NCBI RefSeq assembly: GCF_021922985.1
Contig: NZ_CP040788.1
Span: 1,550,001-1,614,000, forward strand
Origin: Clavibacter michiganensis subsp. tessellarius
Lineage (GTDB): Bacteria; Actinomycetota; Actinomycetes; Actinomycetales; Microbacteriaceae
Length of the DNA stretch: 64,000 nt
Direction of reading: 5' to 3'
The notes beneath the pieces were generated by a model. The model was not told where the DNA came from. It was given only the letters and a program-made list of their open reading frames with translations, and did not search any database. The stretch's first letter is position 1, and each line of letters starts with the position of its first letter. The position numbers were made by a program, and so were the translations under genes. Shown here piece after piece: positions 1-64,000 of the stretch.

Positions 1-2766
1 GGCCTGCAACGCGCCGCCGGGCCGCCTCCCCGAGGCGGCGAGCGCGACACCCGCGTGCGGGCCCTCGCGGACCAGGGCCGCGACCAGGTCGAGGAGGGCC
101 GCCTGGTGGTCGGGTCCGAGGCGGGAGACGGCGACGTCGAGGTCGTCGGCGAGCACGACCAGCGGCGCCGGCCGCGGGCCCGGCCGGCGGATGCGCGCGA
201 CGACGTCCGCGAACGCGTCCCAGCACCCCTCGGGATCGCTCGGGATGCGTCGCACGCGGACACCTCCGGCCCCGGCCGACGCCGCGAGCGCGCCCAGGCA
301 GGAGCTGCGTCCGGACCCCGGCCCGCCGAGGACGAGCAGGTGCCCGTCGGTCGCGGGCCGCCACGTCGCGACCGCGCGGCGCTGCTCGGCGGGCAGGTCG
401 ACGAGCGCGAACGGCAGGGCCACGGCACGGCCGTCGTCCGTGGACGGGGATGCGGACGGCGATGCCGACGGGGACGTGGAAGGCGATGCGGACGGGGATG
501 CGGACGGCGATGCGGACGGCGCCGACCCGAGCGGCGGGAGGCCCGCGAGCGCGGCGAGCGGGACGGCCGCGGGGAGCGGGTCCAGCCACGGACGGCGGAC
601 GGGCCGCCGCGGCATGCGCTCGGCGGCGATGCGCGCGAGGTCGTCGGCCGTGGTGACGGCGACCTGGAAGGGGCGCGCGGGTCCGCCGTGGGCGCCCAGG
701 AGGCAGCGGCCGACCGGGACGGCGGGAAGGTGCGCCGCGTCGGGCACGCCGAGGAGCGCGCGGCTGTCGGCCTCGTTGTTGACGCGGAGCGACAGGCGGA
801 GGTCGCAGTTGGCGAGGACGGCGTCGCGGACGACGCCGGCCGGGCGCTGCGTGCACAGGACGAGGTGCATGCCGAGCGACCGGCCGCGGGCCGCGATGTC
901 GGAGACCACCTCGTGCAGGCCGTCCTGGTCGGCGAGGAGCGCGGCCAGCTCGTCGACGACGATGACGAGCCGGGGCAGGACGCCGGCGGCGCGCGGGTCG
1001 TCGACGTCCCGGGCCCCGGCCTGGCGCAGGGTGCGCTCGCGGTGGCGGATCTCCGCCCGCAGGCTCTCGAGGGCGCGGCGCGCGCCGTGGCCGTCGAGGT
1101 CGGTGACCAGCCCCACGGCGTGCGGGAGGACGAGGAGCGGGTCGAAGGCGGCGCCGCCCTTGAAGTCGACGAGGAGGACCGTGACGTCCTCGGGCGGATG
1201 CGCGGCCGCGAGCGCGGCCATCCACGTGACGAGGAGCTCGCTCTTGCCGCTGCCCGTCGTGCCCGCGACGACGGCGTGCGGGCCGTCCGCCACGAGGTCG
1301 ACGACGACGGGGCCGTCGTGCCCGACGCCGACGGCGGCCGCGAGTCCGGATCGAGGACGGGACGACGCGAGGAACCCGGCGGCGGGGCCCGCGAGGGTGA
1401 GGTCCGTGGCGGGGAGGTCCGTGGCGGTGAGGTCGGAGGCGGGGAGGTCCGCGACGGTGAGGTCCGTGGCGGGGAGGCCGGAGGCGGCGGCACCCACGGC
1501 GGTCGCGACCTCCGCGAACGGGACGCGCGCGGGCAGGGGTGCCCGGGCCGAGTCGAGGCCGCGCCGGCGGGCGAGGGCGGCGAGCTCGTCGGCGAAGCGC
1601 GACGCCTCCGAGAGGGAGACGAGCTCGGGCCGGACGAGGCCGGCACGGACGACGGCGGCGGATGCGGCAGACGGCTCGTCCCCGTCCGGGGCGGGCACCC
1701 CGGCACCGGCTTGTGCCGCGACCGCCGCATCGGGCGCCGGCGCGGGCGGTCCGGCGGGATGCCCTGTGCCGAACTCGGCCGCCGCGTCCACCGCGAGGAG
1801 GAGCGCCGTGCCGGGGCCGCGCAGGTCGAGCACCGTGCGGCACGCGGCGGGCAGCGACTCCACCCGCGACGCGGCCGCCAGGACGACGGGGCGGCCGCGG
1901 AGTGTCAGGTGCATGGCGACGGCATCCTCGTCCGGACCCCGACGGGCGGGCGCGAGGACGGGGGCGGGGACGCCGGGAGCGTCGCGGGAGGAGTGCGGCA
2001 GGCGGTCGAGCCACGCCCACTCCGCGCCCGGCGGCCGCCCGTCGATGCGGAGGTCGTCCGGCGGCAGGGCGTGCACCAGCTGCACGATCGCGCCACGGAG
2101 CACGGGGGCGACGAGGGCGGCGGGGCCGCGGAGGCCGAGCCCGCCCGCGGAGGAGGCGAGGACGGGCGCGTCGGGGATCCAGCGGACGTGCTCCGCCCAA
2201 CGCACCGGATCCGCGGGAGCCGACCGCCCGACCGGGCGCGGGCCGGACCCGCGGAGACGGGCCACCAGGCGCGCGGGAGCGAGCCCGCGGGCGCCCGGGA
2301 GCGGCTCGGCGGGGAGCGCGGCATGCGCCTCGCCCCGCCAGACGAGGCCGCTCGGGACCGCTCCGGATCCGACGACGAGCGGCGGCGCGGGCCCGTCGGG
2401 ACCCGGCTGGGCCCGCCACAGCAGGGCGGGGTTCGCCCGCCCGTCGAGGATGTCGCGGGCGGACGGCGCCCGGGCGAGGAGCGACCGGCGCGCGGCGCAG
2501 AGGCGCGCCGCCACCTCCTCCCGCAGCCGCAGGAGGGCGACGGCGCGCTCGCGGGCGGCCCGGCGCCGCGTGCGCCGCCCGGAGATGCGCTGGTCGGCCA
2601 CGCCCGCGACCGCGACGACGGGGCCGAGGGCGGCGAACAGCAGGGCATAGGGCGACCGGGTGACGGCCCACACCGCGACGCTGACGACGAGGGGAGCCGC
2701 CACGCCGAGCACCGGGAACGGGGGCGGCGGGGCGGGCGGCGGCGAGGGCGGCGGGGCGATGTCCAC
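1..2766 (-). CDS. FtsK/SpoIIIE (EccC-like) secretion ATPase, 3' end beyond window
   Basis: Open from a GTG at 2766 to the window edge, so at least 922 residues and C-terminally incomplete. Two hydrophobic segments lie near the N-terminus (about residues 17-55) after a proline-rich start. A first FtsK-type ATPase domain has Walker A GTTGSGKSE at 502-510 and Walker B LVIVVDELAALL near 600. A second, more degenerate nucleotide-binding domain has GGPGSGRSS near 814 and LVVLADDLDV near 870. Two membrane helices followed by tandem FtsK domains is the layout of EccC-type motors of type VII secretion; a chromosome-partitioning FtsK would carry a gamma DNA-binding domain, which cannot be judged here. 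The gene lies 116 nt downstream of the transglutaminase-like gene on the same strand. No better start is visible upstream in frame. Two low-complexity repeat tracts lie within it. Substrate is unknown. Confidence 0.8.
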   Translation of the reverse strand, partial: MDIAPPPSPPPAPPPPFPVLGVAAPLVVSVAVWAVTRSPYALLFAALGPVVAVAGVADQRISGRRTRRRAARERAVALLRLREEVAARLCAARRSLLARAPSARDILDGRANPALLWRAQPGPDGPAPPLVVGSGAVPSGLVWRGEAHAALPAEPLPGARGLAPARLVARLRGSGPRPVGRSAPADPVRWAEHVRWIPDAPVLASSAGGLGLRGPAALVAPVLRGAIVQLVHALPPDDLRIDGRPPGAEWAWLDRLPHSSRDAPGVPAPVLAPARRGPDEDAVAMHLTLRGRPVVLAAASRVESLPAACRTVLDLRGPGTALLLAVDAAAEFGTGHPAGPPAPAPDAAVAAQAGAGVPAPDGDEPSAASAAVVRAGLVRPELVSLSEASRFADELAALARRRGLDSARAPLPARVPFAEVATAVGAAASGLPATDLTVADLPASDLTATDLPATDLTLAGPAAGFLASSRPRSGLAAAVGVGHDGPVVVDLVADGPHAVVAGTTGSGKSELLVTWMAALAAAHPPEDVTVLLVDFKGGAAFDPLLVLPHAVGLVTDLDGHGARRALESLRAEIRHRERTLRQAGARDVDDPRAAGVLPRLVIVVDELAALLADQDGLHEVVSDIAARGRSLGMHLVLCTQRPAGVVRDAVLANCDLRLSLRVNNEADSRALLGVPDAAHLPAVPVGRCLLGAHGGPARPFQVAVTTADDLARIAAERMPRRPVRRPWLDPLPAAVPLAALAGLPPLGSAPSASPSASPSASPSTSPSASPSASPSTDDGRAVALPFALVDLPAEQRRAVATWRPATDGHLLVLGGPGSGRSSCLGALAASAGAGGVRVRRIPSDPEGCWDAFADVVARIRRPGPRPAPLVVLADDLDVAVSRLGPDHQAALLDLVAALVREGPHAGVALAASGRRPGGALQA
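443..521 (-). repeat. Short tandem repeat encoding a Ser-Ala-Ser-Pro linker
   Basis: A 6/12-bp unit close to gatgcggacggc is iterated on the plus strand. Read on the minus strand it encodes repeated (S-A/T-S-P) units at about residues 748-774 of the EccC-like ATPase, between its first and second nucleotide-binding domains. Such tracts vary in length by slippage. Confidence 0.75.
1397..1487 (-). repeat. 15-bp tandem repeat encoding a pentapeptide linker
   Basis: About six imperfect copies of a 15-bp unit (gaggtccgtggcggg on the plus strand) encode (P/T)-(A/V)-(T/S/A)-D-L pentapeptides. They lie at about residues 427-456 of the EccC-like ATPase, shortly before its first Walker A motif. Confidence 0.7.
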
Positions 2767-2882
2767 GCGGACAGGGCACCACGGCGGGGCGACGCCCGCG
2801 GGCGGCGGGGACGACGACGTGGAGGGATCCGCCGGGACCCGCCTGGGGAGGGCGCGACGCCCGCCCGACCGCCCGCCCGCCG

Positions 2883-5402
2883 TCAGCGCTCCGAGCGCGT
2901 GCCTCCCGCACCGCCCGACCCACGACGCCCGCCCGACCCGCGACGCCCGAGCACCCCGCGCCCCTCGCGCGCCACGCCCCGCCCGATCCGCAGCGACGCC
3001 GTCGAGACGAGCGCGCGCAGCCGCTGCCGCCGGGTGCGTCCGGCGTCCATCCGCGTCGCCAGCTCGTCCGCGCGGCGCCAGGCGGCGTCGGCGAGCGGAT
3101 CGGGCACCTCGCCGGGCGCGAAGACGGACTCGTCCGCGACCTCCGCGAGGCCGCGCGCGCCGCCCACGCCCGCCAGCCGGGCGACCTCGCGGCGCGTCGC
3201 GGCGACGGGCGGCACCAGCCCGCGGTCGAGCGCGCCGTCGCGGAACTCGTCCCAGGCGCCGGCCACGCGGTCCCGCGCGACGGGCGCGCGCCGCCGTCGC
3301 CGACGCCGACGGACCTTGGCGCCCACTATCGCGAGGAACGGCGAGGCCGCGAGCCCCAGCGCGAGGAGCGACCAGCCCGCGACCCGCACGGCGGCGAGCA
3401 CGGCCTGGAGCGTCGGATCCGCCTCCGGCCGGTCGTCGCGGCTCGTGTCCGGCGGCGTGCGGTCGTCGGGCTCGGCCTGCTCCTCGACGGGCGGCGGCAG
3501 GACGGTCTGCGGGCGCGCGACCTCGGTCGGCTCGTCGGGCAGGGCGTCGGGCACGTCGCGGACGGGCGGGTTCGGATCCACCGCGACCCAGCCGGAGGAC
3601 GCCGTGTCGACCTCGATCCAGGCCGTGACGTCGGATCCGGTGACCGCCACGGGCCCGCCCGCCGCCTCCCGCACGGCCGCCTCGCCGGGCGCGAAGCCCA
3701 GGACGACGCGCACCGGGAAGCCGAGGTCGTCGGCGAGGAGCGCTGCCGCGACCGCGTACTGCTCCGCGTCGCCGAGCATCGGCTGCGCGGTGAGGAGATC
3801 GGCGATGCGCTCGGCGGAGTGCCCCGAGCGGCTGAAGGGCGCGTCGCCGACGCCGTGGCTGACGTAGCCGTCGGCGCGGAGGGCGGAGATCGCGGCGACG
3901 AGCTGGGCGCCCGGGGACGAGGAGGTGCCGACGCCCGCGTCCGCGCCGCCCGCGGTGGACCCGTCCGGCGCCGCGGTGGACGCGTCGACGCGCTCGCCCA
4001 CCGCGTCGGGCACGCCCGTCGGCCGCGGGGCCACGGCGTCGCCCGGCCGCTCGTCGGCGAGGGCCTCGAGCGGCGGGGTCGCGGGGACGACCGCCTCGAT
4101 CCGGTACGCGTCGCCCTCCGCGAGCCCGCCGACGACGGCGCCCGTGGCGATCGCGTCGTCGTAGTAGAAGGAGTCGGCGAGGCGGCCGGAGCCCGGGCCG
4201 TCGAAGCCGATGCGCTCGAGTCGGCCCGCGCCCGGCAGCCACACGCCGCGGTACGAGCCGATGACGACGTCGAGCGCGACGTCGTCGCCCGTCGCGCCCC
4301 ACTGGTCGAGCCGGTACGGCACGCGCGCGAAGGTGCCGGACGCCTGGCCGGTGCGAGACGCGTCGCCGCCGCGCGCGCCGCCGACCCCGTAGACGACGCC
4401 GTCGTACGTGTCGAGCGCGGCCAGCCGGATCCGCCCGCCCGCGGGCAGGCCGGACACCGTGAGTAGCGTCGCGTCGACGGCCGGCTCCTTCCAGTAGGTG
4501 CGGAACGCGGAGAGGGGGCTGATCTGGTCGCGCGGGTCGAAGGGCTGCTCGACGGCGGAGCGGAGGCCCGTGCGCGCGACCTCGGGCGGCAGGGCGTGCG
4601 CGGCGGCGACGCCCGCGACGAGCGCGACGCCGAGCACGGCCACGGCCGACGCCCCGGCGCGCGTGCCCGAGCGGCGGCGGTCGGCGGCCGACTCGAGCGG
4701 CACGCCGGATCCGCGACCAAGGCGCTGCACGGCGCGGTGCCGGCGGCGCCAGCGGCAGCGGGCGATCCAGAGCAGGGCCGTCGCGAGCCAGGCGAGCGCG
4801 ACCGGGACGAGGAGGCCCGAGGCGTCGGGCGCGTCCGGGCCCTGGCTGCGGTCGGGGCCGAGCGCGGCGCCCACGACGAGGACGACGAGCGAGGGGATCA
4901 CCGCGAGCTCGGGACGACGGGAGCGCAGCGCCACGGTGGGGCCGATGACCGCGGCGAGCAGCAGGAGCGCGAAGGCCGGCACGAGGAGCGCCTGGTAGTC
5001 GCCGACCGGCAGCGCGATCGTGAGGAGCCGCACGATCCCGAGGGACGCGCCCTCCACGAGGTCCGCGAGCCCGTCGAGCGTGGGGCGCCAGCCGTCGACG
5101 GCGCGCGTGGGCACCGCGAGCGGGACGCCGAGGAGGAGGAACAGCGCCAGGACGACGCCCGCGACCACCGCGCTCCCCCAGCGGAGGCGCGCGCCCGCGA
5201 CGGCGGCGGCGGCGCCGACGACGATCGTGATCCCGGCCATCCGCAGGAACGACGCGTCCTGGTGCACGGGCCAGAAGGCGGCCGCGCCGAGGCCCGTGAG
5301 GAGGGCGAGCGCGAGCACGGGGACGAGGGTGCGGCCGGGGTCGCGGGATCCGGCGGGGACGCGGGGGCGGCGGGAGCCGGCGGCGGGCCCGGCCCCGCTC
5401 AC
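2883..5402 (-). CDS. Membrane transglutaminase-like protein lacking the catalytic Cys and His
   Basis: 839 residues. The GTG start overlaps the stop of the DUF58 gene by 4 bp (GTGA). The N-terminal 210 residues hold about six membrane helices; then comes a cytoplasmic linker, another helix near 250, a large extracytoplasmic part, a helix near 690 and a basic cytoplasmic tail. The transglutaminase-core (TgpA-type) domain lies at about 500-615. The motif that normally reads G-x-C-E-x-x-A reads GDAEQYA with Ala546 at the Cys position. The H-A-W-V-E-V motif reads TAWIEV with Thr593 at the His position. The Asp motif WVAVDPNP is kept. I infer a structural or binding role rather than cross-linking or protease activity. 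DUF58-transglutaminase pairs beside MoxR ATPases are a known bacterial arrangement. Confidence 0.85.
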   Translation of the reverse strand: MSGAGPAAGSRRPRVPAGSRDPGRTLVPVLALALLTGLGAAAFWPVHQDASFLRMAGITIVVGAAAAVAGARLRWGSAVVAGVVLALFLLLGVPLAVPTRAVDGWRPTLDGLADLVEGASLGIVRLLTIALPVGDYQALLVPAFALLLLAAVIGPTVALRSRRPELAVIPSLVVLVVGAALGPDRSQGPDAPDASGLLVPVALAWLATALLWIARCRWRRRHRAVQRLGRGSGVPLESAADRRRSGTRAGASAVAVLGVALVAGVAAAHALPPEVARTGLRSAVEQPFDPRDQISPLSAFRTYWKEPAVDATLLTVSGLPAGGRIRLAALDTYDGVVYGVGGARGGDASRTGQASGTFARVPYRLDQWGATGDDVALDVVIGSYRGVWLPGAGRLERIGFDGPGSGRLADSFYYDDAIATGAVVGGLAEGDAYRIEAVVPATPPLEALADERPGDAVAPRPTGVPDAVGERVDASTAAPDGSTAGGADAGVGTSSSPGAQLVAAISALRADGYVSHGVGDAPFSRSGHSAERIADLLTAQPMLGDAEQYAVAAALLADDLGFPVRVVLGFAPGEAAVREAAGGPVAVTGSDVTAWIEVDTASSGWVAVDPNPPVRDVPDALPDEPTEVARPQTVLPPPVEEQAEPDDRTPPDTSRDDRPEADPTLQAVLAAVRVAGWSLLALGLAASPFLAIVGAKVRRRRRRRRAPVARDRVAGAWDEFRDGALDRGLVPPVAATRREVARLAGVGGARGLAEVADESVFAPGEVPDPLADAAWRRADELATRMDAGRTRRQRLRALVSTASLRIGRGVAREGRGVLGRRGSGGRRGSGGAGGTRSER

Positions 5403-7003
5403 GACCCGCTCCGCTGCAGGGCGCCGCGCAGGTCGTCGAGGTAGCCGATGGTGAGCACCGTGAGGTCGCCGAGGCGTCGGAGGCCGGGCTCGGCCTCGGG
5501 ATCGCACACGACGGCGACCACCTGCACGCCGGGCGGGAAGCCCACGGCGGCGTGACGGATCGACGCGGACGACGCTCCCGTGCCGCAGACGAGGAAGACG
5601 ACGGAGACGCCCGCGACCTCGTCCGCCGCGGCGCGCGCGACCTCGACGAGGGACGCCGCGAGGTCGGTCGCGCGGATCTCCGCCAGGTCGTCGAGGAGGC
5701 GCGTGGGCGTGACGGTCGCGAGGCGGCGGAGGCGCGGCGGGCGGGGTCCGGCCGGGCGCGGGCGCGGGCGCGGTCCCGGCACATCGCGGACGGCCCCGGT
5801 CGCCGTCGGCGCGGCGGGCGCGCGGCCCGCCCGCGCGCGCCCGGAGCCGCCCCCGGATCCGCCCCCGGCCCCGCGGTCCGCGCTCGCGACCACCGACACC
5901 GAGCGGGCGTCGACGATGGCGCGCGCGCCGAGGGATCCGACGACGCTCACGGCCAGCTCGAACTCGGCGTCGGCGGTGGATACGGCGAGCGCGCCGTCCG
6001 CGCGCCCGGCGGCCACGGTCGTGCCGCCCGCGGGGCCGGCCGCGACCGGATCCGAGGCCGTGCCCGCGCCGGTCGCCTCCCGCTCCGGGTCCCCGGCCCC
6101 GTAGTCCGCCGCGTGCAGCGACAGCGCGACCATGATGTGGCTCCGCCGCGTCTCCTCGAACCGCCGCACCATGTGCACGCCGGTCTTCGCGGTCGACCGC
6201 CAGTGGATGTGCCGCATCTCGTCGCCCGGCACGTACTCGCGCAGCGATTGGAAGGACACGTCGCTGTCGGTGAGGTCGCGCGTCGCCCGGCCCTCGAGGT
6301 CGCGCACGAAGCCCGTGCTGGTGCTCGGCATGGCGAGGGTGCGCGGGTGCACGAGGAGGCGGGTCGCGCGGGCCTCCGTGGACTCGCGGCGGACGAGCCC
6401 GAGCGGGTCGCCGCGCACGATGCGCGCGGGGCCGAGGGAGATGACGCCGCGGCGCACGGTGGGCACGACGAAGACGTCCTCGTGCGCGTGGCCGTGGCCG
6501 AGGGAGGGGACGTGGATCTCGGCGAGGCCGGATCCCACGGGCACCTCGACCGTGAGGCCCACGGCACGGCGGCGCAGCGGGTTCCGCACGGAGACCGTGG
6601 CGGGCGCGCGCTCCCCCGCGACGACGCGGTCGCGCGGGAGGCGCAGCGCGACCTCGACGCCCGCGGATCCGACGAGGTGCAGCACCGCGAGCACCCCGAG
6701 CGCGACGGCCGTCCACGCGACGGCGACGAGCTCGCGCCAGCCGAGCGCGTACCCGGCGGCGCCCGCCGCCACGGCCGCGAGCGCGACGACGCGACCGAGC
6801 GGCGTGACGACGCCGACGAGCCGCCGGAGCGCGTTCCGGGGCGGCGCGGCGACGGCCTGCGGGTCGTCCCCCGCCGAGGTGGACGGGGAGGCGGCGGGCG
6901 TCGGCGGCGCGCCGGCCGCGGGACCGGCGGGGACCCGCATGGGGTCGGGTCCGCCCCCGGGAGCCGCGCCGGCGGGGCCGCCGGCGTCGGCGACCGCGCT
7001 CAT
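5399..7003 (-). CDS. DUF58 domain protein
   Basis: 534 residues. The ATG overlaps the moxR stop by 4 bp (ATGA). After a proline/alanine-rich N-terminus, two membrane helices (about 60-110) are followed by a beta-rich region and the DUF58 signature REYVPGDEMRHIHWRSTAKT at about 275-295. The C-terminal part carries a long Gly/Arg/Pro-rich insertion and a Rossmann-like end that may be a degenerate von Willebrand A fold. DUF58 proteins occur beside MoxR ATPases across bacteria and are thought to be partners of the AAA+ machine; the biochemical role is not settled. Position between moxR and the transglutaminase-like gene is the typical order. Confidence 0.88.
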   Translation of the reverse strand: MSAVADAGGPAGAAPGGGPDPMRVPAGPAAGAPPTPAASPSTSAGDDPQAVAAPPRNALRRLVGVVTPLGRVVALAAVAAGAAGYALGWRELVAVAWTAVALGVLAVLHLVGSAGVEVALRLPRDRVVAGERAPATVSVRNPLRRRAVGLTVEVPVGSGLAEIHVPSLGHGHAHEDVFVVPTVRRGVISLGPARIVRGDPLGLVRRESTEARATRLLVHPRTLAMPSTSTGFVRDLEGRATRDLTDSDVSFQSLREYVPGDEMRHIHWRSTAKTGVHMVRRFEETRRSHIMVALSLHAADYGAGDPEREATGAGTASDPVAAGPAGGTTVAAGRADGALAVSTADAEFELAVSVVGSLGARAIVDARSVSVVASADRGAGGGSGGGSGRARAGRAPAAPTATGAVRDVPGPRPRPRPAGPRPPRLRRLATVTPTRLLDDLAEIRATDLAASLVEVARAAADEVAGVSVVFLVCGTGASSASIRHAAVGFPPGVQVVAVVCDPEAEPGLRRLGDLTVLTIGYLDDLRGALQRSGS

Positions 7004-8157
7004 CCCGCGTGGCGCGCGCCGGCGCCGCCCAGGCCGGGAGCGCCGCCCGAGCCGGCACCGCCCGAGCCGGCGCCGCCCGAGGCGTCCGCGCCCGCGTCGC
7101 CCGCGAACGGCGCCCCCGCGTACCGGTCCCGCGGCGGCGCGGTCTCGATGAGGATCTGCGACAGCACGCTCGTGGCCGTGACCCCGTCGAACTCGGCCTC
7201 GGGATCCAGCAGCAGGCGGTGCGCGAGCACGGGCTCGGCGAGGGCCTTCACGTCGTCGGGCACCACGTAGTGCCGGCCGTCCGCCGCGGCCCAGGTGCGG
7301 GCGGCGCGCAGGAGGGCGAGGGCGCCGCGCACGCTCGCGCCGAGCCGCACCTCGGGCGCCTGGCGCGTGGCGTCGACGAGGCGCACCACGTAGTCGGCGA
7401 CCGCGGGATCCACGTGCACGGTGCCCGCGCGCCCCTGCAGCGCGCGCACGGACGCGGCCGTGGCGACGGGCGCGAGCGTCACGTCGTGGGCGCTGACCGA
7501 GGCGCCCTGCAGGATCCTGAGCATCGACTCGTGGTCCGGGTACCCGATGGAGGTGCGCAGCAGGAACCGGTCGAGCTGCGCCTCGGGCAGCGCGTAGGTG
7601 CCCGCCTGCTCGATCGGGTTCTGGGTCGCGATGACCATGAACGGGTCGCCCACGTCGTGGGGCGTGCCGTCGACCGTGACGCGGCCCTCCTCCATCACCT
7701 CGAGGAGCGCGGACTGGGTCTTGGGGCTCGCGCGGTTGATCTCGTCGGCCAGCACGATGCTCGCGAACACGGGCCCGCGGTGGAACTCGAACTCGCCCGT
7801 GCGCTGGTCGTAGACGCTGACGCCCGTGATGTCGCCCGGCAGCACGTCGGGCGTGAACTGCACGCGGCTGTGCGTGCCGTCGACGGTCTGCGCCATGGCG
7901 CGCGCGAGCGACGTCTTGCCGGTGCCGGGCACGTCCTCGAGCAGGAGATGCCCGCCCGTCACCATCGCCGTGAACGCGAGCCGCACCACGTGCGACTTCC
8001 CGAGCAGCACCTGCTCCACGTTGCGCACGAGCGCGGCGAACTCGTCCTGGAAGGCGCGGGCCTCGTCGGCGGTCATCGTCATGGGGGCGTGCCTCTCGGG
8101 TGCGGACGCGGGGCCGGATGCGGTCCCGGGCGCGGGGGCCGCGGGGTCGGCCGTCAT
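7000..8157 (-). CDS. MoxR-family AAA+ ATPase
   Basis: 385 residues from the ATG at 8157, which overlaps the stop of the large surface-protein gene by 4 bp. An internal ATG at 8082 would give a 360-residue form. Walker A is LLEDVPGTGKTSLA near 72-85, Walker B is LADEINRA near 135-142, and the sensor/arginine region ATQNPIEQAGTYALPEAQLD is typical of MoxR. The C-terminus is a Gly/Ala-rich tail of about 30 residues. MoxR proteins are chaperone-like ATPases that assemble or activate partner complexes; the adjacent DUF58 and transglutaminase-like proteins are the expected partners. Confidence 0.93.
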   Translation of the reverse strand: MTADPAAPAPGTASGPASAPERHAPMTMTADEARAFQDEFAALVRNVEQVLLGKSHVVRLAFTAMVTGGHLLLEDVPGTGKTSLARAMAQTVDGTHSRVQFTPDVLPGDITGVSVYDQRTGEFEFHRGPVFASIVLADEINRASPKTQSALLEVMEEGRVTVDGTPHDVGDPFMVIATQNPIEQAGTYALPEAQLDRFLLRTSIGYPDHESMLRILQGASVSAHDVTLAPVATAASVRALQGRAGTVHVDPAVADYVVRLVDATRQAPEVRLGASVRGALALLRAARTWAAADGRHYVVPDDVKALAEPVLAHRLLLDPEAEFDGVTATSVLSQILIETAPPRDRYAGAPFAGDAGADASGGAGSGGAGSGGAPGLGGAGARHAG

Positions 8158-11100
8158 CCGCGGTGGGCGTACGTGTACAGGGTGCCCGAGTTCGCGGTGA
8201 CCCGCACCTCGAGGATCCGCTCCGCGCCGGCCGGCAGGGCGCAGGATCCGGCCGCGCCGGAGGAGCCGTCCGTCCACGCGCCCTCGCCGCCGCAGCGCCA
8301 CTCGCTCCGGGCGTAGCCGCCGCCGGCCGCGACGCGCCGGCCGGGACCCGCGGCGGGCGGCGTCGAGGTCCAGGAGACGACCGTGCCGCCGGCAGCATCC
8401 GCGTCGAAGCGCACGTCGCCGGCGCGCGCGTCGACCGCCGTGCCGACGTCCACCGCGTCCGACCAGCCGCTCGAGCGCGGCCGGCCGTCGCCGTGGTCCT
8501 CGACGACGCGCACCTGGATGCTCGCGCCGACGCCCGGGCGCGGCAGCGTGATCTCCTGGCCGACCCCGATCGGCACCCCGTCGCCCTGCCCGTCGACCCG
8601 GTACAGCAGCTGCGCCGAGGCGGACGCGCTGCCCGGCCGGTAGCGCGCGTCGGCGAGCGTCGCGCGGAAGACGCCGTCGGTCCCCCGGTCGCCGCGCGGG
8701 AGCGAGACGGTGACGGCGGGCGTGGAGGGCGCCGTGCGCGGCGTGAGCTGGCCGGCCTCGACGACCGTGCAGCCCTGGCTGTTGGCGGCGAGCACCGCGA
8801 AGGCCACGGGCTGATCGGGCGCGAGGCCCGTGAAGACGTGGCTGGTGGCGCCGCCCACGTCGACCGCGGGGCCGTGGTCGGCCGACCACGGCGTCACGCC
8901 CTCGGTGGCGACGGAGCAGCCGGGCGCGGACCCGGGGGCGTGCGCGGCGACGAGGTAGCGGATGCCGTCGACGCCCGGCCCCTGGAAGGCCGGCCACGAG
9001 ACCGTCACGCGCGTCTCGTCCGCCGGGTCGGCGACCGCGGAGGGCGTGCCGGTCGCGGTGGGCGCGCCGCGCGGCGTGCCCGTGATCGAGGCGGCGAGCC
9101 ACGCGGATCCGTCCTGCACCTGGGCGCTGTTGCGGGCGGCGACGCTCACGGCGACGGGCACCTCGGCGACGAGCGACGGATCCCGCACCTCGACCGCCGT
9201 GGCGTCGGCGGGCACCTGCCGGGTGACGCCGCCGACCGTCACGACGTACTGCGTGACCGGGCTCGAGGAGGACGGCACGGCCGACGGGTCCCACGACACG
9301 CGCAGGCCGTCGGCGAGCGGCTGCGCGGCGAGGGCGGCCGGGGCGGCGGGCAGCACGTCCGACCAGAGGCCGGAGACCGACGTCGGATCCGACGCGCCCA
9401 CGCCGTTGACGGCCCGCACCTCGACCTGCACCGCGGACGACGGGCCGTTGCCGGGCGTCGGCACGGTGCACGTGGTGGACGGGCAGGTGGCGGTCGCGGT
9501 GACGACGCCGCCGCGGAGGACGCGCACCTGGTAGCCGGTGATCGGGGATCCGTTGAACACGCCCGGCTCGAACGCGACCGTGAGCGCGCGGTCGGCGAAG
9601 CCCGTGGCGCGGAGGGCGGTGACGGGCCCCGGGCGGTCCTGCACGTGGATCACGACGGTGCCGAACGCCGCCCGGCCCGCGTCGCCCGTGGCGTCGCGCA
9701 CCTCGTACTGCACGCGCACGTCGCCCGGCACGGCGTCGGCGGTCGCGGCGACCGCGAGGGTCGCCCGGTCGGCCGACGGCGTCACCGTCACGCCCGCGGG
9801 GAGGCTCGCGCCGTCGGCGCCGCGGATGGACGCGACGGTGAGCGGCGTGCCGGGGAAGGGGTTGCCCGCCTGGTCGTTCGCGAGCACGTCGACGGTGGTG
9901 GAGGATCCGCGCGTCACGGTGCCCTCGTCGGTCGCCGGCTGGGCGAGCGGCCGCGTCGACGGCACGACCCGCAGGTCCACCCGGCCCGCGCGCCCGGTCT
10001 GCGTCGCGTCGCGCACGCTCACGGCGAAGGACGCGGCGACGCCCGTCTCCACGCCCGCGTCGGCGGAGAGGCGCAACGTGCCGCCGTCCACCTCCGCGCG
10101 GAAGCCGTCGCCCACGGCGCCCTCGATCGCGTACGCGAGCTGCCCGCGGTCGTCCTGGTAGGGGTAGGTCGTGAGGCGGCCGAGGTCGATGTCCTTCGAC
10201 TGCCCGGGCTCGAGGTCGATGACCGCGCCCGTGAAGACGGGCGGCTGGTTCTCGGTGGGCGTGACCGTGATCGGCAGCACGAGCGCGGCCGTGCGATCGC
10301 CGCCGTCGCCCGCGGAGTCGGTGACCGTGAAGGAGATCGCGGCCGGGCCGAAGTACCCGGGCTCGCTGCGGTACGCGACGGTGTCGTCGTCGACGAGCTC
10401 GACGGGTCCGTCGGCGTGCGTGGCGGAGAGCGAGTTGGGGTCGGCGATGCGCACGGCCCGGCCGCCCGCGGCCACCACGTGGTCGTCGAGGTCGACGACG
10501 AGCCGCTCGCCGCTCGCGACGGTCGGGCGGGGCTCGCCCACGCGGAGCTGCGGCAGCGTGTCCTCGAAGCCCGGCACCCAGATGAAGGCCGTCGCGCTGA
10601 CGCCCGCGTCGTCCGGCTGCGCCACCGTGAACGGCACGATGCGGCGCGCGTCGCCGACCTCCACGCGGATCCGGCCGTCGGGCGTCACGCGCGCCACGTC
10701 CTGGTAGCCCGCGCCGACGGAGAGCACGAGCGCCGACGCGTCGCCCTCCGCCGAGAAGACGTTGCGCATCACGTCGACGTCGACGCTCGTGCGGTCGAGC
10801 ACGTCGGAGAGCTGGAGCACGGTGTCGCGCGCGATCGGGCGCGTGGGCGGCGCGGCCGGATCCACGATGACCGTGAGGAACGCCTCGTCCGTGCCGCCGC
10901 GCGCGTTCCGCACGCCGTAGACGAAGCCGTAGCGTCCGGCCTCCTCGGGCGCGACGACGCGCACGGTGTCGCCGTCGAGTCCCGCGACGAGGCCCGCGGA
11001 CTGCGGCTGCACGGAGACGAGCGAGAGCGCGCCGCCGTCGGGATCCGTGTCGTTCGCGAGCACCTGCACGCGGAGGACCCGGCCGGGCCGCACGGTCACG

Positions 11101-14100
11101 ACGTCGGCGGTCGCGACGGGGTTCCGCGCGCCCTCCACGCGCGGGCTGATGCCCACGCGGATCGTGCCGGTCGCTCGGGCACCCAGCCCGTCCACCACGG
11201 CGTAGGCGAACGCGTCGGTGCCGGTGGAGTAGTCGCCGGCGCGGTAGTCGATCCAGTCGGGCCCGACCTCCGTGACCTGGCCCTTCTCCGGCCCGGTGTC
11301 CTGGCCGAGGAGGCGCACCGAGTCGCCGTCGGGGTCGATGCCCGTGAGCGGCACGGGGATCCGCACCGTCTCCCCCGCGAGCACGCGCGCCGTCAGCGGC
11401 CGCGGCACGGGCGCCGTGTTGGTCGCGGCGTCGGCCTCGCGCACCGAGACCGTGAGGGTCGCGGTCGCCCACTGGCCGTCGGGCGCGACCGCGCGGTAGA
11501 CGGCCGTGTAGTCGCCCGTGCGGTCGGGCGCGAGGTAGCGGAGGCGGTCGTCGCTCGCGAAGAGGAGGCCGGCGCCCTCGGGCAGCGGGTCCACGAGCAC
11601 GGGGTCGAGGCGGAGCGCGTCGCCGTCGGGCTGCTCGTCGTTGGCGAGCACGGGGATGTCGACGGCGTCGCCCACGCGCACGGCCACGCGGTCGTCGGCC
11701 GCGACGGGCGGCTGCCGCACGGCGGGCTCGGGCACCTCGATCACGGTGATGACGCCCGTCGCCTCCGCGACGCCGTTGCTCACCCGGTACCCCACGTCCA
11801 CGGGCCCGTCGAGCGGCCGGGTGAGCGTGATCCGCACGAGACGCTGCCCCACCACCTCCGCGCGCACGCCGACGGCGTCGCCCGGCGAGGTCGCGTCGGT
11901 GATCACGAGCACGCCGCCCGCGGGGTCGAAGTCGGTCTGGAGCACGTCCACGTCCTGCGCCTCGAGCGCGCGCACGAACACGGTGTGCGGCACGGTCACG
12001 GGCCGGCCGTCGGACTCGGGCGCGCCGCGCACCTCGACGCGCACGACGCCCGTCGCGGTGACCCGGCCGTCGGTCACGGCGTACTCGAGCAGGTGCGTGC
12101 CGGTCTGCGTGCCCTGCAGGCGGAAGGTGCCGGCCTCGAGGTCGGGCGTGACCTGCACCCCGGGGCGCGCGGGCACCGACGCCAGCCGGATCGCCCCGCT
12201 GCCGCCGCGCGCGTGCGCGAGCGGGTCCACCGTGATCTCGCGCCCGACCGACGCCTGCACCACGAAGCCCTCGGCCACGAGCGGGACGTCGCCCGCCCGG
12301 CGCACCGTGACGACGAGCGTGCCCGCGCCCTCCTCGCGCCCGTCGGACACCTGCAGCGCGACCGTGCGCGTGTCGCCCCCCGCGCCCGCGTCCGTGTAGA
12401 CGACGCGGCCCTCGGGCTTCCAGCTCACGGCGTCGGGCGCCGGGACGCTCGCGCGCGTGAGGTAGATCGGATCCCCGTCGGGGTCGTACCAGCCGCCCAG
12501 CACGTCGGTCTGCAGCCGGCCGCCCTCGGCGACCGTGCCGGTGGCCGGCCGCGTCTGCACGGGCGGCGAGTTGTCGTCCGCGTCGCGCACGGCGACCCGC
12601 ACGTCGGCGGTCGCGGTGCCGCCGCGGCCGTCGCTCACGACGTAGGAGAGGCGCACGGTGCCCCGGGCCGTCGGCGCGAGCGCGAGCTGGAGGCCCTGGC
12701 CCTCGTCCACGACGTCGACCGCGCCGACCGCGGCGTCCACGGGCGTGACGGAGTCGATCACGAGCACGTCGCCGTTCGGGTCGTGGTCGTTCAGGAGCAC
12801 GGGCAGCGGGCTCGTGCGGCCGGGCCGGGCGCCGAGGTCGTCGTCGACGGCGACGGGCGGCTGCTGCACGCGGTCGGTCTCGGGCGGGGTGTCGGCGGTG
12901 TTCTGCTCGACGACCCGGTCGGAGCGCTCGCGGTCGATGAGGTCCGACCAGTTGTCGATGACCCCGGCCCCGCGCTGCACGGCCCACGCGGCGCCGCCGC
13001 GCACGTCGTTGAGCACGACGCGCGGGCCGTCGACGAGGAACCGGAGCGCGGCCTGCGCGGACACGCCGGCGATGTCGGTGAGGGCGCCGGCCGGGGTGCG
13101 CCGGGCGTCGCCGCCCTCGGCGCCGGCGGACCCGGCGGACCCGGCGGTCGCGGTCGGCGCGGCGTCGAGGCAGCGCTGCCAGGAGGATCCGCCGGTCCAG
13201 CCCGCGAACTCGCAGCCGGCCACGCGCACGGGCCGCGCGGGCGCGCCGGACGCGCGGTCGGCGACGACGACCGGGTCGCCGCCCCCGACGGGCACCTGGA
13301 GGAGGCCGCCCGTGTGGGCCACGAGCACGGCGTCGCCCGCGGAGGACGCGCGCTGGAGGGCGACCTGCGCGTCGGCCGCGACGGATCCGCCGAGGTCGAC
13401 CGCGCGCCCGTCCACCAGGAGGGCGCGCGCGTCGGCGTCGTAGAGCGCCCAGTGGCCGTCGACCCCCGTGAGCGCGAGGCGGCGCGCGGCCGGGCGGCCC
13501 GCGACCCCGGCCTCGACGGTCTCGCCCGGGACGGCCGTGGCGGGATCCGCCGCGGGGTCGCCGCCCGCCTCCGCCGCCGGCGTGCCGACGGGTCCGACGG
13601 CCACCGTCTCCTCGACGGTGTCGTCGGTGGCCGCGCGGATGCGCGAGAGCGCGCCGGAGGTGGCCGAGTACACGAGCAGCGTGCCGTCGTCGTCCATGGA
13701 CGCGACCGCGTCGGCGCCGAGCGAGAGGGTGGGCGCGCTCATGGCGTCGAACGCCGCGAGGCCCGCGACGGGCACGAGCCAGAGCTGGCCGGTGGCCGGC
13801 ACGAGGATCGCCACGCGGGATCCCGCGAGCATCACCTCGGCGCCGGCGGGCAGCGGCGCCGTGTCGACGACCGCGCTCGTGGCGTCGTCCACCACGTCGA
13901 GGCGCGAGGCGCCGCGGTCGGCGAGCAGCACGGTGGATCCCGCCTGCAGCACGTCGATGTCCTCGCTGCGGGAGTCGACCACGCTGTCGAGCTCGAGCAC
14001 CTGCGTGTTGGCGCGGCCGATGGCCTGCTGCGCGGCGTTGACGACCCACACGGATCCGTCGTCGAGGTCGATGCGCTGGGCGTCGTAGCCGTCCGAGACG

Positions 14101-14188
14101 AGCGCGAAGCCCATGAGGAGCGCGAGCACGACGGCGCCGCCCGTCACGGTCGTCGCGGCCTGGCGGTGGCGGCGGATCCAGTCGCGGA

Positions 14189-14192
<4 letters not shown>
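8154..14192 (-). CDS. Giant membrane-anchored surface protein with Ig/cadherin-like and fibronectin-III repeats
   Basis: 2012 residues. The ATG overlaps the kinase stop by 4 bp. One N-terminal membrane helix at about 13-34 would leave the bulk outside the cell. Residues 35-440 look like a beta-propeller-like region (weak repeats). From about 450 to 1515 there are roughly eleven Ig/cadherin-like modules, several with the hallmark D-x-D-P-D-G-D or VLANDTDPDGG. From about 1516 to 2012 three to four fibronectin-III-like modules follow. Bifidobacteria carry a similar order of kinase, FN3 protein, AAA ATPase, DUF58 and transglutaminase genes (called the PFNA cluster), where the FN3 protein is a candidate adhesin or signal receptor. 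No sortase motif is seen. Ligand unknown. Confidence 0.88.
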
Positions 14193-15853
<1,661 letters not shown>

Positions 15854-15923
15854 GGCCCCCTCTTCGGGTTCGGACCGACGGCAGGGGCTGGTGCGGGCGG
15901 TGGCGGGTAGTCAGGTCCCGTCG

Positions 15924-15952
15924 AGTCTAGGCTCCGGATCCGCGCGGGTACA
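15924..15952 (-). promoter_or_regulatory. Possible promoter of the kinase/surface-protein operon
   Basis: Minus-strand TGTACC (15952-15947) and TAGACT (15929-15924) are separated by 17 bp and lie about 70 nt upstream of the kinase start. The match to the -35 consensus is only 3 of 6, so this is a suggestion. Confidence 0.35.
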
Positions 15953-16020
15953 CGGATCCGGCGCCCTCGGACGCCCCCTGTTCGGGAGCGCCCGTCGTGC
16001 GCTCCGCCGGGAGCGCGCGG

Positions 16021-17376
16021 TCAGTCGCGGGGCGGCAGGTCGCGCGCGGGCTGGCCGATGTAGAGCTGCTGCGGGCGGCCGATCTTGGTGGCCTGGTCCT
16101 CGTTCATCTCGCGCCAGTGCGCGATCCAGCCGGGCAGGCGCCCGATGGTGAACAGCGCGGTGAACATGCGCGTGGGGAAGCCCATGGCCTTGTAGATGAC
16201 GCCCGTGTAGAAGTCGACGTTCGGGTACAGCTTCCGCTCGATGAAGTAGTCGTCCGCGAGGGCGACGGCCTCGAGCTCCTTGGCGATGTCGAGCAGCGGG
16301 TCCTGGATGCCGAGCGCCTCGAGCACCTCGTCGGCGCTCTCCTTCACGAGGCGGGCGCGCGGGTCGAAGTTCTTGTAGACGCGGTGCCCGAAGCCCATGA
16401 GGCGGACGCCGTCCTCCTTGTTCTTCACGCGCTCGACGTAGCGGTCGACGCCCTCGCCGGAGTCGCGGATGCGGCCGAGCATGGAGAGCACGGCCTCGTT
16501 CGCGCCGCCGTGCAGCGGGCCGAAGAGCGCGCCGATGCCGGCCGAGACGGAGGAGAACATGTTCGCCTCGGTGGATCCGACGAGCCGCACGGTCGACGTC
16601 GACGCGTTCTGCTCGTGGTCCTCGTGCAGGATGAGCAGGCGCTCGAGCGCCCGGCTGACCACCGGGTCGACCTCGTAGGGCTCGGCGTTGTTGCCGAAGT
16701 TGAGGCGGAGGAAGTTGTCGACGAACGACAGCGAGTTGTCCGGGTAGAGGAACGCCTGGCCGAGGCTCTTCTTGTGCGCGTACGCCGCGATGACCGGCAG
16801 CTTCGCCAGCAGGCGCAGCGTGGAGATCTCGACCTGCTCGGGGTCGTGGACGCTCAGCGAGTCCTCGTAGTAGGTGGAGAGGGCCGACACCGCGCTCGAG
16901 AGCACCGACATGGGGTGCGCGTTCGTGGGCAGCGCGCGGAACAGGCCCTTGAAGTCCTCGTGGAGCAGCGTGTGGCGGCGGATGTCCTCCTCGAACCCGC
17001 CGAGCTGGTCCGCGGTGGGGAGCTCGCCGTGGATGAGGAGCCAGGCCACCTCGAGGTAGCTCGACTGGCGCGCGAGCTGCTCGATGGGGTAGCCGCGGTA
17101 GCGGAGGATGCCCTGCTCGCCGTCGATGTACGTGATGGCCGAGCGGGTCGACGCCGTGTTGACGAAGCCGTTGTCGAGCGTCGTGAGGCCCGTCTTCTTC
17201 GTGAGAGCCGAGATGTCGATGCTGGACGCGCCGTCGACCGCGGGGAGGATGGGGAACTCCACCCGGCCGCCGGGGTACGTCAGCGTCGCCGTGGGCTTCT
17301 GCTCCGCCTGGGGCTCGTCCGCCCGGGGCTCGTCCGCCTTCGGCCGGTCGTCCGCCTGCTGCCCGCCATCGGTCAC
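16021..17376 (-). CDS. gltA: Citrate synthase
   Basis: 451 residues. Condenses oxaloacetate with acetyl-CoA to citrate in the TCA cycle, in the cytoplasm. The conserved block HEDHEQNASTSTVRLVGS, the active-site His in GPLHGGANE (about 288), the His in GFGHRVY (about 330) and the Asp in YPNVDFYTG (about 386) are present. An N-terminal acidic extension of about 28 residues precedes the conserved TLTYPGG. The GTG at 17376 is chosen because AGGAGG (17386-17381) sits just upstream. Length fits the hexameric type of Gram-negatives and actinobacteria. Confidence 0.97.
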   Translation of the reverse strand: MTDGGQQADDRPKADEPRADEPQAEQKPTATLTYPGGRVEFPILPAVDGASSIDISALTKKTGLTTLDNGFVNTASTRSAITYIDGEQGILRYRGYPIEQLARQSSYLEVAWLLIHGELPTADQLGGFEEDIRRHTLLHEDFKGLFRALPTNAHPMSVLSSAVSALSTYYEDSLSVHDPEQVEISTLRLLAKLPVIAAYAHKKSLGQAFLYPDNSLSFVDNFLRLNFGNNAEPYEVDPVVSRALERLLILHEDHEQNASTSTVRLVGSTEANMFSSVSAGIGALFGPLHGGANEAVLSMLGRIRDSGEGVDRYVERVKNKEDGVRLMGFGHRVYKNFDPRARLVKESADEVLEALGIQDPLLDIAKELEAVALADDYFIERKLYPNVDFYTGVIYKAMGFPTRMFTALFTIGRLPGWIAHWREMNEDQATKIGRPQQLYIGQPARDLPPRD

Positions 17377-17469
17377 GGCGCCTCCTCGAGTCTGGGTGGG
17401 TGGCCCGGGGGGATGCGCGCCGCCGGGCGCTCGTGGCGCCCCCGCGGCGTCGGGATCCGAGCCGACTAC

Positions 17470-17499
17470 AGCCTAAAGGGCCGACCGGGACACTGTCGC
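17470..17499 (-). promoter_or_regulatory. Probable gltA promoter
   Basis: On the minus strand GCGACA (17499-17494) and TAGGCT (17475-17470) are 18 bp apart in the short gap between dapC and gltA. The -10 has the TAnnnT form seen at many starts in this window. It lies about 94 nt before the GTG. Confidence 0.4.
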
Positions 17500-17536
17500 C
17501 TCCGCCAGCATCCGGGCGGATCCGTTGGAGGTCGTG

Positions 17537-18649
17537 CTACGTGGAGGAAGCGGCGCGCAGCCGGGCCGCCGCCGCCTGGATGCGCTCGTCCGTCGCCGTG
17601 AGCGACAGGCGCACGTGCTCGGGCGACGCGTCGCCGTAGAAGGGACCGGGGCCCGCGAGGATCCCGAGGTCGGCGAGCTCCGCGATGCCCTCCCAGGCGT
17701 CGCGGCCGCGGGTCGCCCAGAGGTAGAGGCCGGCCTCGCTGCGGTCGATGCGCCAGCCGGCGTCCTCGAGCGCGGGCCGGAGCACGTCGCGGCGGGCCCG
17801 GTAGAGCTCGCGCTGGGCGCGCACGTGCTCGTCGTCGCCGAGCGCCACCGTCATCGCGTGCTGGAGCGGCGCGGGCGGGAGGAGCCCCGCGTGCTTGCGG
17901 ACGCGGATGAGCCGCGCGATCACGTCCCGGTCGCCGGCCACGAGCGCGGCCCGGTACCCCGCGAGGTTCGACTGCTTGCTGAGCGAGTAGAGCGCGAGGA
18001 CGCCCGTGTGGTCGTCGCCGACGACGCGCGCGTCGAGGATGGAGGGCGTCGGCCCGTCGGCCCACTCCCCCTCCCAGCCGAGCTCGGCGTAGCACTCGTC
18101 GCTCGCGATCACGGCGCCGAGCTCCCGGGCGCGCGCGACGGCGGCCCGCAGCTCGTCGACGCCGAGCACGCGGCCGTCGGGGTTGCCGGGCGAGTTGAGC
18201 CAGACGAGGCGCGTGGACGCGGGCCACTCCGCCGGGTCGTCGGCCGGCACGCTCTCGGCGCCCGCGAGCGCGGCGCCGATCGCGTAGGTGGGGTACGAGA
18301 CGCGCGGGTGCACGACCGCATCGCCCTCGCCGAGGCCGAGCATGAACGGCAGCCAGGCCACCATCTCCTTGGAGCCGATGGTCGGCAGCACCTGGTCGAC
18401 GTCGAGCGTCGCGTTCCGGCGCCGGGCGTGCCAGTCGACCATCGCCCGCCGGAGCTCCGGGGTGCCGACCGTGGTCGGGTACGCGTGCGCGTCGGTCGCC
18501 CAGGCGAGCGCGTCGCGGACGAGCGTCGGCGTCGGATCCACCGGCGACCCGATGCTCAGGTCGACGATGCCGTCCGCGTGCCGCCCCGCCCGCGCGGCGT
18601 AGGGCGCCATCTGGTCCCAGGGGTAGTCGGGCAGCTCGCCGAGGGCCAC
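17537..18649 (-). CDS. dapC: Succinyldiaminopimelate aminotransferase (DapC-type)
   Basis: 370 residues, fold-type I PLP aminotransferase. Expected reaction: transfer of an amino group from glutamate to N-succinyl-2-amino-6-oxopimelate in lysine and peptidoglycan precursor synthesis. It shows NSPGNPDG near 158, the Asp/Tyr block SDECYAELG near 190, and the PLP lysine in YSLSKQSNLAGYR (about Lys224). The GTG at 18649 starts 5 nt after the ferredoxin stop and gives the family N-terminus (LPDYPWD). Ferredoxin-dapC adjacency is conserved in actinobacteria and supports DapC over other aminotransferases; the substrate is still inferred from context. Confidence 0.87.
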   Translation of the reverse strand: MALGELPDYPWDQMAPYAARAGRHADGIVDLSIGSPVDPTPTLVRDALAWATDAHAYPTTVGTPELRRAMVDWHARRRNATLDVDQVLPTIGSKEMVAWLPFMLGLGEGDAVVHPRVSYPTYAIGAALAGAESVPADDPAEWPASTRLVWLNSPGNPDGRVLGVDELRAAVARARELGAVIASDECYAELGWEGEWADGPTPSILDARVVGDDHTGVLALYSLSKQSNLAGYRAALVAGDRDVIARLIRVRKHAGLLPPAPLQHAMTVALGDDEHVRAQRELYRARRDVLRPALEDAGWRIDRSEAGLYLWATRGRDAWEGIAELADLGILAGPGPFYGDASPEHVRLSLTATDERIQAAAARLRAASST

Positions 18650-18654
18650 GCGCG

Positions 18655-18975
18655 TCAGCCGTTCTGGGGCGGGAGCGCGGCGATGACGGGGTGGTCGGAG
18701 TGCGTCACGCCGACCTTCGTGGCGCCGCCGGGCGAGCCCATCTCGGCGAAGAATTCGACGTTCGCCGTGTAGTAGTCGCTCCACCGCTCGGGCAGGTCGT
18801 CCTCGTAGTAGATGGCCTCGACGGGGCAGACCGGCTCGCAGGCGCCGCAGTCGACGCACTCGTCGGGGTGGATGTAGAGCGACCGCTCGCCCTCGTAGAT
18901 GCAGTCCACCGGGCACTCGTCGATGCAGGCGCGGTCCTTGACGTCGACACAGGGCAGGGCGATGACGTAGGTCAC
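18655..18975 (-). CDS. fdxA: 7Fe ferredoxin (3Fe-4S/4Fe-4S)
   Basis: 106 residues, small acidic electron carrier. Cysteines at 9, 17, 21, 25, 40, 43, 46 and 50 follow the pattern of 7Fe ferredoxins: 9, 17 and 50 would hold the 3Fe-4S cluster, 21, 40, 43 and 46 the 4Fe-4S cluster. The GTG start is preceded by AAGGA about 10 nt upstream. It is cotranscribed with dapC (5-nt gap). A minus-strand TAGACT at 19018-19013 is a possible -10. Confidence 0.94.
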   Translation of the reverse strand: MTYVIALPCVDVKDRACIDECPVDCIYEGERSLYIHPDECVDCGACEPVCPVEAIYYEDDLPERWSDYYTANVEFFAEMGSPGGATKVGVTHSDHPVIAALPPQNG

Positions 18976-19015
18976 TTCGGGCGGGTCCTTCCGGGAGCGG
19001 TGCAGCCCGTCGAGT

Positions 19016-20398
19016 CTACGCGGCGCCCGGGGTGCGGCCGGCCGGGGCGGCCTCCGTGGACGGCGCCTCCCCCGACGCGGCTGCGGGAGCGGGCGCCCGG
19101 TCGATCGCGGGCCCGGTCGCGGATCCGGTCGCGGATCCGGCGTCCGGGCGGGAGCCGCGCGGCGCGAACCGCGGCCACACGACGACCACGGCCACGATGA
19201 TCGCGGGCGCGACCGCCCAGGTCTGGCTCACCCAGTCGGCCGGGAAGAGCACGGAGCCGCCCGGCCCGCTCATGCCGAGCACCGCGACGGCCGCGACCGC
19301 CCCGAGGCCGAGGCACAGGACGTGCAGCCGGTCGACCAGGAGCAGCCGGAAGGCGACGAGGAGGCACGCGAGCGTCACGAGGGCGAGCACGAGGCCGACG
19401 GGCACGCCGACGCCGCCGACGGCGAGCGGCGCGCGGTGCGCGACCGTGCCGATGGTGCCGACCAGGAGGCCGAGCACGAGGGACGCGGCCGCGGTGCCGA
19501 TGCGCTGCAGGCCGCGCGGCGGGCCGTCGGCCTCGGCGTCGTCCGCGGCGCCGGCGGGGCGGTGCAGGCGGAAGAGCTCGACGGAGCCGATGGGCTCGCC
19601 GATCCCGTGCGACAGCGCGAACTCGTCGCCGTCGACCACGACCTGCGTGCGGTGCGCGGCGATGGCCCGGGTCTTCGCCTCCCGCACCTCGGTGACGTCG
19701 ACCGCGAGGTCCACCGCGTCGTCGGGCAGCACGAGCATGCCGGCCGGATGCGCGTCGGGCGCCGGGAAGCGGCCGCGCGCGGCCACGCGCTCGTGCGCCT
19801 CGCGGGCGGACGACTCGGTCGTGGTGATGAGGTACGCCGGCACCCCGGCCTCCTCCGCTGCCCACGTGGCGATGACGTGCACGCGCTTGTGGTCGGGGTG
19901 GCCGTAGCCGCCGTGGTCGTCGTAGGTGATGACGGTGGTCGCGTCGACGTCGGCGATGACGGCCAGCACGTCCCGCGCCTCGTCGGCCTCGTCGCCGGCG
20001 GACAGCGAGTCGGGGTCGAGCGGCCGGAGCGCCACGGGCACGCCGTCGTCGCCCCACTCCATGCCGGAGTCGACGTACCGGCGGGGCTCGAGGCCGCGCC
20101 AGCGCGCGCCGACGTCGCCCAGGAAGCGGTGGTCGACGACCCCGAGCGCGGCCATGGCGTCGGCCAGCTCCGTCTCCCGGTGGTCGGCGAGCGCCCGCAG
20201 GTCGCCCTCGAGGTGGCGGAGCTCCTCGGGGATCACGTCGCCCCGCTCGCCACGCGTGCAGGTGAGCACCGTGACGGGGACGCCGTCGCGCACGAGCTTC
20301 GCGATGGTGCCGCCCGTGACGATGCTCTCGTCGTCGGGATGGGCGTGCACGAAGAGGACGTGCTCGCGCGCGGGACGGGAGGTCGAGCCGGGGATCAT
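19016..20398 (-). CDS. mshB: MshB-type GlcNAc-Ins deacetylase fused to a C-terminal membrane domain
   Basis: 460 residues. The N-terminal part (to about 275) is a PIG-L/LmbE zinc deacetylase with HAHPDDE at 18-24 and GHPDH near 165-169, matching the zinc-binding positions of mycothiol deacetylase MshB. Expected reaction: deacetylation of GlcNAc-inositol in mycothiol synthesis. Residues 285-400 add four membrane helices, followed by a disordered Ala/Pro/Gly tail with a repeated GSAT. MshB is normally a soluble protein of about 300 residues, so the membrane half is unusual; in some actinobacteria a separate small membrane protein gene follows mshB. A TAGGAT box lies exactly 6 nt before the ATG. 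Assignment as MshB rather than the related Mca rests on context. Confidence 0.8.
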   Translation of the reverse strand: MIPGSTSRPAREHVLFVHAHPDDESIVTGGTIAKLVRDGVPVTVLTCTRGERGDVIPEELRHLEGDLRALADHRETELADAMAALGVVDHRFLGDVGARWRGLEPRRYVDSGMEWGDDGVPVALRPLDPDSLSAGDEADEARDVLAVIADVDATTVITYDDHGGYGHPDHKRVHVIATWAAEEAGVPAYLITTTESSAREAHERVAARGRFPAPDAHPAGMLVLPDDAVDLAVDVTEVREAKTRAIAAHRTQVVVDGDEFALSHGIGEPIGSVELFRLHRPAGAADDAEADGPPRGLQRIGTAAASLVLGLLVGTIGTVAHRAPLAVGGVGVPVGLVLALVTLACLLVAFRLLLVDRLHVLCLGLGAVAAVAVLGMSGPGGSVLFPADWVSQTWAVAPAIIVAVVVVWPRFAPRGSRPDAGSATGSATGPAIDRAPAPAAASGEAPSTEAAPAGRTPGAA

Positions 20399-20404
20399 CG
20401 GGCG

Positions 20405-20410
20405 ATCCTA
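20405..20410 (-). promoter_or_regulatory. -10 box for a leaderless mshB transcript
   Basis: Minus-strand TAGGAT followed by 6 nt and then ATG (20398). The start codon would be at or next to +1. Confidence 0.55.
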
Positions 20411-20488
20411 TCCGCGCGCGCGGTCCCGCTCGCTGGGCGCCGGGGGACGGTGCGCCGGCGGCCCCGCCGTCCGCTGGGGACGACGGAC

Positions 20489-20517
20489 TGGACGCGTCCC
20501 GGCCCCCGCGCTACTGT
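20489..20517 (+). promoter_or_regulatory. Probable efeUOB promoter
   Basis: TGGACG (20489-20494) and TACTGT (20512-20517) with 17-bp spacing. The predicted +1 falls at about 20524, directly at the edge of the iron box, as expected for repression by a DtxR/IdeR-type regulator. Confidence 0.45.
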
Positions 20518-20525
20518 GCACGAGG

Positions 20526-20544
20526 TAAGGCAAGCCTCACCTAC
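20526..20544 (+). promoter_or_regulatory. DtxR/IdeR-type iron box controlling efeUOB
   Basis: TAAGGCAAGCCTCACCTAC fits the 19-bp consensus TWAGGTWAGSCTWACCTWA at 16 of 19 positions. It is 62 nt upstream of the efeU GTG, and the genes behind it are iron-uptake genes. Iron-loaded regulator would block transcription here. Confidence 0.8.
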
Positions 20545-20605
20545 ATTTCCCCACATCAGCAATAGGGTGCGCCCCGACGCGCCCGCCGCCCGGAGAGGCG
20601 CACGC

Positions 20606-21523
20606 GTGTTCGCGAACTACCTGATCGGCCTGCGCGAGGGCCTCGAGGCCGCGCTGGTCGTCACGATCCTCATCGCCTACGTCGTCAAGATCGGCCGCCG
20701 CGACGTGCTCGGCCGGCTGTGGCTCGGCGTCGGGCTCGCGGTGCTCCTCGCGCTCACGGTCGGCGCGGTCCTCACCTACGGCGCCTACGGCCTCACGTTC
20801 GAGGCGCAGGAGGCCATCGGCGGATCCCTCTCCATCGTCGCGACGGGCCTCGTCACCTGGATGGTGTTCTGGATGCTGCGGACCGCCAAGGACATGCGCT
20901 CCGAGCTGCAGGGCGCCGTCGACCGCGCCATCGCGGGCGCCGCATGGGGCCTCGTCGCCGTCGCGTTCCTCGCGGTCGGCCGCGAGGGCATCGAGACCGC
21001 GCTGTTCCTCTGGTCGGCCGTGCAGGCCACGGGCGCCACGACCCTGCCGCTCGTGGGCGCGGGCCTCGGCATCGTCACCGCCGTCGCGCTCGGCTGGCTC
21101 GTGTACCGCGGGGTGCTGCGCATCGACCTCGCCCGGTTCTTCACCTGGACGGGTGCGCTCCTCATCGTGGTCGCCGGCGGCGTCCTCGCGTACGGCGTGC
21201 ACGACCTCCAGGAGGCGGGCATCCTCCCGGGGCTGGGCGCGCTCGCGTTCGACGTCTCGGGCGCCGTGCCGCCCGGATCCTGGTACGGCACGCTCCTCAA
21301 GGGCACCGTCAACTTCTCCCCCGCCACCACCTGGCTCGAGGCGATCACCTGGGTGCTCTACGTCGTGCCCACGCTCGCCGCCTACCTCACGCTGTCCCGG
21401 CGGGGTCGCCGCCCCCGGGCCGACGCGGGCGGATCCGCTCCCGCCGCGCCCGCCGCGTCCGCCGCCGCCGCCGCGCAGCCCGCCGCCTCCCCCGCCCCCG
21501 CGGACGCGCCCGCCGCCCGCTGA
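20606..21523 (+). CDS. efeU: Iron permease EfeU (FTR1 family)
   Basis: 305 residues, seven predicted membrane helices. The two ferroxidase/permease motifs are REGLE at 10-14 and REGIE near 127. It moves iron through the cytoplasmic membrane as part of EfeUOB. The GTG at 20606 is chosen because it gives the family N-terminus (FANYLIGLREG) and has GGAGAG 9 nt upstream. The C-terminal 35 residues are an Ala/Pro-rich tail. efeO follows after 74 nt. Confidence 0.94.
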   Translation: MFANYLIGLREGLEAALVVTILIAYVVKIGRRDVLGRLWLGVGLAVLLALTVGAVLTYGAYGLTFEAQEAIGGSLSIVATGLVTWMVFWMLRTAKDMRSELQGAVDRAIAGAAWGLVAVAFLAVGREGIETALFLWSAVQATGATTLPLVGAGLGIVTAVALGWLVYRGVLRIDLARFFTWTGALLIVVAGGVLAYGVHDLQEAGILPGLGALAFDVSGAVPPGSWYGTLLKGTVNFSPATTWLEAITWVLYVVPTLAAYLTLSRRGRRPRADAGGSAPAAPAASAAAAAQPAASPAPADAPAAR

Positions 21524-21597
21524 TCCCGCCGCACCCCCGTTCCCCACCGTCCGTCCCATCCCGCCGGCACCGCCGGCCCGCTCCCCCACGAGGACCC

Positions 21598-22806
21598 ATG
21601 AAGCGCTCCACCCTCCCCGCCGCCGCCCTGCTCGCCGGCGCCGCCCTCGCCCTCTCGGGCTGCGTCGCGAACGCGCCCTCCGGATCCGCGGGCGACGGCG
21701 CCGCCCCGGCGTCCGGCGTCACCCAGCTCACGGTCGACAGCTCCGCGGACGCCTGCACGGTGTCCGCCGCGACCGCGCCCAGCGGCACGGTCTCCTTCCA
21801 CGTCACGAACTCCACCGACCAGGTCACGGAGTTCTACCTCCTCGCCGACGACGGCCTCCGCATCGTCGGCGAGGTCGAGAACGTGAGCCCGGGCATCGAG
21901 CGCGACCTCGTGATCACGGCGCAGCCCGGCAGCTACTTCACGGTCTGCAAGCCCGGCATGGTGGGCGACGGCGTCGGCCGCGCGCCCTTCACGGTCACGG
22001 GCGACCAGGTGGCGCTCGCCGGCGACGCCGAGCAGCAGGGCCGGGACGCCGCCGCGGCCTACCTCGCCTACGTCAAGGACCAGGTGGGCCGCCTCCTCCC
22101 CGCCACGCAGGAGTTCGCCGACGCCTACCTCGCGGGCGACGACGAGAAGGCGCGCTCCCTCTACCCCACCGCCCGGTCGTACTACGAGCGGGTGGAGCCG
22201 GTCGCGGAGTCCTTCGGCGACCTCGACCCGGAGATCGACTTCCGCGAGGCCGACGTCGAGCCCGGCACCGAGTGGACCGGCTGGCACCGCATCGAGAAGG
22301 ACCTCTGGCAGCCCGCGCCGGACGCGAACGGCGGCGACGTGTACGTGCCGCTCAGCGCCGGCGACCGCGCGCACTTCGCGCAGGAGCTGACCGCCGACAC
22401 GCAGCGCCTCTACGACGCCGTGCACGCGGACGGCTTCTCGGTCGACGTCTCCACCATCTCCAACGGCGCCGTGGGGCTCATGGACGAGGTCGCGTCCGGC
22501 AAGATCACGGGCGAGGAGGAGATCTGGTCGCACACCGACCTCTGGGACTTCCAGGCGAACCTCGAGGGCGCCCGCGTCGCCTACGAGGGCGTCCGCGACA
22601 TCGTCGCCGCGAAGGACCCGCAGCTCGTCGCCACGCTCGACGGCGAGTTCGCGAAGCTCGAGTCCGACCTCTCCGCGTACGGGTCGCTCGAGAAGGGCTT
22701 CACGGCCTACGACGCGCTGACGAAGGATCAGGTCAAGGGCCTCGCCGACGGCGTCAACGCGCTGGCCGAGCCGCTGTCGAAGCTCACCGGGACGCTCGTC
22801 GGATGA
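21598..22806 (+). CDS. efeO: Iron-uptake lipoprotein EfeO (cupredoxin + M75/imelysin domains)
   Basis: 402 residues. A lipoprotein signal ends in LALSGC, so it is anchored outside the membrane. Residues 40-130 are the cupredoxin-like domain with paired Cys (DACTV and FTVCKPG). The rest is the imelysin-like M75 domain with the H-x-x-E motif in GWHRIEKDLW near 230. It is expected to bind or oxidise ferrous iron and hand it to EfeU. The stop overlaps the efeB start by 4 bp. Confidence 0.94.
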   Translation: MKRSTLPAAALLAGAALALSGCVANAPSGSAGDGAAPASGVTQLTVDSSADACTVSAATAPSGTVSFHVTNSTDQVTEFYLLADDGLRIVGEVENVSPGIERDLVITAQPGSYFTVCKPGMVGDGVGRAPFTVTGDQVALAGDAEQQGRDAAAAYLAYVKDQVGRLLPATQEFADAYLAGDDEKARSLYPTARSYYERVEPVAESFGDLDPEIDFREADVEPGTEWTGWHRIEKDLWQPAPDANGGDVYVPLSAGDRAHFAQELTADTQRLYDAVHADGFSVDVSTISNGAVGLMDEVASGKITGEEEIWSHTDLWDFQANLEGARVAYEGVRDIVAAKDPQLVATLDGEFAKLESDLSAYGSLEKGFTAYDALTKDQVKGLADGVNALAEPLSKLTGTLVG

Positions 22807-24158
22807 CCGACGGACACGACGGCGCGGCCGTGCGCGACACCGCCGACGCCCTCGAGGACCCGAGCGCCCCGACGGCCCCCGCCGCCCCACGCGGCGTCTC
22901 CCGCCGCGGCGTCCTCGGGCTGCTCGGCGCCGGGGCGCTCGGCGGCGGCCTCGTGGGATCCGCCGGCGGCGTCATGGCCGATCGCGCCTTCGCGGGCGCG
23001 CGCCGGGCAGCCGGCGGCGCCGCCTACGCCTTCCACGGGGCGCACCAGGCCGGGATCACCACGCCCGCGCAGGACCGGCTGCACTTCGCCGCGTTCGACG
23101 TGGCGGACATCGACCGCGACGGCCTCGTCTCGCTCCTGCGGGACTGGAGCGCCGCCGCTGCCCGGATGACGGCGGGCGGATCCGCGGGCGCGCTCGGCGC
23201 CGTCGACGGCGCCTACGACTCCCCGCCGGACGACACGGGCGAGGCACTCGACCTCCCGCCCGCCGGCCTCACCATCACCTTCGGCCTCGGCCCGTCGCTG
23301 TTCACCACGGCCGACGGCGTCGACCGCTTCGGCATCGCCGACCGCCGCCCCGCCGCCCTCGTCGACCTGCCGCGCTTCCCCGGCGAGGCGCTCGTGCCGC
23401 AGGCGACGGGCGGCGACCTCTGCGTCCAGGCCTGCAGCGACGACCCGCAGGTGGCCGTGCACGCCATCCGCAACCTGTCGCGCATCGCGTTCGGCCGCGC
23501 CTCCCTCCGGTGGTCGCAGCTCGGCTTCGGCCGCACGTCGTCGACGAGCCGCGCGCAGGCCACGCCGCGCAACCTCTTCGGCTTCAAGGACGGCACGGCG
23601 AACGTCAAGTCCGAGGACACCCGCGTGGTCGACGAGCACGTGTGGGCCGACGCCGGATCCGCGCCGGGCGAGGCCTGGATGGAGGGCGGCTCGTACCTGG
23701 TCGCCCGCCGCATCCGCATGACCGTCGAGACGTGGGACCGCTCGTCGCTGCGCGAGCAGGAGCGGGTGGTGGGACGCACGAAGGGCTCGGGAGCGCCGCT
23801 CAGCGGCGGCGAGGAGCACACGGCCCCCGACTTCGCCGCCACCGGCCGCGGCGGCGCACCGCTCATCGACCCGGCGTCGCACGTGCGCCTCGCGCACCCC
23901 GACGCGAACGCCGGCGCGGTGCTCCTGCGTCGCGGCTACAACTTCGTCGACGGCAACGACGACCTGGGCCGCCTCAACGCGGGGCTGTTCTTCCTGGCGT
24001 TCCAGCGCGATCCGCGGACCCAGTTCATCCCCATCCAGCGGAGCCTCGCGAAGGACGCCATGAACGAGTACCTGCGCCACGTCGGCAGCGGGATCTGGGC
24101 GGTGCCGCCCGGCGCGAGCCGCGACGGCTACGTGGGCGAGACCCTCTTCGGGTCGTGA
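22803..24158 (+). CDS. efeB: Dye-decolorizing-type haem peroxidase EfeB
   Basis: 451 residues. A Tat signal (SRRGVLGLLGAG, Arg34-Arg35) directs folded export. The DyP signature GFKDGT is near 261 and the proximal haem His lies near 360 in the block SHVRLAHPDANAG. In EfeUOB it acts in ferrous-iron oxidation or haem handling outside the membrane. The ATG overlaps the efeO stop (ATGA), so the three genes are one operon under the iron box. Confidence 0.94.
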   Translation: MTDGHDGAAVRDTADALEDPSAPTAPAAPRGVSRRGVLGLLGAGALGGGLVGSAGGVMADRAFAGARRAAGGAAYAFHGAHQAGITTPAQDRLHFAAFDVADIDRDGLVSLLRDWSAAAARMTAGGSAGALGAVDGAYDSPPDDTGEALDLPPAGLTITFGLGPSLFTTADGVDRFGIADRRPAALVDLPRFPGEALVPQATGGDLCVQACSDDPQVAVHAIRNLSRIAFGRASLRWSQLGFGRTSSTSRAQATPRNLFGFKDGTANVKSEDTRVVDEHVWADAGSAPGEAWMEGGSYLVARRIRMTVETWDRSSLREQERVVGRTKGSGAPLSGGEEHTAPDFAATGRGGAPLIDPASHVRLAHPDANAGAVLLRRGYNFVDGNDDLGRLNAGLFFLAFQRDPRTQFIPIQRSLAKDAMNEYLRHVGSGIWAVPPGASRDGYVGETLFGS

Positions 24159-24178
24159 TCCCGGTCCTCGCGGGTCGC

Positions 24179-24194
24179 GGGGCCACGCGGCCCC
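24179..24194. terminator. Weak hairpin between convergent efeB and the lipoprotein gene
   Basis: GGGGCC and GGCCCC around a 4-nt loop in the 64-bp convergent gap. The stem is short and there is no T run, so terminator function is only suggested by position. Confidence 0.35.
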
Positions 24195-24222
24195 CGCGGT
24201 CCGCGCGCGGGCGCCGCGGCGC

Positions 24223-24735
24223 TCAGGCCGCCGGCAGCACGACGTACGTCGCGACGGGCGACCCGAGGTCGGCCGAGACCGTGACGATGACCGTGTAGGC
24301 ATCCGTCGTGAAGCGCCCGTACCCGCTCGTGTCGTCGCCCGCCACGTCGGAGTCGGGCGTGTACCCGGCGGCCTCGAGCCGCGCCCGCGCGTCGGCGAAT
24401 CCGTCCGCGACGTCCGGCACGGCGACCTGCGCCACCCAGCCGGCGCCCTCGGGGGCGGCCCCGCCCCCGAGCAGCTTCCCCTCGGCGAAGGGCACGGCGT
24501 CGCGGGGGAACGACGGGGGCACGGCGCCGTCCGTGGACACCTGGACCTTGCCGAGCGTGTCCCCCACCACGTCCTCGACGCTGTGGCGCACCTGCTCGGC
24601 CCCCTCGTGGGCGGCGTCGCGCACGGCGTCGCCGACCGCGCTGCATCCCGTGAGCACGAGCCCCGGGACGAGGACGAGCCCGGCCGCCAGCCCCCTCCTG
24701 CGGAGGGACCGGGCGGACGGGCTCGTCGCGGTCAT
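24223..24735 (-). CDS. Small lipoprotein of unknown function
   Basis: 170 residues. Basic N-terminus (SLRRRG), hydrophobic stretch and lipobox VLTGC with Cys near 31 predict a lipid-anchored extracytoplasmic protein. The mature part has an amphipathic Asp/Glu/Val-rich segment, then an alpha/beta region (GWVAQVAVPDVADGFADARA). I recognise no family. It starts 6 nt after the typA stop on the same strand and is probably cotranscribed with it. Confidence 0.8.
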   Translation of the reverse strand: MTATSPSARSLRRRGLAAGLVLVPGLVLTGCSAVGDAVRDAAHEGAEQVRHSVEDVVGDTLGKVQVSTDGAVPPSFPRDAVPFAEGKLLGGGAAPEGAGWVAQVAVPDVADGFADARARLEAAGYTPDSDVAGDDTSGYGRFTTDAYTVIVTVSADLGSPVATYVVLPAA

Positions 24736-24741
24736 GCTGCC

Positions 24742-26649
<1,908 letters not shown>

Positions 26650-26763
26650 AGTGCTGTCCTTCAGTGGAGAGGGTGCCGGCCTTGTCATCAAGGGAGGAGG
26701 GCGAAGAGCCGCCGTCTGCTATTCCCAGCGACACACAGCCTACCGTGCCGATGCAAGCCGGAC

Positions 26764-28614
26764 TCAGGGAGCGTCGGAGCGGAGCGTCCAGCGCCAGGCG
26801 TCGTCGAGGATCCCGGCCTGGTGCGCGGACACCTGCACGCCGTCGACGCGAGCCGACGTGGCCGCGACCGCCGGGTGCTGGAAGAGCGGGAGGCCCGCGC
26901 GGTCGCCGTACATGCGGCGGTCGAGGCGGAGGAGGAGCTCGCCGCGCGCGTCGGCGTCCTCGGTGCGGCTGAGCGAGGAGAACAGGGTGGCCACGTCGGG
27001 GTCGGCGGTGGCCTGGCCGTCCCTCGCGTCGGCGCGGTCGTCGTGCAGCGCGCGGATGCCGGACACGGAGGGGTACGCGTCCTCGGGCCCGACGAGCGCC
27101 GCGTCGTAGGCGCCGGCCTGGCCGAGCACGTCCTGCCACTGCGGCGTGGAGCAGTCGGTCACGAGGAAGCCGGCCTTCGCGGCCGAGTCGCGGATGGCCG
27201 CGAACTCGGCGGCGCGGCGCGCGTCGGCGGGGTCGTAGAGCACGCACACCTCGGGAGCCGGCTGCCCGACGGACGCGAGCAGCTGCCGCGCCTCGTCGAG
27301 GTCCACGTCGTCGAAGCGGCTGGATCCGTTGGCCCGCACCTGGTCGTCGTAGCCGTCGGTGCCGGGTGCGAGGACGAACGAGTCGCGCGTCGATCCGTCG
27401 CCGCCCGGCCCGCCGAGGTCGCGGGCGATGGCCTCGCGCGGGACGGTGGAGAGGAAGGCGGTGCGCACCGTGGCGTCGGCCATGGCGCTGTTGCGCGCGC
27501 CCAGGGTCTGCAGGTCGAGGCGCTCCCACGAGGCCGACGAGCCCATGACGGTGCGCGCGCCGTCGACGTCGCCGAGGGCGTCCAGCACGTCCGCGTCCGC
27601 GTCGGGCGCGATCACGTCGACGTCCCCGGCCGCGAGCGCCGCGACGGCGGCCTGCGGGTCCTCGATGGTCGACACGACGACGCGCTCCACCGACGGCCGG
27701 TGCGTTCCGGTGTAGAAGCGGTTGGCGCGGAGCGTGATGGACGTGCCGGGGTCGATGGACTCGATGGCGTAGGGCCCGGATCCGACCGCGCGCTCGGGGT
27801 GGGCGGCGACGTCGGCGACCCCGAAGCCCCGGTTCCACGCGTCGGAGATGGGCGAGAGCAGCTCGGGGGCGCGGTCCTGCACGGCGTCCACGAGCGTCTG
27901 CTTGGCGCGGCCGGGGCTCGACATGTCGAGGCCGAGCTGCGCCACCGCATGAGCGGGGAGGCCGATCTCGAACGCGAGGCGCCAGTCCGGCGTGTACTCG
28001 TCGAACACCATGGTGATGGACCGGCCGCCGTCGCCGATCTCGGGCGTGCGGGTGACCTCGGCCAGCGCCTCGTCCTCCGCGGCGTCGAAGTAGACGGTGT
28101 CGGCGGGCAGGGCGCCGGTGTAGCCGCCGGTCGACTCGTCGACGTAGCCCGCGGCGTCGAAGCCCGGGGTGTCGAAGGCGCGGGATCCGGCGGCCCAGGA
28201 GAGCAGGAGGTCGGCGGCGTCGACGGGCTCGCCGTCCGACCAGCGGACGCCCTCGGCGACCGTGTACTCGACCGTGAACGGGTCGCGCGAGACGATGCGC
28301 GCGGATCCGAAGCCCGGGTCGGATGCGACCGTGCCGTCGGCGGCGACCTCGGCGAAGCGCGAGTTCGTGGCGTGCACGATCTCGCGGTTGCCGTCGGTCG
28401 CCCCCGTGCGGGACTGCGCGTTGTAGGAGGTGAACGTGCTGGGCAGCGCCGCGCGGATGGCGGTGTCGGCGACCAGCCCGGTGGTGGGCGAGCACGCGGC
28501 CAGGCCGGCCACGAGGGCCAGGGCGACCGCCGCGGAGGCGCCACGGACGAGCCGCCGCATGCCCCGCGGGCGCCGGGCTCGTGCGGCCACGGGGCCTCGC
28601 GTGTCGCTGTCCAT
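26764..28614 (-). CDS. Family 5 extracellular solute-binding lipoprotein (OppA/DppA type)
   Basis: 616 residues. The N-terminus has two basic clusters then a lipobox VAGLAAC. The body matches peptide-type binding proteins (VRWSDGEPVDAADLLLSWAA, VGSGPYAIESIDPGTS). It is last in the opp-like cluster and shares many motifs with the binding protein at 34047-35882, such as TPEIGDGGRS against TPEIGDDGRS, so the two are paralogues. Substrate unknown; di-/oligopeptide likely. Confidence 0.88.
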   Translation of the reverse strand: MDSDTRGPVAARARRPRGMRRLVRGASAAVALALVAGLAACSPTTGLVADTAIRAALPSTFTSYNAQSRTGATDGNREIVHATNSRFAEVAADGTVASDPGFGSARIVSRDPFTVEYTVAEGVRWSDGEPVDAADLLLSWAAGSRAFDTPGFDAAGYVDESTGGYTGALPADTVYFDAAEDEALAEVTRTPEIGDGGRSITMVFDEYTPDWRLAFEIGLPAHAVAQLGLDMSSPGRAKQTLVDAVQDRAPELLSPISDAWNRGFGVADVAAHPERAVGSGPYAIESIDPGTSITLRANRFYTGTHRPSVERVVVSTIEDPQAAVAALAAGDVDVIAPDADADVLDALGDVDGARTVMGSSASWERLDLQTLGARNSAMADATVRTAFLSTVPREAIARDLGGPGGDGSTRDSFVLAPGTDGYDDQVRANGSSRFDDVDLDEARQLLASVGQPAPEVCVLYDPADARRAAEFAAIRDSAAKAGFLVTDCSTPQWQDVLGQAGAYDAALVGPEDAYPSVSGIRALHDDRADARDGQATADPDVATLFSSLSRTEDADARGELLLRLDRRMYGDRAGLPLFQHPAVAATSARVDGVQVSAHQAGILDDAWRWTLRSDAP

Positions 28615-28637
28615 CGCCGTCGATCCTACGCGAGCGG

Positions 28638-28702
28638 CACGACGAGGCCCGCCGCCCGCGCGCCCCCGGGAGGGGGTGCGACGGACGGCGGGCCGGGTCG
28701 TG
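28638..28702 (-). terminator. Nested hairpin between the ABC ATPase and binding-protein genes
   Basis: GGCCCGCCG (28646-28654) pairs with CGGCGGGCC (28686-28694). An outer CACGAC/GTCGTG and an inner CCCCC/GGGGG pair extend the structure. It lies in the 99-bp gap on the minus strand, without a T run. It could terminate or attenuate readthrough into the second binding-protein gene. Confidence 0.45.
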
Positions 28703-28713
28703 CGGGTCGCGGA

Positions 28714-30402
28714 TCAGGCCGCGGGCGGCTGGTCCCGCAGGGCCTCGCGGAGCTCGCGGCGCTCCTTCTGCTGGTCGGGATCCGGCAGCGGAACCGCGGC
28801 GATGAGCTTCTGCGTGTACGGGTGCTGCGGGTTCCGGAGGATCGACTCGGTCGGCCCCTGCTCCACGATCTTGCCGTGGTTCATCACCACGATGCGGTCG
28901 GCGAGGAGGTCGACCACCGCGAGGTCGTGGCTCACGAAGAGGCACGCGAACTGGAGCTCCTTCTGGATCTCCTGCAGCAGCTGGAGCACGCGGGCCTGCA
29001 CCGACACGTCGAGCGCCGAGGTGGGCTCGTCGGCCACGAGCACCTTCGGCCGGAGCGCGAGCGCCCGGGCGATGCCCACGCGCTGCCGCTGGCCGCCGGA
29101 GAGCTCGTTCGGGTAGCGGTTGCGGAAGCTGCGAGGCAGCTCCACCTGCTCGAGGAGCTCCTCGACCCGGTCGCTCTGCTGCTTCTTCGAGAACTGCCCG
29201 GAGAGCTCGAGCGGCTCGCCGATGCTCTGGCCGATGGGCCAGCGCGGGTTGAGCGAGGAGCCCGGGTCCTGGAACACGATGCCGATCTCGCGGCGGACGG
29301 CCCGGAGGTCCTTCGCCGAGATGCCGGTCATGCGGCGCCCGGCGACCGTGAGCTCGCCGCCCGCGACGGGCAGGAGGCCCACCGCGGCGCGCGCGATCGT
29401 GGTCTTGCCGGATCCCGACTCGCCCACGACGCCGACGACCTCGCCGGGGTGGATGTCGAAGGACGCGCCCGTGACCGCCCGGAACGCCGGCACGCGACCG
29501 AGCTTCGGGTAGTCGATGTCCACCTCCTTGAGGGAGATGGCCGGCTCCGTGGTGCGGGCCGCGACCTCGACCTGGGCGGCCTCGCCCGTGCCGAGGTGCG
29601 GCACCGACGCGAGCAGCTGCTTCGTGTACGGGTCCTTCGGCGACTGGAAGATCTCGCGCACCGAGCCGCGCTCGACGATGCGGCCGCTCTTCATCACGAT
29701 GACGTTGGTCGCGAGGTCGGCGACCACGCCCATGTCGTGCGTGATGATCACGATCGCGCTGTTGAGGCGCTGGTGGAGCTTCCGCAGCAGGTCGAGGATC
29801 TCGGCCTGGATCGTCACGTCGAGCGCCGTGGTGGGCTCGTCGGCGATGAGCATGTCGGGGTCGCACGACAGCGACTGGGCGATCATGGCGCGCTGGCGCT
29901 GGCCGCCCGAGAGCTGGTGCGGGTAGGAGTCGAACGCCTTCTCGGGGTCCGGCATCTCGACGAGCTTCAGCAGCTCGAGCGCGCGCACCTTGGCGGCCGA
30001 CGGGATGATCGAGTTGTGGACGCGCAGGGCCTCCACGATCTGGAAGCCCACCGTGTAGACCGGGTTGAGGGCCGTCATCGGCTCCTGGAAGATCACGGCG
30101 ATGTCGTTGCCGCGCGCCTTCCGCAGGGTCGCCTGGTCGGCGCCGACCATCTCGACGCCCTTGAGCTTCGCGCTGCCGCGGACCCGTCCGTTCTTGGGCA
30201 GGAGGCCGAGCAGCGACATGGAGCTGACGCTCTTGCCGGAGCCGGACTCGCCGACGATCGCGAGGACCTCGCCCGGGTTGACCTTGTAGTCGAGGTCGAC
30301 GGCCGCGGGGATCCACTCGTCGCCGACCCAGAAGTCGACGCCGAGTCCGGAGACCTCGAGGATGGGGACGATCGCGTCTGACCCGTTCGCGTGAGCGCTC
30401 AT
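28714..30402 (-). CDS. Peptide ABC transporter, fused double ATPase (DppD-DppF type)
   Basis: 562 residues with two complete ABC domains. Walker A motifs are GESGSGKS at 51-58 and again near 330; both halves have LSGGQRQR and intact Walker B (LIADEPTTALD and LVADEPTSALD). Each half ends with the oligopeptide-family C-terminal extension (PYTKQLLASVP and PYTQKLIAAVP). It energises the two permeases at 31145-33868. A PH-domain gene on the other strand separates it from them, so it must have its own promoter or rely on readthrough. Confidence 0.94.
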   Translation of the reverse strand: MSAHANGSDAIVPILEVSGLGVDFWVGDEWIPAAVDLDYKVNPGEVLAIVGESGSGKSVSSMSLLGLLPKNGRVRGSAKLKGVEMVGADQATLRKARGNDIAVIFQEPMTALNPVYTVGFQIVEALRVHNSIIPSAAKVRALELLKLVEMPDPEKAFDSYPHQLSGGQRQRAMIAQSLSCDPDMLIADEPTTALDVTIQAEILDLLRKLHQRLNSAIVIITHDMGVVADLATNVIVMKSGRIVERGSVREIFQSPKDPYTKQLLASVPHLGTGEAAQVEVAARTTEPAISLKEVDIDYPKLGRVPAFRAVTGASFDIHPGEVVGVVGESGSGKTTIARAAVGLLPVAGGELTVAGRRMTGISAKDLRAVRREIGIVFQDPGSSLNPRWPIGQSIGEPLELSGQFSKKQQSDRVEELLEQVELPRSFRNRYPNELSGGQRQRVGIARALALRPKVLVADEPTSALDVSVQARVLQLLQEIQKELQFACLFVSHDLAVVDLLADRIVVMNHGKIVEQGPTESILRNPQHPYTQKLIAAVPLPDPDQQKERRELREALRDQPPAA

Positions 30403-30473
30403 GCTGCGTACTCCTGGCTGGTGGAAGGGAAGGTGTCGAAGGGCGTGGATGCGGGCCGTGGGACGATGTGGCC

Positions 30474-31079
30474 ATGGACCAGCCCGTCGTCATCCGCCCG
30501 TCGTTCGGCCGCCTGCTGACCGTGATCGTCTCGGCGATCGTGGTCGTCGTGCTCGTGAGCACGGTGGTGGGAGGTCGTGCCGACCTGCTCCCCACGACCG
30601 TGTGGGGCCCGCTGCTGCTGGCCTACGCGGCGTGGCTCGTCTTCTGGGCGCCGCGCGTGCGCATCGCGATCGAGGGCGTCGAGATCCGCAACGTCTTCCG
30701 CACGCACGAGATGTCGTGGCCCGCGATCCGCGAGGTCGACACCAAGTGGGCCCTGAACATCACGACCGCGCACGAGCGCGTCACGGCGTGGGCCGCTCCC
30801 GCGCCCGGCCGGCACTCGAACGCCTACATCACCACGAAGGAGGAGCGGTACCAGCCGGACCTCAGCGCGATGATGCAGGACGCGCGCCGTGGCGACCTGC
30901 CCCGCACCGACTCCGGCGACGCGGCCACGGTGATCCGCCGGCGCCTCGCCGACCTCGACCAGGCGGGCCACCTGGGCGGCCCGGTCGAGGAGGAGGGCCG
31001 GCGCGTCCGCACGCACTGGGCGGAGATCGCCGTGCTCGTGGTGCTCGCCGCGGCGACGGTCGTGACCGCCCTGGTCTGA
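30474..31079 (+). CDS. PH-domain membrane protein of unknown function
   Basis: 201 residues. Two helices at about 12-55, a bacterial PH-like (DUF2581/PH_6 type) domain at about 55-110 with VRIAIEGVEIRNVFRTHEMSW, and a C-terminal helix (AVLVVLAAATVVTALV). ATG at 30474 is preferred; a GTG two codons upstream is possible. It is transcribed against the flanking ABC-transporter genes on both sides. Partner and ligand unknown. Confidence 0.82.
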   Translation: MDQPVVIRPSFGRLLTVIVSAIVVVVLVSTVVGGRADLLPTTVWGPLLLAYAAWLVFWAPRVRIAIEGVEIRNVFRTHEMSWPAIREVDTKWALNITTAHERVTAWAAPAPGRHSNAYITTKEERYQPDLSAMMQDARRGDLPRTDSGDAATVIRRRLADLDQAGHLGGPVEEEGRRVRTHWAEIAVLVVLAAATVVTALV

Positions 31080-31104
31080 GGCCGGGAGCCGCGTCCCGGC
31101 GGGA

Positions 31105-31130
31105 GACGGGCCGGCGACCGCCGGCCCGTC
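31105..31130. terminator. Strong convergent hairpin
   Basis: GACGGGCCGGC, loop GACC, GCCGGCCCGTC: a perfect 11-bp stem in the 65-bp gap between two converging genes. It can form on either strand and probably ends both transcripts. Confidence 0.65.
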
Positions 31131-31144
31131 CGACGCGACGACGG

Positions 31145-32338
31145 TCATCGACCGTCCGTGCCGTCCGGCGCGGTGCCGTCGGCGGGACCGTCGGCCTGCG
31201 CGTCCGGACGCGCCGACCCGACGGGCGGCGGGACGCGGACGCCCTCGGCGCCGGAGCCGGTCGTCGGGCCCTGCTCGCGGCGGGTGCGGCCGGTGAGCAT
31301 GGCGAACATCTGCTTGTACGGGCCCTGTCCGCCCGGCATGCGCCGCTGGCGCGGGTCGAACGCGTCGCGCAGGCCGTCGCCGATGAAGTTGATCGTCAGA
31401 GCGATGATGATGATGAACAGGCCGGGGAACCAGAACAGCCACGGCCGGGTCGCGAACGCGCCCTGGTACTCGTTGATGATCTGGCCGAGCGACACGTCCG
31501 GCTTCCGGATGCCGAACCCGAGGAACGACAGCGCCGCCTCGAGCAGGATGGCCGCGCTCATGAGCAGCGTGGTCGAGACGATCACGACGCCGATCGCGTT
31601 CGGCAGGATGTGCCGGAACACGATGCGGCTGTTCGAGGCGCCTGCCACCCGCGCCGCGTCGACGAACTCGCGCTCGCGGAGGCTGAGGAACTCTCCGCGC
31701 ACGAGGCGGGCCAGGCTCGGCCATCCCACGAGGCCGAGCACGATCCCCAGCACGGCCGCTCCGAGGCTCCCGAAGGTCTGTCCGAGGACCGCGGCGATGA
31801 CGATGACCGGGATCACGATGATGAGGTCGGTGAAGCGCATCAGCAGGGAGTCGACGCGGCCGCGGAAGAAGCCCGAGACGGCGCCGACGACGATCCCGAT
31901 GAAGGCCGCGATGACGCCGTACACGACCATCACGACGATGGACTGCTGCGTGCCGCGCATGACGCGGGCGAAGATGTCGCGCCCGATCTCGTCCTGGCCG
32001 AACGGGTGCGCCCCGAACTGGAAGGGCAGCACCCACGTGGGGTTGCCGCCGTTCTCGATGGGCGACGCGTCCTCGTAGCCCCACATCCACCAGCCGGGGA
32101 TGCGGAGGCCGAAGACCTGGATGCCCACGGACGAGTACACGAGGATCGCCATCAGCAGCAGGACCACGACCGATGTCATGGCGCCCTTGTGGCGGAGGAA
32201 CCGACGACGGACGACGGTCCCCTGGCTGAGGCCCTCGACCTCCCGCTGCTCGATCGTCAGCTCGGAGTTCGCGCCGCCCTCCGGGAGGTGCGGGTCGTTG
32301 TGGGGGTCGTTGGGGTTCCCCATCAGCGAATTGGTCAT
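31145..32338 (-). CDS. Peptide-type ABC transporter permease (DppC/OppC type)
   Basis: 397 residues. After a cytoplasmic N-terminus with an OppC-like start (RRRFLRHKGAM), six membrane helices follow. The ATPase-contacting loop EFVDAARVAGASNSRIVFRHILPN is at about 220-245. The C-terminal 70 residues are a hydrophilic Gly/Asp/Pro-rich tail not typical of the family. It starts 3 nt after the upstream permease gene ends. Confidence 0.93.
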   Translation of the reverse strand: MTNSLMGNPNDPHNDPHLPEGGANSELTIEQREVEGLSQGTVVRRRFLRHKGAMTSVVVLLLMAILVYSSVGIQVFGLRIPGWWMWGYEDASPIENGGNPTWVLPFQFGAHPFGQDEIGRDIFARVMRGTQQSIVVMVVYGVIAAFIGIVVGAVSGFFRGRVDSLLMRFTDLIIVIPVIVIAAVLGQTFGSLGAAVLGIVLGLVGWPSLARLVRGEFLSLREREFVDAARVAGASNSRIVFRHILPNAIGVVIVSTTLLMSAAILLEAALSFLGFGIRKPDVSLGQIINEYQGAFATRPWLFWFPGLFIIIIALTINFIGDGLRDAFDPRQRRMPGGQGPYKQMFAMLTGRTRREQGPTTGSGAEGVRVPPPVGSARPDAQADGPADGTAPDGTDGR

Positions 32339-32341
32339 GTG

Positions 32342-33868
32342 TCAGCTCACCCGGATTCGAGGATCGAGGACCGAGTACAGGATGTCGGCCAGCATGTTGA
32401 AGATGACGGTCAGGATGCTGGTGATCAGGATGAATCCCATCAGCGGATTGAGGTCGGTCTTGGTCAGGGCCTCCTGGAACACGGATCCCATGCCCTTCCA
32501 CGCGAAGATCGTCTCCGTGATCACCGCCCCGCCGATGAGTCCGCCCACGTCGAACGCGATGACGGTGGCGACGGGGATCATGGCGTTGCGGAACGCGTGG
32601 CGCATGATCACGGTGCGCTCGGTGAGGCCCTTGGCGCGCGCGGTGCGCACGTAGTCCTGGTTCATGACCTCGAGGAGGCTCGCCCGCGAGTAGCGGGAGT
32701 AGCTCGCGACGGAGATCAGCAGGAGCGCGATCGTGGGCAGGAGGAGGTGCGTGTAGCTGTCGAGCATTCCCTGCCAGATGGAGCCTTGGAGGCCCGGGGT
32801 GACGGCGCCGACGGTGGCGATGGGGCGGCCGCGCGTGTTGGTCACGTAGTCGGGCCACACCTGCATGACGCGGTCGATGATGATCAGCAACGCGACGAGC
32901 CCGCCGGTGATGCCGGCGCCGCGGGCGACGATGGGCTTGTCGTTCTGGCCGACGACGTAGCCGACGACCACCCCGACCACGACGAACGCGACGACGAGCA
33001 CGATGGTGATCCACCAGGGGGCGGAGACCGTCAGCACGTACTGCAGCGGGTACCAGAGCGCGGCGCCGAGGACGGCCATGGCGAGCGCCGAGTAGAACGC
33101 GCGCCGGTTGCGGAGCCCCGTGGACAGCGACGTGATGAGCACGGCGATCAGGGCCCCGAGGGCGCCGATGAGCACGATGCCGAGACCCGGTCGAGCGAAC
33201 CAGTCGGTGACGAGCAGGTAGACGAGCACGGCCGCGGTGATGACCGTCGCGGAGCCGAACACGATGAGGCGCGGCTTCGGGTCGCCGCCGATGATGCTCA
33301 TCCACACGAAGCCCGACACGAGCGACAGGACGACGATGAGGACCGGCGGGATCGACGGGTTCACGAGGAAGTCGTTGAAGCCGATCGCGACGTACTGCTT
33401 GAGCAGCACGGCGACGAAGAAGATCGGCAGCGAGAAGAAGAGGAACGACGCGAAGGTGACCGTGTAGTCGTAGCCGCTGTACTGGCGGAGCGCGGTCGTC
33501 ATGCCGATGGAGACGCCGATGAGCACCGCGATGATCGTGGCGATGGTCACCAGCTGGATCGTCTGCCCGGCCGCGTTGGCGATGAGGTCGTTGACCTCGC
33601 GGCCGTCGATGGCCCTGCCGAGGTCGATCTGGCCGATGAAGACCTTGAACACGCCGCCGAGCCACAGGAAGTAGCGCAGGGGCGACGGGACGTCGAGGTT
33701 GAGCAGCTCGGTCCGCGCGGCGATGAGCGCGTCGCGGTTCGGCGACGGGCTCTCGCGCAGGTCCCCGAGGGGATCACCCGAGTTGGCCGCGAGGTTGTAG
33801 ATGATGAAGCTGGCGCCCAGGAGGACGAAGAACGACGCGACGAGGCGTCTCAAGACGAAGGTAAGCAC
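32342..33868 (-). CDS. Peptide-type ABC transporter permease (DppB/OppB type), long form
   Basis: 508 residues from the GTG at 33868, which gives the canonical N-terminus LTFVLRRLVASFFVLLGAS. The C-terminal half has the coupling loop DYVRTARAKGLTERTVIMRH and DPRIRVS end. Typical DppB has about 330 residues. The extra length is an inserted region at about 190-330 with four or more hydrophobic segments, so the topology has more helices than usual. It is first of the two permeases behind the binding protein at 34047. Confidence 0.9.
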   Translation of the reverse strand: MLTFVLRRLVASFFVLLGASFIIYNLAANSGDPLGDLRESPSPNRDALIAARTELLNLDVPSPLRYFLWLGGVFKVFIGQIDLGRAIDGREVNDLIANAAGQTIQLVTIATIIAVLIGVSIGMTTALRQYSGYDYTVTFASFLFFSLPIFFVAVLLKQYVAIGFNDFLVNPSIPPVLIVVLSLVSGFVWMSIIGGDPKPRLIVFGSATVITAAVLVYLLVTDWFARPGLGIVLIGALGALIAVLITSLSTGLRNRRAFYSALAMAVLGAALWYPLQYVLTVSAPWWITIVLVVAFVVVGVVVGYVVGQNDKPIVARGAGITGGLVALLIIIDRVMQVWPDYVTNTRGRPIATVGAVTPGLQGSIWQGMLDSYTHLLLPTIALLLISVASYSRYSRASLLEVMNQDYVRTARAKGLTERTVIMRHAFRNAMIPVATVIAFDVGGLIGGAVITETIFAWKGMGSVFQEALTKTDLNPLMGFILITSILTVIFNMLADILYSVLDPRIRVS

Positions 33869-33972
33869 AGGGCGACGACGTCCCTTTCTGTGTTCGGCCA
33901 GGGCTCGTGACCCGACCCGACGAGAGCATACGCGGCCGGATCCGCGGATCACGAATCGGCAACGGACATGGA

Positions 33973-34006
33973 GAGGGTGCCGAGGCCAGGCGGCCTCGGC
34001 ACCCTC
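33973..34006 (-). terminator. Intercistronic 15-bp perfect hairpin behind the binding-protein gene
   Basis: GAGGGTGCCGAGGCC, 4-nt loop, GGCCTCGGCACCCTC. It sits in the 178-bp gap between the binding protein and the first permease. There is no T run. Such hairpins after periplasmic-binding genes commonly stabilise the upstream message or attenuate readthrough, giving an excess of binding protein. Confidence 0.65.
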
Positions 34007-34046
34007 GCACCCTCCCGTTCAGGGGACGGCGCTCACTGCTGTCGTG

Positions 34047-35882
34047 CTACTGCGCAGCTGCCTGCGCCGGGGCCCACTCCCAGTAGTTCCAGAAGTAGGT
34101 CGGCGAGAGGAACGCCGGCTTGACGCCCGTGACCGTGTCGCTCCAGGCGGTGAGGCCCGGGAACTGGAAGATCGGCGTCGTCCAGCCCTGCTGCTGGATG
34201 AGGGTCTCGGCCTGGATGAGCAGATCGCGCTGCTTGTCCGTGTCGGTCTCCGTGTCCAGCTGCTTGAAGAGGTCGTCGACCTCGGGGTTCGACCACCCGT
34301 AGTAGTTGTTGATGCCGCCGGTCTGGTAGTTCGGGCCGGACTCGCCGACCGCGAGGCTCGTGGACTGCCATCCGAAGAGGGCGATGTCGTACGAGTCGGT
34401 CTTGCTGGAGAGGTCGGCACCCCACGTGGCGCTGTTCACGTCGATGAGGTTGAAGCCGGCCTGCTGCGCCGACTGGCGCATGAGCTCGAACTCCTGCTGA
34501 CGACGCGTGTTGCCCTGGCCGTAGAGGACGCGGGCGTCGATCGTGCCGGTGACGCCGGCCTGGGCGAGGAGCGCCTTGGCGCCGTCGATGTCGACCGCCT
34601 GGTCCTTGTAGCCGTTCTCCTCGACCGAGGCCTCGTAGTTCGGCGTGCCGGGCACGAAGACGTTCGAGTTGCGGAGCTCCGCGTCCTCCTGGAGGGGCTT
34701 GATCAGCTTGTCGAGGATCTCCTCGCGCGGCAGCGTCTTGAAGAACGCCTGGCGGACGAGCTTGGCCTTCTCGGCGTCTCCGCCGTACTTCGCGGGGTCG
34801 AACGGGCCGCCGTTGGTGACCTGGAGATCGACGTGCTCGTACGTGCCCTCGGCCTGGCCCTTGTACTCGATGCCGCTGAGTCCCTGGACCTGCTGGAGGA
34901 GGTCGGCCGTGGGCTGACCGGACGCGATCTGGACCTCGCCGTTCGAGAGGGCCTGGATCTGCGCCTGCGGGTCCGAGATGAACCGGACCGTGATCTTCTC
35001 GTACTTCGGCTTCTTGGAGCCGGTGTACTCCTTGTTGGCCGTCAGGGTGATGTACTGGTCGGCCTTGAGGTCGGTGATCGTGTACGCGCCGTCGCCCAGG
35101 GTCTTCTGCGGCTCCGTCGGCATGTCGGAGTAGCGGTAGCCGTCGTTCCAGACCTTGGAGACCGGGGCGAGGACGCTGGCGTCCTTGTCCTGGATCGCCG
35201 TGATGAGCTTCTTCTTCGCGTCCTCGGGCGAGAGGTTCTCGTCCGGGAAGGCGAGCTGCGTGGTGCCGTGGGCCGAGACGCCGACGCCGTTGCCGGTCGC
35301 GACCTCCCAGTCGACGTAGGGCTGGTCGTACGTGTAGGTGAGGCTGCGGCCGTCGTCGCCGATCTCGGGGGTCTTGGTGACTAGGCCGAGGCGGGTGTCC
35401 TTGACGGCGCCCGAGTTGAAGAAGACCTGGTCGTCGCCGGTGGTGACCGTGCCGTCCTCGTTCGTCTTCACGTCCTCGGTCGTGTTCACGTTGGTCGTGT
35501 TGGCGGCCCAGTTGAGGAGCATGTCCGCGGCGTCGACGGGGGTGCCGTCGCTCCACTTGACGCCCTCGTTGATCGTGAACTTCACGACCAGGGGGTCGTC
35601 GGAGACCTTCTCGTACGTGCCGAAGTCGGTGTCCTTCTGCAGCGAGGGGCCGTCGTCGTAGTAGTTGAAGGCCCGGTTCGTCAGGTACACGATGTTCGTG
35701 TTGGCGGTGGCGTTGCCGGTCGCCGACGCGTTGTTGTACTCGAGGAACGGGTCGTTCCAGGCCACGGTGATCTCAGTGCCGGCGATGACCTCGGACTCCT
35801 GAGCGGGCGCAGAGCAGCCGCTGAGGACGAGGGCACCGGAGACGATGACGGCACCAGCCGCTGCAAGGCGTCTGATTTTCAA
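34047..35882 (-). CDS. Family 5 extracellular solute-binding lipoprotein (OppA/DppA type)
   Basis: 611 residues. The TTG at 35882 is chosen because AGGAGG lies 4 nt upstream and because it gives a proper lipoprotein signal (KIRRLAAAG to LVLSGC). The body has VKWSDGTPVDAADMLLNWAA and LGDGAYTITDLKADQYITL, typical of family 5 binding proteins. It delivers a peptide-like solute to the permeases encoded just downstream. First gene of the opp-like cluster. Confidence 0.92.
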   Translation of the reverse strand: MKIRRLAAAGAVIVSGALVLSGCSAPAQESEVIAGTEITVAWNDPFLEYNNASATGNATANTNIVYLTNRAFNYYDDGPSLQKDTDFGTYEKVSDDPLVVKFTINEGVKWSDGTPVDAADMLLNWAANTTNVNTTEDVKTNEDGTVTTGDDQVFFNSGAVKDTRLGLVTKTPEIGDDGRSLTYTYDQPYVDWEVATGNGVGVSAHGTTQLAFPDENLSPEDAKKKLITAIQDKDASVLAPVSKVWNDGYRYSDMPTEPQKTLGDGAYTITDLKADQYITLTANKEYTGSKKPKYEKITVRFISDPQAQIQALSNGEVQIASGQPTADLLQQVQGLSGIEYKGQAEGTYEHVDLQVTNGGPFDPAKYGGDAEKAKLVRQAFFKTLPREEILDKLIKPLQEDAELRNSNVFVPGTPNYEASVEENGYKDQAVDIDGAKALLAQAGVTGTIDARVLYGQGNTRRQQEFELMRQSAQQAGFNLIDVNSATWGADLSSKTDSYDIALFGWQSTSLAVGESGPNYQTGGINNYYGWSNPEVDDLFKQLDTETDTDKQRDLLIQAETLIQQQGWTTPIFQFPGLTAWSDTVTGVKPAFLSPTYFWNYWEWAPAQAAAQ

Positions 35883-35949
35883 GGTTCCTCCTGTGCATGG
35901 GAATGGCGCGGACCCACCGTGCGTGCGGTCGACCGCGCAGATATGAATG

Positions 35950-35978
35950 ACCCTAGGTACGCCTGGGAGTCTTTGCAA
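35950..35978 (-). promoter_or_regulatory. Probable promoter of the opp-like cluster
   Basis: Minus-strand TTGCAA (35978-35973) and TAGGGT (35955-35950) with 17-bp spacing, about 68 nt before the TTG start. The surrounding DNA is locally A/T-rich for this genome. Confidence 0.45.
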
Positions 35979-36159
35979 AAACTGGGCCCAAACGTTACAT
36001 ACCGGTAACTCGGACGCGCGGATCCGCGCGTGGGGGTCCGGATCCGTGCGTCTGGACCGTCGACATCGCGCGCGATCGTCGGCCTGGACGACGGATCGCG
36101 TCGTCCGGGGCGCCGTCGGCCACGGGCCCGCCGACAGCCGGGGTCCGGGCGGCCGCGCC

Positions 36160-36165
36160 TAGGAT
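36160..36165 (+). promoter_or_regulatory. -10 box for a leaderless CPBP-protein transcript
   Basis: TAGGAT followed by exactly 6 nt and the GTG start at 36172. Confidence 0.55.
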
Positions 36166-36171
36166 CGCCCC

Positions 36172-36996
36172 GTGCCCGACGCCCCCTCCCCCGCCGCGAG
36201 AACGCTCGCCCGACCCCCGGCGCCGCGGCCCGCGGTGCGTCGGCGCATCCGGATCGAGATCGCCCTCGTGCTCGGGCTCTCGCTCGGGGCGAGCGCCGTG
36301 TACTCCGTGCTCCGGATCGTCGACCTCTCGACGCGGCCGGAGGCGCTCGGATCGCAGAGCGCCACGATCAACCGGAGCCTGAACGACCGGCAGGTCTTCG
36401 ACCTGCTCTACCAGCTGCTCGACATCGCGACCGCGCTCGTGCCGGTCGCCCTCGTGCTCTTCCTGCTCTGGCAGCCGGGGCGGAGCGCGTTCCGGCGGAT
36501 CGGCCTCGACCTCACCCGTCCGGGGCGCGACGTCGCCGCCGGCTTCGGCCTCGCCGCGCTCATCGGGGTGCCCGGGCTCGGCCTGTACCTCGCCGGCCGT
36601 GCGCTCGGCATCACGGTCGACGTGGTGCCGACCGCGCTCGACTCGTACTGGTGGACCGTGCCGGTGCTCGTGCTCGTCGCCCTGCGTGCGGCGCTGCAGG
36701 AGGAGGTGATCGTGGTCGGCTACCTCTTCACCCGGCTCCGCGAGCTCGGCTGGGGGCACGGCCGGATCGGCGCGTGGAGCGTGGTCCTCGTGGCGGCCGT
36801 GCTGCGCGGGAGCTACCACCTGTACCAGGGCTACGGGCCGTTCCTCGGGAACGTGGTGATGGGCGTCGTGTTCGGCTGGTGCTACGTGCGCTTCGGCCGG
36901 ACGGCGCCGCTCGTGGTGGCCCACCTGATCCTCGACGTGGTCAGCTTCGTGGGCTACCCGGTCGCGCTGCAGCTGCTGCCGGGACTGTTCGGCTGA
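36172..36996 (+). CDS. CPBP-family intramembrane protease-like protein
   Basis: 274 residues with about seven or eight membrane helices. The CPBP/Abi motifs are recognisable: EE at about 181-182 in QEEVIVVGYLFTRL, His in GSYHLYQG near 215 and His in VVAHLILDV near 250. The first motif usually reads E-E-x-x-x-R; here the Arg is displaced, so proteolytic activity is uncertain. Relatives act in protein prenyl-end processing or as bacteriocin immunity proteins. It is divergent from the opp-like cluster. Confidence 0.85.
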   Translation: MPDAPSPAARTLARPPAPRPAVRRRIRIEIALVLGLSLGASAVYSVLRIVDLSTRPEALGSQSATINRSLNDRQVFDLLYQLLDIATALVPVALVLFLLWQPGRSAFRRIGLDLTRPGRDVAAGFGLAALIGVPGLGLYLAGRALGITVDVVPTALDSYWWTVPVLVLVALRAALQEEVIVVGYLFTRLRELGWGHGRIGAWSVVLVAAVLRGSYHLYQGYGPFLGNVVMGVVFGWCYVRFGRTAPLVVAHLILDVVSFVGYPVALQLLPGLFG

Positions 36997-37052
36997 CGGG
37001 TTTCCGGGCACGACCGGGGGCGCGACCCTGGCGCATCCGCCCGACCTGTGCC

Positions 37053-37084
37053 TAACCTGGGAACGCCGCACGACGAGGTGCGGC
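37053..37084 (+). promoter_or_regulatory. -10 box and 5' hairpin upstream of the DUF485/symporter pair
   Basis: TAACCT (37053-37058) is a candidate -10. Right at the expected transcript start lies GCCGCAC (37065-37071), 6-nt loop, GTGCGGC (37078-37084). The hairpin at the mRNA 5' end may protect the message or hold a regulator. Confidence 0.4.
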
Positions 37085-37103
37085 CTCATCTCGAGGAGAT
37101 CCC

Positions 37104-37511
37104 ATGGGCGACGCCGCTCATCCGACCGGGGACCCCCGGCCGGCCGTCGACTACCTGGAGGTCGAGGACTCGGCCCGGTTCCGGGAGCTGAAGCGGGCGC
37201 ACCGCGGCTTCGTCTTCCCGCTCGCCGTCGCGTTCCTCGTCTGGTACTTCGCGTTCGTGCTGCTGTCGGACTACGCGCACGAGTTCATGTCCACGCCCGT
37301 CATCGGCAACGTGAACCTCGGGATCCTGCTGGGGCTCGCGCAGTTCGTGACGACCTTCGCGATCACCACCTGGTACGTGAGCCGGGCGAACGCGCGCTTC
37401 GACCCCGCGGCCGCGGAGATCCGGGCCGACCTGGAGGAGCGCGAGCGCGTCGCGCTGGAGGGGCCGCGTGGGTCCACTCCGCCCGAGCATCGGAAGGGCG
37501 GCCGGAGATGA
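37104..37511 (+). CDS. DUF485 membrane protein (YjcH-like)
   Basis: 135 residues, two membrane helices (about 36-58 and 68-92). The core RFRELKRAHRGFVFPLAVAF and LLSDYAHEFMSTPVIGNVNLG is typical of DUF485. These small proteins are almost always encoded just before an ActP-type acetate symporter, as here, with the stop overlapping its start (ATGA). GAGGAG is the ribosome site. Confidence 0.92.
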   Translation: MGDAAHPTGDPRPAVDYLEVEDSARFRELKRAHRGFVFPLAVAFLVWYFAFVLLSDYAHEFMSTPVIGNVNLGILLGLAQFVTTFAITTWYVSRANARFDPAAAEIRADLEERERVALEGPRGSTPPEHRKGGRR

Positions 37512-39130
37512 GCGCCGCGACCTCGGCCGTCATGGCGACGACGCCCACGACCGACACGGGCGACCCCGTCCTCAACATCTCGATCTTCGGCGCCTTCGTG
37601 GTGATCACCCTCGTGATCGTGTTCCGGGCGAGCCGGAACAACTCGACCGCGGCGGACTACTACGCGGCCGGCCGCTCCTTCACCGGGCCGCAGAACGGCA
37701 CCGCCATCGCGGGCGACTACCTCTCGGCGGCGTCGTTCCTCGGGATCGTCGGCGCCATCGCGATCAACGGGTACGACGGCTTCCTCTACTCGATCGGGTT
37801 CCTCGTCGCGTGGCTCGTGGCGCTGCTGCTCGTGGCCGAGCTGATGCGCAACACCGGCAAGTTCACGATGGCCGACGTGCTGAGCTTCCGGCTCAAGCAG
37901 CGGCCCGTGCGGCTGGCCGCGGCGACCACGACGCTCGCCGTCTGCTTCTTCTACCTGCTCGCGCAGATGGCGGGCGCGGGCGGGCTCGTCTCGCTGCTGC
38001 TCGGGATCGACGACCGGCTCGGGCAGTCGCTCGTGATCGCGGTGGTCGGCGCGCTCATGATCGTCTACGTGCTCGTCGGCGGGATGAAGGGCACGACCTG
38101 GGTGCAGATCATCAAGGCCTGCCTGCTCATCGCGGGCGCGGCCGTGATGACCGTGTGGGTGCTCGCGATCCACGGCTTCAACGTGTCGGACCTGCTGGGC
38201 GCGGCGGCCGCCGCGGCGGACAAGCCCGTGCTCGAGCCCGGCAACCAGTACGGGGCCACGGGGATCACGAAGCTCGACTTCCTGTCGCTCGCGCTCGCGC
38301 TGGTGCTCGGCACGGCGGGCCTCCCGCACGTGCTCATGCGCTTCTACACCGTGCCGACCGCGAAGGAGGCGCGTCGCAGCGTGGTCTGGGCGATCTGGCT
38401 CATCGGCATCTTCTACCTCTTCACCCTGGTGCTCGGGTACGGCGCGGGCGCGCTGCTCGGGAGCGAGCGGATCCTCGCGGCGCCCGGCGGCGTCAACTCG
38501 GCCGCTCCCCTACTGGCGCTCGAGCTCGGCGGGCCGATCCTGCTGGGGATCATCGCGGCGGTGGCGTTCGCCACGATCCTGGCGGTGGTCGCCGGACTCA
38601 CCATCACGGCGGCGGCGTCCTTCGCGCACGACGTGTACGGCAGCGTCATCAAGAAGGGGCAGGTCTCGGCGAACGGCGAGGTGCGGGTCGCGCGGATCAC
38701 GGTCGTCGTGATCGGCATCGTGTCGATCCTCGCGGGCATCGGCGCGAACGGGCAGAACGTGGCGTTCCTCGTGGCGCTGGCCTTCGCGGTGGCGGCGAGC
38801 GCGAACCTGCCGACGATCCTCTACTCCCTCTACTGGCGGCGCTTCTCCACGCGCGGCGCGGTGCTCAGCATGTACGGCGGGCTCGGGACGGCGCTCGTGC
38901 TGATCGCGTTCTCGCCCGTGGTGTCGGGCGCGGAGACGTCGATGATCCCGGGGGCCGACTTCTCGTGGTTCCCGCTGAGCAACCCGGGGATCGTGTCGAT
39001 CCCCGTCGGGTTCCTGCTCGGCTGGATCGGGACCGTGACCTCCACGCGCAAGGAGGACCCGCTGGTGGCGGCCGAGATGGACGTGCGGTCGCTCACCGGG
39101 CACGGCGCCGAGAAGGCGACCGAGCACTAG
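37508..39130 (+). CDS. ActP-type sodium/solute symporter (acetate or other monocarboxylate)
   Basis: 540 residues, 13 predicted membrane helices, SSS family. The early motifs STAADYYAAGRSFTGPQNGTAIAGDYLSAASF are split over about 45-78 and are typical of ActP/MctC. It imports small carboxylates such as acetate, propionate or pyruvate with sodium or protons. Coupled to the DUF485 gene. The exact substrate cannot be told from sequence. Confidence 0.9.
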   Translation: MSAATSAVMATTPTTDTGDPVLNISIFGAFVVITLVIVFRASRNNSTAADYYAAGRSFTGPQNGTAIAGDYLSAASFLGIVGAIAINGYDGFLYSIGFLVAWLVALLLVAELMRNTGKFTMADVLSFRLKQRPVRLAAATTTLAVCFFYLLAQMAGAGGLVSLLLGIDDRLGQSLVIAVVGALMIVYVLVGGMKGTTWVQIIKACLLIAGAAVMTVWVLAIHGFNVSDLLGAAAAAADKPVLEPGNQYGATGITKLDFLSLALALVLGTAGLPHVLMRFYTVPTAKEARRSVVWAIWLIGIFYLFTLVLGYGAGALLGSERILAAPGGVNSAAPLLALELGGPILLGIIAAVAFATILAVVAGLTITAAASFAHDVYGSVIKKGQVSANGEVRVARITVVVIGIVSILAGIGANGQNVAFLVALAFAVAASANLPTILYSLYWRRFSTRGAVLSMYGGLGTALVLIAFSPVVSGAETSMIPGADFSWFPLSNPGIVSIPVGFLLGWIGTVTSTRKEDPLVAAEMDVRSLTGHGAEKATEH

Positions 39131-39138
39131 GGGCGGAT

Positions 39139-39174
39139 GCCCGGGCGCCGGGCGCCGGGCGCCGGCGCCCGGGC
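39139..39174. terminator. GC-rich convergent hairpin
   Basis: GCCCGGGCGCC (39139-39149) pairs with GGCGCCCGGGC (39164-39174) around a 14-nt loop of the same GGGCGCC repeat. It lies between the converging symporter and rpiR-type genes. Confidence 0.5.
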
Positions 39175-39201
39175 GGAGGCCGGGCGCCGGCCGGGCCGGC
39201 C

Positions 39202-40074
39202 TCAGTCGCTGAGGTTCTCGCTGAGGATGGTGAGGACGCCGGCGCGCGCGTCGGCGGCGGTCGTGCCCAGCCGGTCGGCCACGATCTCGACGAGCGACTC
39301 CAGCACGATGACGTGCGGGATGCGCGACGTGCGCTCGACCTCGTGCCGGAACCCGGCCTTGGCGGGCGCCACCACGAGGGCGACGTCGGCGAGCGCCCCG
39401 AGCGGGGACGTCGCGAACGAGGTGACGGCCACCACGGCGGCGCCGGCCGCGCGCGCCGACCGGGCGCCGCGGAGGCTCAGCTCGTTGGCGCCGCTGCCGC
39501 TGATGACGACCACGACGTCCTCGGGCGAGAGCCGGCTGACCGCGATCTGCTGGCCCACCGGATCCGCGACGAACTCGGCGGGACGGCCGACCGCGGTGAG
39601 GCGCATGGAGAGGTCGAGGGCGAGCGGGGACGACAGGCCGCTGGCGACGACCACCAGGCGGCGGGCGGCGACGACGCGCGCGACCGCGTCCTCCACCTCC
39701 GCCTCCCCGAGCACGCTAGCGACCCGCGGGAGGGCGGCGGCGAGCGCGTCGAGGTCGGAGCGGATCCGGCCGAGCGCGCTGGGGCCGTGCGCGCCCTCCC
39801 CCGCGGTCGCGGCCGCGCGGGCCGAGCTCCGCGCGAGCTCCCGGGTGAGGGCGACGCGCAGCTGCGGGTAGCCGCGGTAGCCGAGGCTCTGGCACGAGCG
39901 GACGACGGTGGAGCGGGCGACGCCCGCGCGGTCGGCGAGCTCCTGCGCGGTGATCTCCACCACGCCCTCGGTGTCGTCGAGGATCAGCTCGACCACGCGG
40001 CGCTCGCTCGGCTGCAGGGCGTTGACCACGGTCGCGATGCGCGTGGTGGGCCCCACGTCGTCACTCCACTGCAC
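39202..40074 (-). CDS. RpiR/MurR-family transcription regulator (HTH + SIS)
   Basis: 290 residues. The N-terminal helix-turn-helix of the RpiR family (about 20-95, ITAQELADRAGVARSTVVRS) precedes a SIS sugar-phosphate-binding domain (about 125-260, VVVASGLSSPLALDLS and VVVISGSGANELSL). Such regulators sense phosphosugars or similar. The GTG at 40074 lies inside the end of the preceding permease gene (14-nt overlap), so it is the last gene of the HAD-phnDCEE-type operon and probably controls it. Confidence 0.9.
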   Translation of the reverse strand: MQWSDDVGPTTRIATVVNALQPSERRVVELILDDTEGVVEITAQELADRAGVARSTVVRSCQSLGYRGYPQLRVALTRELARSSARAAATAGEGAHGPSALGRIRSDLDALAAALPRVASVLGEAEVEDAVARVVAARRLVVVASGLSSPLALDLSMRLTAVGRPAEFVADPVGQQIAVSRLSPEDVVVVISGSGANELSLRGARSARAAGAAVVAVTSFATSPLGALADVALVVAPAKAGFRHEVERTSRIPHVIVLESLVEIVADRLGTTAADARAGVLTILSENLSD

Positions 40075-40867
40075 GGACCCTCGCCCCCTCGGTGATCCGG
40101 CGGCGGATCCGGCCGGAGACGGCGTCGATCGACATGGTGACCGCGACGACGACGATGAGGAGGACGCCCACCGTGGGCCACTCCCGGTACTGAGTGTAGG
40201 AGGTGAGCATGTCGCCGATCCCGCCGACGCCGATGAGGCCGAGCACCGCCGACGCGCGCACGTTGATCTCGAACCGGTACAGCCAGAAGGAGAGGAAGTC
40301 GGCGCTCGCCTGCGGCCAGACGCCCCAGCGGATCAGCGACCAGGCGCCGCCGCCGGCCGCCCGCACGGCCTCGAGCGGACCGCGGTCGACGCCCTCCACG
40401 GACTCGTAGCCCCACTTGCCGAGCGTGCCGACGCTCGAGACGCCGAGCGCCAGCGCGCCCGTGAGGGGCGTGAGGCCGGTGACCGAGAGGATCACGATGG
40501 CGGTGATGATCTCGGGCACGGCGCGGATGGCGGAGAAGAGGATCCGCAGCGGCCAGCGCACGGCCGCCGGCGCGAAGCCGCGCGCCGCGAGGAAGGCGAG
40601 CGGCACCGAGACGACGACGCCGATGACCGTGCCGACCCAGGCCATGAGCACCGAGGTCCACGTCTGGCGGAGCGCCTCGGGGAGCTTCGACCAGTCGGGG
40701 CTCGAGAACATCAGCCAGAGGTAGCGGACGAGCTCGGCGGGCAGGTCGGCGAGGCGGTCCCACGCGATGTCGGCCGACCAGCAGGCGACGACCACGACCG
40801 CGGTGACGGCCGCCACGGCGACGACCCGGGCCGGGCGGCGGGGGCGGGCGGGCACGGCGAGGCTCAT
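40061..40867 (-). CDS. phnE: Phosphonate-type ABC transporter permease (second PhnE)
   Basis: 268 residues, about six membrane helices. The PhnE-type coupling loop GPLEAVRAAGGGAWSLIRWG and the ending NVRASAVLGLIGVGGIGDML are diagnostic. It overlaps the first permease gene by 4 bp (ATGA). Two PhnE-like subunits probably form a heterodimer. Confidence 0.9.
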   Translation of the reverse strand: MSLAVPARPRRPARVVAVAAVTAVVVVACWSADIAWDRLADLPAELVRYLWLMFSSPDWSKLPEALRQTWTSVLMAWVGTVIGVVVSVPLAFLAARGFAPAAVRWPLRILFSAIRAVPEIITAIVILSVTGLTPLTGALALGVSSVGTLGKWGYESVEGVDRGPLEAVRAAGGGAWSLIRWGVWPQASADFLSFWLYRFEINVRASAVLGLIGVGGIGDMLTSYTQYREWPTVGVLLIVVVAVTMSIDAVSGRIRRRITEGARVRAVE

Positions 40868-41658
40868 GCGATCCTCTTCCTGATCTCGTTCGAGACGAGG
40901 TCGATCACGATGACGATCACGAGGATCTCCAGCACGATCAGCGCGAGCTGGTCGTAGCGGTAGAAGGTGCGCACGGCGTCGATGAGGAGGCCGATGCCGC
41001 CGGCGCCCACGAGGCCGAGGACGGTGGACGCGCGCACGTTGAGCTCGAGCACGTAGAGCGTCTGGCCGACGAAGCCGGGAAGCACGTCGGGCAGGGCGAC
41101 CGCCCGGTCGACCTGCATCCGCGTGCCGCCCGCCGCGCGCCCCGCCTCGAGCGGGCCGGGGTCGTTCGACTCGATGGCCTCCGACACGAGCTTCACGATG
41201 ATGCCCACGTTGAAGAGGACGAGCGCGAGGATGCCGGGCAGCGCCCCGACGCCCACCATCGCCACGAGCAGCGCGGCGTAGAGCAGCTCCGGCACCGCGC
41301 GCACCACGTTGAGGACCGCGCGGATGGCACCGCGGCTCACCGGGTGCGGATTGGTGAGGCGCGCGGCCCACAGGCTGAGCGGCAGCGCGACCGCGGCCCC
41401 GGCGACGGTCGCGATGACGGCCATGGCGAGGGTCTCGAGCATCGGCGCGACGGTGCGGGGGAAGAACGCCCAGTCGGGCTCGAACAGGCGCGCGAGCTTG
41501 TCGGCGCCGTTCCGCCAGTTGCGCGCGATGGCGTCGAACCCGAACGCCACACCCACCTGCGGGCTCATCGCGACGGCCGTGATGACGAGCACGACGGCGA
41601 GCGCGGCCCACGGCCGCCAGCGGCCCGCGGGGCGCGGCGGCAGCTCCCGGATGCTCAT
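40864..41658 (-). CDS. phnE: Phosphonate-type ABC transporter permease (first PhnE)
   Basis: 264 residues, about six membrane helices. Family features are [31 protein letters not shown] and [18 protein letters not shown]. The ATG overlaps the ATPase gene stop by 4 bp. Paralogous to the permease encoded next. Confidence 0.9.
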
Positions 41659-42476
41659 CCGAGGGTGTCCTCGGGGCGGATCGAGCGGCCGTAGATGGCC
41701 TCGAAGACGTCGTCGCCCGCGGTCGCGGCCGGGCCGTCGTAGACGACCTCGCCGGCGCGGAGGCCGATCATCCGGTCGCCGTAGCCGCGCGCGAGGTCGA
41801 GGAGGTGCAGGTTGGTGAGCACCGTGATCCCGAGCTCGCGGTTGATGCGGCGGAGGTCGCCCATGACGCCGTGCGCGGTCGGCGGGTCGAGGCTCGCGAC
41901 CGGCTCGTCGGCGAGGACGAGGCGGGGGCGCTGCGCGAGCGCGCGGGCGATCGCGACGCGCTGCTGCTGGCCGCCGGACAGCGTGGACGCGCGGTCCCAC
42001 ACCTTGCCGAGGATCCCGACGCTCTCGAGCGCCTGGAACGCGATCTCGCGGTCGACCGCGCGCGGCAGCCCGAGGAACGTGCGCCACCCGGGCGTGTGCG
42101 CGAGCCGGCCGACGAGCACGTTGTCGAGGACGCTCGCGCGCTTCGCGAGGTTGAAGCCCTGGAAGACCATCCCGATGTCGCCGCGGAGGGCGCGGAGGCG
42201 GCGGTCGGCGAGGCCGTCGACGCGCGTGCCGCCGACCTCCACCTCGCCGGAGGTCACGGGGACGAGGCCGTTGATCGTGCGGATGAGGCTCGACTTGCCG
42301 GATCCGGACAGCCCGACGACCGAGACCATCTCGCCGCCGGCGATGTCGAGGGAGACGTCCTTCAGCGCGACGACGCCGTTGGGGTAGCGGACCGTGACGC
42401 CGGCGAGGCGGACGGCCCACGGCGTGGAGGCCGGCGCGAGCGCGGCGGCCTCCGACAGGGAGGTGGCGGCGGCCAT
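41655..42476 (-). CDS. phnC: Phosphonate-type ABC transporter ATPase
   Basis: 273 residues. Walker [10 protein letters not shown] at 55-63, signature [15 protein letters not shown], Walker [13 protein letters not shown], and the PhnC-like insert [15 protein letters not shown]. It follows the binding-protein gene after 3 nt and overlaps the permease gene by 4 bp. Confidence 0.92.
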
Positions 42477-42479
42477 GCG

Positions 42480-43454
42480 CTAGCGCAGACCGAGCGACTC
42501 GGCGGCGCGCGCCACGACGTCGAGCGACGACGGGTCGGCGGGCGCGAGCTTCGTGATGGAGTACACGGCGGTGAGGGCCGCGGAGCCCTCGGGCGTGGCC
42601 GAGTAGTCGAGCAGCGCCTTCGTGATCCGGTCCTGCAGCTCCGGCGACAGCGAGCCGGAGACCGCGACGCCGTCGTTGGGGATCTCGTCGGTCATCGCGA
42701 AGACGACGACCTTCTTCCCGACGTCCGGCTTGTCCTTGGCGACGATCGTGCGGGCGTCCCAGAAGCTGAAGCCGACCTCGGCGTCCCCGTCGTAGACCGC
42801 GAGCACGGAGGCGTCGTTGGCCGTGACGGGGATCCGCTGGATGTCGGAGTCGATGTCGAGCCCGGCGTCCTTCAGCGCGAGCATCGGGTAGATGTAGCCG
42901 GCGGGCGACCCCGGGCCGAGGACGGCGACCTTCGCGCCCTTCACCCGCGTGATGGAGTCGAGGCCCTGGGGACCGGTCAGCGCGTCCGCGCCGTTGCAGA
43001 ACAGCATGCCGTCGCGCTCGACGGGGGCGTCGTCGCAGTACTTGTCGGGGTCGTTCGTCATGAACTGGGCGGGGTAGGTGATGTTGCCGTTCCGCTCCGT
43101 CTGCAGCACGACCTTCGCCTGGTACATGTCGCTCGCCTGCCAGAGCTGCAGGGAGGGGAGGAAGCCGATCTGCGCCTGGTCGGCGCCCATCGCCTCGACG
43201 GCGGCCTGGTAGTCCTTCGCCACCACGCCGGTGACGGGGATCCCGAGGGCCTTCGTGAGCATGTCGGTGAGGGGCGCGGCGGTCTGCACGAGGCCGTCCT
43301 GGTCCTGGGACGGGACGAGCGCGAGCGTGAGGGACGTCGGATCCGCGGAGCCGGACGCGGCCGCGCCGGACGCGTCGCCGGCCGACGAGCATCCGGTGAG
43401 CGCGAGGGCGGCGACGGCCCCGATGACGAGGAGCGGGAGGGCGGGCTTCTTCAT
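42480..43454 (-). CDS. phnD: Phosphate/phosphonate-type substrate-binding lipoprotein
   Basis: 324 residues. Lipoprotein signal ending in LALTGC. The body matches PhnD-type binding proteins: LVPSQDQDGLVQTAAPL, QAQIGFLPSLQLWQA, and VKGAKVAVLGPGSPAGYIYPM. Ligand could be a phosphonate, phosphite, phosphate or a phosphorylated small molecule; the RpiR regulator in the operon points to a phosphosugar-like signal. Its ATG overlaps the HAD gene stop (ATGA). Confidence 0.88.
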   Translation of the reverse strand: MKKPALPLLVIGAVAALALTGCSSAGDASGAAASGSADPTSLTLALVPSQDQDGLVQTAAPLTDMLTKALGIPVTGVVAKDYQAAVEAMGADQAQIGFLPSLQLWQASDMYQAKVVLQTERNGNITYPAQFMTNDPDKYCDDAPVERDGMLFCNGADALTGPQGLDSITRVKGAKVAVLGPGSPAGYIYPMLALKDAGLDIDSDIQRIPVTANDASVLAVYDGDAEVGFSFWDARTIVAKDKPDVGKKVVVFAMTDEIPNDGVAVSGSLSPELQDRITKALLDYSATPEGSAALTAVYSITKLAPADPSSLDVVARAAESLGLR

Positions 43455-44254
43455 GCGTGCATCTGCTTTCCGTGGGGAGCGGCGAGGGAGGAGGTGGCGG
43501 GCGAGGGGGCGCCGTCGAGCCAGGCGCGGATGTCCGCGTACAGCCCGGCGACGGTGGCGGCGCGGTACGTGGCCCGGTCGTCGGCCGACGCGGCAGGTCC
43601 CACGAGCGCGGTGCGGAAGCCGCGGGCGTGCGCCGGCTCCAGGTCGTTGACCCAGAGGTCGCCGACGCTCAGGAGCCGGGCGGCGGGCGGACCCGCGGCG
43701 GGGCCGGGATCGAGGCGGTCGAGGACGGCGCCCATCCCCGCGGGCTTGCCGGCGCCCGTCACGACCTCGTCGAACCCGCCGGCGATCCCGAGCGCGGCGA
43801 GGGCCTCCGGGATCCGGACGGCGGGCGAGTTCGTGACGAGCACGCGGATCGCCCGGCCCTCGAGCCCGCGGAGGAAGCAGCCGAGCCCGGCGGGCGCGAC
43901 GACGGGCGCGTGCGGGCCGCCGAGCTCCGCGCGGCTCGCCAGGAAGGCCGCGGAGAGGAGCCGCTCGGGCACCTCGTGCCGGGCGGCGAGCCCCTGGACG
44001 AGCGCGTACCCGTCGATGGCGCCGTGGGGCCGGCCGATGTCGCGGAGGCCGGCGGCGACGGCGGCGGCGAACCGCGTGCGCGCGTCGTCGCCGGGCAGCG
44101 TCTCGGCCACGTGGTGCGCGTAGCGGAGCACCGGGCCGTCGCCGAGGGAGACGGTGCCGTCGAAGTCGAACACGAGGGTCCGGCCGGGGGTGGTCACGGG
44201 GGCGCTCGTCTCCGCGCCCGGGTCGTGGATCCCGTCGGGATCCTGTGGACGCAT
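43451..44254 (-). CDS. HAD-superfamily hydrolase, first gene of the phn-type operon
   Basis: 267 residues. The nucleophile motif VFDFDGTV gives Asp30 and Asp32, motif II is VLVTNSPA near 137, and the acidic motif DLWVNDLEP is near 210. This is a Rossmann-type phosphatase with a helical cap. As leader of an importer operon it may cleave the phosphate or C-P containing substrate once inside, but no phosphonatase-specific Lys can be pointed out with confidence. The ATG at 44254 has a TATCGT box 5 nt upstream, suggesting a leaderless message. Confidence 0.85.
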   Translation of the reverse strand: MRPQDPDGIHDPGAETSAPVTTPGRTLVFDFDGTVSLGDGPVLRYAHHVAETLPGDDARTRFAAAVAAGLRDIGRPHGAIDGYALVQGLAARHEVPERLLSAAFLASRAELGGPHAPVVAPAGLGCFLRGLEGRAIRVLVTNSPAVRIPEALAALGIAGGFDEVVTGAGKPAGMGAVLDRLDPGPAAGPPAARLLSVGDLWVNDLEPAHARGFRTALVGPAASADDRATYRAATVAGLYADIRAWLDGAPSPATSSLAAPHGKQMHA

Positions 44255-44265
44255 CGTCCACGATA
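44245..44265 (-). promoter_or_regulatory. Operator-like inverted repeat over the start of the HAD-phn operon
   Basis: GTGGAC (44245-44250), 5 nt, GTCCAC (44256-44261). It covers the ATG and touches the TATCGT -10 box (44265-44260). A further GTGGAC lies at 44298-44303. This placement would block transcription if bound; the RpiR-type protein encoded at the operon end is the obvious candidate. Confidence 0.45.
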
Positions 44266-44343
44266 GGTAGCCATCATCGACGCTTCGACCATCTCCGGTG
44301 GACGGGAGGTGAACGCGGACGGGCGAGCAGGGGCGGGACGCCG

Positions 44344-44379
44344 CGAGGGCGGCGGGACCGGGTGGTCCCGCCGCCCTCG
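44344..44379 (-). terminator. Terminator-like hairpin of the gcv operon
   Basis: CGAGGGCGGCGGGACC, loop GGGT, GGTCCCGCCGCCCTCG: a perfect 16-bp stem 47 nt beyond the gcvP stop. No T run follows, as usual in this genome. Confidence 0.7.
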
Positions 44380-44425
44380 GCGGTGGTGCGGTGCGGCGCG
44401 CGGGGCGCCGCGGATCAGGCGCGGA

Positions 44426-47397
<2,972 letters not shown>

Positions 47398-47401
<4 letters not shown>

Positions 47402-47769
47402 TCGCCCACCAGCGCGACGTACTCGTCGTGGCTGAGGAGCGTCGGGAGCGCCTCGAAGCGCACCTTGACGAGCCAGCCGGATCCGAACGGGTCGCTGTTC
47501 ACGAGGTCGGGCGAGGCGACGACCTCCTCGTTGACCTCGGTGACCGTGCCGTCGATGGGCGCGAAGAGCTCGCCGACCGACTTGGTCGACTCGATCTCGC
47601 CCACGACCTCGCCGCCGGCGAGCTCGTCGCCCACCGCGGGCAGCTCGACGAAGACGACGTCGCCGAGCTTGTCGGCGGCGTAGGCCGTGATGCCGACGGT
47701 CGCGACGTCGCCGTCGACCTGCACCCACTCGTGCTCGGCGGTGTACTGGAGGCTGGTCTGGTCGGTCAT
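47398..47769 (-). CDS. gcvH: Glycine cleavage system H protein
   Basis: 123 residues, lipoyl carrier shuttling the aminomethyl group between P, T and L proteins. Lipoylation site Lys63 in [12 protein letters not shown]; the region [19 protein letters not shown] is typical. Overlaps gcvT and gcvP by 4 bp each, so the three are translationally coupled. Confidence 0.97.
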
Positions 47770-48986
47770 GCGAGGGCCTTTCGCGAGTAGAAGGGGAGGG
47801 TCACGACGGTGGCGGGAACGCGCGTGCCGCGGACGTCGACGGTGAGGCGCGTGCCGGGGGCGGCGAGCGCGGGATCCACGTACGCCATGGCGACGGGGTG
47901 GCCGAGCGTGGGCGACAGGGCCCCGCTCGTGATGATTCCAACGGGCGCGACGGCGCCCTCGGTGGCCTCCATCACGGCCTCGAGGGCCTCGGCGGAGTCG
48001 CCCGCGACCTCCTCGGCGTAGACGGGGTAGTCGGCGCGAGGCGCGCGGCGGCCCTCGGTGACGAGGCCGACGAGCACGCGGGCGGCGGGATCCGGGCCCT
48101 TCTCCACGGCGGCGCGACCGCGGAAGTCGCCCTCCTTCGCGAGCGCGACCACCTTGCCGACGCCGGCCTGCACGGGCAGCGTGTGCAGGCCGAGCTCGTG
48201 GCCGTAGAGCGGCATGCCCGCCTCGAGGCGGAGCGTGTCGCGGCAGGCGAGGCCCGTGTTCAGCAGGCCGAGCGGCGTGCCGGCGGCGACGAGCGCCTCC
48301 CACAGGGCGACCGCGTCCTCGGTGGCGACGTACAGCTCGTAGCCGTCCTCGCCCGTGTAGCCGGTGCGGGCGACGAGCACGTCCTGGCCGGCGAAGCGGG
48401 CGGCCGTGGCGCGGTAGTAGCGGAGCGCCTCGAGCGGCGTCGCGGTCTCGAGCCCGGCGGTGGCCTCGAGGATCGCGCGGGACACGGGACCCTGCACGGC
48501 GATGAGGGCGACGTCGTCGCTCGCGTCGTCGACCTCCACGTCGTCGAGGCCCTCGGCCGCCTCGGCGAGCACGGCGAGGACGGGGTCGTGGTTGCCCGCG
48601 TTGGCGACGACGAGGAAGGACTCCTCGCCGGTGCGGTAGACGATGAGGTCGTCGACGATGCCGCCCGAGGGATCCAGCAGCAGCGTGTACTTCGCCTGCC
48701 ACTCGGCGATGGCCGAGAGCTTGCCGGCGAGCACGGAGTCGAGGAAGCGGGCGGCGCCCTCGCCCTCCACGGCGATCTCGGCCATGTGCGAGATGTCGAA
48801 GATGCCGGCGGCCTCGCGCACGGCGCGGTGCTCGGCGAGGTCGCTCGTGTAGCGGACGGGCATGAGCCAGCCGGCGAAGTCGGTGAAGGAGGCGCCGGCG
48901 GCCTCGTGCACGGCGTGCAGCGGGGATCGGCGGGGCGGGGCCGGGGCCGCCGCGGCAGGCGCGGTGTCGGCGGGTGCGTCGGTCAT
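47766..48986 (-). CDS. gcvT: Aminomethyltransferase, T protein
   Basis: 406 residues. Releases ammonia from the lipoyl-bound aminomethyl group and makes methylene-tetrahydrofolate. Motifs: FDISHMAEI near 72, [14 protein letters not shown] near 220 and [18 protein letters not shown] near 265. The first 20 residues are an Ala/Pro-rich extension. GGAGGA 5 nt upstream supports the ATG at 48986. First gene behind the glycine riboswitch. Confidence 0.97.
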
Positions 48987-49027
48987 GGAGTCCTCCGGTC
49001 GTGACCGGCGCGGGCGCCGGATGCGGG

Positions 49028-49202
49028 ACTCCCCCTCTGTCATGTGCCTGAGAGCTTCGCGCCGTCCGAGGAGGGTGCTTTCACCGTGGGCGAGCCGTGC
49101 GGGACGACTGCTTTTCAGAGTGGCCAGTGCGTCGCGGTACGTGGACCTGAGAGATTGGCGGGGAGGCTTGCTCCTTCGGTGCTCCCGGAGGAGCTCTCCC
49201 GC
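49028..49202 (-). promoter_or_regulatory. Tandem glycine riboswitch upstream of gcvT
   Basis: Two glycine aptamers follow one another on the minus strand. The first runs from GGGAGAG (49200) through the AATCTCTCAGG core to the ACTCTGAAAAG linker. The second contains AGCTCTCAGG followed by ACAGAGGGGGAG ending near 49029. These are the conserved pieces of gcvT-type elements. The 3' end is about 40 nt from the gcvT start, so control of translation initiation or termination are both possible. Glycine binding would turn on gcvTHP. Confidence 0.93.
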
Positions 49203-49231
49203 GATGCGTGCGCGGCCGTGTTACGGGTCCC

Positions 49232-49237
49232 AGCATA
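49232..49237 (-). promoter_or_regulatory. -10 box upstream of the glycine riboswitch
   Basis: Minus-strand TATGCT, the best -10 match in this region, about 30 nt before the first aptamer. The rest of the 371-bp gene-free stretch 48987-49357 holds the riboswitch and the hairpin at 49302-49336; nothing else was seen. Confidence 0.4.
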
Positions 49238-49301
49238 TCGAGCGGGACGTTTCGGGCGTGTGACGATCCCGCCCGCGCCCGGCGCGTCCGCCCGGACGCG
49301 A

Positions 49302-49336
49302 CGACGCCGCCGCATCCTCGGGATGCGGCGGCGTCG
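49302..49336 (-). terminator. Perfect 16-bp hairpin behind the SseB-like gene
   Basis: CGACGCCGCCGCATCC, loop TCG, GGATGCGGCGGCGTCG, 21 nt past the stop of the gene at 49358-49819 and upstream of the gcv promoter. It would insulate gcv from that transcript. Confidence 0.65.
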
Positions 49337-49357
49337 GGCGGTCGGGTCGAGCGGTCG

Positions 49358-49819
49358 TCAGATCGCGTCGGGCGACGGCGCGGCGGGGGCCGTCGTGCCG
49401 GGCTGGACGTCGTCGTCCTGGTCGATGACGCGGCGCACGTCGTCGGCGAGCTGCGCGACGCCCTCGGGCATCATCTCGAAGCCGTCCGTGGTGCCGACGT
49501 TGATGACGAGGCCGGTGCCCTCGGGGATGGCCTGCACGAGCTCGGCGGCGGGGATCGTGGCGACGTGGTCGGCGACGCTCGTGACCTTCTCGTCGATGCG
49601 GTCCTCGTGCGTGAAGGCGGCGAGCATGGGCACGCCGTCGCGGTCGAAGAGGACCGGCTGGAGCTGGTCGGTCTCGGGGGTCAGGGGCGTGGCGGTGGGC
49701 ACCACGACGACGGTGTTGATGAACTCCGTGAGGACGGCGGTCATGTCGGACTCGCCGGCCTGGCCGCGCGCGATGGCCTGCTCGAGGGGGGTGGGCTCTC
49801 GGTCCTGTGAATCGGTCAT
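49358..49819 (-). CDS. SseB-family protein
   Basis: 153 residues. The SseB N-terminal domain is recognisable: TEFINTVVVVPTATPL, LQPVLFDRDGVPMLAAFTHE, and AIPEGTGLVINVGTTDGFE. It is a small cytoplasmic protein; in enterobacteria SseB is linked to serine sensitivity, but no biochemical role is firm here. The ATG at 49819 is preferred to an upstream in-frame start because it has GGGAG close by. Its acidic Ala/Pro tail is likely disordered. Confidence 0.82.
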   Translation of the reverse strand: MTDSQDREPTPLEQAIARGQAGESDMTAVLTEFINTVVVVPTATPLTPETDQLQPVLFDRDGVPMLAAFTHEDRIDEKVTSVADHVATIPAAELVQAIPEGTGLVINVGTTDGFEMMPEGVAQLADDVRRVIDQDDDVQPGTTAPAAPSPDAI

Positions 49820-49840
49820 GCTCCCATCGTGCCCGATCGA

Positions 49841-49898
49841 GCGGCACGGCGCCTGACCGGGGCGGCACGGCGCCGAGCGGGGCGGCACCGAGCGGGGC
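49841..49898 (+). repeat. Imperfect 21-bp tandem repeat between divergent genes
   Basis: Two copies of a unit close to gcggcacggcgccgagcgggg (49841-49861 and 49862-49882) plus a third partial copy to 49898. It fills most of the gap between the divergently transcribed SseB-like and BlaI-like genes. Possible regulator site or slippage product. Confidence 0.6.
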
Positions 49899-49922
49899 GG
49901 CGTCCCGGGCGCGCGGCGGAGC

Positions 49923-49928
49923 TAGGAT
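49923..49928 (+). promoter_or_regulatory. -10 box of the BlaI-like gene
   Basis: TAGGAT 40 nt upstream of the GTG start, with a short leader containing GAGGGGAG. Confidence 0.4.
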
Positions 49929-49968
49929 CGACACTTCCCGCCCACCACCCGACCCGAGGGGAGCCGCC

Positions 49969-50340
49969 GTGCCGATCGGACGCCAGCGCCCCCGCGGCGA
50001 GCTCGAGGCCGCCATCATGGACGCGCTCTGGGACGCCGACGAGCCGCTCACGGCCAAGGACGTCGTGGCCCGGATCCCGGATCCGCGCCCCGCCCTCACG
50101 ACGGTGCTCACGGTGCTGGAGCGGCTCGGCCAGAAGGGCCTCGTCACGCGATCCGACGAGGCGCGCGCCCTCACGTTCGCGCCCGCGCGCTCCCGCACGG
50201 ACCACGCGGCGTCCCTCATGTCGGGCGCGCTCGCAGCCACGAAGGACCGCGAGGCGGCGCTGCTGCGCTTCGCCGGCACGCTCGACGGCGACGACCTCAC
50301 GGCGCTGCGCCGCGCGCTCGGCGCGGACGACCCGGCGTAG
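49969..50340 (+). CDS. BlaI/MecI-family transcription repressor
   Basis: 123 residues, winged helix. Features: LEAAIMDALWDADEPLTAKDV, the recognition region ALTTVLTVLERLGQKGLVTR, and a C-terminal dimer helix. No BlaR1/MecR-type sensor protease is next to it. In mycobacteria a BlaI homologue controls unrelated genes, so targets cannot be read from context; the divergent SseB-like gene and nearby copC are candidates. GTG chosen for its strong ribosome site. Confidence 0.9.
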   Translation: MPIGRQRPRGELEAAIMDALWDADEPLTAKDVVARIPDPRPALTTVLTVLERLGQKGLVTRSDEARALTFAPARSRTDHAASLMSGALAATKDREAALLRFAGTLDGDDLTALRRALGADDPA

Positions 50341-50372
50341 CGCGCCAGCGCTCGCGCGCTCCGGCGCCCCGG

Positions 50373-51143
50373 CTAGCGCGGGTCGTCGGCCCCGTCGGTC
50401 GGCCCGCCGACGCTCCGGCCGTCCTCGCCCGGGAAGCGTCGCGACGAGCGGCGCACGACGCCGAGGACCACGAGCACGGCCGCCCCGAGGATCAGGAGGC
50501 CGATGAGGAGGAACACCCACACGGGCGTCGTCTCCGCGGCGTCGGCGATCGGCACGGACTCGCCCGACTGCGCGTCGGCCGTGGGAGCGGGCGCCGCGGA
50601 TCCGCCGCCCTGCGTGGTCATGGTGCCCTCGGGCTCGGGCGTCGCGGTGGGCGCGCTGCCCGCCCAGGCGTCGCCGCAGGCCGGGGCCTGGAGGATCGCC
50701 GGGCCGCCGACCGTGTCGCCCGCGGGCGCGTAGGTGAAGGAGTAGGTGCCGTCGATGGGGTGGCTGTCGCTCGAGACCGCGCGCCAGGTGACCTGGTAGG
50801 TGCCGGCGGTGCCGAGCGCGATGCGGCTCGTGGCGGTGGATCCGTCGATCGTGACGCAGCCGTCCTCGTGGAACGAGCCGTCGGAGGCGTTCACGACCTG
50901 GATCGCGAAGCCCGAGGCCTGCGCGTCGAGCGCGAGGAGGTCCTCGCTGAAGTCGAGCGCGATGCTGCCGGGCTCGGCCGTGACGGTGGCGTCGGCCGCG
51001 GGCGTGGATCCGACGAGCCGGTCGTGCGCCGACGCCGGGCCCGCCGGGATCAGCGCTCCCCCGACGACGAGCGCGGCGGCGGCCGCGGCGAGCGCGGCGC
51101 GTCGGAGGGCGGACGGGGTGCGGGGGTGGAGCGGAGACGCCAT
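50373..51143 (-). CDS. CopC-like copper-resistance protein with C-terminal membrane anchor
   Basis: 256 residues. A signal peptide ends at PASA-H, leaving His40 as the first mature residue, the Cu(II) ligand of CopC proteins. The CopC domain (40-150) has HDRLVGSTPAADATV, LDFSEDLLALDAQA and DSHPIDGTYSFTY. A Pro/Thr/Ser-rich linker follows and a membrane helix (VWVFLLIGLLILGAAVLVVL) anchors the C-terminus. No copD lies nearby. Role: extracytoplasmic copper binding. Confidence 0.9.
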   Translation of the reverse strand: MASPLHPRTPSALRRAALAAAAAALVVGGALIPAGPASAHDRLVGSTPAADATVTAEPGSIALDFSEDLLALDAQASGFAIQVVNASDGSFHEDGCVTIDGSTATSRIALGTAGTYQVTWRAVSSDSHPIDGTYSFTYAPAGDTVGGPAILQAPACGDAWAGSAPTATPEPEGTMTTQGGGSAAPAPTADAQSGESVPIADAAETTPVWVFLLIGLLILGAAVLVVLGVVRRSSRRFPGEDGRSVGGPTDGADDPR

Positions 51144-51437
51144 GGGTCCATCATCCCCCGCGGCGGGCGCGGGGAGGGCGTGCGGCGGGCACGGGGCGGG
51201 CACGGGGAGGGCCCGCGGCGGGCGAGGTCGGTCCGCGGAAGGCCCCTGCGCGCCCGATCCTCCTTCGCCGTCGATTCCTTCGCCCACGATGGGTAGCCTG
51301 GCGAGGACGATCGCTGCTGCCGGGGGGTGCTGCGGTGGCTCCGGCCTCGATGCTCCCGGGTGGACGCCCCGCTCGCGTGACCGGCCGGACGTGGTCCGGC
51401 CGCGCGCCCGGCCGACCGAAGGACCACGGACCGCACC
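51144..51437. other. Divergent intergenic region with G-rich imperfect repeats
   Basis: 294 bp between the divergent copC and phosphatase genes. Positions about 51160-51230 are imperfect repeats of gcggcgggcacgggg. No ORF of its own and no clear promoter was identified; a TAGCCT at 51294-51299 is a weak -10 candidate for the phosphatase gene. Confidence 0.5.
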
Positions 51438-52829
51438 TTGCTCGACTCGCTCACGCTCCGCGTCGCCTTCGGCGTCACCTCCCTGGTGCTGCTGCTGCTC
51501 TTCGCGCTCGTCACCTACCGCGGCACGCGCTCGTCCTTCAGCTTCTGGTGGTGCGCGGCGCTGGCGCTGTTCATGACGGGATCGCTCGCCTACCTCCTCG
51601 ACGGCACCGCGAACCAGGTCTGGGGCAACCCGCTCGGGAACGCGCTCATCGTGGCGGGCGCCGCGTCCGTGTGGATGGGCAGCCGCTCCCTCCGCGACCG
51701 GCCGACGCCGTGGTGGCTCGTCGTGGGTCCGGCCGCGCTGATCACCGCGGTGTCGAGCGCCGACTCGCCCGCGACGAACGACTGGTCGGGCGGACCCCTC
51801 TTCCTCACGCTGATGACGACGCTGATCGGGCTGTCCTGCCGCGAGTTCGTGCTGCTCGACGCGCGGCGCTCGCGCACCCGGTGGCCGCTGCTGCTCGCGT
51901 CCGGCGCGCTCGCGCTGTACTACGGCGGCCGCCTCGTCGCCTTCCTCGCATCCGGACCCCGGAGCGACCTCTTCACGGGCTGGTTCGGCACGCCGTCGAC
52001 TGCCCTGATCACGCTCGTGCTCCTCGTGGTGGTGTCGTTCAGCATGGCGTCGTTGAGCGGCGAGCAGGCCGCGAAGGCGCACGCGGCGCGCGCCGCCCGA
52101 TCCCGGCAGGAGCTCGACGAGGGCGGCGGCGTGCAGCGCCGGCTCCTCCCCCGGTCGGTGCCGGACCTCCCGGGCTACGAGGTCGCGGGCGCGTGCGTGC
52201 CGAGCGGCGCCGTGAGCGGCGACTTCTTCGACTGGCAGCGGACGCCCGACGGCCTCGTCGTCACCCTGGCCGACGTGATGGGCAAGGGCGTGGGCGCCGC
52301 GGTGATCGCCGCGACCGTGCGGGCCTCGCTCCGGATCGCGCTGCCGAACGAGGATCCGGGACGCACGATGTCCGTCGTCGACCGGGCCGTCGAGCCCGAC
52401 CTCGAGGCGAACGACGCCTTCGTCACGCTGCTGCACCTGCGGCTCGACGCCGCGACGGGCGACGTCACGGCCGTCGACGCCGGGCACGGCCTCGGGGTGG
52501 TCTGCCGCGCGGACGGCACCCGGGAGCCGATCCCCTCGCGCAACCTGCCGCTCGGGGCGCTGGGCACGCAGGAGTGGGCGACGAGCGCGGTGCGCCTCGA
52601 TCCCGGCGACCTGCTGCTCGTCTGCAGCGACGGCGTCCTCGACCTCTTCGACGGCTCGGTCGAGTCGCTCGACCTCGCCGTCGACGCCGCGTCGTCCGCC
52701 GGGGGCTCCGCGGAGGACGCGGTCGCGGGCATCACGGGGCTCGCGGAAGGGCGGTCGCTGCCGGACGACGTGACGGTGGTGGCGGTCCGGCGCGTCGGCA
52801 CCGAGGCACGGGAGGCCGCGCTCCGCTGA
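51438..52829 (+). CDS. Membrane PP2C/SpoIIE-type protein phosphatase
   Basis: 463 residues. The N-terminal 200 residues hold six or seven membrane helices with no recognised sensor fold. A coiled linker leads to the SpoIIE/RsbU phosphatase domain (about 230-455) with metal-binding SGDFFDW (about 257), ADVMGKGVGAA (about 278) and SDGVLDLFDG (about 397). Such enzymes dephosphorylate anti-anti-sigma factors, but no partner-switch genes lie alongside. The start is a TTG; the helix right after it fits a genuine N-terminus. Confidence 0.88.
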   Translation: MLDSLTLRVAFGVTSLVLLLLFALVTYRGTRSSFSFWWCAALALFMTGSLAYLLDGTANQVWGNPLGNALIVAGAASVWMGSRSLRDRPTPWWLVVGPAALITAVSSADSPATNDWSGGPLFLTLMTTLIGLSCREFVLLDARRSRTRWPLLLASGALALYYGGRLVAFLASGPRSDLFTGWFGTPSTALITLVLLVVVSFSMASLSGEQAAKAHAARAARSRQELDEGGGVQRRLLPRSVPDLPGYEVAGACVPSGAVSGDFFDWQRTPDGLVVTLADVMGKGVGAAVIAATVRASLRIALPNEDPGRTMSVVDRAVEPDLEANDAFVTLLHLRLDAATGDVTAVDAGHGLGVVCRADGTREPIPSRNLPLGALGTQEWATSAVRLDPGDLLLVCSDGVLDLFDGSVESLDLAVDAASSAGGSAEDAVAGITGLAEGRSLPDDVTVVAVRRVGTEAREAALR

Positions 52830-52911
52830 CGCGGGCGCCGGCCCGTCCGGTGGGCCAGGGTGGAGGGACCGCGGGCGCGCGAGGACGCCCGCCCGAGCAC
52901 CAGGAGGATCC

Positions 52912-53307
52912 GTGGCACCGGACGACGACATGCCGAGCACCATCCGCCGCTCCCCCGAGCACGCGCAGGCGACCTGGTCGGCGGCGCACGCCGCGGCCGA
53001 GGAGCGGTACGGATCCGGCGAGCGCGCCGAGCGCACCGCCTACGCCGCGCTCAAGCACGGCTTCGAGAAGGTCGGCGACCATTGGGAGCCGAAGGACGAA
53101 GCGGGCCCGTCGGACGACGGCGCCGAGCGGCGCGGCGCGGGCACGGCCGGCGGCGTCGACGCGAACGCCTCGAAGGCGCATCTGATGGAGGTCGCGCGTC
53201 GCCTCGACGTGGGCGGCCGCAGCCGCATGACGAAGGACGAGCTGGTCGAGGGGATCCGGAAGGCGAACGACCGGGAGACCCGGAGGGCGCGCGAGCGCGA
53301 CAGCTGA
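52912..53307 (+). CDS. ChaB-domain protein with a Rho-N/SAP-like C-terminus
   Basis: 131 residues. Residues 7-60 match ChaB (SPEHAQATWSAAHAAAEERYG, AYAALKHGFEKVGDHW). A Gly/Asp/Ala linker follows, then a 35-residue helix-extended-helix piece (SKAHLMEVARRLDVGGRSR) like Rho-N or SAP nucleic-acid-binding motifs. GTG with AGGAGGA 5-6 nt upstream. Function of ChaB-like proteins in actinobacteria is unknown; a nucleic-acid role is only suggested by the second domain. Confidence 0.8.
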   Translation: MAPDDDMPSTIRRSPEHAQATWSAAHAAAEERYGSGERAERTAYAALKHGFEKVGDHWEPKDEAGPSDDGAERRGAGTAGGVDANASKAHLMEVARRLDVGGRSRMTKDELVEGIRKANDRETRRARERDS

Positions 53308-53316
53308 GGTGGGCGC

Positions 53317-53871
53317 CTAGGGCAGGTCGATCCGGAACAGCTCGCACTCCGTGCCGTAGTAGGCGCGCGTGCGGCCGAGGTCGCGCATGCCGATGCGGCG
53401 GGCCACCGCCTGCGAGGCCGCGTTCGCCGGGTCCGTCACCGCGAGGACGCGCGCGAGGCCGCCGTCGGCCGCGTGGGCGAGCACCCGGCGGGCCGCCTCG
53501 GTCGCGATGCCGCGGCCCCAGGCGTCCGGGTGCAGGTGCCAGCCGATCTCGGTCTCGCCCTCCTCGGGGACGTCGCGCGGGGCGGGGTCGTCGGCGGCGA
53601 CCGGATCGGGGGACGCCGGCAGGTCCTTGAGCAGCAGCGTGCCGAGGAGGGCGCCGCCGTCGCGGTCGGCGATCGCCCAGATGCCGCGCACGGGGTGGTC
53701 GAGCGCGGCGTAGCGGGCGGCGCGCGCGGCGGCCTGCGCGGGATCCGTCTGCACCTGGCCCGAGCCGAGCCAGCGCTGCACGTCGGGGCGCGAGTGCAGG
53801 TCGAGCAGGAAGGACGCGTCGGCCTCCGTGTAGGCGCGCAGGAGCAGGCGGTCGGTGGCGAGGTCGGGCAT
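53317..53871 (-). CDS. GNAT acetyltransferase (RimJ/RimL type)
   Basis: 184 residues. The start LATDRLLLRAYTEADA and the acetyl-CoA loop IGWHLHPDAWGRGIATEAAR (about 110-130) with VTDPANAASQAVARRIGM are typical of the RimJ/RimL branch. Target amine unknown. The ATG at 53871 is supported by a TACCCT box 6 nt upstream. Divergent from the zinc-finger nuclease-like gene, with only 96 bp between. Confidence 0.88.
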   Translation of the reverse strand: MPDLATDRLLLRAYTEADASFLLDLHSRPDVQRWLGSGQVQTDPAQAAARAARYAALDHPVRGIWAIADRDGGALLGTLLLKDLPASPDPVAADDPAPRDVPEEGETEIGWHLHPDAWGRGIATEAARRVLAHAADGGLARVLAVTDPANAASQAVARRIGMRDLGRTRAYYGTECELFRIDLP

Positions 53872-53877
53872 CGGACC

Positions 53878-53883
53878 AGGGTA
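53878..53883 (-). promoter_or_regulatory. -10 box for a leaderless GNAT transcript
   Basis: Minus-strand TACCCT, 6 nt, ATG at 53871. Confidence 0.5.
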
Positions 53884-53955
53884 GGGGCGGGACGCGGGCC
53901 GGCGCGCGCGGCGCCGGGCATCCGGCCGCCGAGGGCCGAGGTCGGTGGCTCCCCC

Positions 53956-53961
53956 TACCGT
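53956..53961 (+). promoter_or_regulatory. -10 box for a leaderless zinc-finger/DUF559 transcript
   Basis: TACCGT, 6 nt, ATG at 53968. Confidence 0.5.
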
Positions 53962-53967
53962 GACCGC

Positions 53968-55146
53968 ATGCCCGAACCGGTGGATGCGTGGTGGGCGCGG
54001 CGCCGCTGGTCGCGCGGCCTCGACGTGCCGTACCCGGTGGGCACCTACCGGGAGGCGTGGGCGTCGTTCCCCGTGCTCATCCGGCAGTACCACCCCGAGT
54101 TCAACCGCGGCATCACGCTCACCCAGGTGCCGCCCGCGGCCGACGTCCTCCTCACCTGGCAGTGCGACGTCGGCCACGTCTTCGTCGCGACCCCCGAGGA
54201 GCAGCGGATGCGGCCGGGCCGCGAGCGCCGCCGCTCGTCCTGGTGCCCGGACTGCGCGGAGGCCGCCGCCCCGCGCACGCCCGTGCTGCCGATGGCCGAC
54301 CGGGTGCGCTGGCCGGGGGCGTCGCCGCTCGTCGCGGGGCCCGTGGCGGGCGGATCCGCCGCGCCGACCGGCAGCGCGTCCGCGGGGTCGCGCCCCTCGC
54401 CCGCCGACTCCCCGCGGGTCCGGCGCGGATCGCGCGACGGCATGCCGTCCGCGCGCGGCACCGGACGCGACCGGCGGGGGAAGGACGGCACGCCGGGCGG
54501 CGCCGCGCGAGCCGGGGCGTCAGCTACCGCGCCGGCCGCCGCGCCCGCCCGCACAGCGTCAGCCGCTGCCGCTGCCGCTGCCGCACCCGGCCCCGCGGTC
54601 CGCCGGTCGGCTCCCGGATCCGCCGCGACCCCCGCCCGCGCGCGCCGCTCCCCCGGCGTCTGCGCGAAGACGCCCGACCTCCCCGTCGGCGAGCCGTTCG
54701 CGAGCGCGTGCGCGCCGCCGCCCGCGTCCGCCGTGGAGGAGCGCCTCCGCCAGGACCTCGCCGCGCGCCTGGAGCACACGCCGGGCCTCAACGCCGTGCG
54801 CCTCGCGCGGCCGTTCTTCGAGCACCTCGAGGCGTGGCCCGACATCCTGCTGCCGGAGCTGCGGGTCGCGATCGAGTACGACTCCACGGGTCGCCACGGC
54901 CTCGAGCACGTCGGCCGCCGCGAGGAGGCCGACCGGCGCAAGGACCGCGCGCTCCGGGCAGCCGGCTGGGAGGTGATCCGCATCCGCACGGGCAAGCTGC
55001 CACCCCTCGGCCCCTACGACCTGTGCGTCTCGGGCCTCACGCGCGGCACGGTGGACGCGCTCCTCGACCGCCTGCGCGAGATCCGCGGGCCGCTGTTCGT
55101 GGACGCCTACCTGCGCGAGGCGCCGCCGTCCGCCGCCGCCGGCTGA
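53968..55146 (+). CDS. Treble-clef zinc-finger protein with a DUF559/Vsr-like nuclease domain
   Basis: 392 residues. Residues 25-100 form a zinc ribbon with Cys66, His70, Cys93 and Cys96 (WQCDVGHVF and WCPDC). A low-complexity Ala/Pro/Arg/Ser linker spans about 110-240. Residues 255-375 resemble PD-(D/E)XK endonucleases of the DUF559/very-short-patch type: Asp292 in PDILLPELR, Glu303 in VAIEYD, and EADRRKDRALRAAGWEVIRI. It may nick or bind DNA; no methylase or other restriction partner is next to it. It converges with another zinc/nuclease-like gene. Confidence 0.75.
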   Translation: MPEPVDAWWARRRWSRGLDVPYPVGTYREAWASFPVLIRQYHPEFNRGITLTQVPPAADVLLTWQCDVGHVFVATPEEQRMRPGRERRRSSWCPDCAEAAAPRTPVLPMADRVRWPGASPLVAGPVAGGSAAPTGSASAGSRPSPADSPRVRRGSRDGMPSARGTGRDRRGKDGTPGGAARAGASATAPAAAPARTASAAAAAAAAPGPAVRRSAPGSAATPARARRSPGVCAKTPDLPVGEPFASACAPPPASAVEERLRQDLAARLEHTPGLNAVRLARPFFEHLEAWPDILLPELRVAIEYDSTGRHGLEHVGRREEADRRKDRALRAAGWEVIRIRTGKLPPLGPYDLCVSGLTRGTVDALLDRLREIRGPLFVDAYLREAPPSAAAG

Positions 55147-55206
55147 TCCGCGCGCGCCCGGCCGTCGGCTCCCGCCCCCGGCTCCCGCCCGCCGACTCCG
55201 CGCACG

Positions 55207-55827
55207 TCAGCTGATCCGCAGCGCCAGCGCCTCGCTGCGCCAACGCGCGAGCAGCTCCCACGGATCCGGCTGCCCGGCCGCGAGCGCCGCCACGTGCGCG
55301 CGCAGCTCGGCGTCGAGCGCGAACCACTCGGTGCGGGCGTACCGCTGCCGCGCGAACCGCTCGTGTCGCGCCCGCTCCACCGCCCGGCCGCCGCGCTCGA
55401 AGGCCAGCAGCTCGTCGTGCCGGAGCGCGCCGAGCCGCTGCCTCGGGTTCGCGCTCGTGCCGATCTTCATCCGGTCGCCGAAGCGGATGTAGTACACGAC
55501 GTCCACGCGAGGCGGCGCCAGCTCCCCGTCCGGGTGCTCGCCGTGCCGCCACTCGCACACCGCGCACAGCCACGCGGAGGGGAAGCGGACGCCGAGGCGG
55601 GATCCGCACGCCGGGCACGGCGACGGCAGCGCGTCCTCCACGCCCCGCTCGCGCTCCGCCCACTCGGCCGCGGCGACGAGGTGCGCCGCGCACAGCGGGA
55701 CGGGGGCGCCGGACTCGGCCGGATCCCCGCAGTCGTCCGCCCGGCAGGCGACCGCGACGGCCCGGGATCCGATCTCGGCACCGCCGCGGGCGACCGCGCG
55801 CCGCCCCGGGGATCGTCTCGACGTCAT
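55207..55827 (-). CDS. GIY-YIG-type (T5orf172/MUG113-like) protein with zinc-binding cysteines
   Basis: 206 residues. Two metal-binding groups precede the domain: Cys28/Cys33/Cys46/His49 and Cys71/Cys74/Cys88/Cys91. Residues 108-170 resemble the GIY-YIG fold: VVYYIRFGDRMKIGTSANPR with the Arg of the first helix, then ERARHERFARQRY and Glu in TEWFAL. This is the pattern of phage T5orf172-like nucleases. Target unknown. The ATG at 55827 has a TAGCGT box 6 nt upstream. Confidence 0.72.
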   Translation of the reverse strand: MTSRRSPGRRAVARGGAEIGSRAVAVACRADDCGDPAESGAPVPLCAAHLVAAAEWAERERGVEDALPSPCPACGSRLGVRFPSAWLCAVCEWRHGEHPDGELAPPRVDVVYYIRFGDRMKIGTSANPRQRLGALRHDELLAFERGGRAVERARHERFARQRYARTEWFALDAELRAHVAALAAGQPDPWELLARWRSEALALRIS

Positions 55828-55833
55828 GCCCCG

Positions 55834-55839
55834 ACGCTA
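55834..55839 (-). promoter_or_regulatory. -10 box for a leaderless GIY-YIG-protein transcript
   Basis: Minus-strand TAGCGT, 6 nt, ATG at 55827. Confidence 0.5.
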
Positions 55840-55898
55840 GGCGCGGGGTCCGACACCGGCGGCGCGCGGAGGGGCATCGGCCCGCCGCGGCCCCACCC

Positions 55899-56303
55899 TC
55901 ACCGCCGCGCCCGCACCACCACCGGCGCCGCGTCGTCGAAGCCGCGGCGGAGCTCCACGGAGGTCCAGGCGACGGGCGCGTCCTGGAAGATCGGCTCGAG
56001 GACCTCCCACATGAGGCGGCTGTCGGATCCCGCGTAGTGCACGTCGTAGGAGTCGTCGCCGAACGCGTTGCCGTCGATCGCGCCCGCCTCGAGCAGCTGC
56101 AGCGCGTCGTCGCCCGCGGCCTCGGTCGCCGCCAGCGACGCGAACGCCTCGTACGCGGAGCCGTCCGCCCCCGCGGCGAAGCGCAGGACGACCCAGTCGT
56201 CGGGCTCGGGCAGGCGGGTCCAGGGACGCGCGGCGGCGACGATCGCGGCCGTCAGCCCCGTGATGATCCCTGTGAGGATCAGCGCGCGGATCCTCGGCGT
56301 CAT
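55899..56303 (-). CDS. Small membrane-anchored protein of unknown function
   Basis: 134 residues. One helix at about 6-25 (RALILTGIITGLTAAIVAAA) then an acidic soluble part rich in Ala, Asp and Glu (DDWVVLRFAAGADGSAYEAF, SRLMWEVLEPIFQDAP). I recognise no family. Divergent from the MarR-like gene, with the iterated GTACG sites between them. Confidence 0.65.
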   Translation of the reverse strand: MTPRIRALILTGIITGLTAAIVAAARPWTRLPEPDDWVVLRFAAGADGSAYEAFASLAATEAAGDDALQLLEAGAIDGNAFGDDSYDVHYAGSDSRLMWEVLEPIFQDAPVAWTSVELRRGFDDAAPVVVRARR

Positions 56304-56451
56304 GCCCGCACCCGGTCGTGCCCGGCAGCGGCATCCGGAGCAGCGCGCATGGGACCTCCTCGACCGTCCGGGCCCCGTGGCGGGCGTGGGCAGCCTTCTC
56401 ATCGTCCCAGAAAGACACGCCGCCGGTGCATGTCGGCGTGATCGCGACGGG

Positions 56452-56483
56452 GTACGTTCCCGGAGCGTACGTTCCGGAGTACG
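56452..56483 (+). promoter_or_regulatory. Iterated GTACG/CGTAC operator-like sites
   Basis: Half-sites GTACG (56452-56456), CGTAC (56466-56470) and GTACG (56479-56483) alternate in orientation about 13-14 bp apart. They are embedded in a direct repeat GTACGTTCC(C)GGAG. The cluster ends 51 nt before the MarR-like start and could serve autoregulation and the divergent gene. Confidence 0.5.
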
Positions 56484-56534
56484 AGCAGTCGTCCCATCCC
56501 GGGTCCCCGTGACACGCTCCACCAGAGGAGCAGC

Positions 56535-56957
56535 ATGACGGACGACCACACGCACCGACGCCTCATCGTCTCGATGTCCGCGGTCTTCGACCGCATGGAC
56601 GCCGCGACCCTCGACGCGTGGTCGGGGCTGACGGGCCTGCAGATCCAGCTGGTGCGGGTGGTCGCGACGGACACGCGCCTCGACCGCACCTCGCTCGCGT
56701 ACTGGACCCGCACGTCGCGCGCGGCGCTCGTCCCGAGCCTGAGCGGCCTGCTGCAGCGGAGGATCCTCGCGGAGGAGTCGGACGACGACGGCTCCCGCCT
56801 GCTGGTCGCGCCCGCCGGCCGCCGCCTGCTCGAGGACGTGCTCGACGCGCGCGTGGCGTGGATCCGCGATGCGGCCAGCGCCGCCCGGCCGCCCATCGAC
56901 GAGGACGACGTGCGCCGAGCGATCGAGTTCATGGAACGGCTCAGCGTCCCGGGCTGA
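56535..56957 (+). CDS. MarR-like winged-helix regulator
   Basis: 140 residues. The helical start, LTGLQIQLVRVVATDTRLD and the recognition/wing part (LAYWTRTSRAALVPSLSGLLQR, then DDDGSRLLVAPAGRRLLEDVL) fit the MarR fold, although sequence similarity to named members is low. AGAGGAG precedes the ATG. No effector can be inferred. Confidence 0.8.
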   Translation: MTDDHTHRRLIVSMSAVFDRMDAATLDAWSGLTGLQIQLVRVVATDTRLDRTSLAYWTRTSRAALVPSLSGLLQRRILAEESDDDGSRLLVAPAGRRLLEDVLDARVAWIRDAASAARPPIDEDDVRRAIEFMERLSVPG

Positions 56958-57065
56958 GGCCGCGTGGCCGTCGCCGCCGCACTGACTGACACCTCTTCGT
57001 CCGCGCGCGCGATACCCGGATCCGAGCGCGGACGCACGCCCCTTCACCGCGGGACACCCCGCCCC

Positions 57066-57071
57066 TAGGGT
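57066..57071 (+). promoter_or_regulatory. -10 box for a leaderless APC-permease transcript
   Basis: TAGGGT, 6 nt, ATG at 57078. Confidence 0.5.
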
Positions 57072-57077
57072 GGGGAA

Positions 57078-58544
57078 ATGGCGAATCCCATCGAGGCCGA
57101 GGCACCCCCGCGCAGCGAGCTGAAGCGCTCCATCACGGTCAAGCAGCTGTACTTCTACGTGGTCGGCGACGTGCTCGGCTCCGGCATCTACGTGCTCGTG
57201 GGCCTCGTGGCCGCGGCCGTGGGCGGCGCGTTCTGGATGGCGTTCCTCGTGGGCGTGTCCATCGCGACCATCACGGGCCTCGCCTACGCGGAGCTCGTCA
57301 CGAAGTACCCGCAGGCCGCGGGCGCCTCGCTCTACATCAACAAGGCGTTCCGCAGCCCGGTGCTCACCTTCTTCATCACCATCTGCATGCTGAGCGCCAA
57401 CATGGCCGCGGTCGGCTCCCTCGCCGCCGGCTTCGTCCGCTACCTCAGCGACCTCATCGGCCTGCCCGAGTCGGCGATCTGGGCGACCACCGGCATCGCC
57501 GTGGCGTTCGTGGCGGTCATCACGCTCATCAACCTCATCGGGATCACCGAGTCCGTCATCGCGAACGTGGTGATGACGTTCGTGGAGATCACCGGCCTCA
57601 TCGTCGTCGTCGCCATCGGGGTCATCGCGCTCGTCGAGGGCGTCGGCGACCCGGGCGTGCTGCTCCAGTTCCAGGTCGAGGGCGGCGCCGGATCCGCGGT
57701 GCTGGCCGTGCTCGCCGGCGTCTCGCTCGCCTTCTTCGCCATGACCGGCTTCGAGAACGCGGCCAACGTCGCCGAGGAGACGGTGGACCCGTCGCGCGCG
57801 TTCCCCCGCGCCCTCATCGGCGGCATGATGACCGCCGGCGTCGTCTACGTGCTCGTCTCCATGGCCGCGGCCCTCGCCGTGCCCATCGGCGACCTCGCCG
57901 GCAACACGCTCCTCGAGGTGATCCGCGCCGACCTCTTCTTCATCCCCGCCGCGGTGATGCTCGTGATCTTCGCCGTGATCGCGATGGTCGCCATCAGCAA
58001 CACGGCGCTCGTGACCGTGGTGGCCCAGTCGCGGATCCTGTTCGGCATGGCCCGCGAGAACGTCGTGCCCGCGGTCTTCGCCAAGGTGCACCCCGCCCGC
58101 CGCAGCCCCTACGTGGCCCTGATCTTCGGCGGCGCCGTGGTGGCGTCGCTGCTCATCATCGGCGCGGCGATCCGCTCCAGCCAGGCCGGCATCCCCGAGG
58201 ACGAGCGGCTCGACATCGTCGACCGCCTCGCGACCATCACCGTGGTGTTCCTCCTCTTCATCTACGCGCTCGTGATCGTGGCGTGCCTGAAGCTCCGCGG
58301 CCACGACGAGACGGCGGACACGTACCGCGCGAACACCCCGCTGCTCATCGTCGGGATCCTCGGGAACGTCGCCGTCCTCATCTACACGCTCGTCGACGAC
58401 CCGGCGGCCCTGTTCTGGGTCGGCGGGCTGCTCGCGCTCGGCCTCGTGCTGTACCTCGCGCAGCGCACCTTCGGGAAGACCCCGCCGGACCTCGAGGCGG
58501 CCGCCGACGTCGCCGCGGCCGGCCCGACCGACCGGGAGGTCTGA
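57078..58544 (+). CDS. APC-family amino-acid/polyamine permease
   Basis: 488 residues, about 12 membrane helices. The first helix carries the APC substrate motif GSGIYVLVG near 38-46, and helix 6 has FFAMTGFENAANVAEET. Substrate cannot be inferred; the Glu/Asn-rich helix-6 motif is of the cationic or broad amino-acid type. A universal stress protein gene follows after 3 nt, a known pairing. Confidence 0.9.
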   Translation: MANPIEAEAPPRSELKRSITVKQLYFYVVGDVLGSGIYVLVGLVAAAVGGAFWMAFLVGVSIATITGLAYAELVTKYPQAAGASLYINKAFRSPVLTFFITICMLSANMAAVGSLAAGFVRYLSDLIGLPESAIWATTGIAVAFVAVITLINLIGITESVIANVVMTFVEITGLIVVVAIGVIALVEGVGDPGVLLQFQVEGGAGSAVLAVLAGVSLAFFAMTGFENAANVAEETVDPSRAFPRALIGGMMTAGVVYVLVSMAAALAVPIGDLAGNTLLEVIRADLFFIPAAVMLVIFAVIAMVAISNTALVTVVAQSRILFGMARENVVPAVFAKVHPARRSPYVALIFGGAVVASLLIIGAAIRSSQAGIPEDERLDIVDRLATITVVFLLFIYALVIVACLKLRGHDETADTYRANTPLLIVGILGNVAVLIYTLVDDPAALFWVGGLLALGLVLYLAQRTFGKTPPDLEAAADVAAAGPTDREV

Positions 58545-58547
58545 GCC

Positions 58548-59009
58548 GTGCACGTCATCGTCGCCACCGACGGATCCCGCGCCTCCCTCGAGGCCGCCCG
58601 CCAGTTCCAGGTGATCGCGGACTCCCGCGAGATCACCGAGGTCACCGTGCTCGCCGTCGTGAGCCCCTACGCGGCCGCGCCCTTCGCCAACGAGCTCGGC
58701 CCGCGGCGGGCGACCGGCCAGACCGAGCTCAGCTACCGCCGCGACGCCGAGGCCGCCGTCGACGCGGTCGCGTCGGTCTTCGACGGCTGGGGGCCCACGA
58801 TCCACCGCGACGTCCGCAGCGGATCCCCCGCCACTGAGATCATCCGCGCCGCCGAGGAGCTCTCCGCGGGCCTGATCTCCATGGCCGCGGGCAGCCGCGG
58901 CCTCACCGCGACGATCCTTCTCGGCAGCACGGCGTCGCGCGTCCAGCACTCGGCGCCCTGCCCGGTGCTGATCTGCCGGCCGACGGTGCGCGGGCCGATC
59001 GCGGACTGA
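58548..59009 (+). CDS. Universal stress protein (UspA family)
   Basis: 153 residues. Begins HVIVATDGSRASLEAARQ with the nucleotide-binding Asp. The C-terminal loop AAGSRGLTATILLGSTASRV is close to the G-2x-G-9x-G-S/T ATP motif, with Ser-Arg in place of part of it, so ATP binding is probable but not certain. Starts with GTG 3 nt after the permease stop and may tune that transporter. Confidence 0.9.
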   Translation: MHVIVATDGSRASLEAARQFQVIADSREITEVTVLAVVSPYAAAPFANELGPRRATGQTELSYRRDAEAAVDAVASVFDGWGPTIHRDVRSGSPATEIIRAAEELSAGLISMAAGSRGLTATILLGSTASRVQHSAPCPVLICRPTVRGPIAD

Positions 59010-59065
59010 GGCGACGGACCCGGGGCCCGTCGCGGACGAGACCGTCGGCCTGGACCCGTCGCGGG

Positions 59066-59662
59066 CTAGGCCGACGGCGTCGCTGCGGCGGTCGCGATCA
59101 GCGTCGTGAGCGTGCTCGGATCCACCGGCCCGAGGATCCGCGAGCTGACGCGGCCCTCCGGATCCAGCACGAGCGTCGACGGCGTCGTGTTGGGGGCGGT
59201 GCGGGCCGCGAAGGCGAGCTGCACCGCGTTGTCCTCCACGTCGAGCACGTTGGCGTAGGGGATGTCGTAGGCGTCCACGAACGCGCGGACGCTGTCGGCC
59301 GAGTCGCGGGTGTCGACGCCGAGGAACGTCGCCGTGTCCGTCGTGGCCGCGCTGACCTCGCGGAGGTCCTTCGCCTCGAGCCGGCACGGGCCGCAGGCGG
59401 CGTACCAGAAGTTGACGACGAGGACCTTCCCGCGGAACTGCTCCGCGTTCACGTCGGCGCCGGACGTGTCCCGCGCGTGGAAGGAGACCGGGTCGCCGCG
59501 CTCGCCCGCCGGGAACTCGGTGACGCGGGCGTCGCCGGTCCCCGCGCCGTCGCCCGAGCGGAAGTCGCTCGCGAGCTGGTCCGTCCCGGTGCACCCGCCG
59601 AGCGCCAGCGCGATCGAGACCGCGAGGGCGGCTGCGGCGGCGGGACGGCGGCGGCGGATCAC
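59066..59662 (-). CDS. TlpA/ResA-like thioredoxin lipoprotein
   Basis: 198 residues. Lipobox LALGGC with Cys24. The thioredoxin fold has the redox pair CGPC at 90-93 (VVNFWYAACGPCRLEAKDL) and the cis-Pro region NTTPSTLVLDPEG. It probably reduces disulfides outside the membrane, for example in cytochrome c or extracytoplasmic enzyme maturation. No ccs/res genes are adjacent. GTG start with a TAGCAT box 6 nt upstream. Confidence 0.9.
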   Translation of the reverse strand: MIRRRRPAAAAALAVSIALALGGCTGTDQLASDFRSGDGAGTGDARVTEFPAGERGDPVSFHARDTSGADVNAEQFRGKVLVVNFWYAACGPCRLEAKDLREVSAATTDTATFLGVDTRDSADSVRAFVDAYDIPYANVLDVEDNAVQLAFAARTAPNTTPSTLVLDPEGRVSSRILGPVDPSTLTTLIATAAATPSA

Positions 59663-59668
59663 CCCGTC

Positions 59669-59674
59669 ATGCTA
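59669..59674 (-). promoter_or_regulatory. -10 box for a leaderless tlpA-like transcript
   Basis: Minus-strand TAGCAT, 6 nt, GTG at 59662. Confidence 0.5.
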
Positions 59675-59847
59675 CGGCCCGCCGCCGGCCGCCCCGCCCG
59701 AACACCGGCGGATTGTAAAGCCCTTGTGAACACTTCCCGGCCGGGCCCCTCCCCTGCGTATCGTGCTCAGGACCTCCCGGCCCGACGCGTCGCCGGTGGA
59801 GCGGGAGGATCCCCCACCCGAGAACGCCGACACGCACGGAGGCTTTC

Positions 59848-61254
59848 ATGGCACCCGCACCGCAGCTGCACAAGGGACTGACGCAGAGACAGCTCAGCAT
59901 GATCGCGATCGGCGGGGTGATCGGCGCCGGGCTCTTCGTCGGCTCCGGCGTCGTGATCAACGGCGCCGGCCCCGGCGCGTTCCTCACCTACGCGATCTCG
60001 GGCGTCCTCATCATCCTGGTGATGCGGATGCTCGGCGAGATGGCCACCGCGAACCCCAGCACCGGCTCCTTCGCCGACTACGCCCGGCACGCCCTCGGCG
60101 GCTGGGCCGGCTTCTCGATGGGCTGGCTCTACTGGTACTTCTGGGTCATCGTCGTCGGCTTCGAGGCGGTCGCCGGCGCGAAGGCGCTCACCTACTGGTT
60201 CGACGCGCCGCTCTGGCTGCTGTCCCTCGGGCTCATGGCGCTGATGACCGCCACGAACCTCGTCTCCGTCGGCGCGTTCGGCGCCTTCGAGTACTGGTTC
60301 GCGGGGATCAAGGTGGCCGCCATCATCCTTTTCCTCGGCCTCGGCGGGCTCTACGTGCTCGGAATCTGGCCCGGCCGCTCCGCCGACTTCTCGAACCTCG
60401 TGGCGCACGGCGGCTTCTTCCCGAACGGCGTCGGCGCGATCTTCTCCTCGGTCGTCGTCGTGATCTTCTCCATGGTCGGCGCGGAGATCGCCACCATCGC
60501 CGCGGCCGAGTCGAAGGACCCGGCCACCGCGATCCGCAAGTCCACCAACTCGGTGATCCTCCGCATCTCGCTCTTCTTCGTCGGCTCCCTGTTCCTCCTC
60601 GCCGTGATCCTCCCGTGGGACTCCACGGAGCTCGGCGCCTCGCCCTTCGTGAGCGCGTTCGACCGGATGGGCATCCCGTTCGCCGGCGACGTGATGAACG
60701 CGGTCGTCCTCACGGCCGTGCTCTCCTGCCTGAACTCCGGCCTCTACACGGCGTCGCGCATGCTCTTCGTGCTGGCCGGGCGACGCGAGGCGCCGGCGCG
60801 ACTGGTGCAGGTGACGTCCCGAGGCGTGCCGCGCGCGGCGATCCTGCTCTCGTCGGTGGTCGGCTTCCTCTGCGTGATCGCGGCGGCCGTCTCCCCCGAC
60901 ACCGTCTTCCTGTTCCTGCTCAACTCCTCCGGCGCGATCATCCTGTTCGTCTACCTGCTCATCGCGATCTCGCAGATCGTCCTCCGCCGCCGGAACGGAT
61001 CGTCGGGTCTTGTAGTGCGGATGTGGCTGTTCCCCGGCCTCTCGATCCTCACGGTCGTCGGCATCGTCGCGGTGCTCGTGCAGATGGCGCTGGATCCCGA
61101 GATCCGCCCCCAGCTCGTGCTGAGCCTCGTCGCCTGGGCGGTCGTGCTCGGCCTGTACGCGGTGACGAAGGCGCGGGGCGGGTCAGTGGATCCGGTGGCG
61201 GCGCCGGAGACCGACGAGGCGGAGGCCGCCGTCCCCGTCGCGCGCGAGGCCTGA
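59848..61254 (+). CDS. Amino-acid permease (AAT family, GabP/AnsP-like)
   Basis: 468 residues, 12 membrane helices. Helix 1 motif GGVIGAGLFVGSG at about 22-34, NPSTGSFADYARHALGGWAGF near 67-87, and the loop AAAESKDPATAIRKSTNSV with GAEIATIAAAE are typical of the AAT branch that includes gamma-aminobutyrate and asparagine permeases. Exact substrate unknown. The C-terminus is an acidic tail. Confidence 0.92.
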   Translation: MAPAPQLHKGLTQRQLSMIAIGGVIGAGLFVGSGVVINGAGPGAFLTYAISGVLIILVMRMLGEMATANPSTGSFADYARHALGGWAGFSMGWLYWYFWVIVVGFEAVAGAKALTYWFDAPLWLLSLGLMALMTATNLVSVGAFGAFEYWFAGIKVAAIILFLGLGGLYVLGIWPGRSADFSNLVAHGGFFPNGVGAIFSSVVVVIFSMVGAEIATIAAAESKDPATAIRKSTNSVILRISLFFVGSLFLLAVILPWDSTELGASPFVSAFDRMGIPFAGDVMNAVVLTAVLSCLNSGLYTASRMLFVLAGRREAPARLVQVTSRGVPRAAILLSSVVGFLCVIAAAVSPDTVFLFLLNSSGAIILFVYLLIAISQIVLRRRNGSSGLVVRMWLFPGLSILTVVGIVAVLVQMALDPEIRPQLVLSLVAWAVVLGLYAVTKARGGSVDPVAAPETDEAEAAVPVAREA

Positions 61255-61285
61255 TCCGCCCGCCGGGGCCCGCGTGCCCGCTGGT

Positions 61286-61291
61286 TAGGCT
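61286..61291 (+). promoter_or_regulatory. -10 box for a leaderless phosphoglycerate-mutase-like transcript
   Basis: TAGGCT, 6 nt, ATG at 61298. Confidence 0.5.
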
Positions 61292-61297
61292 GGCCGC

Positions 61298-61990
61298 ATG
61301 GCGACAGTGATCCTCGTGCGGCACGGACGCACCACAGCGAACGCGACCGGGATCCTGGCGGGGCGCACCCCCGGCGTCGACCTCGACGACACCGGGCGCG
61401 AGCAGGCGGACCGCACAGCCGAGCGGCTCGCCGCGCTGCCGCTGGCGGCCGTCGTGTCCAGCCCGCTGCAGCGCTGCTGGGAGACGGCGCAGCGGATCCT
61501 CGACCGGCAGACGGGTAAGCCCGCCCAGCCCGTCGACCCCGACCTCACCGAGTGCGACTACGGCGACTGGCAGGGCCGCTCCCTCGCCGACCTCGCGAAG
61601 GAGGACCTCTGGTCGCGCGTGCAGTCGCACCCGTCGTCGGTCGTCTTCCCGGGCGGCGAGTCGATGGCGGGGATGCAGACGCGCGCGGTCGCCGCGATCC
61701 GCCGTCACGACGCCGCGATCGAGGCCGAGCACGGGCCGGGCGCCGTGTGGGTCGCGGTCAGCCACGGCGACGTGATCAAGTCGATCCTCGCCGACGCGCT
61801 CGGCACGCACCTCGACCTCTTCCAGCGCATCGACGTGGGCCCGGCGTCCGTCTCGATCGTGCGCTACGGCGCGAGCCGGCCCACCGTCCACGCCACCAAC
61901 AGCGACGCGGGCGACCTCTCCTGGCTGGCCGCGGCCGTCGGATCCGGTGACGCTCCCGTGGGCGGCGGCGCCGGGCACGCGACGCGGTGA
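61298..61990 (+). CDS. Histidine phosphatase (MSMEG_4193-type phosphoglycerate mutase family)
   Basis: 230 residues. Catalytic RHG in VILVRHGRTTANATG (His9), the block SSPLQRCWETAQ, and the second His in VAVSHGDVIKSIL near 160. Cytoplasmic phosphomonoesterase of unknown substrate. In actinobacteria it is conserved next to DUF3090 and SCO1664-type genes and often mshC, as partly seen here. Confidence 0.92.
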   Translation: MATVILVRHGRTTANATGILAGRTPGVDLDDTGREQADRTAERLAALPLAAVVSSPLQRCWETAQRILDRQTGKPAQPVDPDLTECDYGDWQGRSLADLAKEDLWSRVQSHPSSVVFPGGESMAGMQTRAVAAIRRHDAAIEAEHGPGAVWVAVSHGDVIKSILADALGTHLDLFQRIDVGPASVSIVRYGASRPTVHATNSDAGDLSWLAAAVGSGDAPVGGGAGHATR

Positions 61991-62001
61991 TCCACCGCGC
62001 C

Positions 62002-62007
62002 TAGAGT
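62002..62007 (+). promoter_or_regulatory. -10 box for a leaderless DUF3090 transcript
   Basis: TAGAGT, 6 nt, ATG at 62014. Confidence 0.5.
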
Positions 62008-62013
62008 GGAGGC

Positions 62014-62568
62014 ATGCCCACACGAGCCCTCGAATTCGACTGGCCCGACCGGGCCGTGGTCGGCACCATCGGCCTCCCGGGCGCCCGCACCTTCTACTTC
62101 CAGGTGCGCTCCGGTCCCCAGCTGGTGACCATCGCCCTCGAGAAGCAGCAGTCCTCCCTCCTCGCGGAGAAGATCGACGAGATCCTCGACCAGCTCGTCA
62201 CCGTCGAGGGCAACCCCTTCAGCGTCCCCACGAGCACGCCCCCGGAGCTCGTCGACAACGACCCGCTCGAGGAGGTCGACGAGCGCTGGCGCACCGGCGC
62301 CATGGGCCTCGGCTGGGATCCGACGACGGCGCAGATCGTCATGGAGGCCTACCCCCTCGCGGAGGACGACGACAGCGACGACTTCGATCTGCCCACCGAC
62401 GACGACTCGGACGCCACCGAGATGCTCGTGGTGCGGATGCCCGTGGGCGCGGCCCGCGCGTTCGCGAGGCGCACCCACGAGATCGTCGGCGCCGGCCGCC
62501 CCATCTGCGCTCTCTGCGGCTACCCCATCGACCCCGACGGGCACATCCACACCTTCCCCGACGAGTGA
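62014..62568 (+). CDS. DUF3090 protein
   Basis: 184 residues. Typical features are FDWPDRAVVGTIGLPGARTF, TIALEKQQSSLLAEKI and the C-terminal zinc-ribbon-like end CALCGYPIDPDGHIH. Conserved actinobacterial protein without known activity. Its stop overlaps the next start by one base (TGATG). Confidence 0.92.
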   Translation: MPTRALEFDWPDRAVVGTIGLPGARTFYFQVRSGPQLVTIALEKQQSSLLAEKIDEILDQLVTVEGNPFSVPTSTPPELVDNDPLEEVDERWRTGAMGLGWDPTTAQIVMEAYPLAEDDDSDDFDLPTDDDSDATEMLVVRMPVGAARAFARRTHEIVGAGRPICALCGYPIDPDGHIHTFPDE

Positions 62569-63335
62569 TGTCCGAGACGGACCTCGCGAACGCCGAGCTC
62601 ACGCTCACCGGCCGCATCCGCACCGCGTCGAACGCGACGTTCCTCGGCACCATCGGCGACGTCGAGGTCGTCTACAAGCCCATCCGCGGCGAGAACCCCC
62701 TGTGGGACTTCCCCAACGCGGTGCTCGCGCATCGCGAGGTCGCCGCCTACCTCGTCTCCGAGGCGCTCGGCTGGGGCATCGTCCCGCGCACGTGGCTCCG
62801 CGACGGCCCGGCGGGCGAGGGCATGGTGCAGCTCTGGCAGGACGAGGATCCGGACCAGGACGCCGTGGACCTGATCCCCGCGGCCGAGATCCCGGAGACC
62901 GGCTACCGGACGGTCCTCGGCGGCGAGGACGAGGAGGGCAACACGGTCGCCCTCATCCACGAGGACACCCCGGCGCTGCGCCGCATGGCCGTCTTCGACG
63001 TGATCGTCAACAACGCCGACCGCAAGGGCTTCCACGTGCTCGCCATGCCCGACGGCCACCGCTACGGCGTCGACCACGGCCTCACCTTCCACGAGGACCA
63101 CAAGCTGCGCACCGTGCTGTGGGGGTGGGTCGGGGATCCGCTGACGGCCGAGGAGCTCTCCGGGATCGATCGGGTGCTCGCGGGGTTGGATGGGGAGCTC
63201 GGGCGGGAGCTGAAGGAGCTGCTGACGGCCGAGGAGATCGCAGCGTTTAGGGCTCGTTGCGCGCGCCTGCGTGTGGCGGCGAGGTTCCCGGCCCCGGCGG
63301 GTCAAGCGCCTGCCGCTCCCTGGCCCCTTTTTTGA
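62568..63335 (+). CDS. SCO1664-family protein (PI3/4-kinase-like fold)
   Basis: 255 residues. Family motifs are ASNATFLGTIGDVEVVYKPIRGE, LWDFPNAVLAHREVAAYLVS, MAVFDVIVNNADRKGFHVL (catalytic-loop-like) and YGVDHGLTFHEDHKLRTVLW. The fold is that of phosphatidylinositol-kinase-like proteins; substrate unknown. A GTG one codon upstream is an alternative start. The last 20 residues (Pro/Ala-rich, ending PWPLF over a T6 run) lie where base composition begins to fall, so the original end may have been replaced. Confidence 0.88.
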   Translation: MSETDLANAELTLTGRIRTASNATFLGTIGDVEVVYKPIRGENPLWDFPNAVLAHREVAAYLVSEALGWGIVPRTWLRDGPAGEGMVQLWQDEDPDQDAVDLIPAAEIPETGYRTVLGGEDEEGNTVALIHEDTPALRRMAVFDVIVNNADRKGFHVLAMPDGHRYGVDHGLTFHEDHKLRTVLWGWVGDPLTAEELSGIDRVLAGLDGELGRELKELLTAEEIAAFRARCARLRVAARFPAPAGQAPAAPWPLF

Positions 63336-63526
63336 CGCAGTTCCAGGCGTCCATCGAGGCAGACGACGCGCCGCCACTCTCAATGCCCCCACGTCGACGA
63401 ATTTAGTGACCTAAGACTTAGCGGAACGCGCCTAAAGGGGAGTGTCTTTCTAGTGCCCAATACTTTACCAGTGAGTCTTCATTGCGCGACGCCGAGCCTC
63501 GAATCGATGGCTTCAAGCCCTTCCCG
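63336..63526. other. AT-richer intergenic segment, probable island boundary
   Basis: Composition drops from about 72-75% GC to roughly 50-55% by eye. It holds a short palindrome CTAAGACTTAG (63411-63421) and no recognised gene, tRNA or attachment-site duplicate. Confidence 0.5.
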
Positions 63527-64000
63527 TTAAGAGCGCGTCTGTTTCCATGGGGCAGCACTCAATGGCGTTTTTTTCTGCTCTCGCAGTTGCACGGCGTCGT
63601 CCGCTCTGACGATACCCACCATTGCCCTCAGAAGCCACAAAAGCCGAACTGACGCATGAAGCGCCAGCAATACTGCTGCCTCCAAGAGCCACGGAGCGAC
63701 GTACAGCACTGGAGTGTAAGCGAAGATAGATGCCACTAAAGACAACCCGGCAGCATAAAGCCCGGACGACGTCGTGGAAGTCCAATTTCGAGCCAAGCTT
63801 TTTCCACCGCCAATACGGAATCGCCGAAATTTGTCGCCAGTCGCCGTGAGGCCGAATATCACAACCACGCCAGCCAAGCCAGAAACGATGGCTGCAGTAC
63901 CCAGGAACCCAAGGTATACGCCCGCTTGATCCGAGGGATCCGCCGCCAGGAAGTCACCCCATACGTTCGGGACCCAAGTGGCCAGCGTCGCCAAGCCGTG
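63527..64000 (-). CDS. Hypothetical membrane protein, 5' end possibly beyond window
   Basis: An open frame from the window edge to a stop at 63527. The first usable start inside is a TTG at 63994 (155 residues), but no stop lies upstream, so the gene may be longer. Three or four hydrophobic segments are seen (YLGFLGTAAIVSGLAGVVVI; GLYAAGLSLVASIFAYTPVL and the stretch after it), with a charged C-terminus. No family recognised. Codon use is clearly less GC-rich than in the neighbours, which suggests horizontal transfer. Confidence 0.55.
   Translation of the reverse strand, partial: HGLATLATWVPNVWGDFLAADPSDQAGVYLGFLGTAAIVSGLAGVVVIFGLTATGDKFRRFRIGGGKSLARNWTSTTSSGLYAAGLSLVASIFAYTPVLYVAPWLLEAAVLLALHASVRLLWLLRAMVGIVRADDAVQLREQKKTPLSAAPWKQTRS

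Follow-up and report, generated by a model that had tools for sequence, protein, structure and literature searches.

The operon at the start of the window (the whole stretch of 64,000 nucleotides analysed here, from Clavibacter michiganensis subsp. tessellarius) has, in our estimate, an even chance of encoding a reduced envelope machine, regulated by the kinase and related to type VII secretion systems (T7SS), nearest among those described to T7SSd, with a PFNA gene set as its envelope half. The related loci suggest that a larger, switchable machine for protein export is present here in cut-down form.

Five genes joined by four consecutive 4-bp overlaps had been predicted, with an FtsK-type ATPase gene following on the same strand. 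Translation of the minus strand confirmed the overlaps, at 14189-14192, 8154-8157, 7000-7003 and 5399-5402, and placed the ATPase gene after a gap of 116 bp, without overlap with the transglutaminase-like (TG) gene (Table 1). It runs from a GTG start at 2766 to a stop at -728 (G000:C1:1549272-1552766). The gene names are backed by Pfam and NCBIfam profile matches. The kinase, FN3 protein, MoxR, DUF58 and TG genes lie in PFNA order on one strand, as the original prediction had it. On the upstream side, the end of a citrate synthase gene lies 167 bp from the kinase gene; downstream, the unit is bounded by genes for an asparaginase and a GABA-transaminase in convergent orientation. A promoter/terminator scan of the 116-bp gap found no match, with a consensus that suits high-GC actinobacteria badly.

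Table 1. Features of the operon, in window coordinates.
Feature	Position	Strand	Evidence
Ser/Thr protein kinase, 554 aa	14189..15853	-	Pfam Pkinase 1.2e-36
Giant Ig/FN3 protein, 2012 aa	8154..14192	-	Pfam Big_9 2e-64, fn3 1.3e-12
MoxR-type AAA+ ATPase, 385 aa	7000..8157	-	Pfam AAA_3 5.3e-62, AAA_lid_2 2.4e-25
DUF58 protein, 534 aa	5399..7003	-	PF01882 2.7e-9
Polytopic TgpA_N / pseudo-transglutaminase, 839 aa, GTG start	2883..5402	-	Transglut_core 1.9e-9, TgpA_N 1.8e-7
Pseudo-transglutaminase core (GDAEQY ... TAWIEV ... WVAVDPN)	3486..3902	-	Alignment and residue counts
116-bp TG-ATPase gap	2767..2882	-	Site of a zinc-ribbon FHA gene in relatives
EccC/EssC-type FtsK ATPase, 1164 aa	1..2766, on to -728 outside the window	-	FtsK_SpoIIIE 2.6e-34, EssC/EccC profiles

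The kinase has all of its motifs (VAVKV, HRDIKPAN and DFGI) and, by hydropathy, one transmembrane segment (residues 433-451); its outer part looks FN3-like by eye, with a Cys pair, in a region without Pfam match. In the giant protein, an N-terminal transmembrane segment (residues 14-32) is followed by about 400 residues without Pfam match, then by Big_9 repeats and FN3 domains. Its first 460 residues have 428 homologues, the 120 listed being 1273-2029 aa long (median 1962), and a sequence search with its first 450 residues found no match among solved structures. Hydropathy gives the DUF58 protein two transmembrane segments at its N-terminus.

In the TG-like protein only the Asp of the catalytic Cys-His-Asp triad is retained, Cys being replaced by Ala and His by Thr, and none of the 120 listed homologues keeps either Cys or His, which rules out an active transglutaminase and bears out the label of pseudo-transglutaminase. 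Judged by these residues, the 'transglutaminase' of this gene set is a pseudoenzyme in all relatives tested here. The order MoxR, DUF58, TgpA-like is shared with the MoxR-DUF58-transglutaminase triads of the MRP subfamily, among them a second triad of the host itself (L088). There the transglutaminase retains Cys and His, and a tblastn search of 16 kb found neither the kinase nor the giant.

The ATPase scored 215 bits with the NCBIfam EssC profile, 198 with EccCa and 51 with FtsK, and among solved structures EccC and YukB are closest to it (T. curvata EccC at 3e-52), in agreement with the type VII-like motor proposed originally. It has two transmembrane segments, an intact first motor domain (D1) and a degenerate second one. 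D1 keeps its Walker A Lys and its Walker B Asp-Glu in all 34 aligned window-type sequences. Two features count against secretion: the scores are below the NCBIfam cut-offs for full-length EssC/EccC, and the third motor domain, present in full relatives, is absent. The third domain is the place where mycobacterial-type substrates are read. No FHA domain was matched on the protein, which starts near its transmembrane pair; in relatives of the locus, FHA is a separate gene.

WXG100, EccB/EccD, FHA or PP2C genes had been suggested as companions downstream of position 1. None was present in the 8 + 4 further ORFs scanned, which excludes a WXG100, FHA or PP2C gene directly downstream, and the WXG100 and FHA matches of the genome were placed elsewhere. 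The whole-genome search yielded one WXG100 gene, unlinked, at C1:1873822 beside a groEL-type gene, and four FHA matches, all away from the operon. The WXG100 protein has a YxxxE tail. No orthologue of the zinc-ribbon FHA (ZnFHA) protein was found elsewhere in this one genome, searched without positive control.

The survey of relatives of the locus covered the 80 best among 433 stretches confirmed by tblastn, to which the following counts refer. A TG gene lay upstream of the ATPase gene at 51 loci, over many genera. At 46 of these 51, a ZnFHA gene occupied the site of the 116-bp gap, and in 44 of the 46 it overlapped the TG gene by 4 bp, with the order kept. Such conservation goes beyond chance and, with the upstream TG genes, speaks against an ATPase gene that stands alone. 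Gene starts in relatives were set by a simple rule, so that the other overlaps are scored roughly. In some Microbacteriaceae, namely Cryobacterium psychrotolerans CGMCC 1.5382 (L202), Agromyces albus DSM 15934 (L204) and a Naasia MAG (L203), the full nine-gene unit FHA-PP2C-kinase-giant-MoxR-DUF58-TG-ZnFHA-ATPase was found; compared to it, the window operon misses PP2C and both FHA genes. The linkage of motor and operon is nevertheless not obligate: 25 of the 80 loci have PP2C beside the ATPase and no TG gene, a count that goes against the proposed machine. Among the 29 loci without upstream TG, 26 have PP2C or ZnFHA upstream and 3 lie at contig ends; in 17 genomes searched from this group, a pseudo-TG match above 50 bits was absent from 2, one of them a MAG. 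Some PFNA sets, for their part, have no ATPase in view: L205, L207 and L208, the divergent L209, L210, L212 and L215, and 4 of 7 second-type sets.

At 11 loci outside the window-type clade, in several families, the PFNA genes stand next to an EssC-like ATPase that is longer (open frames of at least 1481 residues); L107, with a weak same-strand triad (TG 76 bits), was left out of this count. Two Agreia genomes show the arrangement too. WXG100 genes lie downstream at 9 of the 11 loci elsewhere in the order and in both Agreia genomes; Agreia bicolorata VKM Ac-1804 has the complete superlocus, WXG100 included. The longer ATPase carries an FHA domain in the two loci checked, L124 and L131, and in L124 its gene and the TG gene share a 4-bp overlap. 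The order sample comprised, besides the host, 45 genomes with an ATPase match, of which 42 were analysed (60 loci). Of 49 genomes from the order, 46 had the ATPase and 48 had WXG100; G014 had neither, and two fragmented genomes had WXG100 but no ATPase. Presence being near universal, co-occurrence says little here. In quick LG+G4 trees, a single clade of window-type and Agreia T7 ATPases was rejected (p 1e-6), as was one with the L111 ATPase (p 8e-6), and by these trees PFNA is linked with at least two ATPase lineages. A common clade of the window-type with the main PFNA-linked T7 ATPases was not rejected (p 0.256), so that motor and PFNA may have been linked once, in an ancestor, and not repeatedly.

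The five core families and their order are common to the window and to the Bifidobacterium PFNA cluster (pkb2, fn3, aaa-atp, duf58, tgm, with prpC, a hypothetical gene and fha in some species; PMC8430577), a likeness drawn from the description of the gene set. That cluster is described as 5-8 genes without an EccC-type ATPase (PMC8430577), whereas here the ATPase is part of the unit. Conversely, prpC and fha are absent around the window operon and were found at L201-L204, L207 and L208. T7SSd, known from Olsenella and Bifidobacterium (TsdA, TsdC, TsdD, TsdH, TsdI; PMC11217815), likewise combines an EssC-type ATPase, a membrane kinase with intact motifs, WXG100 and a large Ig-like envelope protein, TsdI, to which the giant is likened by description. 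It differs in an ATPase bearing a third motor domain and FHA with a pThr motif, in a helical outer kinase part, and in that the WXG100 gene of our host is away from the locus; its text does not mention MoxR, DUF58 or transglutaminase (PMC11217815). With T7SSb (EssC with FHA, EssB pseudokinase) the operon shares the motor and a kinase-fold membrane protein, and its relatives have FHA domains; its kinase motifs are intact, unlike those of EssB, and the operon proteins scanned gave no match to the EssA, EssB and EsaA families. In the literature searched, no paper brought PFNA and T7SS together, and the PFNA and T7SSc-j texts searched do not mention each other.

The strongest alternative, possible though clearly less probable, is a PFNA-type operon for envelope signalling or surface maintenance, without secretion. 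The ATPase would do another job, such as moving a wall or membrane component, and its co-regulation would come only from a shared kinase, FHA and phosphatase. The missing third domain, the PFNA sets lacking an ATPase in view and the bifidobacterial description are in its favour, as is the outcome of a four-sequence WXG100 profile, which matched no ORF of 70 or more residues at the best 80 of 433 relatives' loci. It fits poorly with the same gene set standing beside longer EssC-like ATPases and WXG100 in several families and in Agreia, or with the invariant Walker residues of D1.

We consider it improbable that the order has this ATPase as an independent core gene, placed beside PFNA in an ancestor of the Microbacteriaceae and linked neutrally. 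Many other ATPase relatives do lie in another setting, their downstream neighbours being WhiB- and histidine kinase-like by eye, and the PP2C arrangement needs at least 3 changes within the window-type clade. Yet the linkage persists over Clavibacter, Cryobacterium, Agromyces, Naasia and others, PP2C or ZnFHA stands upstream at nearly all loci without TG, and PFNA is joined to a second, different ATPase lineage as well. It is very improbable that a surface operon here adjoins a motor that moves DNA, of FtsK or conjugation type: the FtsK_SpoIIIE domain would allow it, but the profile scores and the solved relatives reject a DNA-pumping FtsK, and the host has one other, far higher-scoring FtsK_SpoIIIE protein, presumably FtsK itself.

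One envelope-spanning assembly, as first proposed, is consistent with the PFNA likeness, the motor type, the linkage and the FHA, PP2C and WXG100 genes of relatives; the tie of motor to operon is the part that proved not obligate. In such a secretion-related machine, the kinase, placed by its anatomy with the kinase domain inside and the FN3-like domain outside, would sense and phosphorylate partners, MoxR being a candidate, as reported for the bifidobacterial kinase (PMC8430577, section 3). In full relatives, whose FHA proteins have invariant presumed pThr-binding residues, these proteins would read the phospho-mark and PP2C would erase it. With PP2C and both FHA genes gone, the switch in the window would be either simpler or served by FHA proteins from elsewhere in the genome. 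MoxR and DUF58 may, from their families, remodel or load a membrane complex. The pseudo-TG, given its residue loss, could serve as a scaffold in the membrane, its outer domain binding without cutting or crosslinking, and the giant, anchored via its N-terminal helix, would extend through the wall. The ATPase would power export, its likeliest client being the single unlinked WXG100 protein, by absence of alternatives rather than by contact.

More tentatively, and somewhat short of an even chance, PFNA clusters in general, the bifidobacterial 'immune sensor' included, would be the envelope half of a type VII secretion family switched by kinase, phosphatase and FHA, with MoxR, DUF58, pseudo-TG scaffold and giant Ig/FN3 tether as outer part. 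The Microbacteriaceae form would be stripped, its motor lacking the FHA and third domains. If so, the literatures on PFNA, a host-sensing operon, and on T7SSc-j, the new secretion types, describe parts of one machine, the MoxR-DUF58-TG triad gains a testable role and the 'transglutaminase' label in this gene set is corrected. Microbacteriaceae such as Agreia and Cryobacterium might then serve to model a type VII system that has an active kinase and is phospho-switched.

Among the other scans, Rfam returned only glycine riboswitches, at 49 kb, and the PHROGs matches were to FtsK/SpoIIIE-like, terminase and families without known function.

The gene layout of the original prediction was confirmed: five genes, from the kinase to the TgpA-like gene, are connected by four 4-bp overlaps, and the ATPase gene comes next on the minus strand, 116 bp further on. 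A citrate synthase gene lies 167 bp upstream of the kinase. Beyond the ATPase, convergent asparaginase and GABA-transaminase genes are found, so that the ATPase is the last gene of the unit. The closest DNA relatives of the window were Clavibacter. Two features were noted aside: glycine riboswitch aptamers in tandem (window:49030-49211, minus strand) and, in locus L004, an extra Ser/Thr kinase gene closest to PknB-type profiles (7707-9164, plus strand), some 6 kb past the ATPase on the opposite strand.

Genes of the window operon and the WXG100 gene of the same genome (G000, contig C1)
Feature	Coordinates	Strand	Remark
Kinase	15853-14189	minus	
Giant protein	14192-8154	minus	2012 residues
MoxR	8157-7000	minus	
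DUF58	7003-5399	minus	
TgpA-like protein	5402-2883	minus	transglutaminase core
ATPase	start 2766, end -728	minus	1164 residues; ends beyond the window
WXG100 gene	G000:C1:1873813-1874103 (L086:9813-10103)		unlinked to the operon

None of the NCBIfam scores of the ATPase reached the curated cut-offs: EssC gave 215 bits, EccCa 198, EccCb 141 and FtsK 51. Its closest solved structures were 4nh0 (EccC of Thermomonospora curvata), mycobacterial EccC5 and YukB. In the first ATPase domain, all 34 aligned sequences retained the Walker A Lys and the Walker B Asp-Glu; the Lys site of the second domain held Lys in 18, Arg in 13 (including the window) and another residue in 3. In full-length relatives, the best match to a profile of the C-terminal part was the second ATPase domain, meaning that the third domain is absent; also missing are the FHA part at the N-terminus and the residues that precede it. 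T7SSd, the closest described type VII system (T7SS), is said to lack a ubiquitin-like component. By eye, the ∼100 residues before the FHA domain of two EssC-like ATPases (L131:7617-12095 and L124:7775-12217) resemble this component. A second widespread group of EccC-like ATPases was also seen (L101, L103-L105, L108-L110, L114-L119 and others). By eye, genes resembling WhiB and histidine kinases lie downstream in many of its loci, and Tad-like genes upstream in some.

Gene neighbourhoods were surveyed in the best 80 of 433 confirmed stretches. A transglutaminase-like (TG) gene lay upstream of the ATPase on the same strand in 51/80, with a zinc-ribbon FHA gene (ZnFHA) between the two in 46 of these, 3.7 kb from the ATPase in L024, and none in five (four Clavibacter and L063). 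The TG-ZnFHA junction was a 4-bp overlap in 44/46. In 25/80 the ATPase followed a PP2C phosphatase gene, ZnFHA being present in 23 of them. Three of the remaining four loci were at contig ends, and L052 had ZnFHA, with the kinase and giant genes on the opposite strand. Residues Arg98, Ser122, Lys123, His125, Asn144 and Gly145 of ZnFHA were invariant; we take them to be the pThr site of the FHA motif. Once upstream DNA was added, the order FHA-PP2C-kinase-giant-MoxR-DUF58-TG-ZnFHA-ATPase was found in L202, L203, L204 and genome G033 (L201 with L121). We conclude from this nine-gene unit that the window operon is a cut-down version of it.

The TG protein is a pseudoenzyme. At the catalytic Cys site (motif GD-x-EQ-[YF]), 52/52 family sequences had Ala, Gln, Gly, Glu or Ser, and at the His site 51/51 readable ones had Ser, Gln or Thr. 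Among 120 of 619 homologues, Cys and His were found in 0/120 each and Asp in 120/120. In 26 further distinct sequences Cys was never found, His was found in four (G050, G036, G017, G053), and Asp was missing in some. The host's second MoxR-DUF58-transglutaminase triad (L088:6453-11390) retained both Cys and His. Strong conservation without catalysis points to binding as the probable role of this protein.

Of the 29 loci in which no TG gene lay upstream, 17 had their genomes searched with the pseudo-TG profile. Six genomes gave a close match (≥189 bits), among them those of L007 and L028, which are loci at contig ends. Three gave a second type scoring about 150 bits, and six a third type at 71-77 bits; two (L010 and L043, a MAG) gave no match >50 bits.

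Across the order, 49 genomes were surveyed: the first-domain ATPase profile matched in 46 and WXG100 in 48, G014 having neither and the fragmented G024 and G044 WXG100 alone. The 60 loci compared came from 42 of the 45 ATPase-positive genomes besides the host. Twelve carried the PFNA set (kinase, FN3, MoxR, DUF58 and TG genes), one of them (L121) with a window-type ATPase; L111 belongs to the same family as the window, and ten came from other families. WXG100 genes lay downstream in 9 of the 11 non-window-type PFNA loci, with ORFs in between in G021, and were not found there in G017 and G036. A typical order was giant-MoxR-DUF58-TG-FHA-PP2C-FHA-kinase-small gene-EssC-like-WXG100 (G041, G020). 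G021 retained the window's kinase-giant-MoxR-DUF58-TG order, and in G035 the EssC-like and TG genes overlapped by 4 bp.

Kinases of these 11 loci and of second-type loci scored 213-401 bits on the window kinase profile, compared with 51-70 bits reached by the other kinase that five Clavibacter loci carry; by this measure they are of the same family as the window kinase. All three kinase motifs were present in 26/28 sequences, the pattern search missing one each in G021 and G058. By eye, the PFNA-type kinase of L209, L210, L212, L215 and L052 (some Cryobacterium and a Leifsonia, with the ATPase PP2C-type or unlinked) stops after the TM, without an outer FN3-like domain.

PFNA sets with no ATPase in view were L205, L207 and L208, likewise the third-type L209, L210, L212 and L215, and four of seven second-type sets; two of the seven (Agreia) had ATPase and WXG100, and one an ATPase on the opposite strand. 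The claim that the six genes form one envelope-spanning assembly with a type VII-like motor is supported in part: TG linkage and the EssC-like motors beside PFNA sets speak for it, and the ATPases with PP2C and no upstream TG, like the PFNA sets without ATPase, speak against it. With moderate confidence, we read the operon as a reduced, kinase-regulated, T7SS-related envelope machine. The main rival, a PFNA operon without a secretory role, agrees with the PFNA sets that have no ATPase in view and not with the EssC-like motors beside PFNA sets, and seems less likely. A literature search, with most subscription papers and preprints outside its coverage, found no paper on PFNA and T7SS together; in the texts searched, 'type VII', 'FtsK' and 'WXG' were absent from PMC8430577 and PMC6803598, and 'transglutaminase', 'DUF58' and 'MoxR' from PMC11217815.

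In the motor tree, the 27 window-type sequences formed one clade (support 100), inside which TG-linked and PP2C arrangements were intermingled. Joining window-type motors in a single clade with L111 (p 8e-6) or with the Agreia T7 motors (p 1e-6) was rejected. PFNA is therefore linked with two or more lineages of motors, which may have come about through repeated joining or through in situ replacement. A clade of window-type motors with the main PFNA-linked T7 clade (p 0.256), and of the latter with the L111 group (p 0.627), was not rejected.

The host has a single WXG100 gene, adjoining a groEL-type gene and encoding a YxxxE tail. Its only two FtsK_SpoIIIE proteins are the window ATPase and one that by score is FtsK; if the WXG100 protein is exported via type VII, the window ATPase would be the only candidate motor. 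A near-identical WXG100 protein, with a groEL match of 98.6-99.8%, was found in eight loci of the genus, and a more distant one with YxxxE (groEL match 68%) in G015, from another family (L093). WXG100 beside a groEL-type gene, with no nearby export locus, is a constant pairing in the host and G015.
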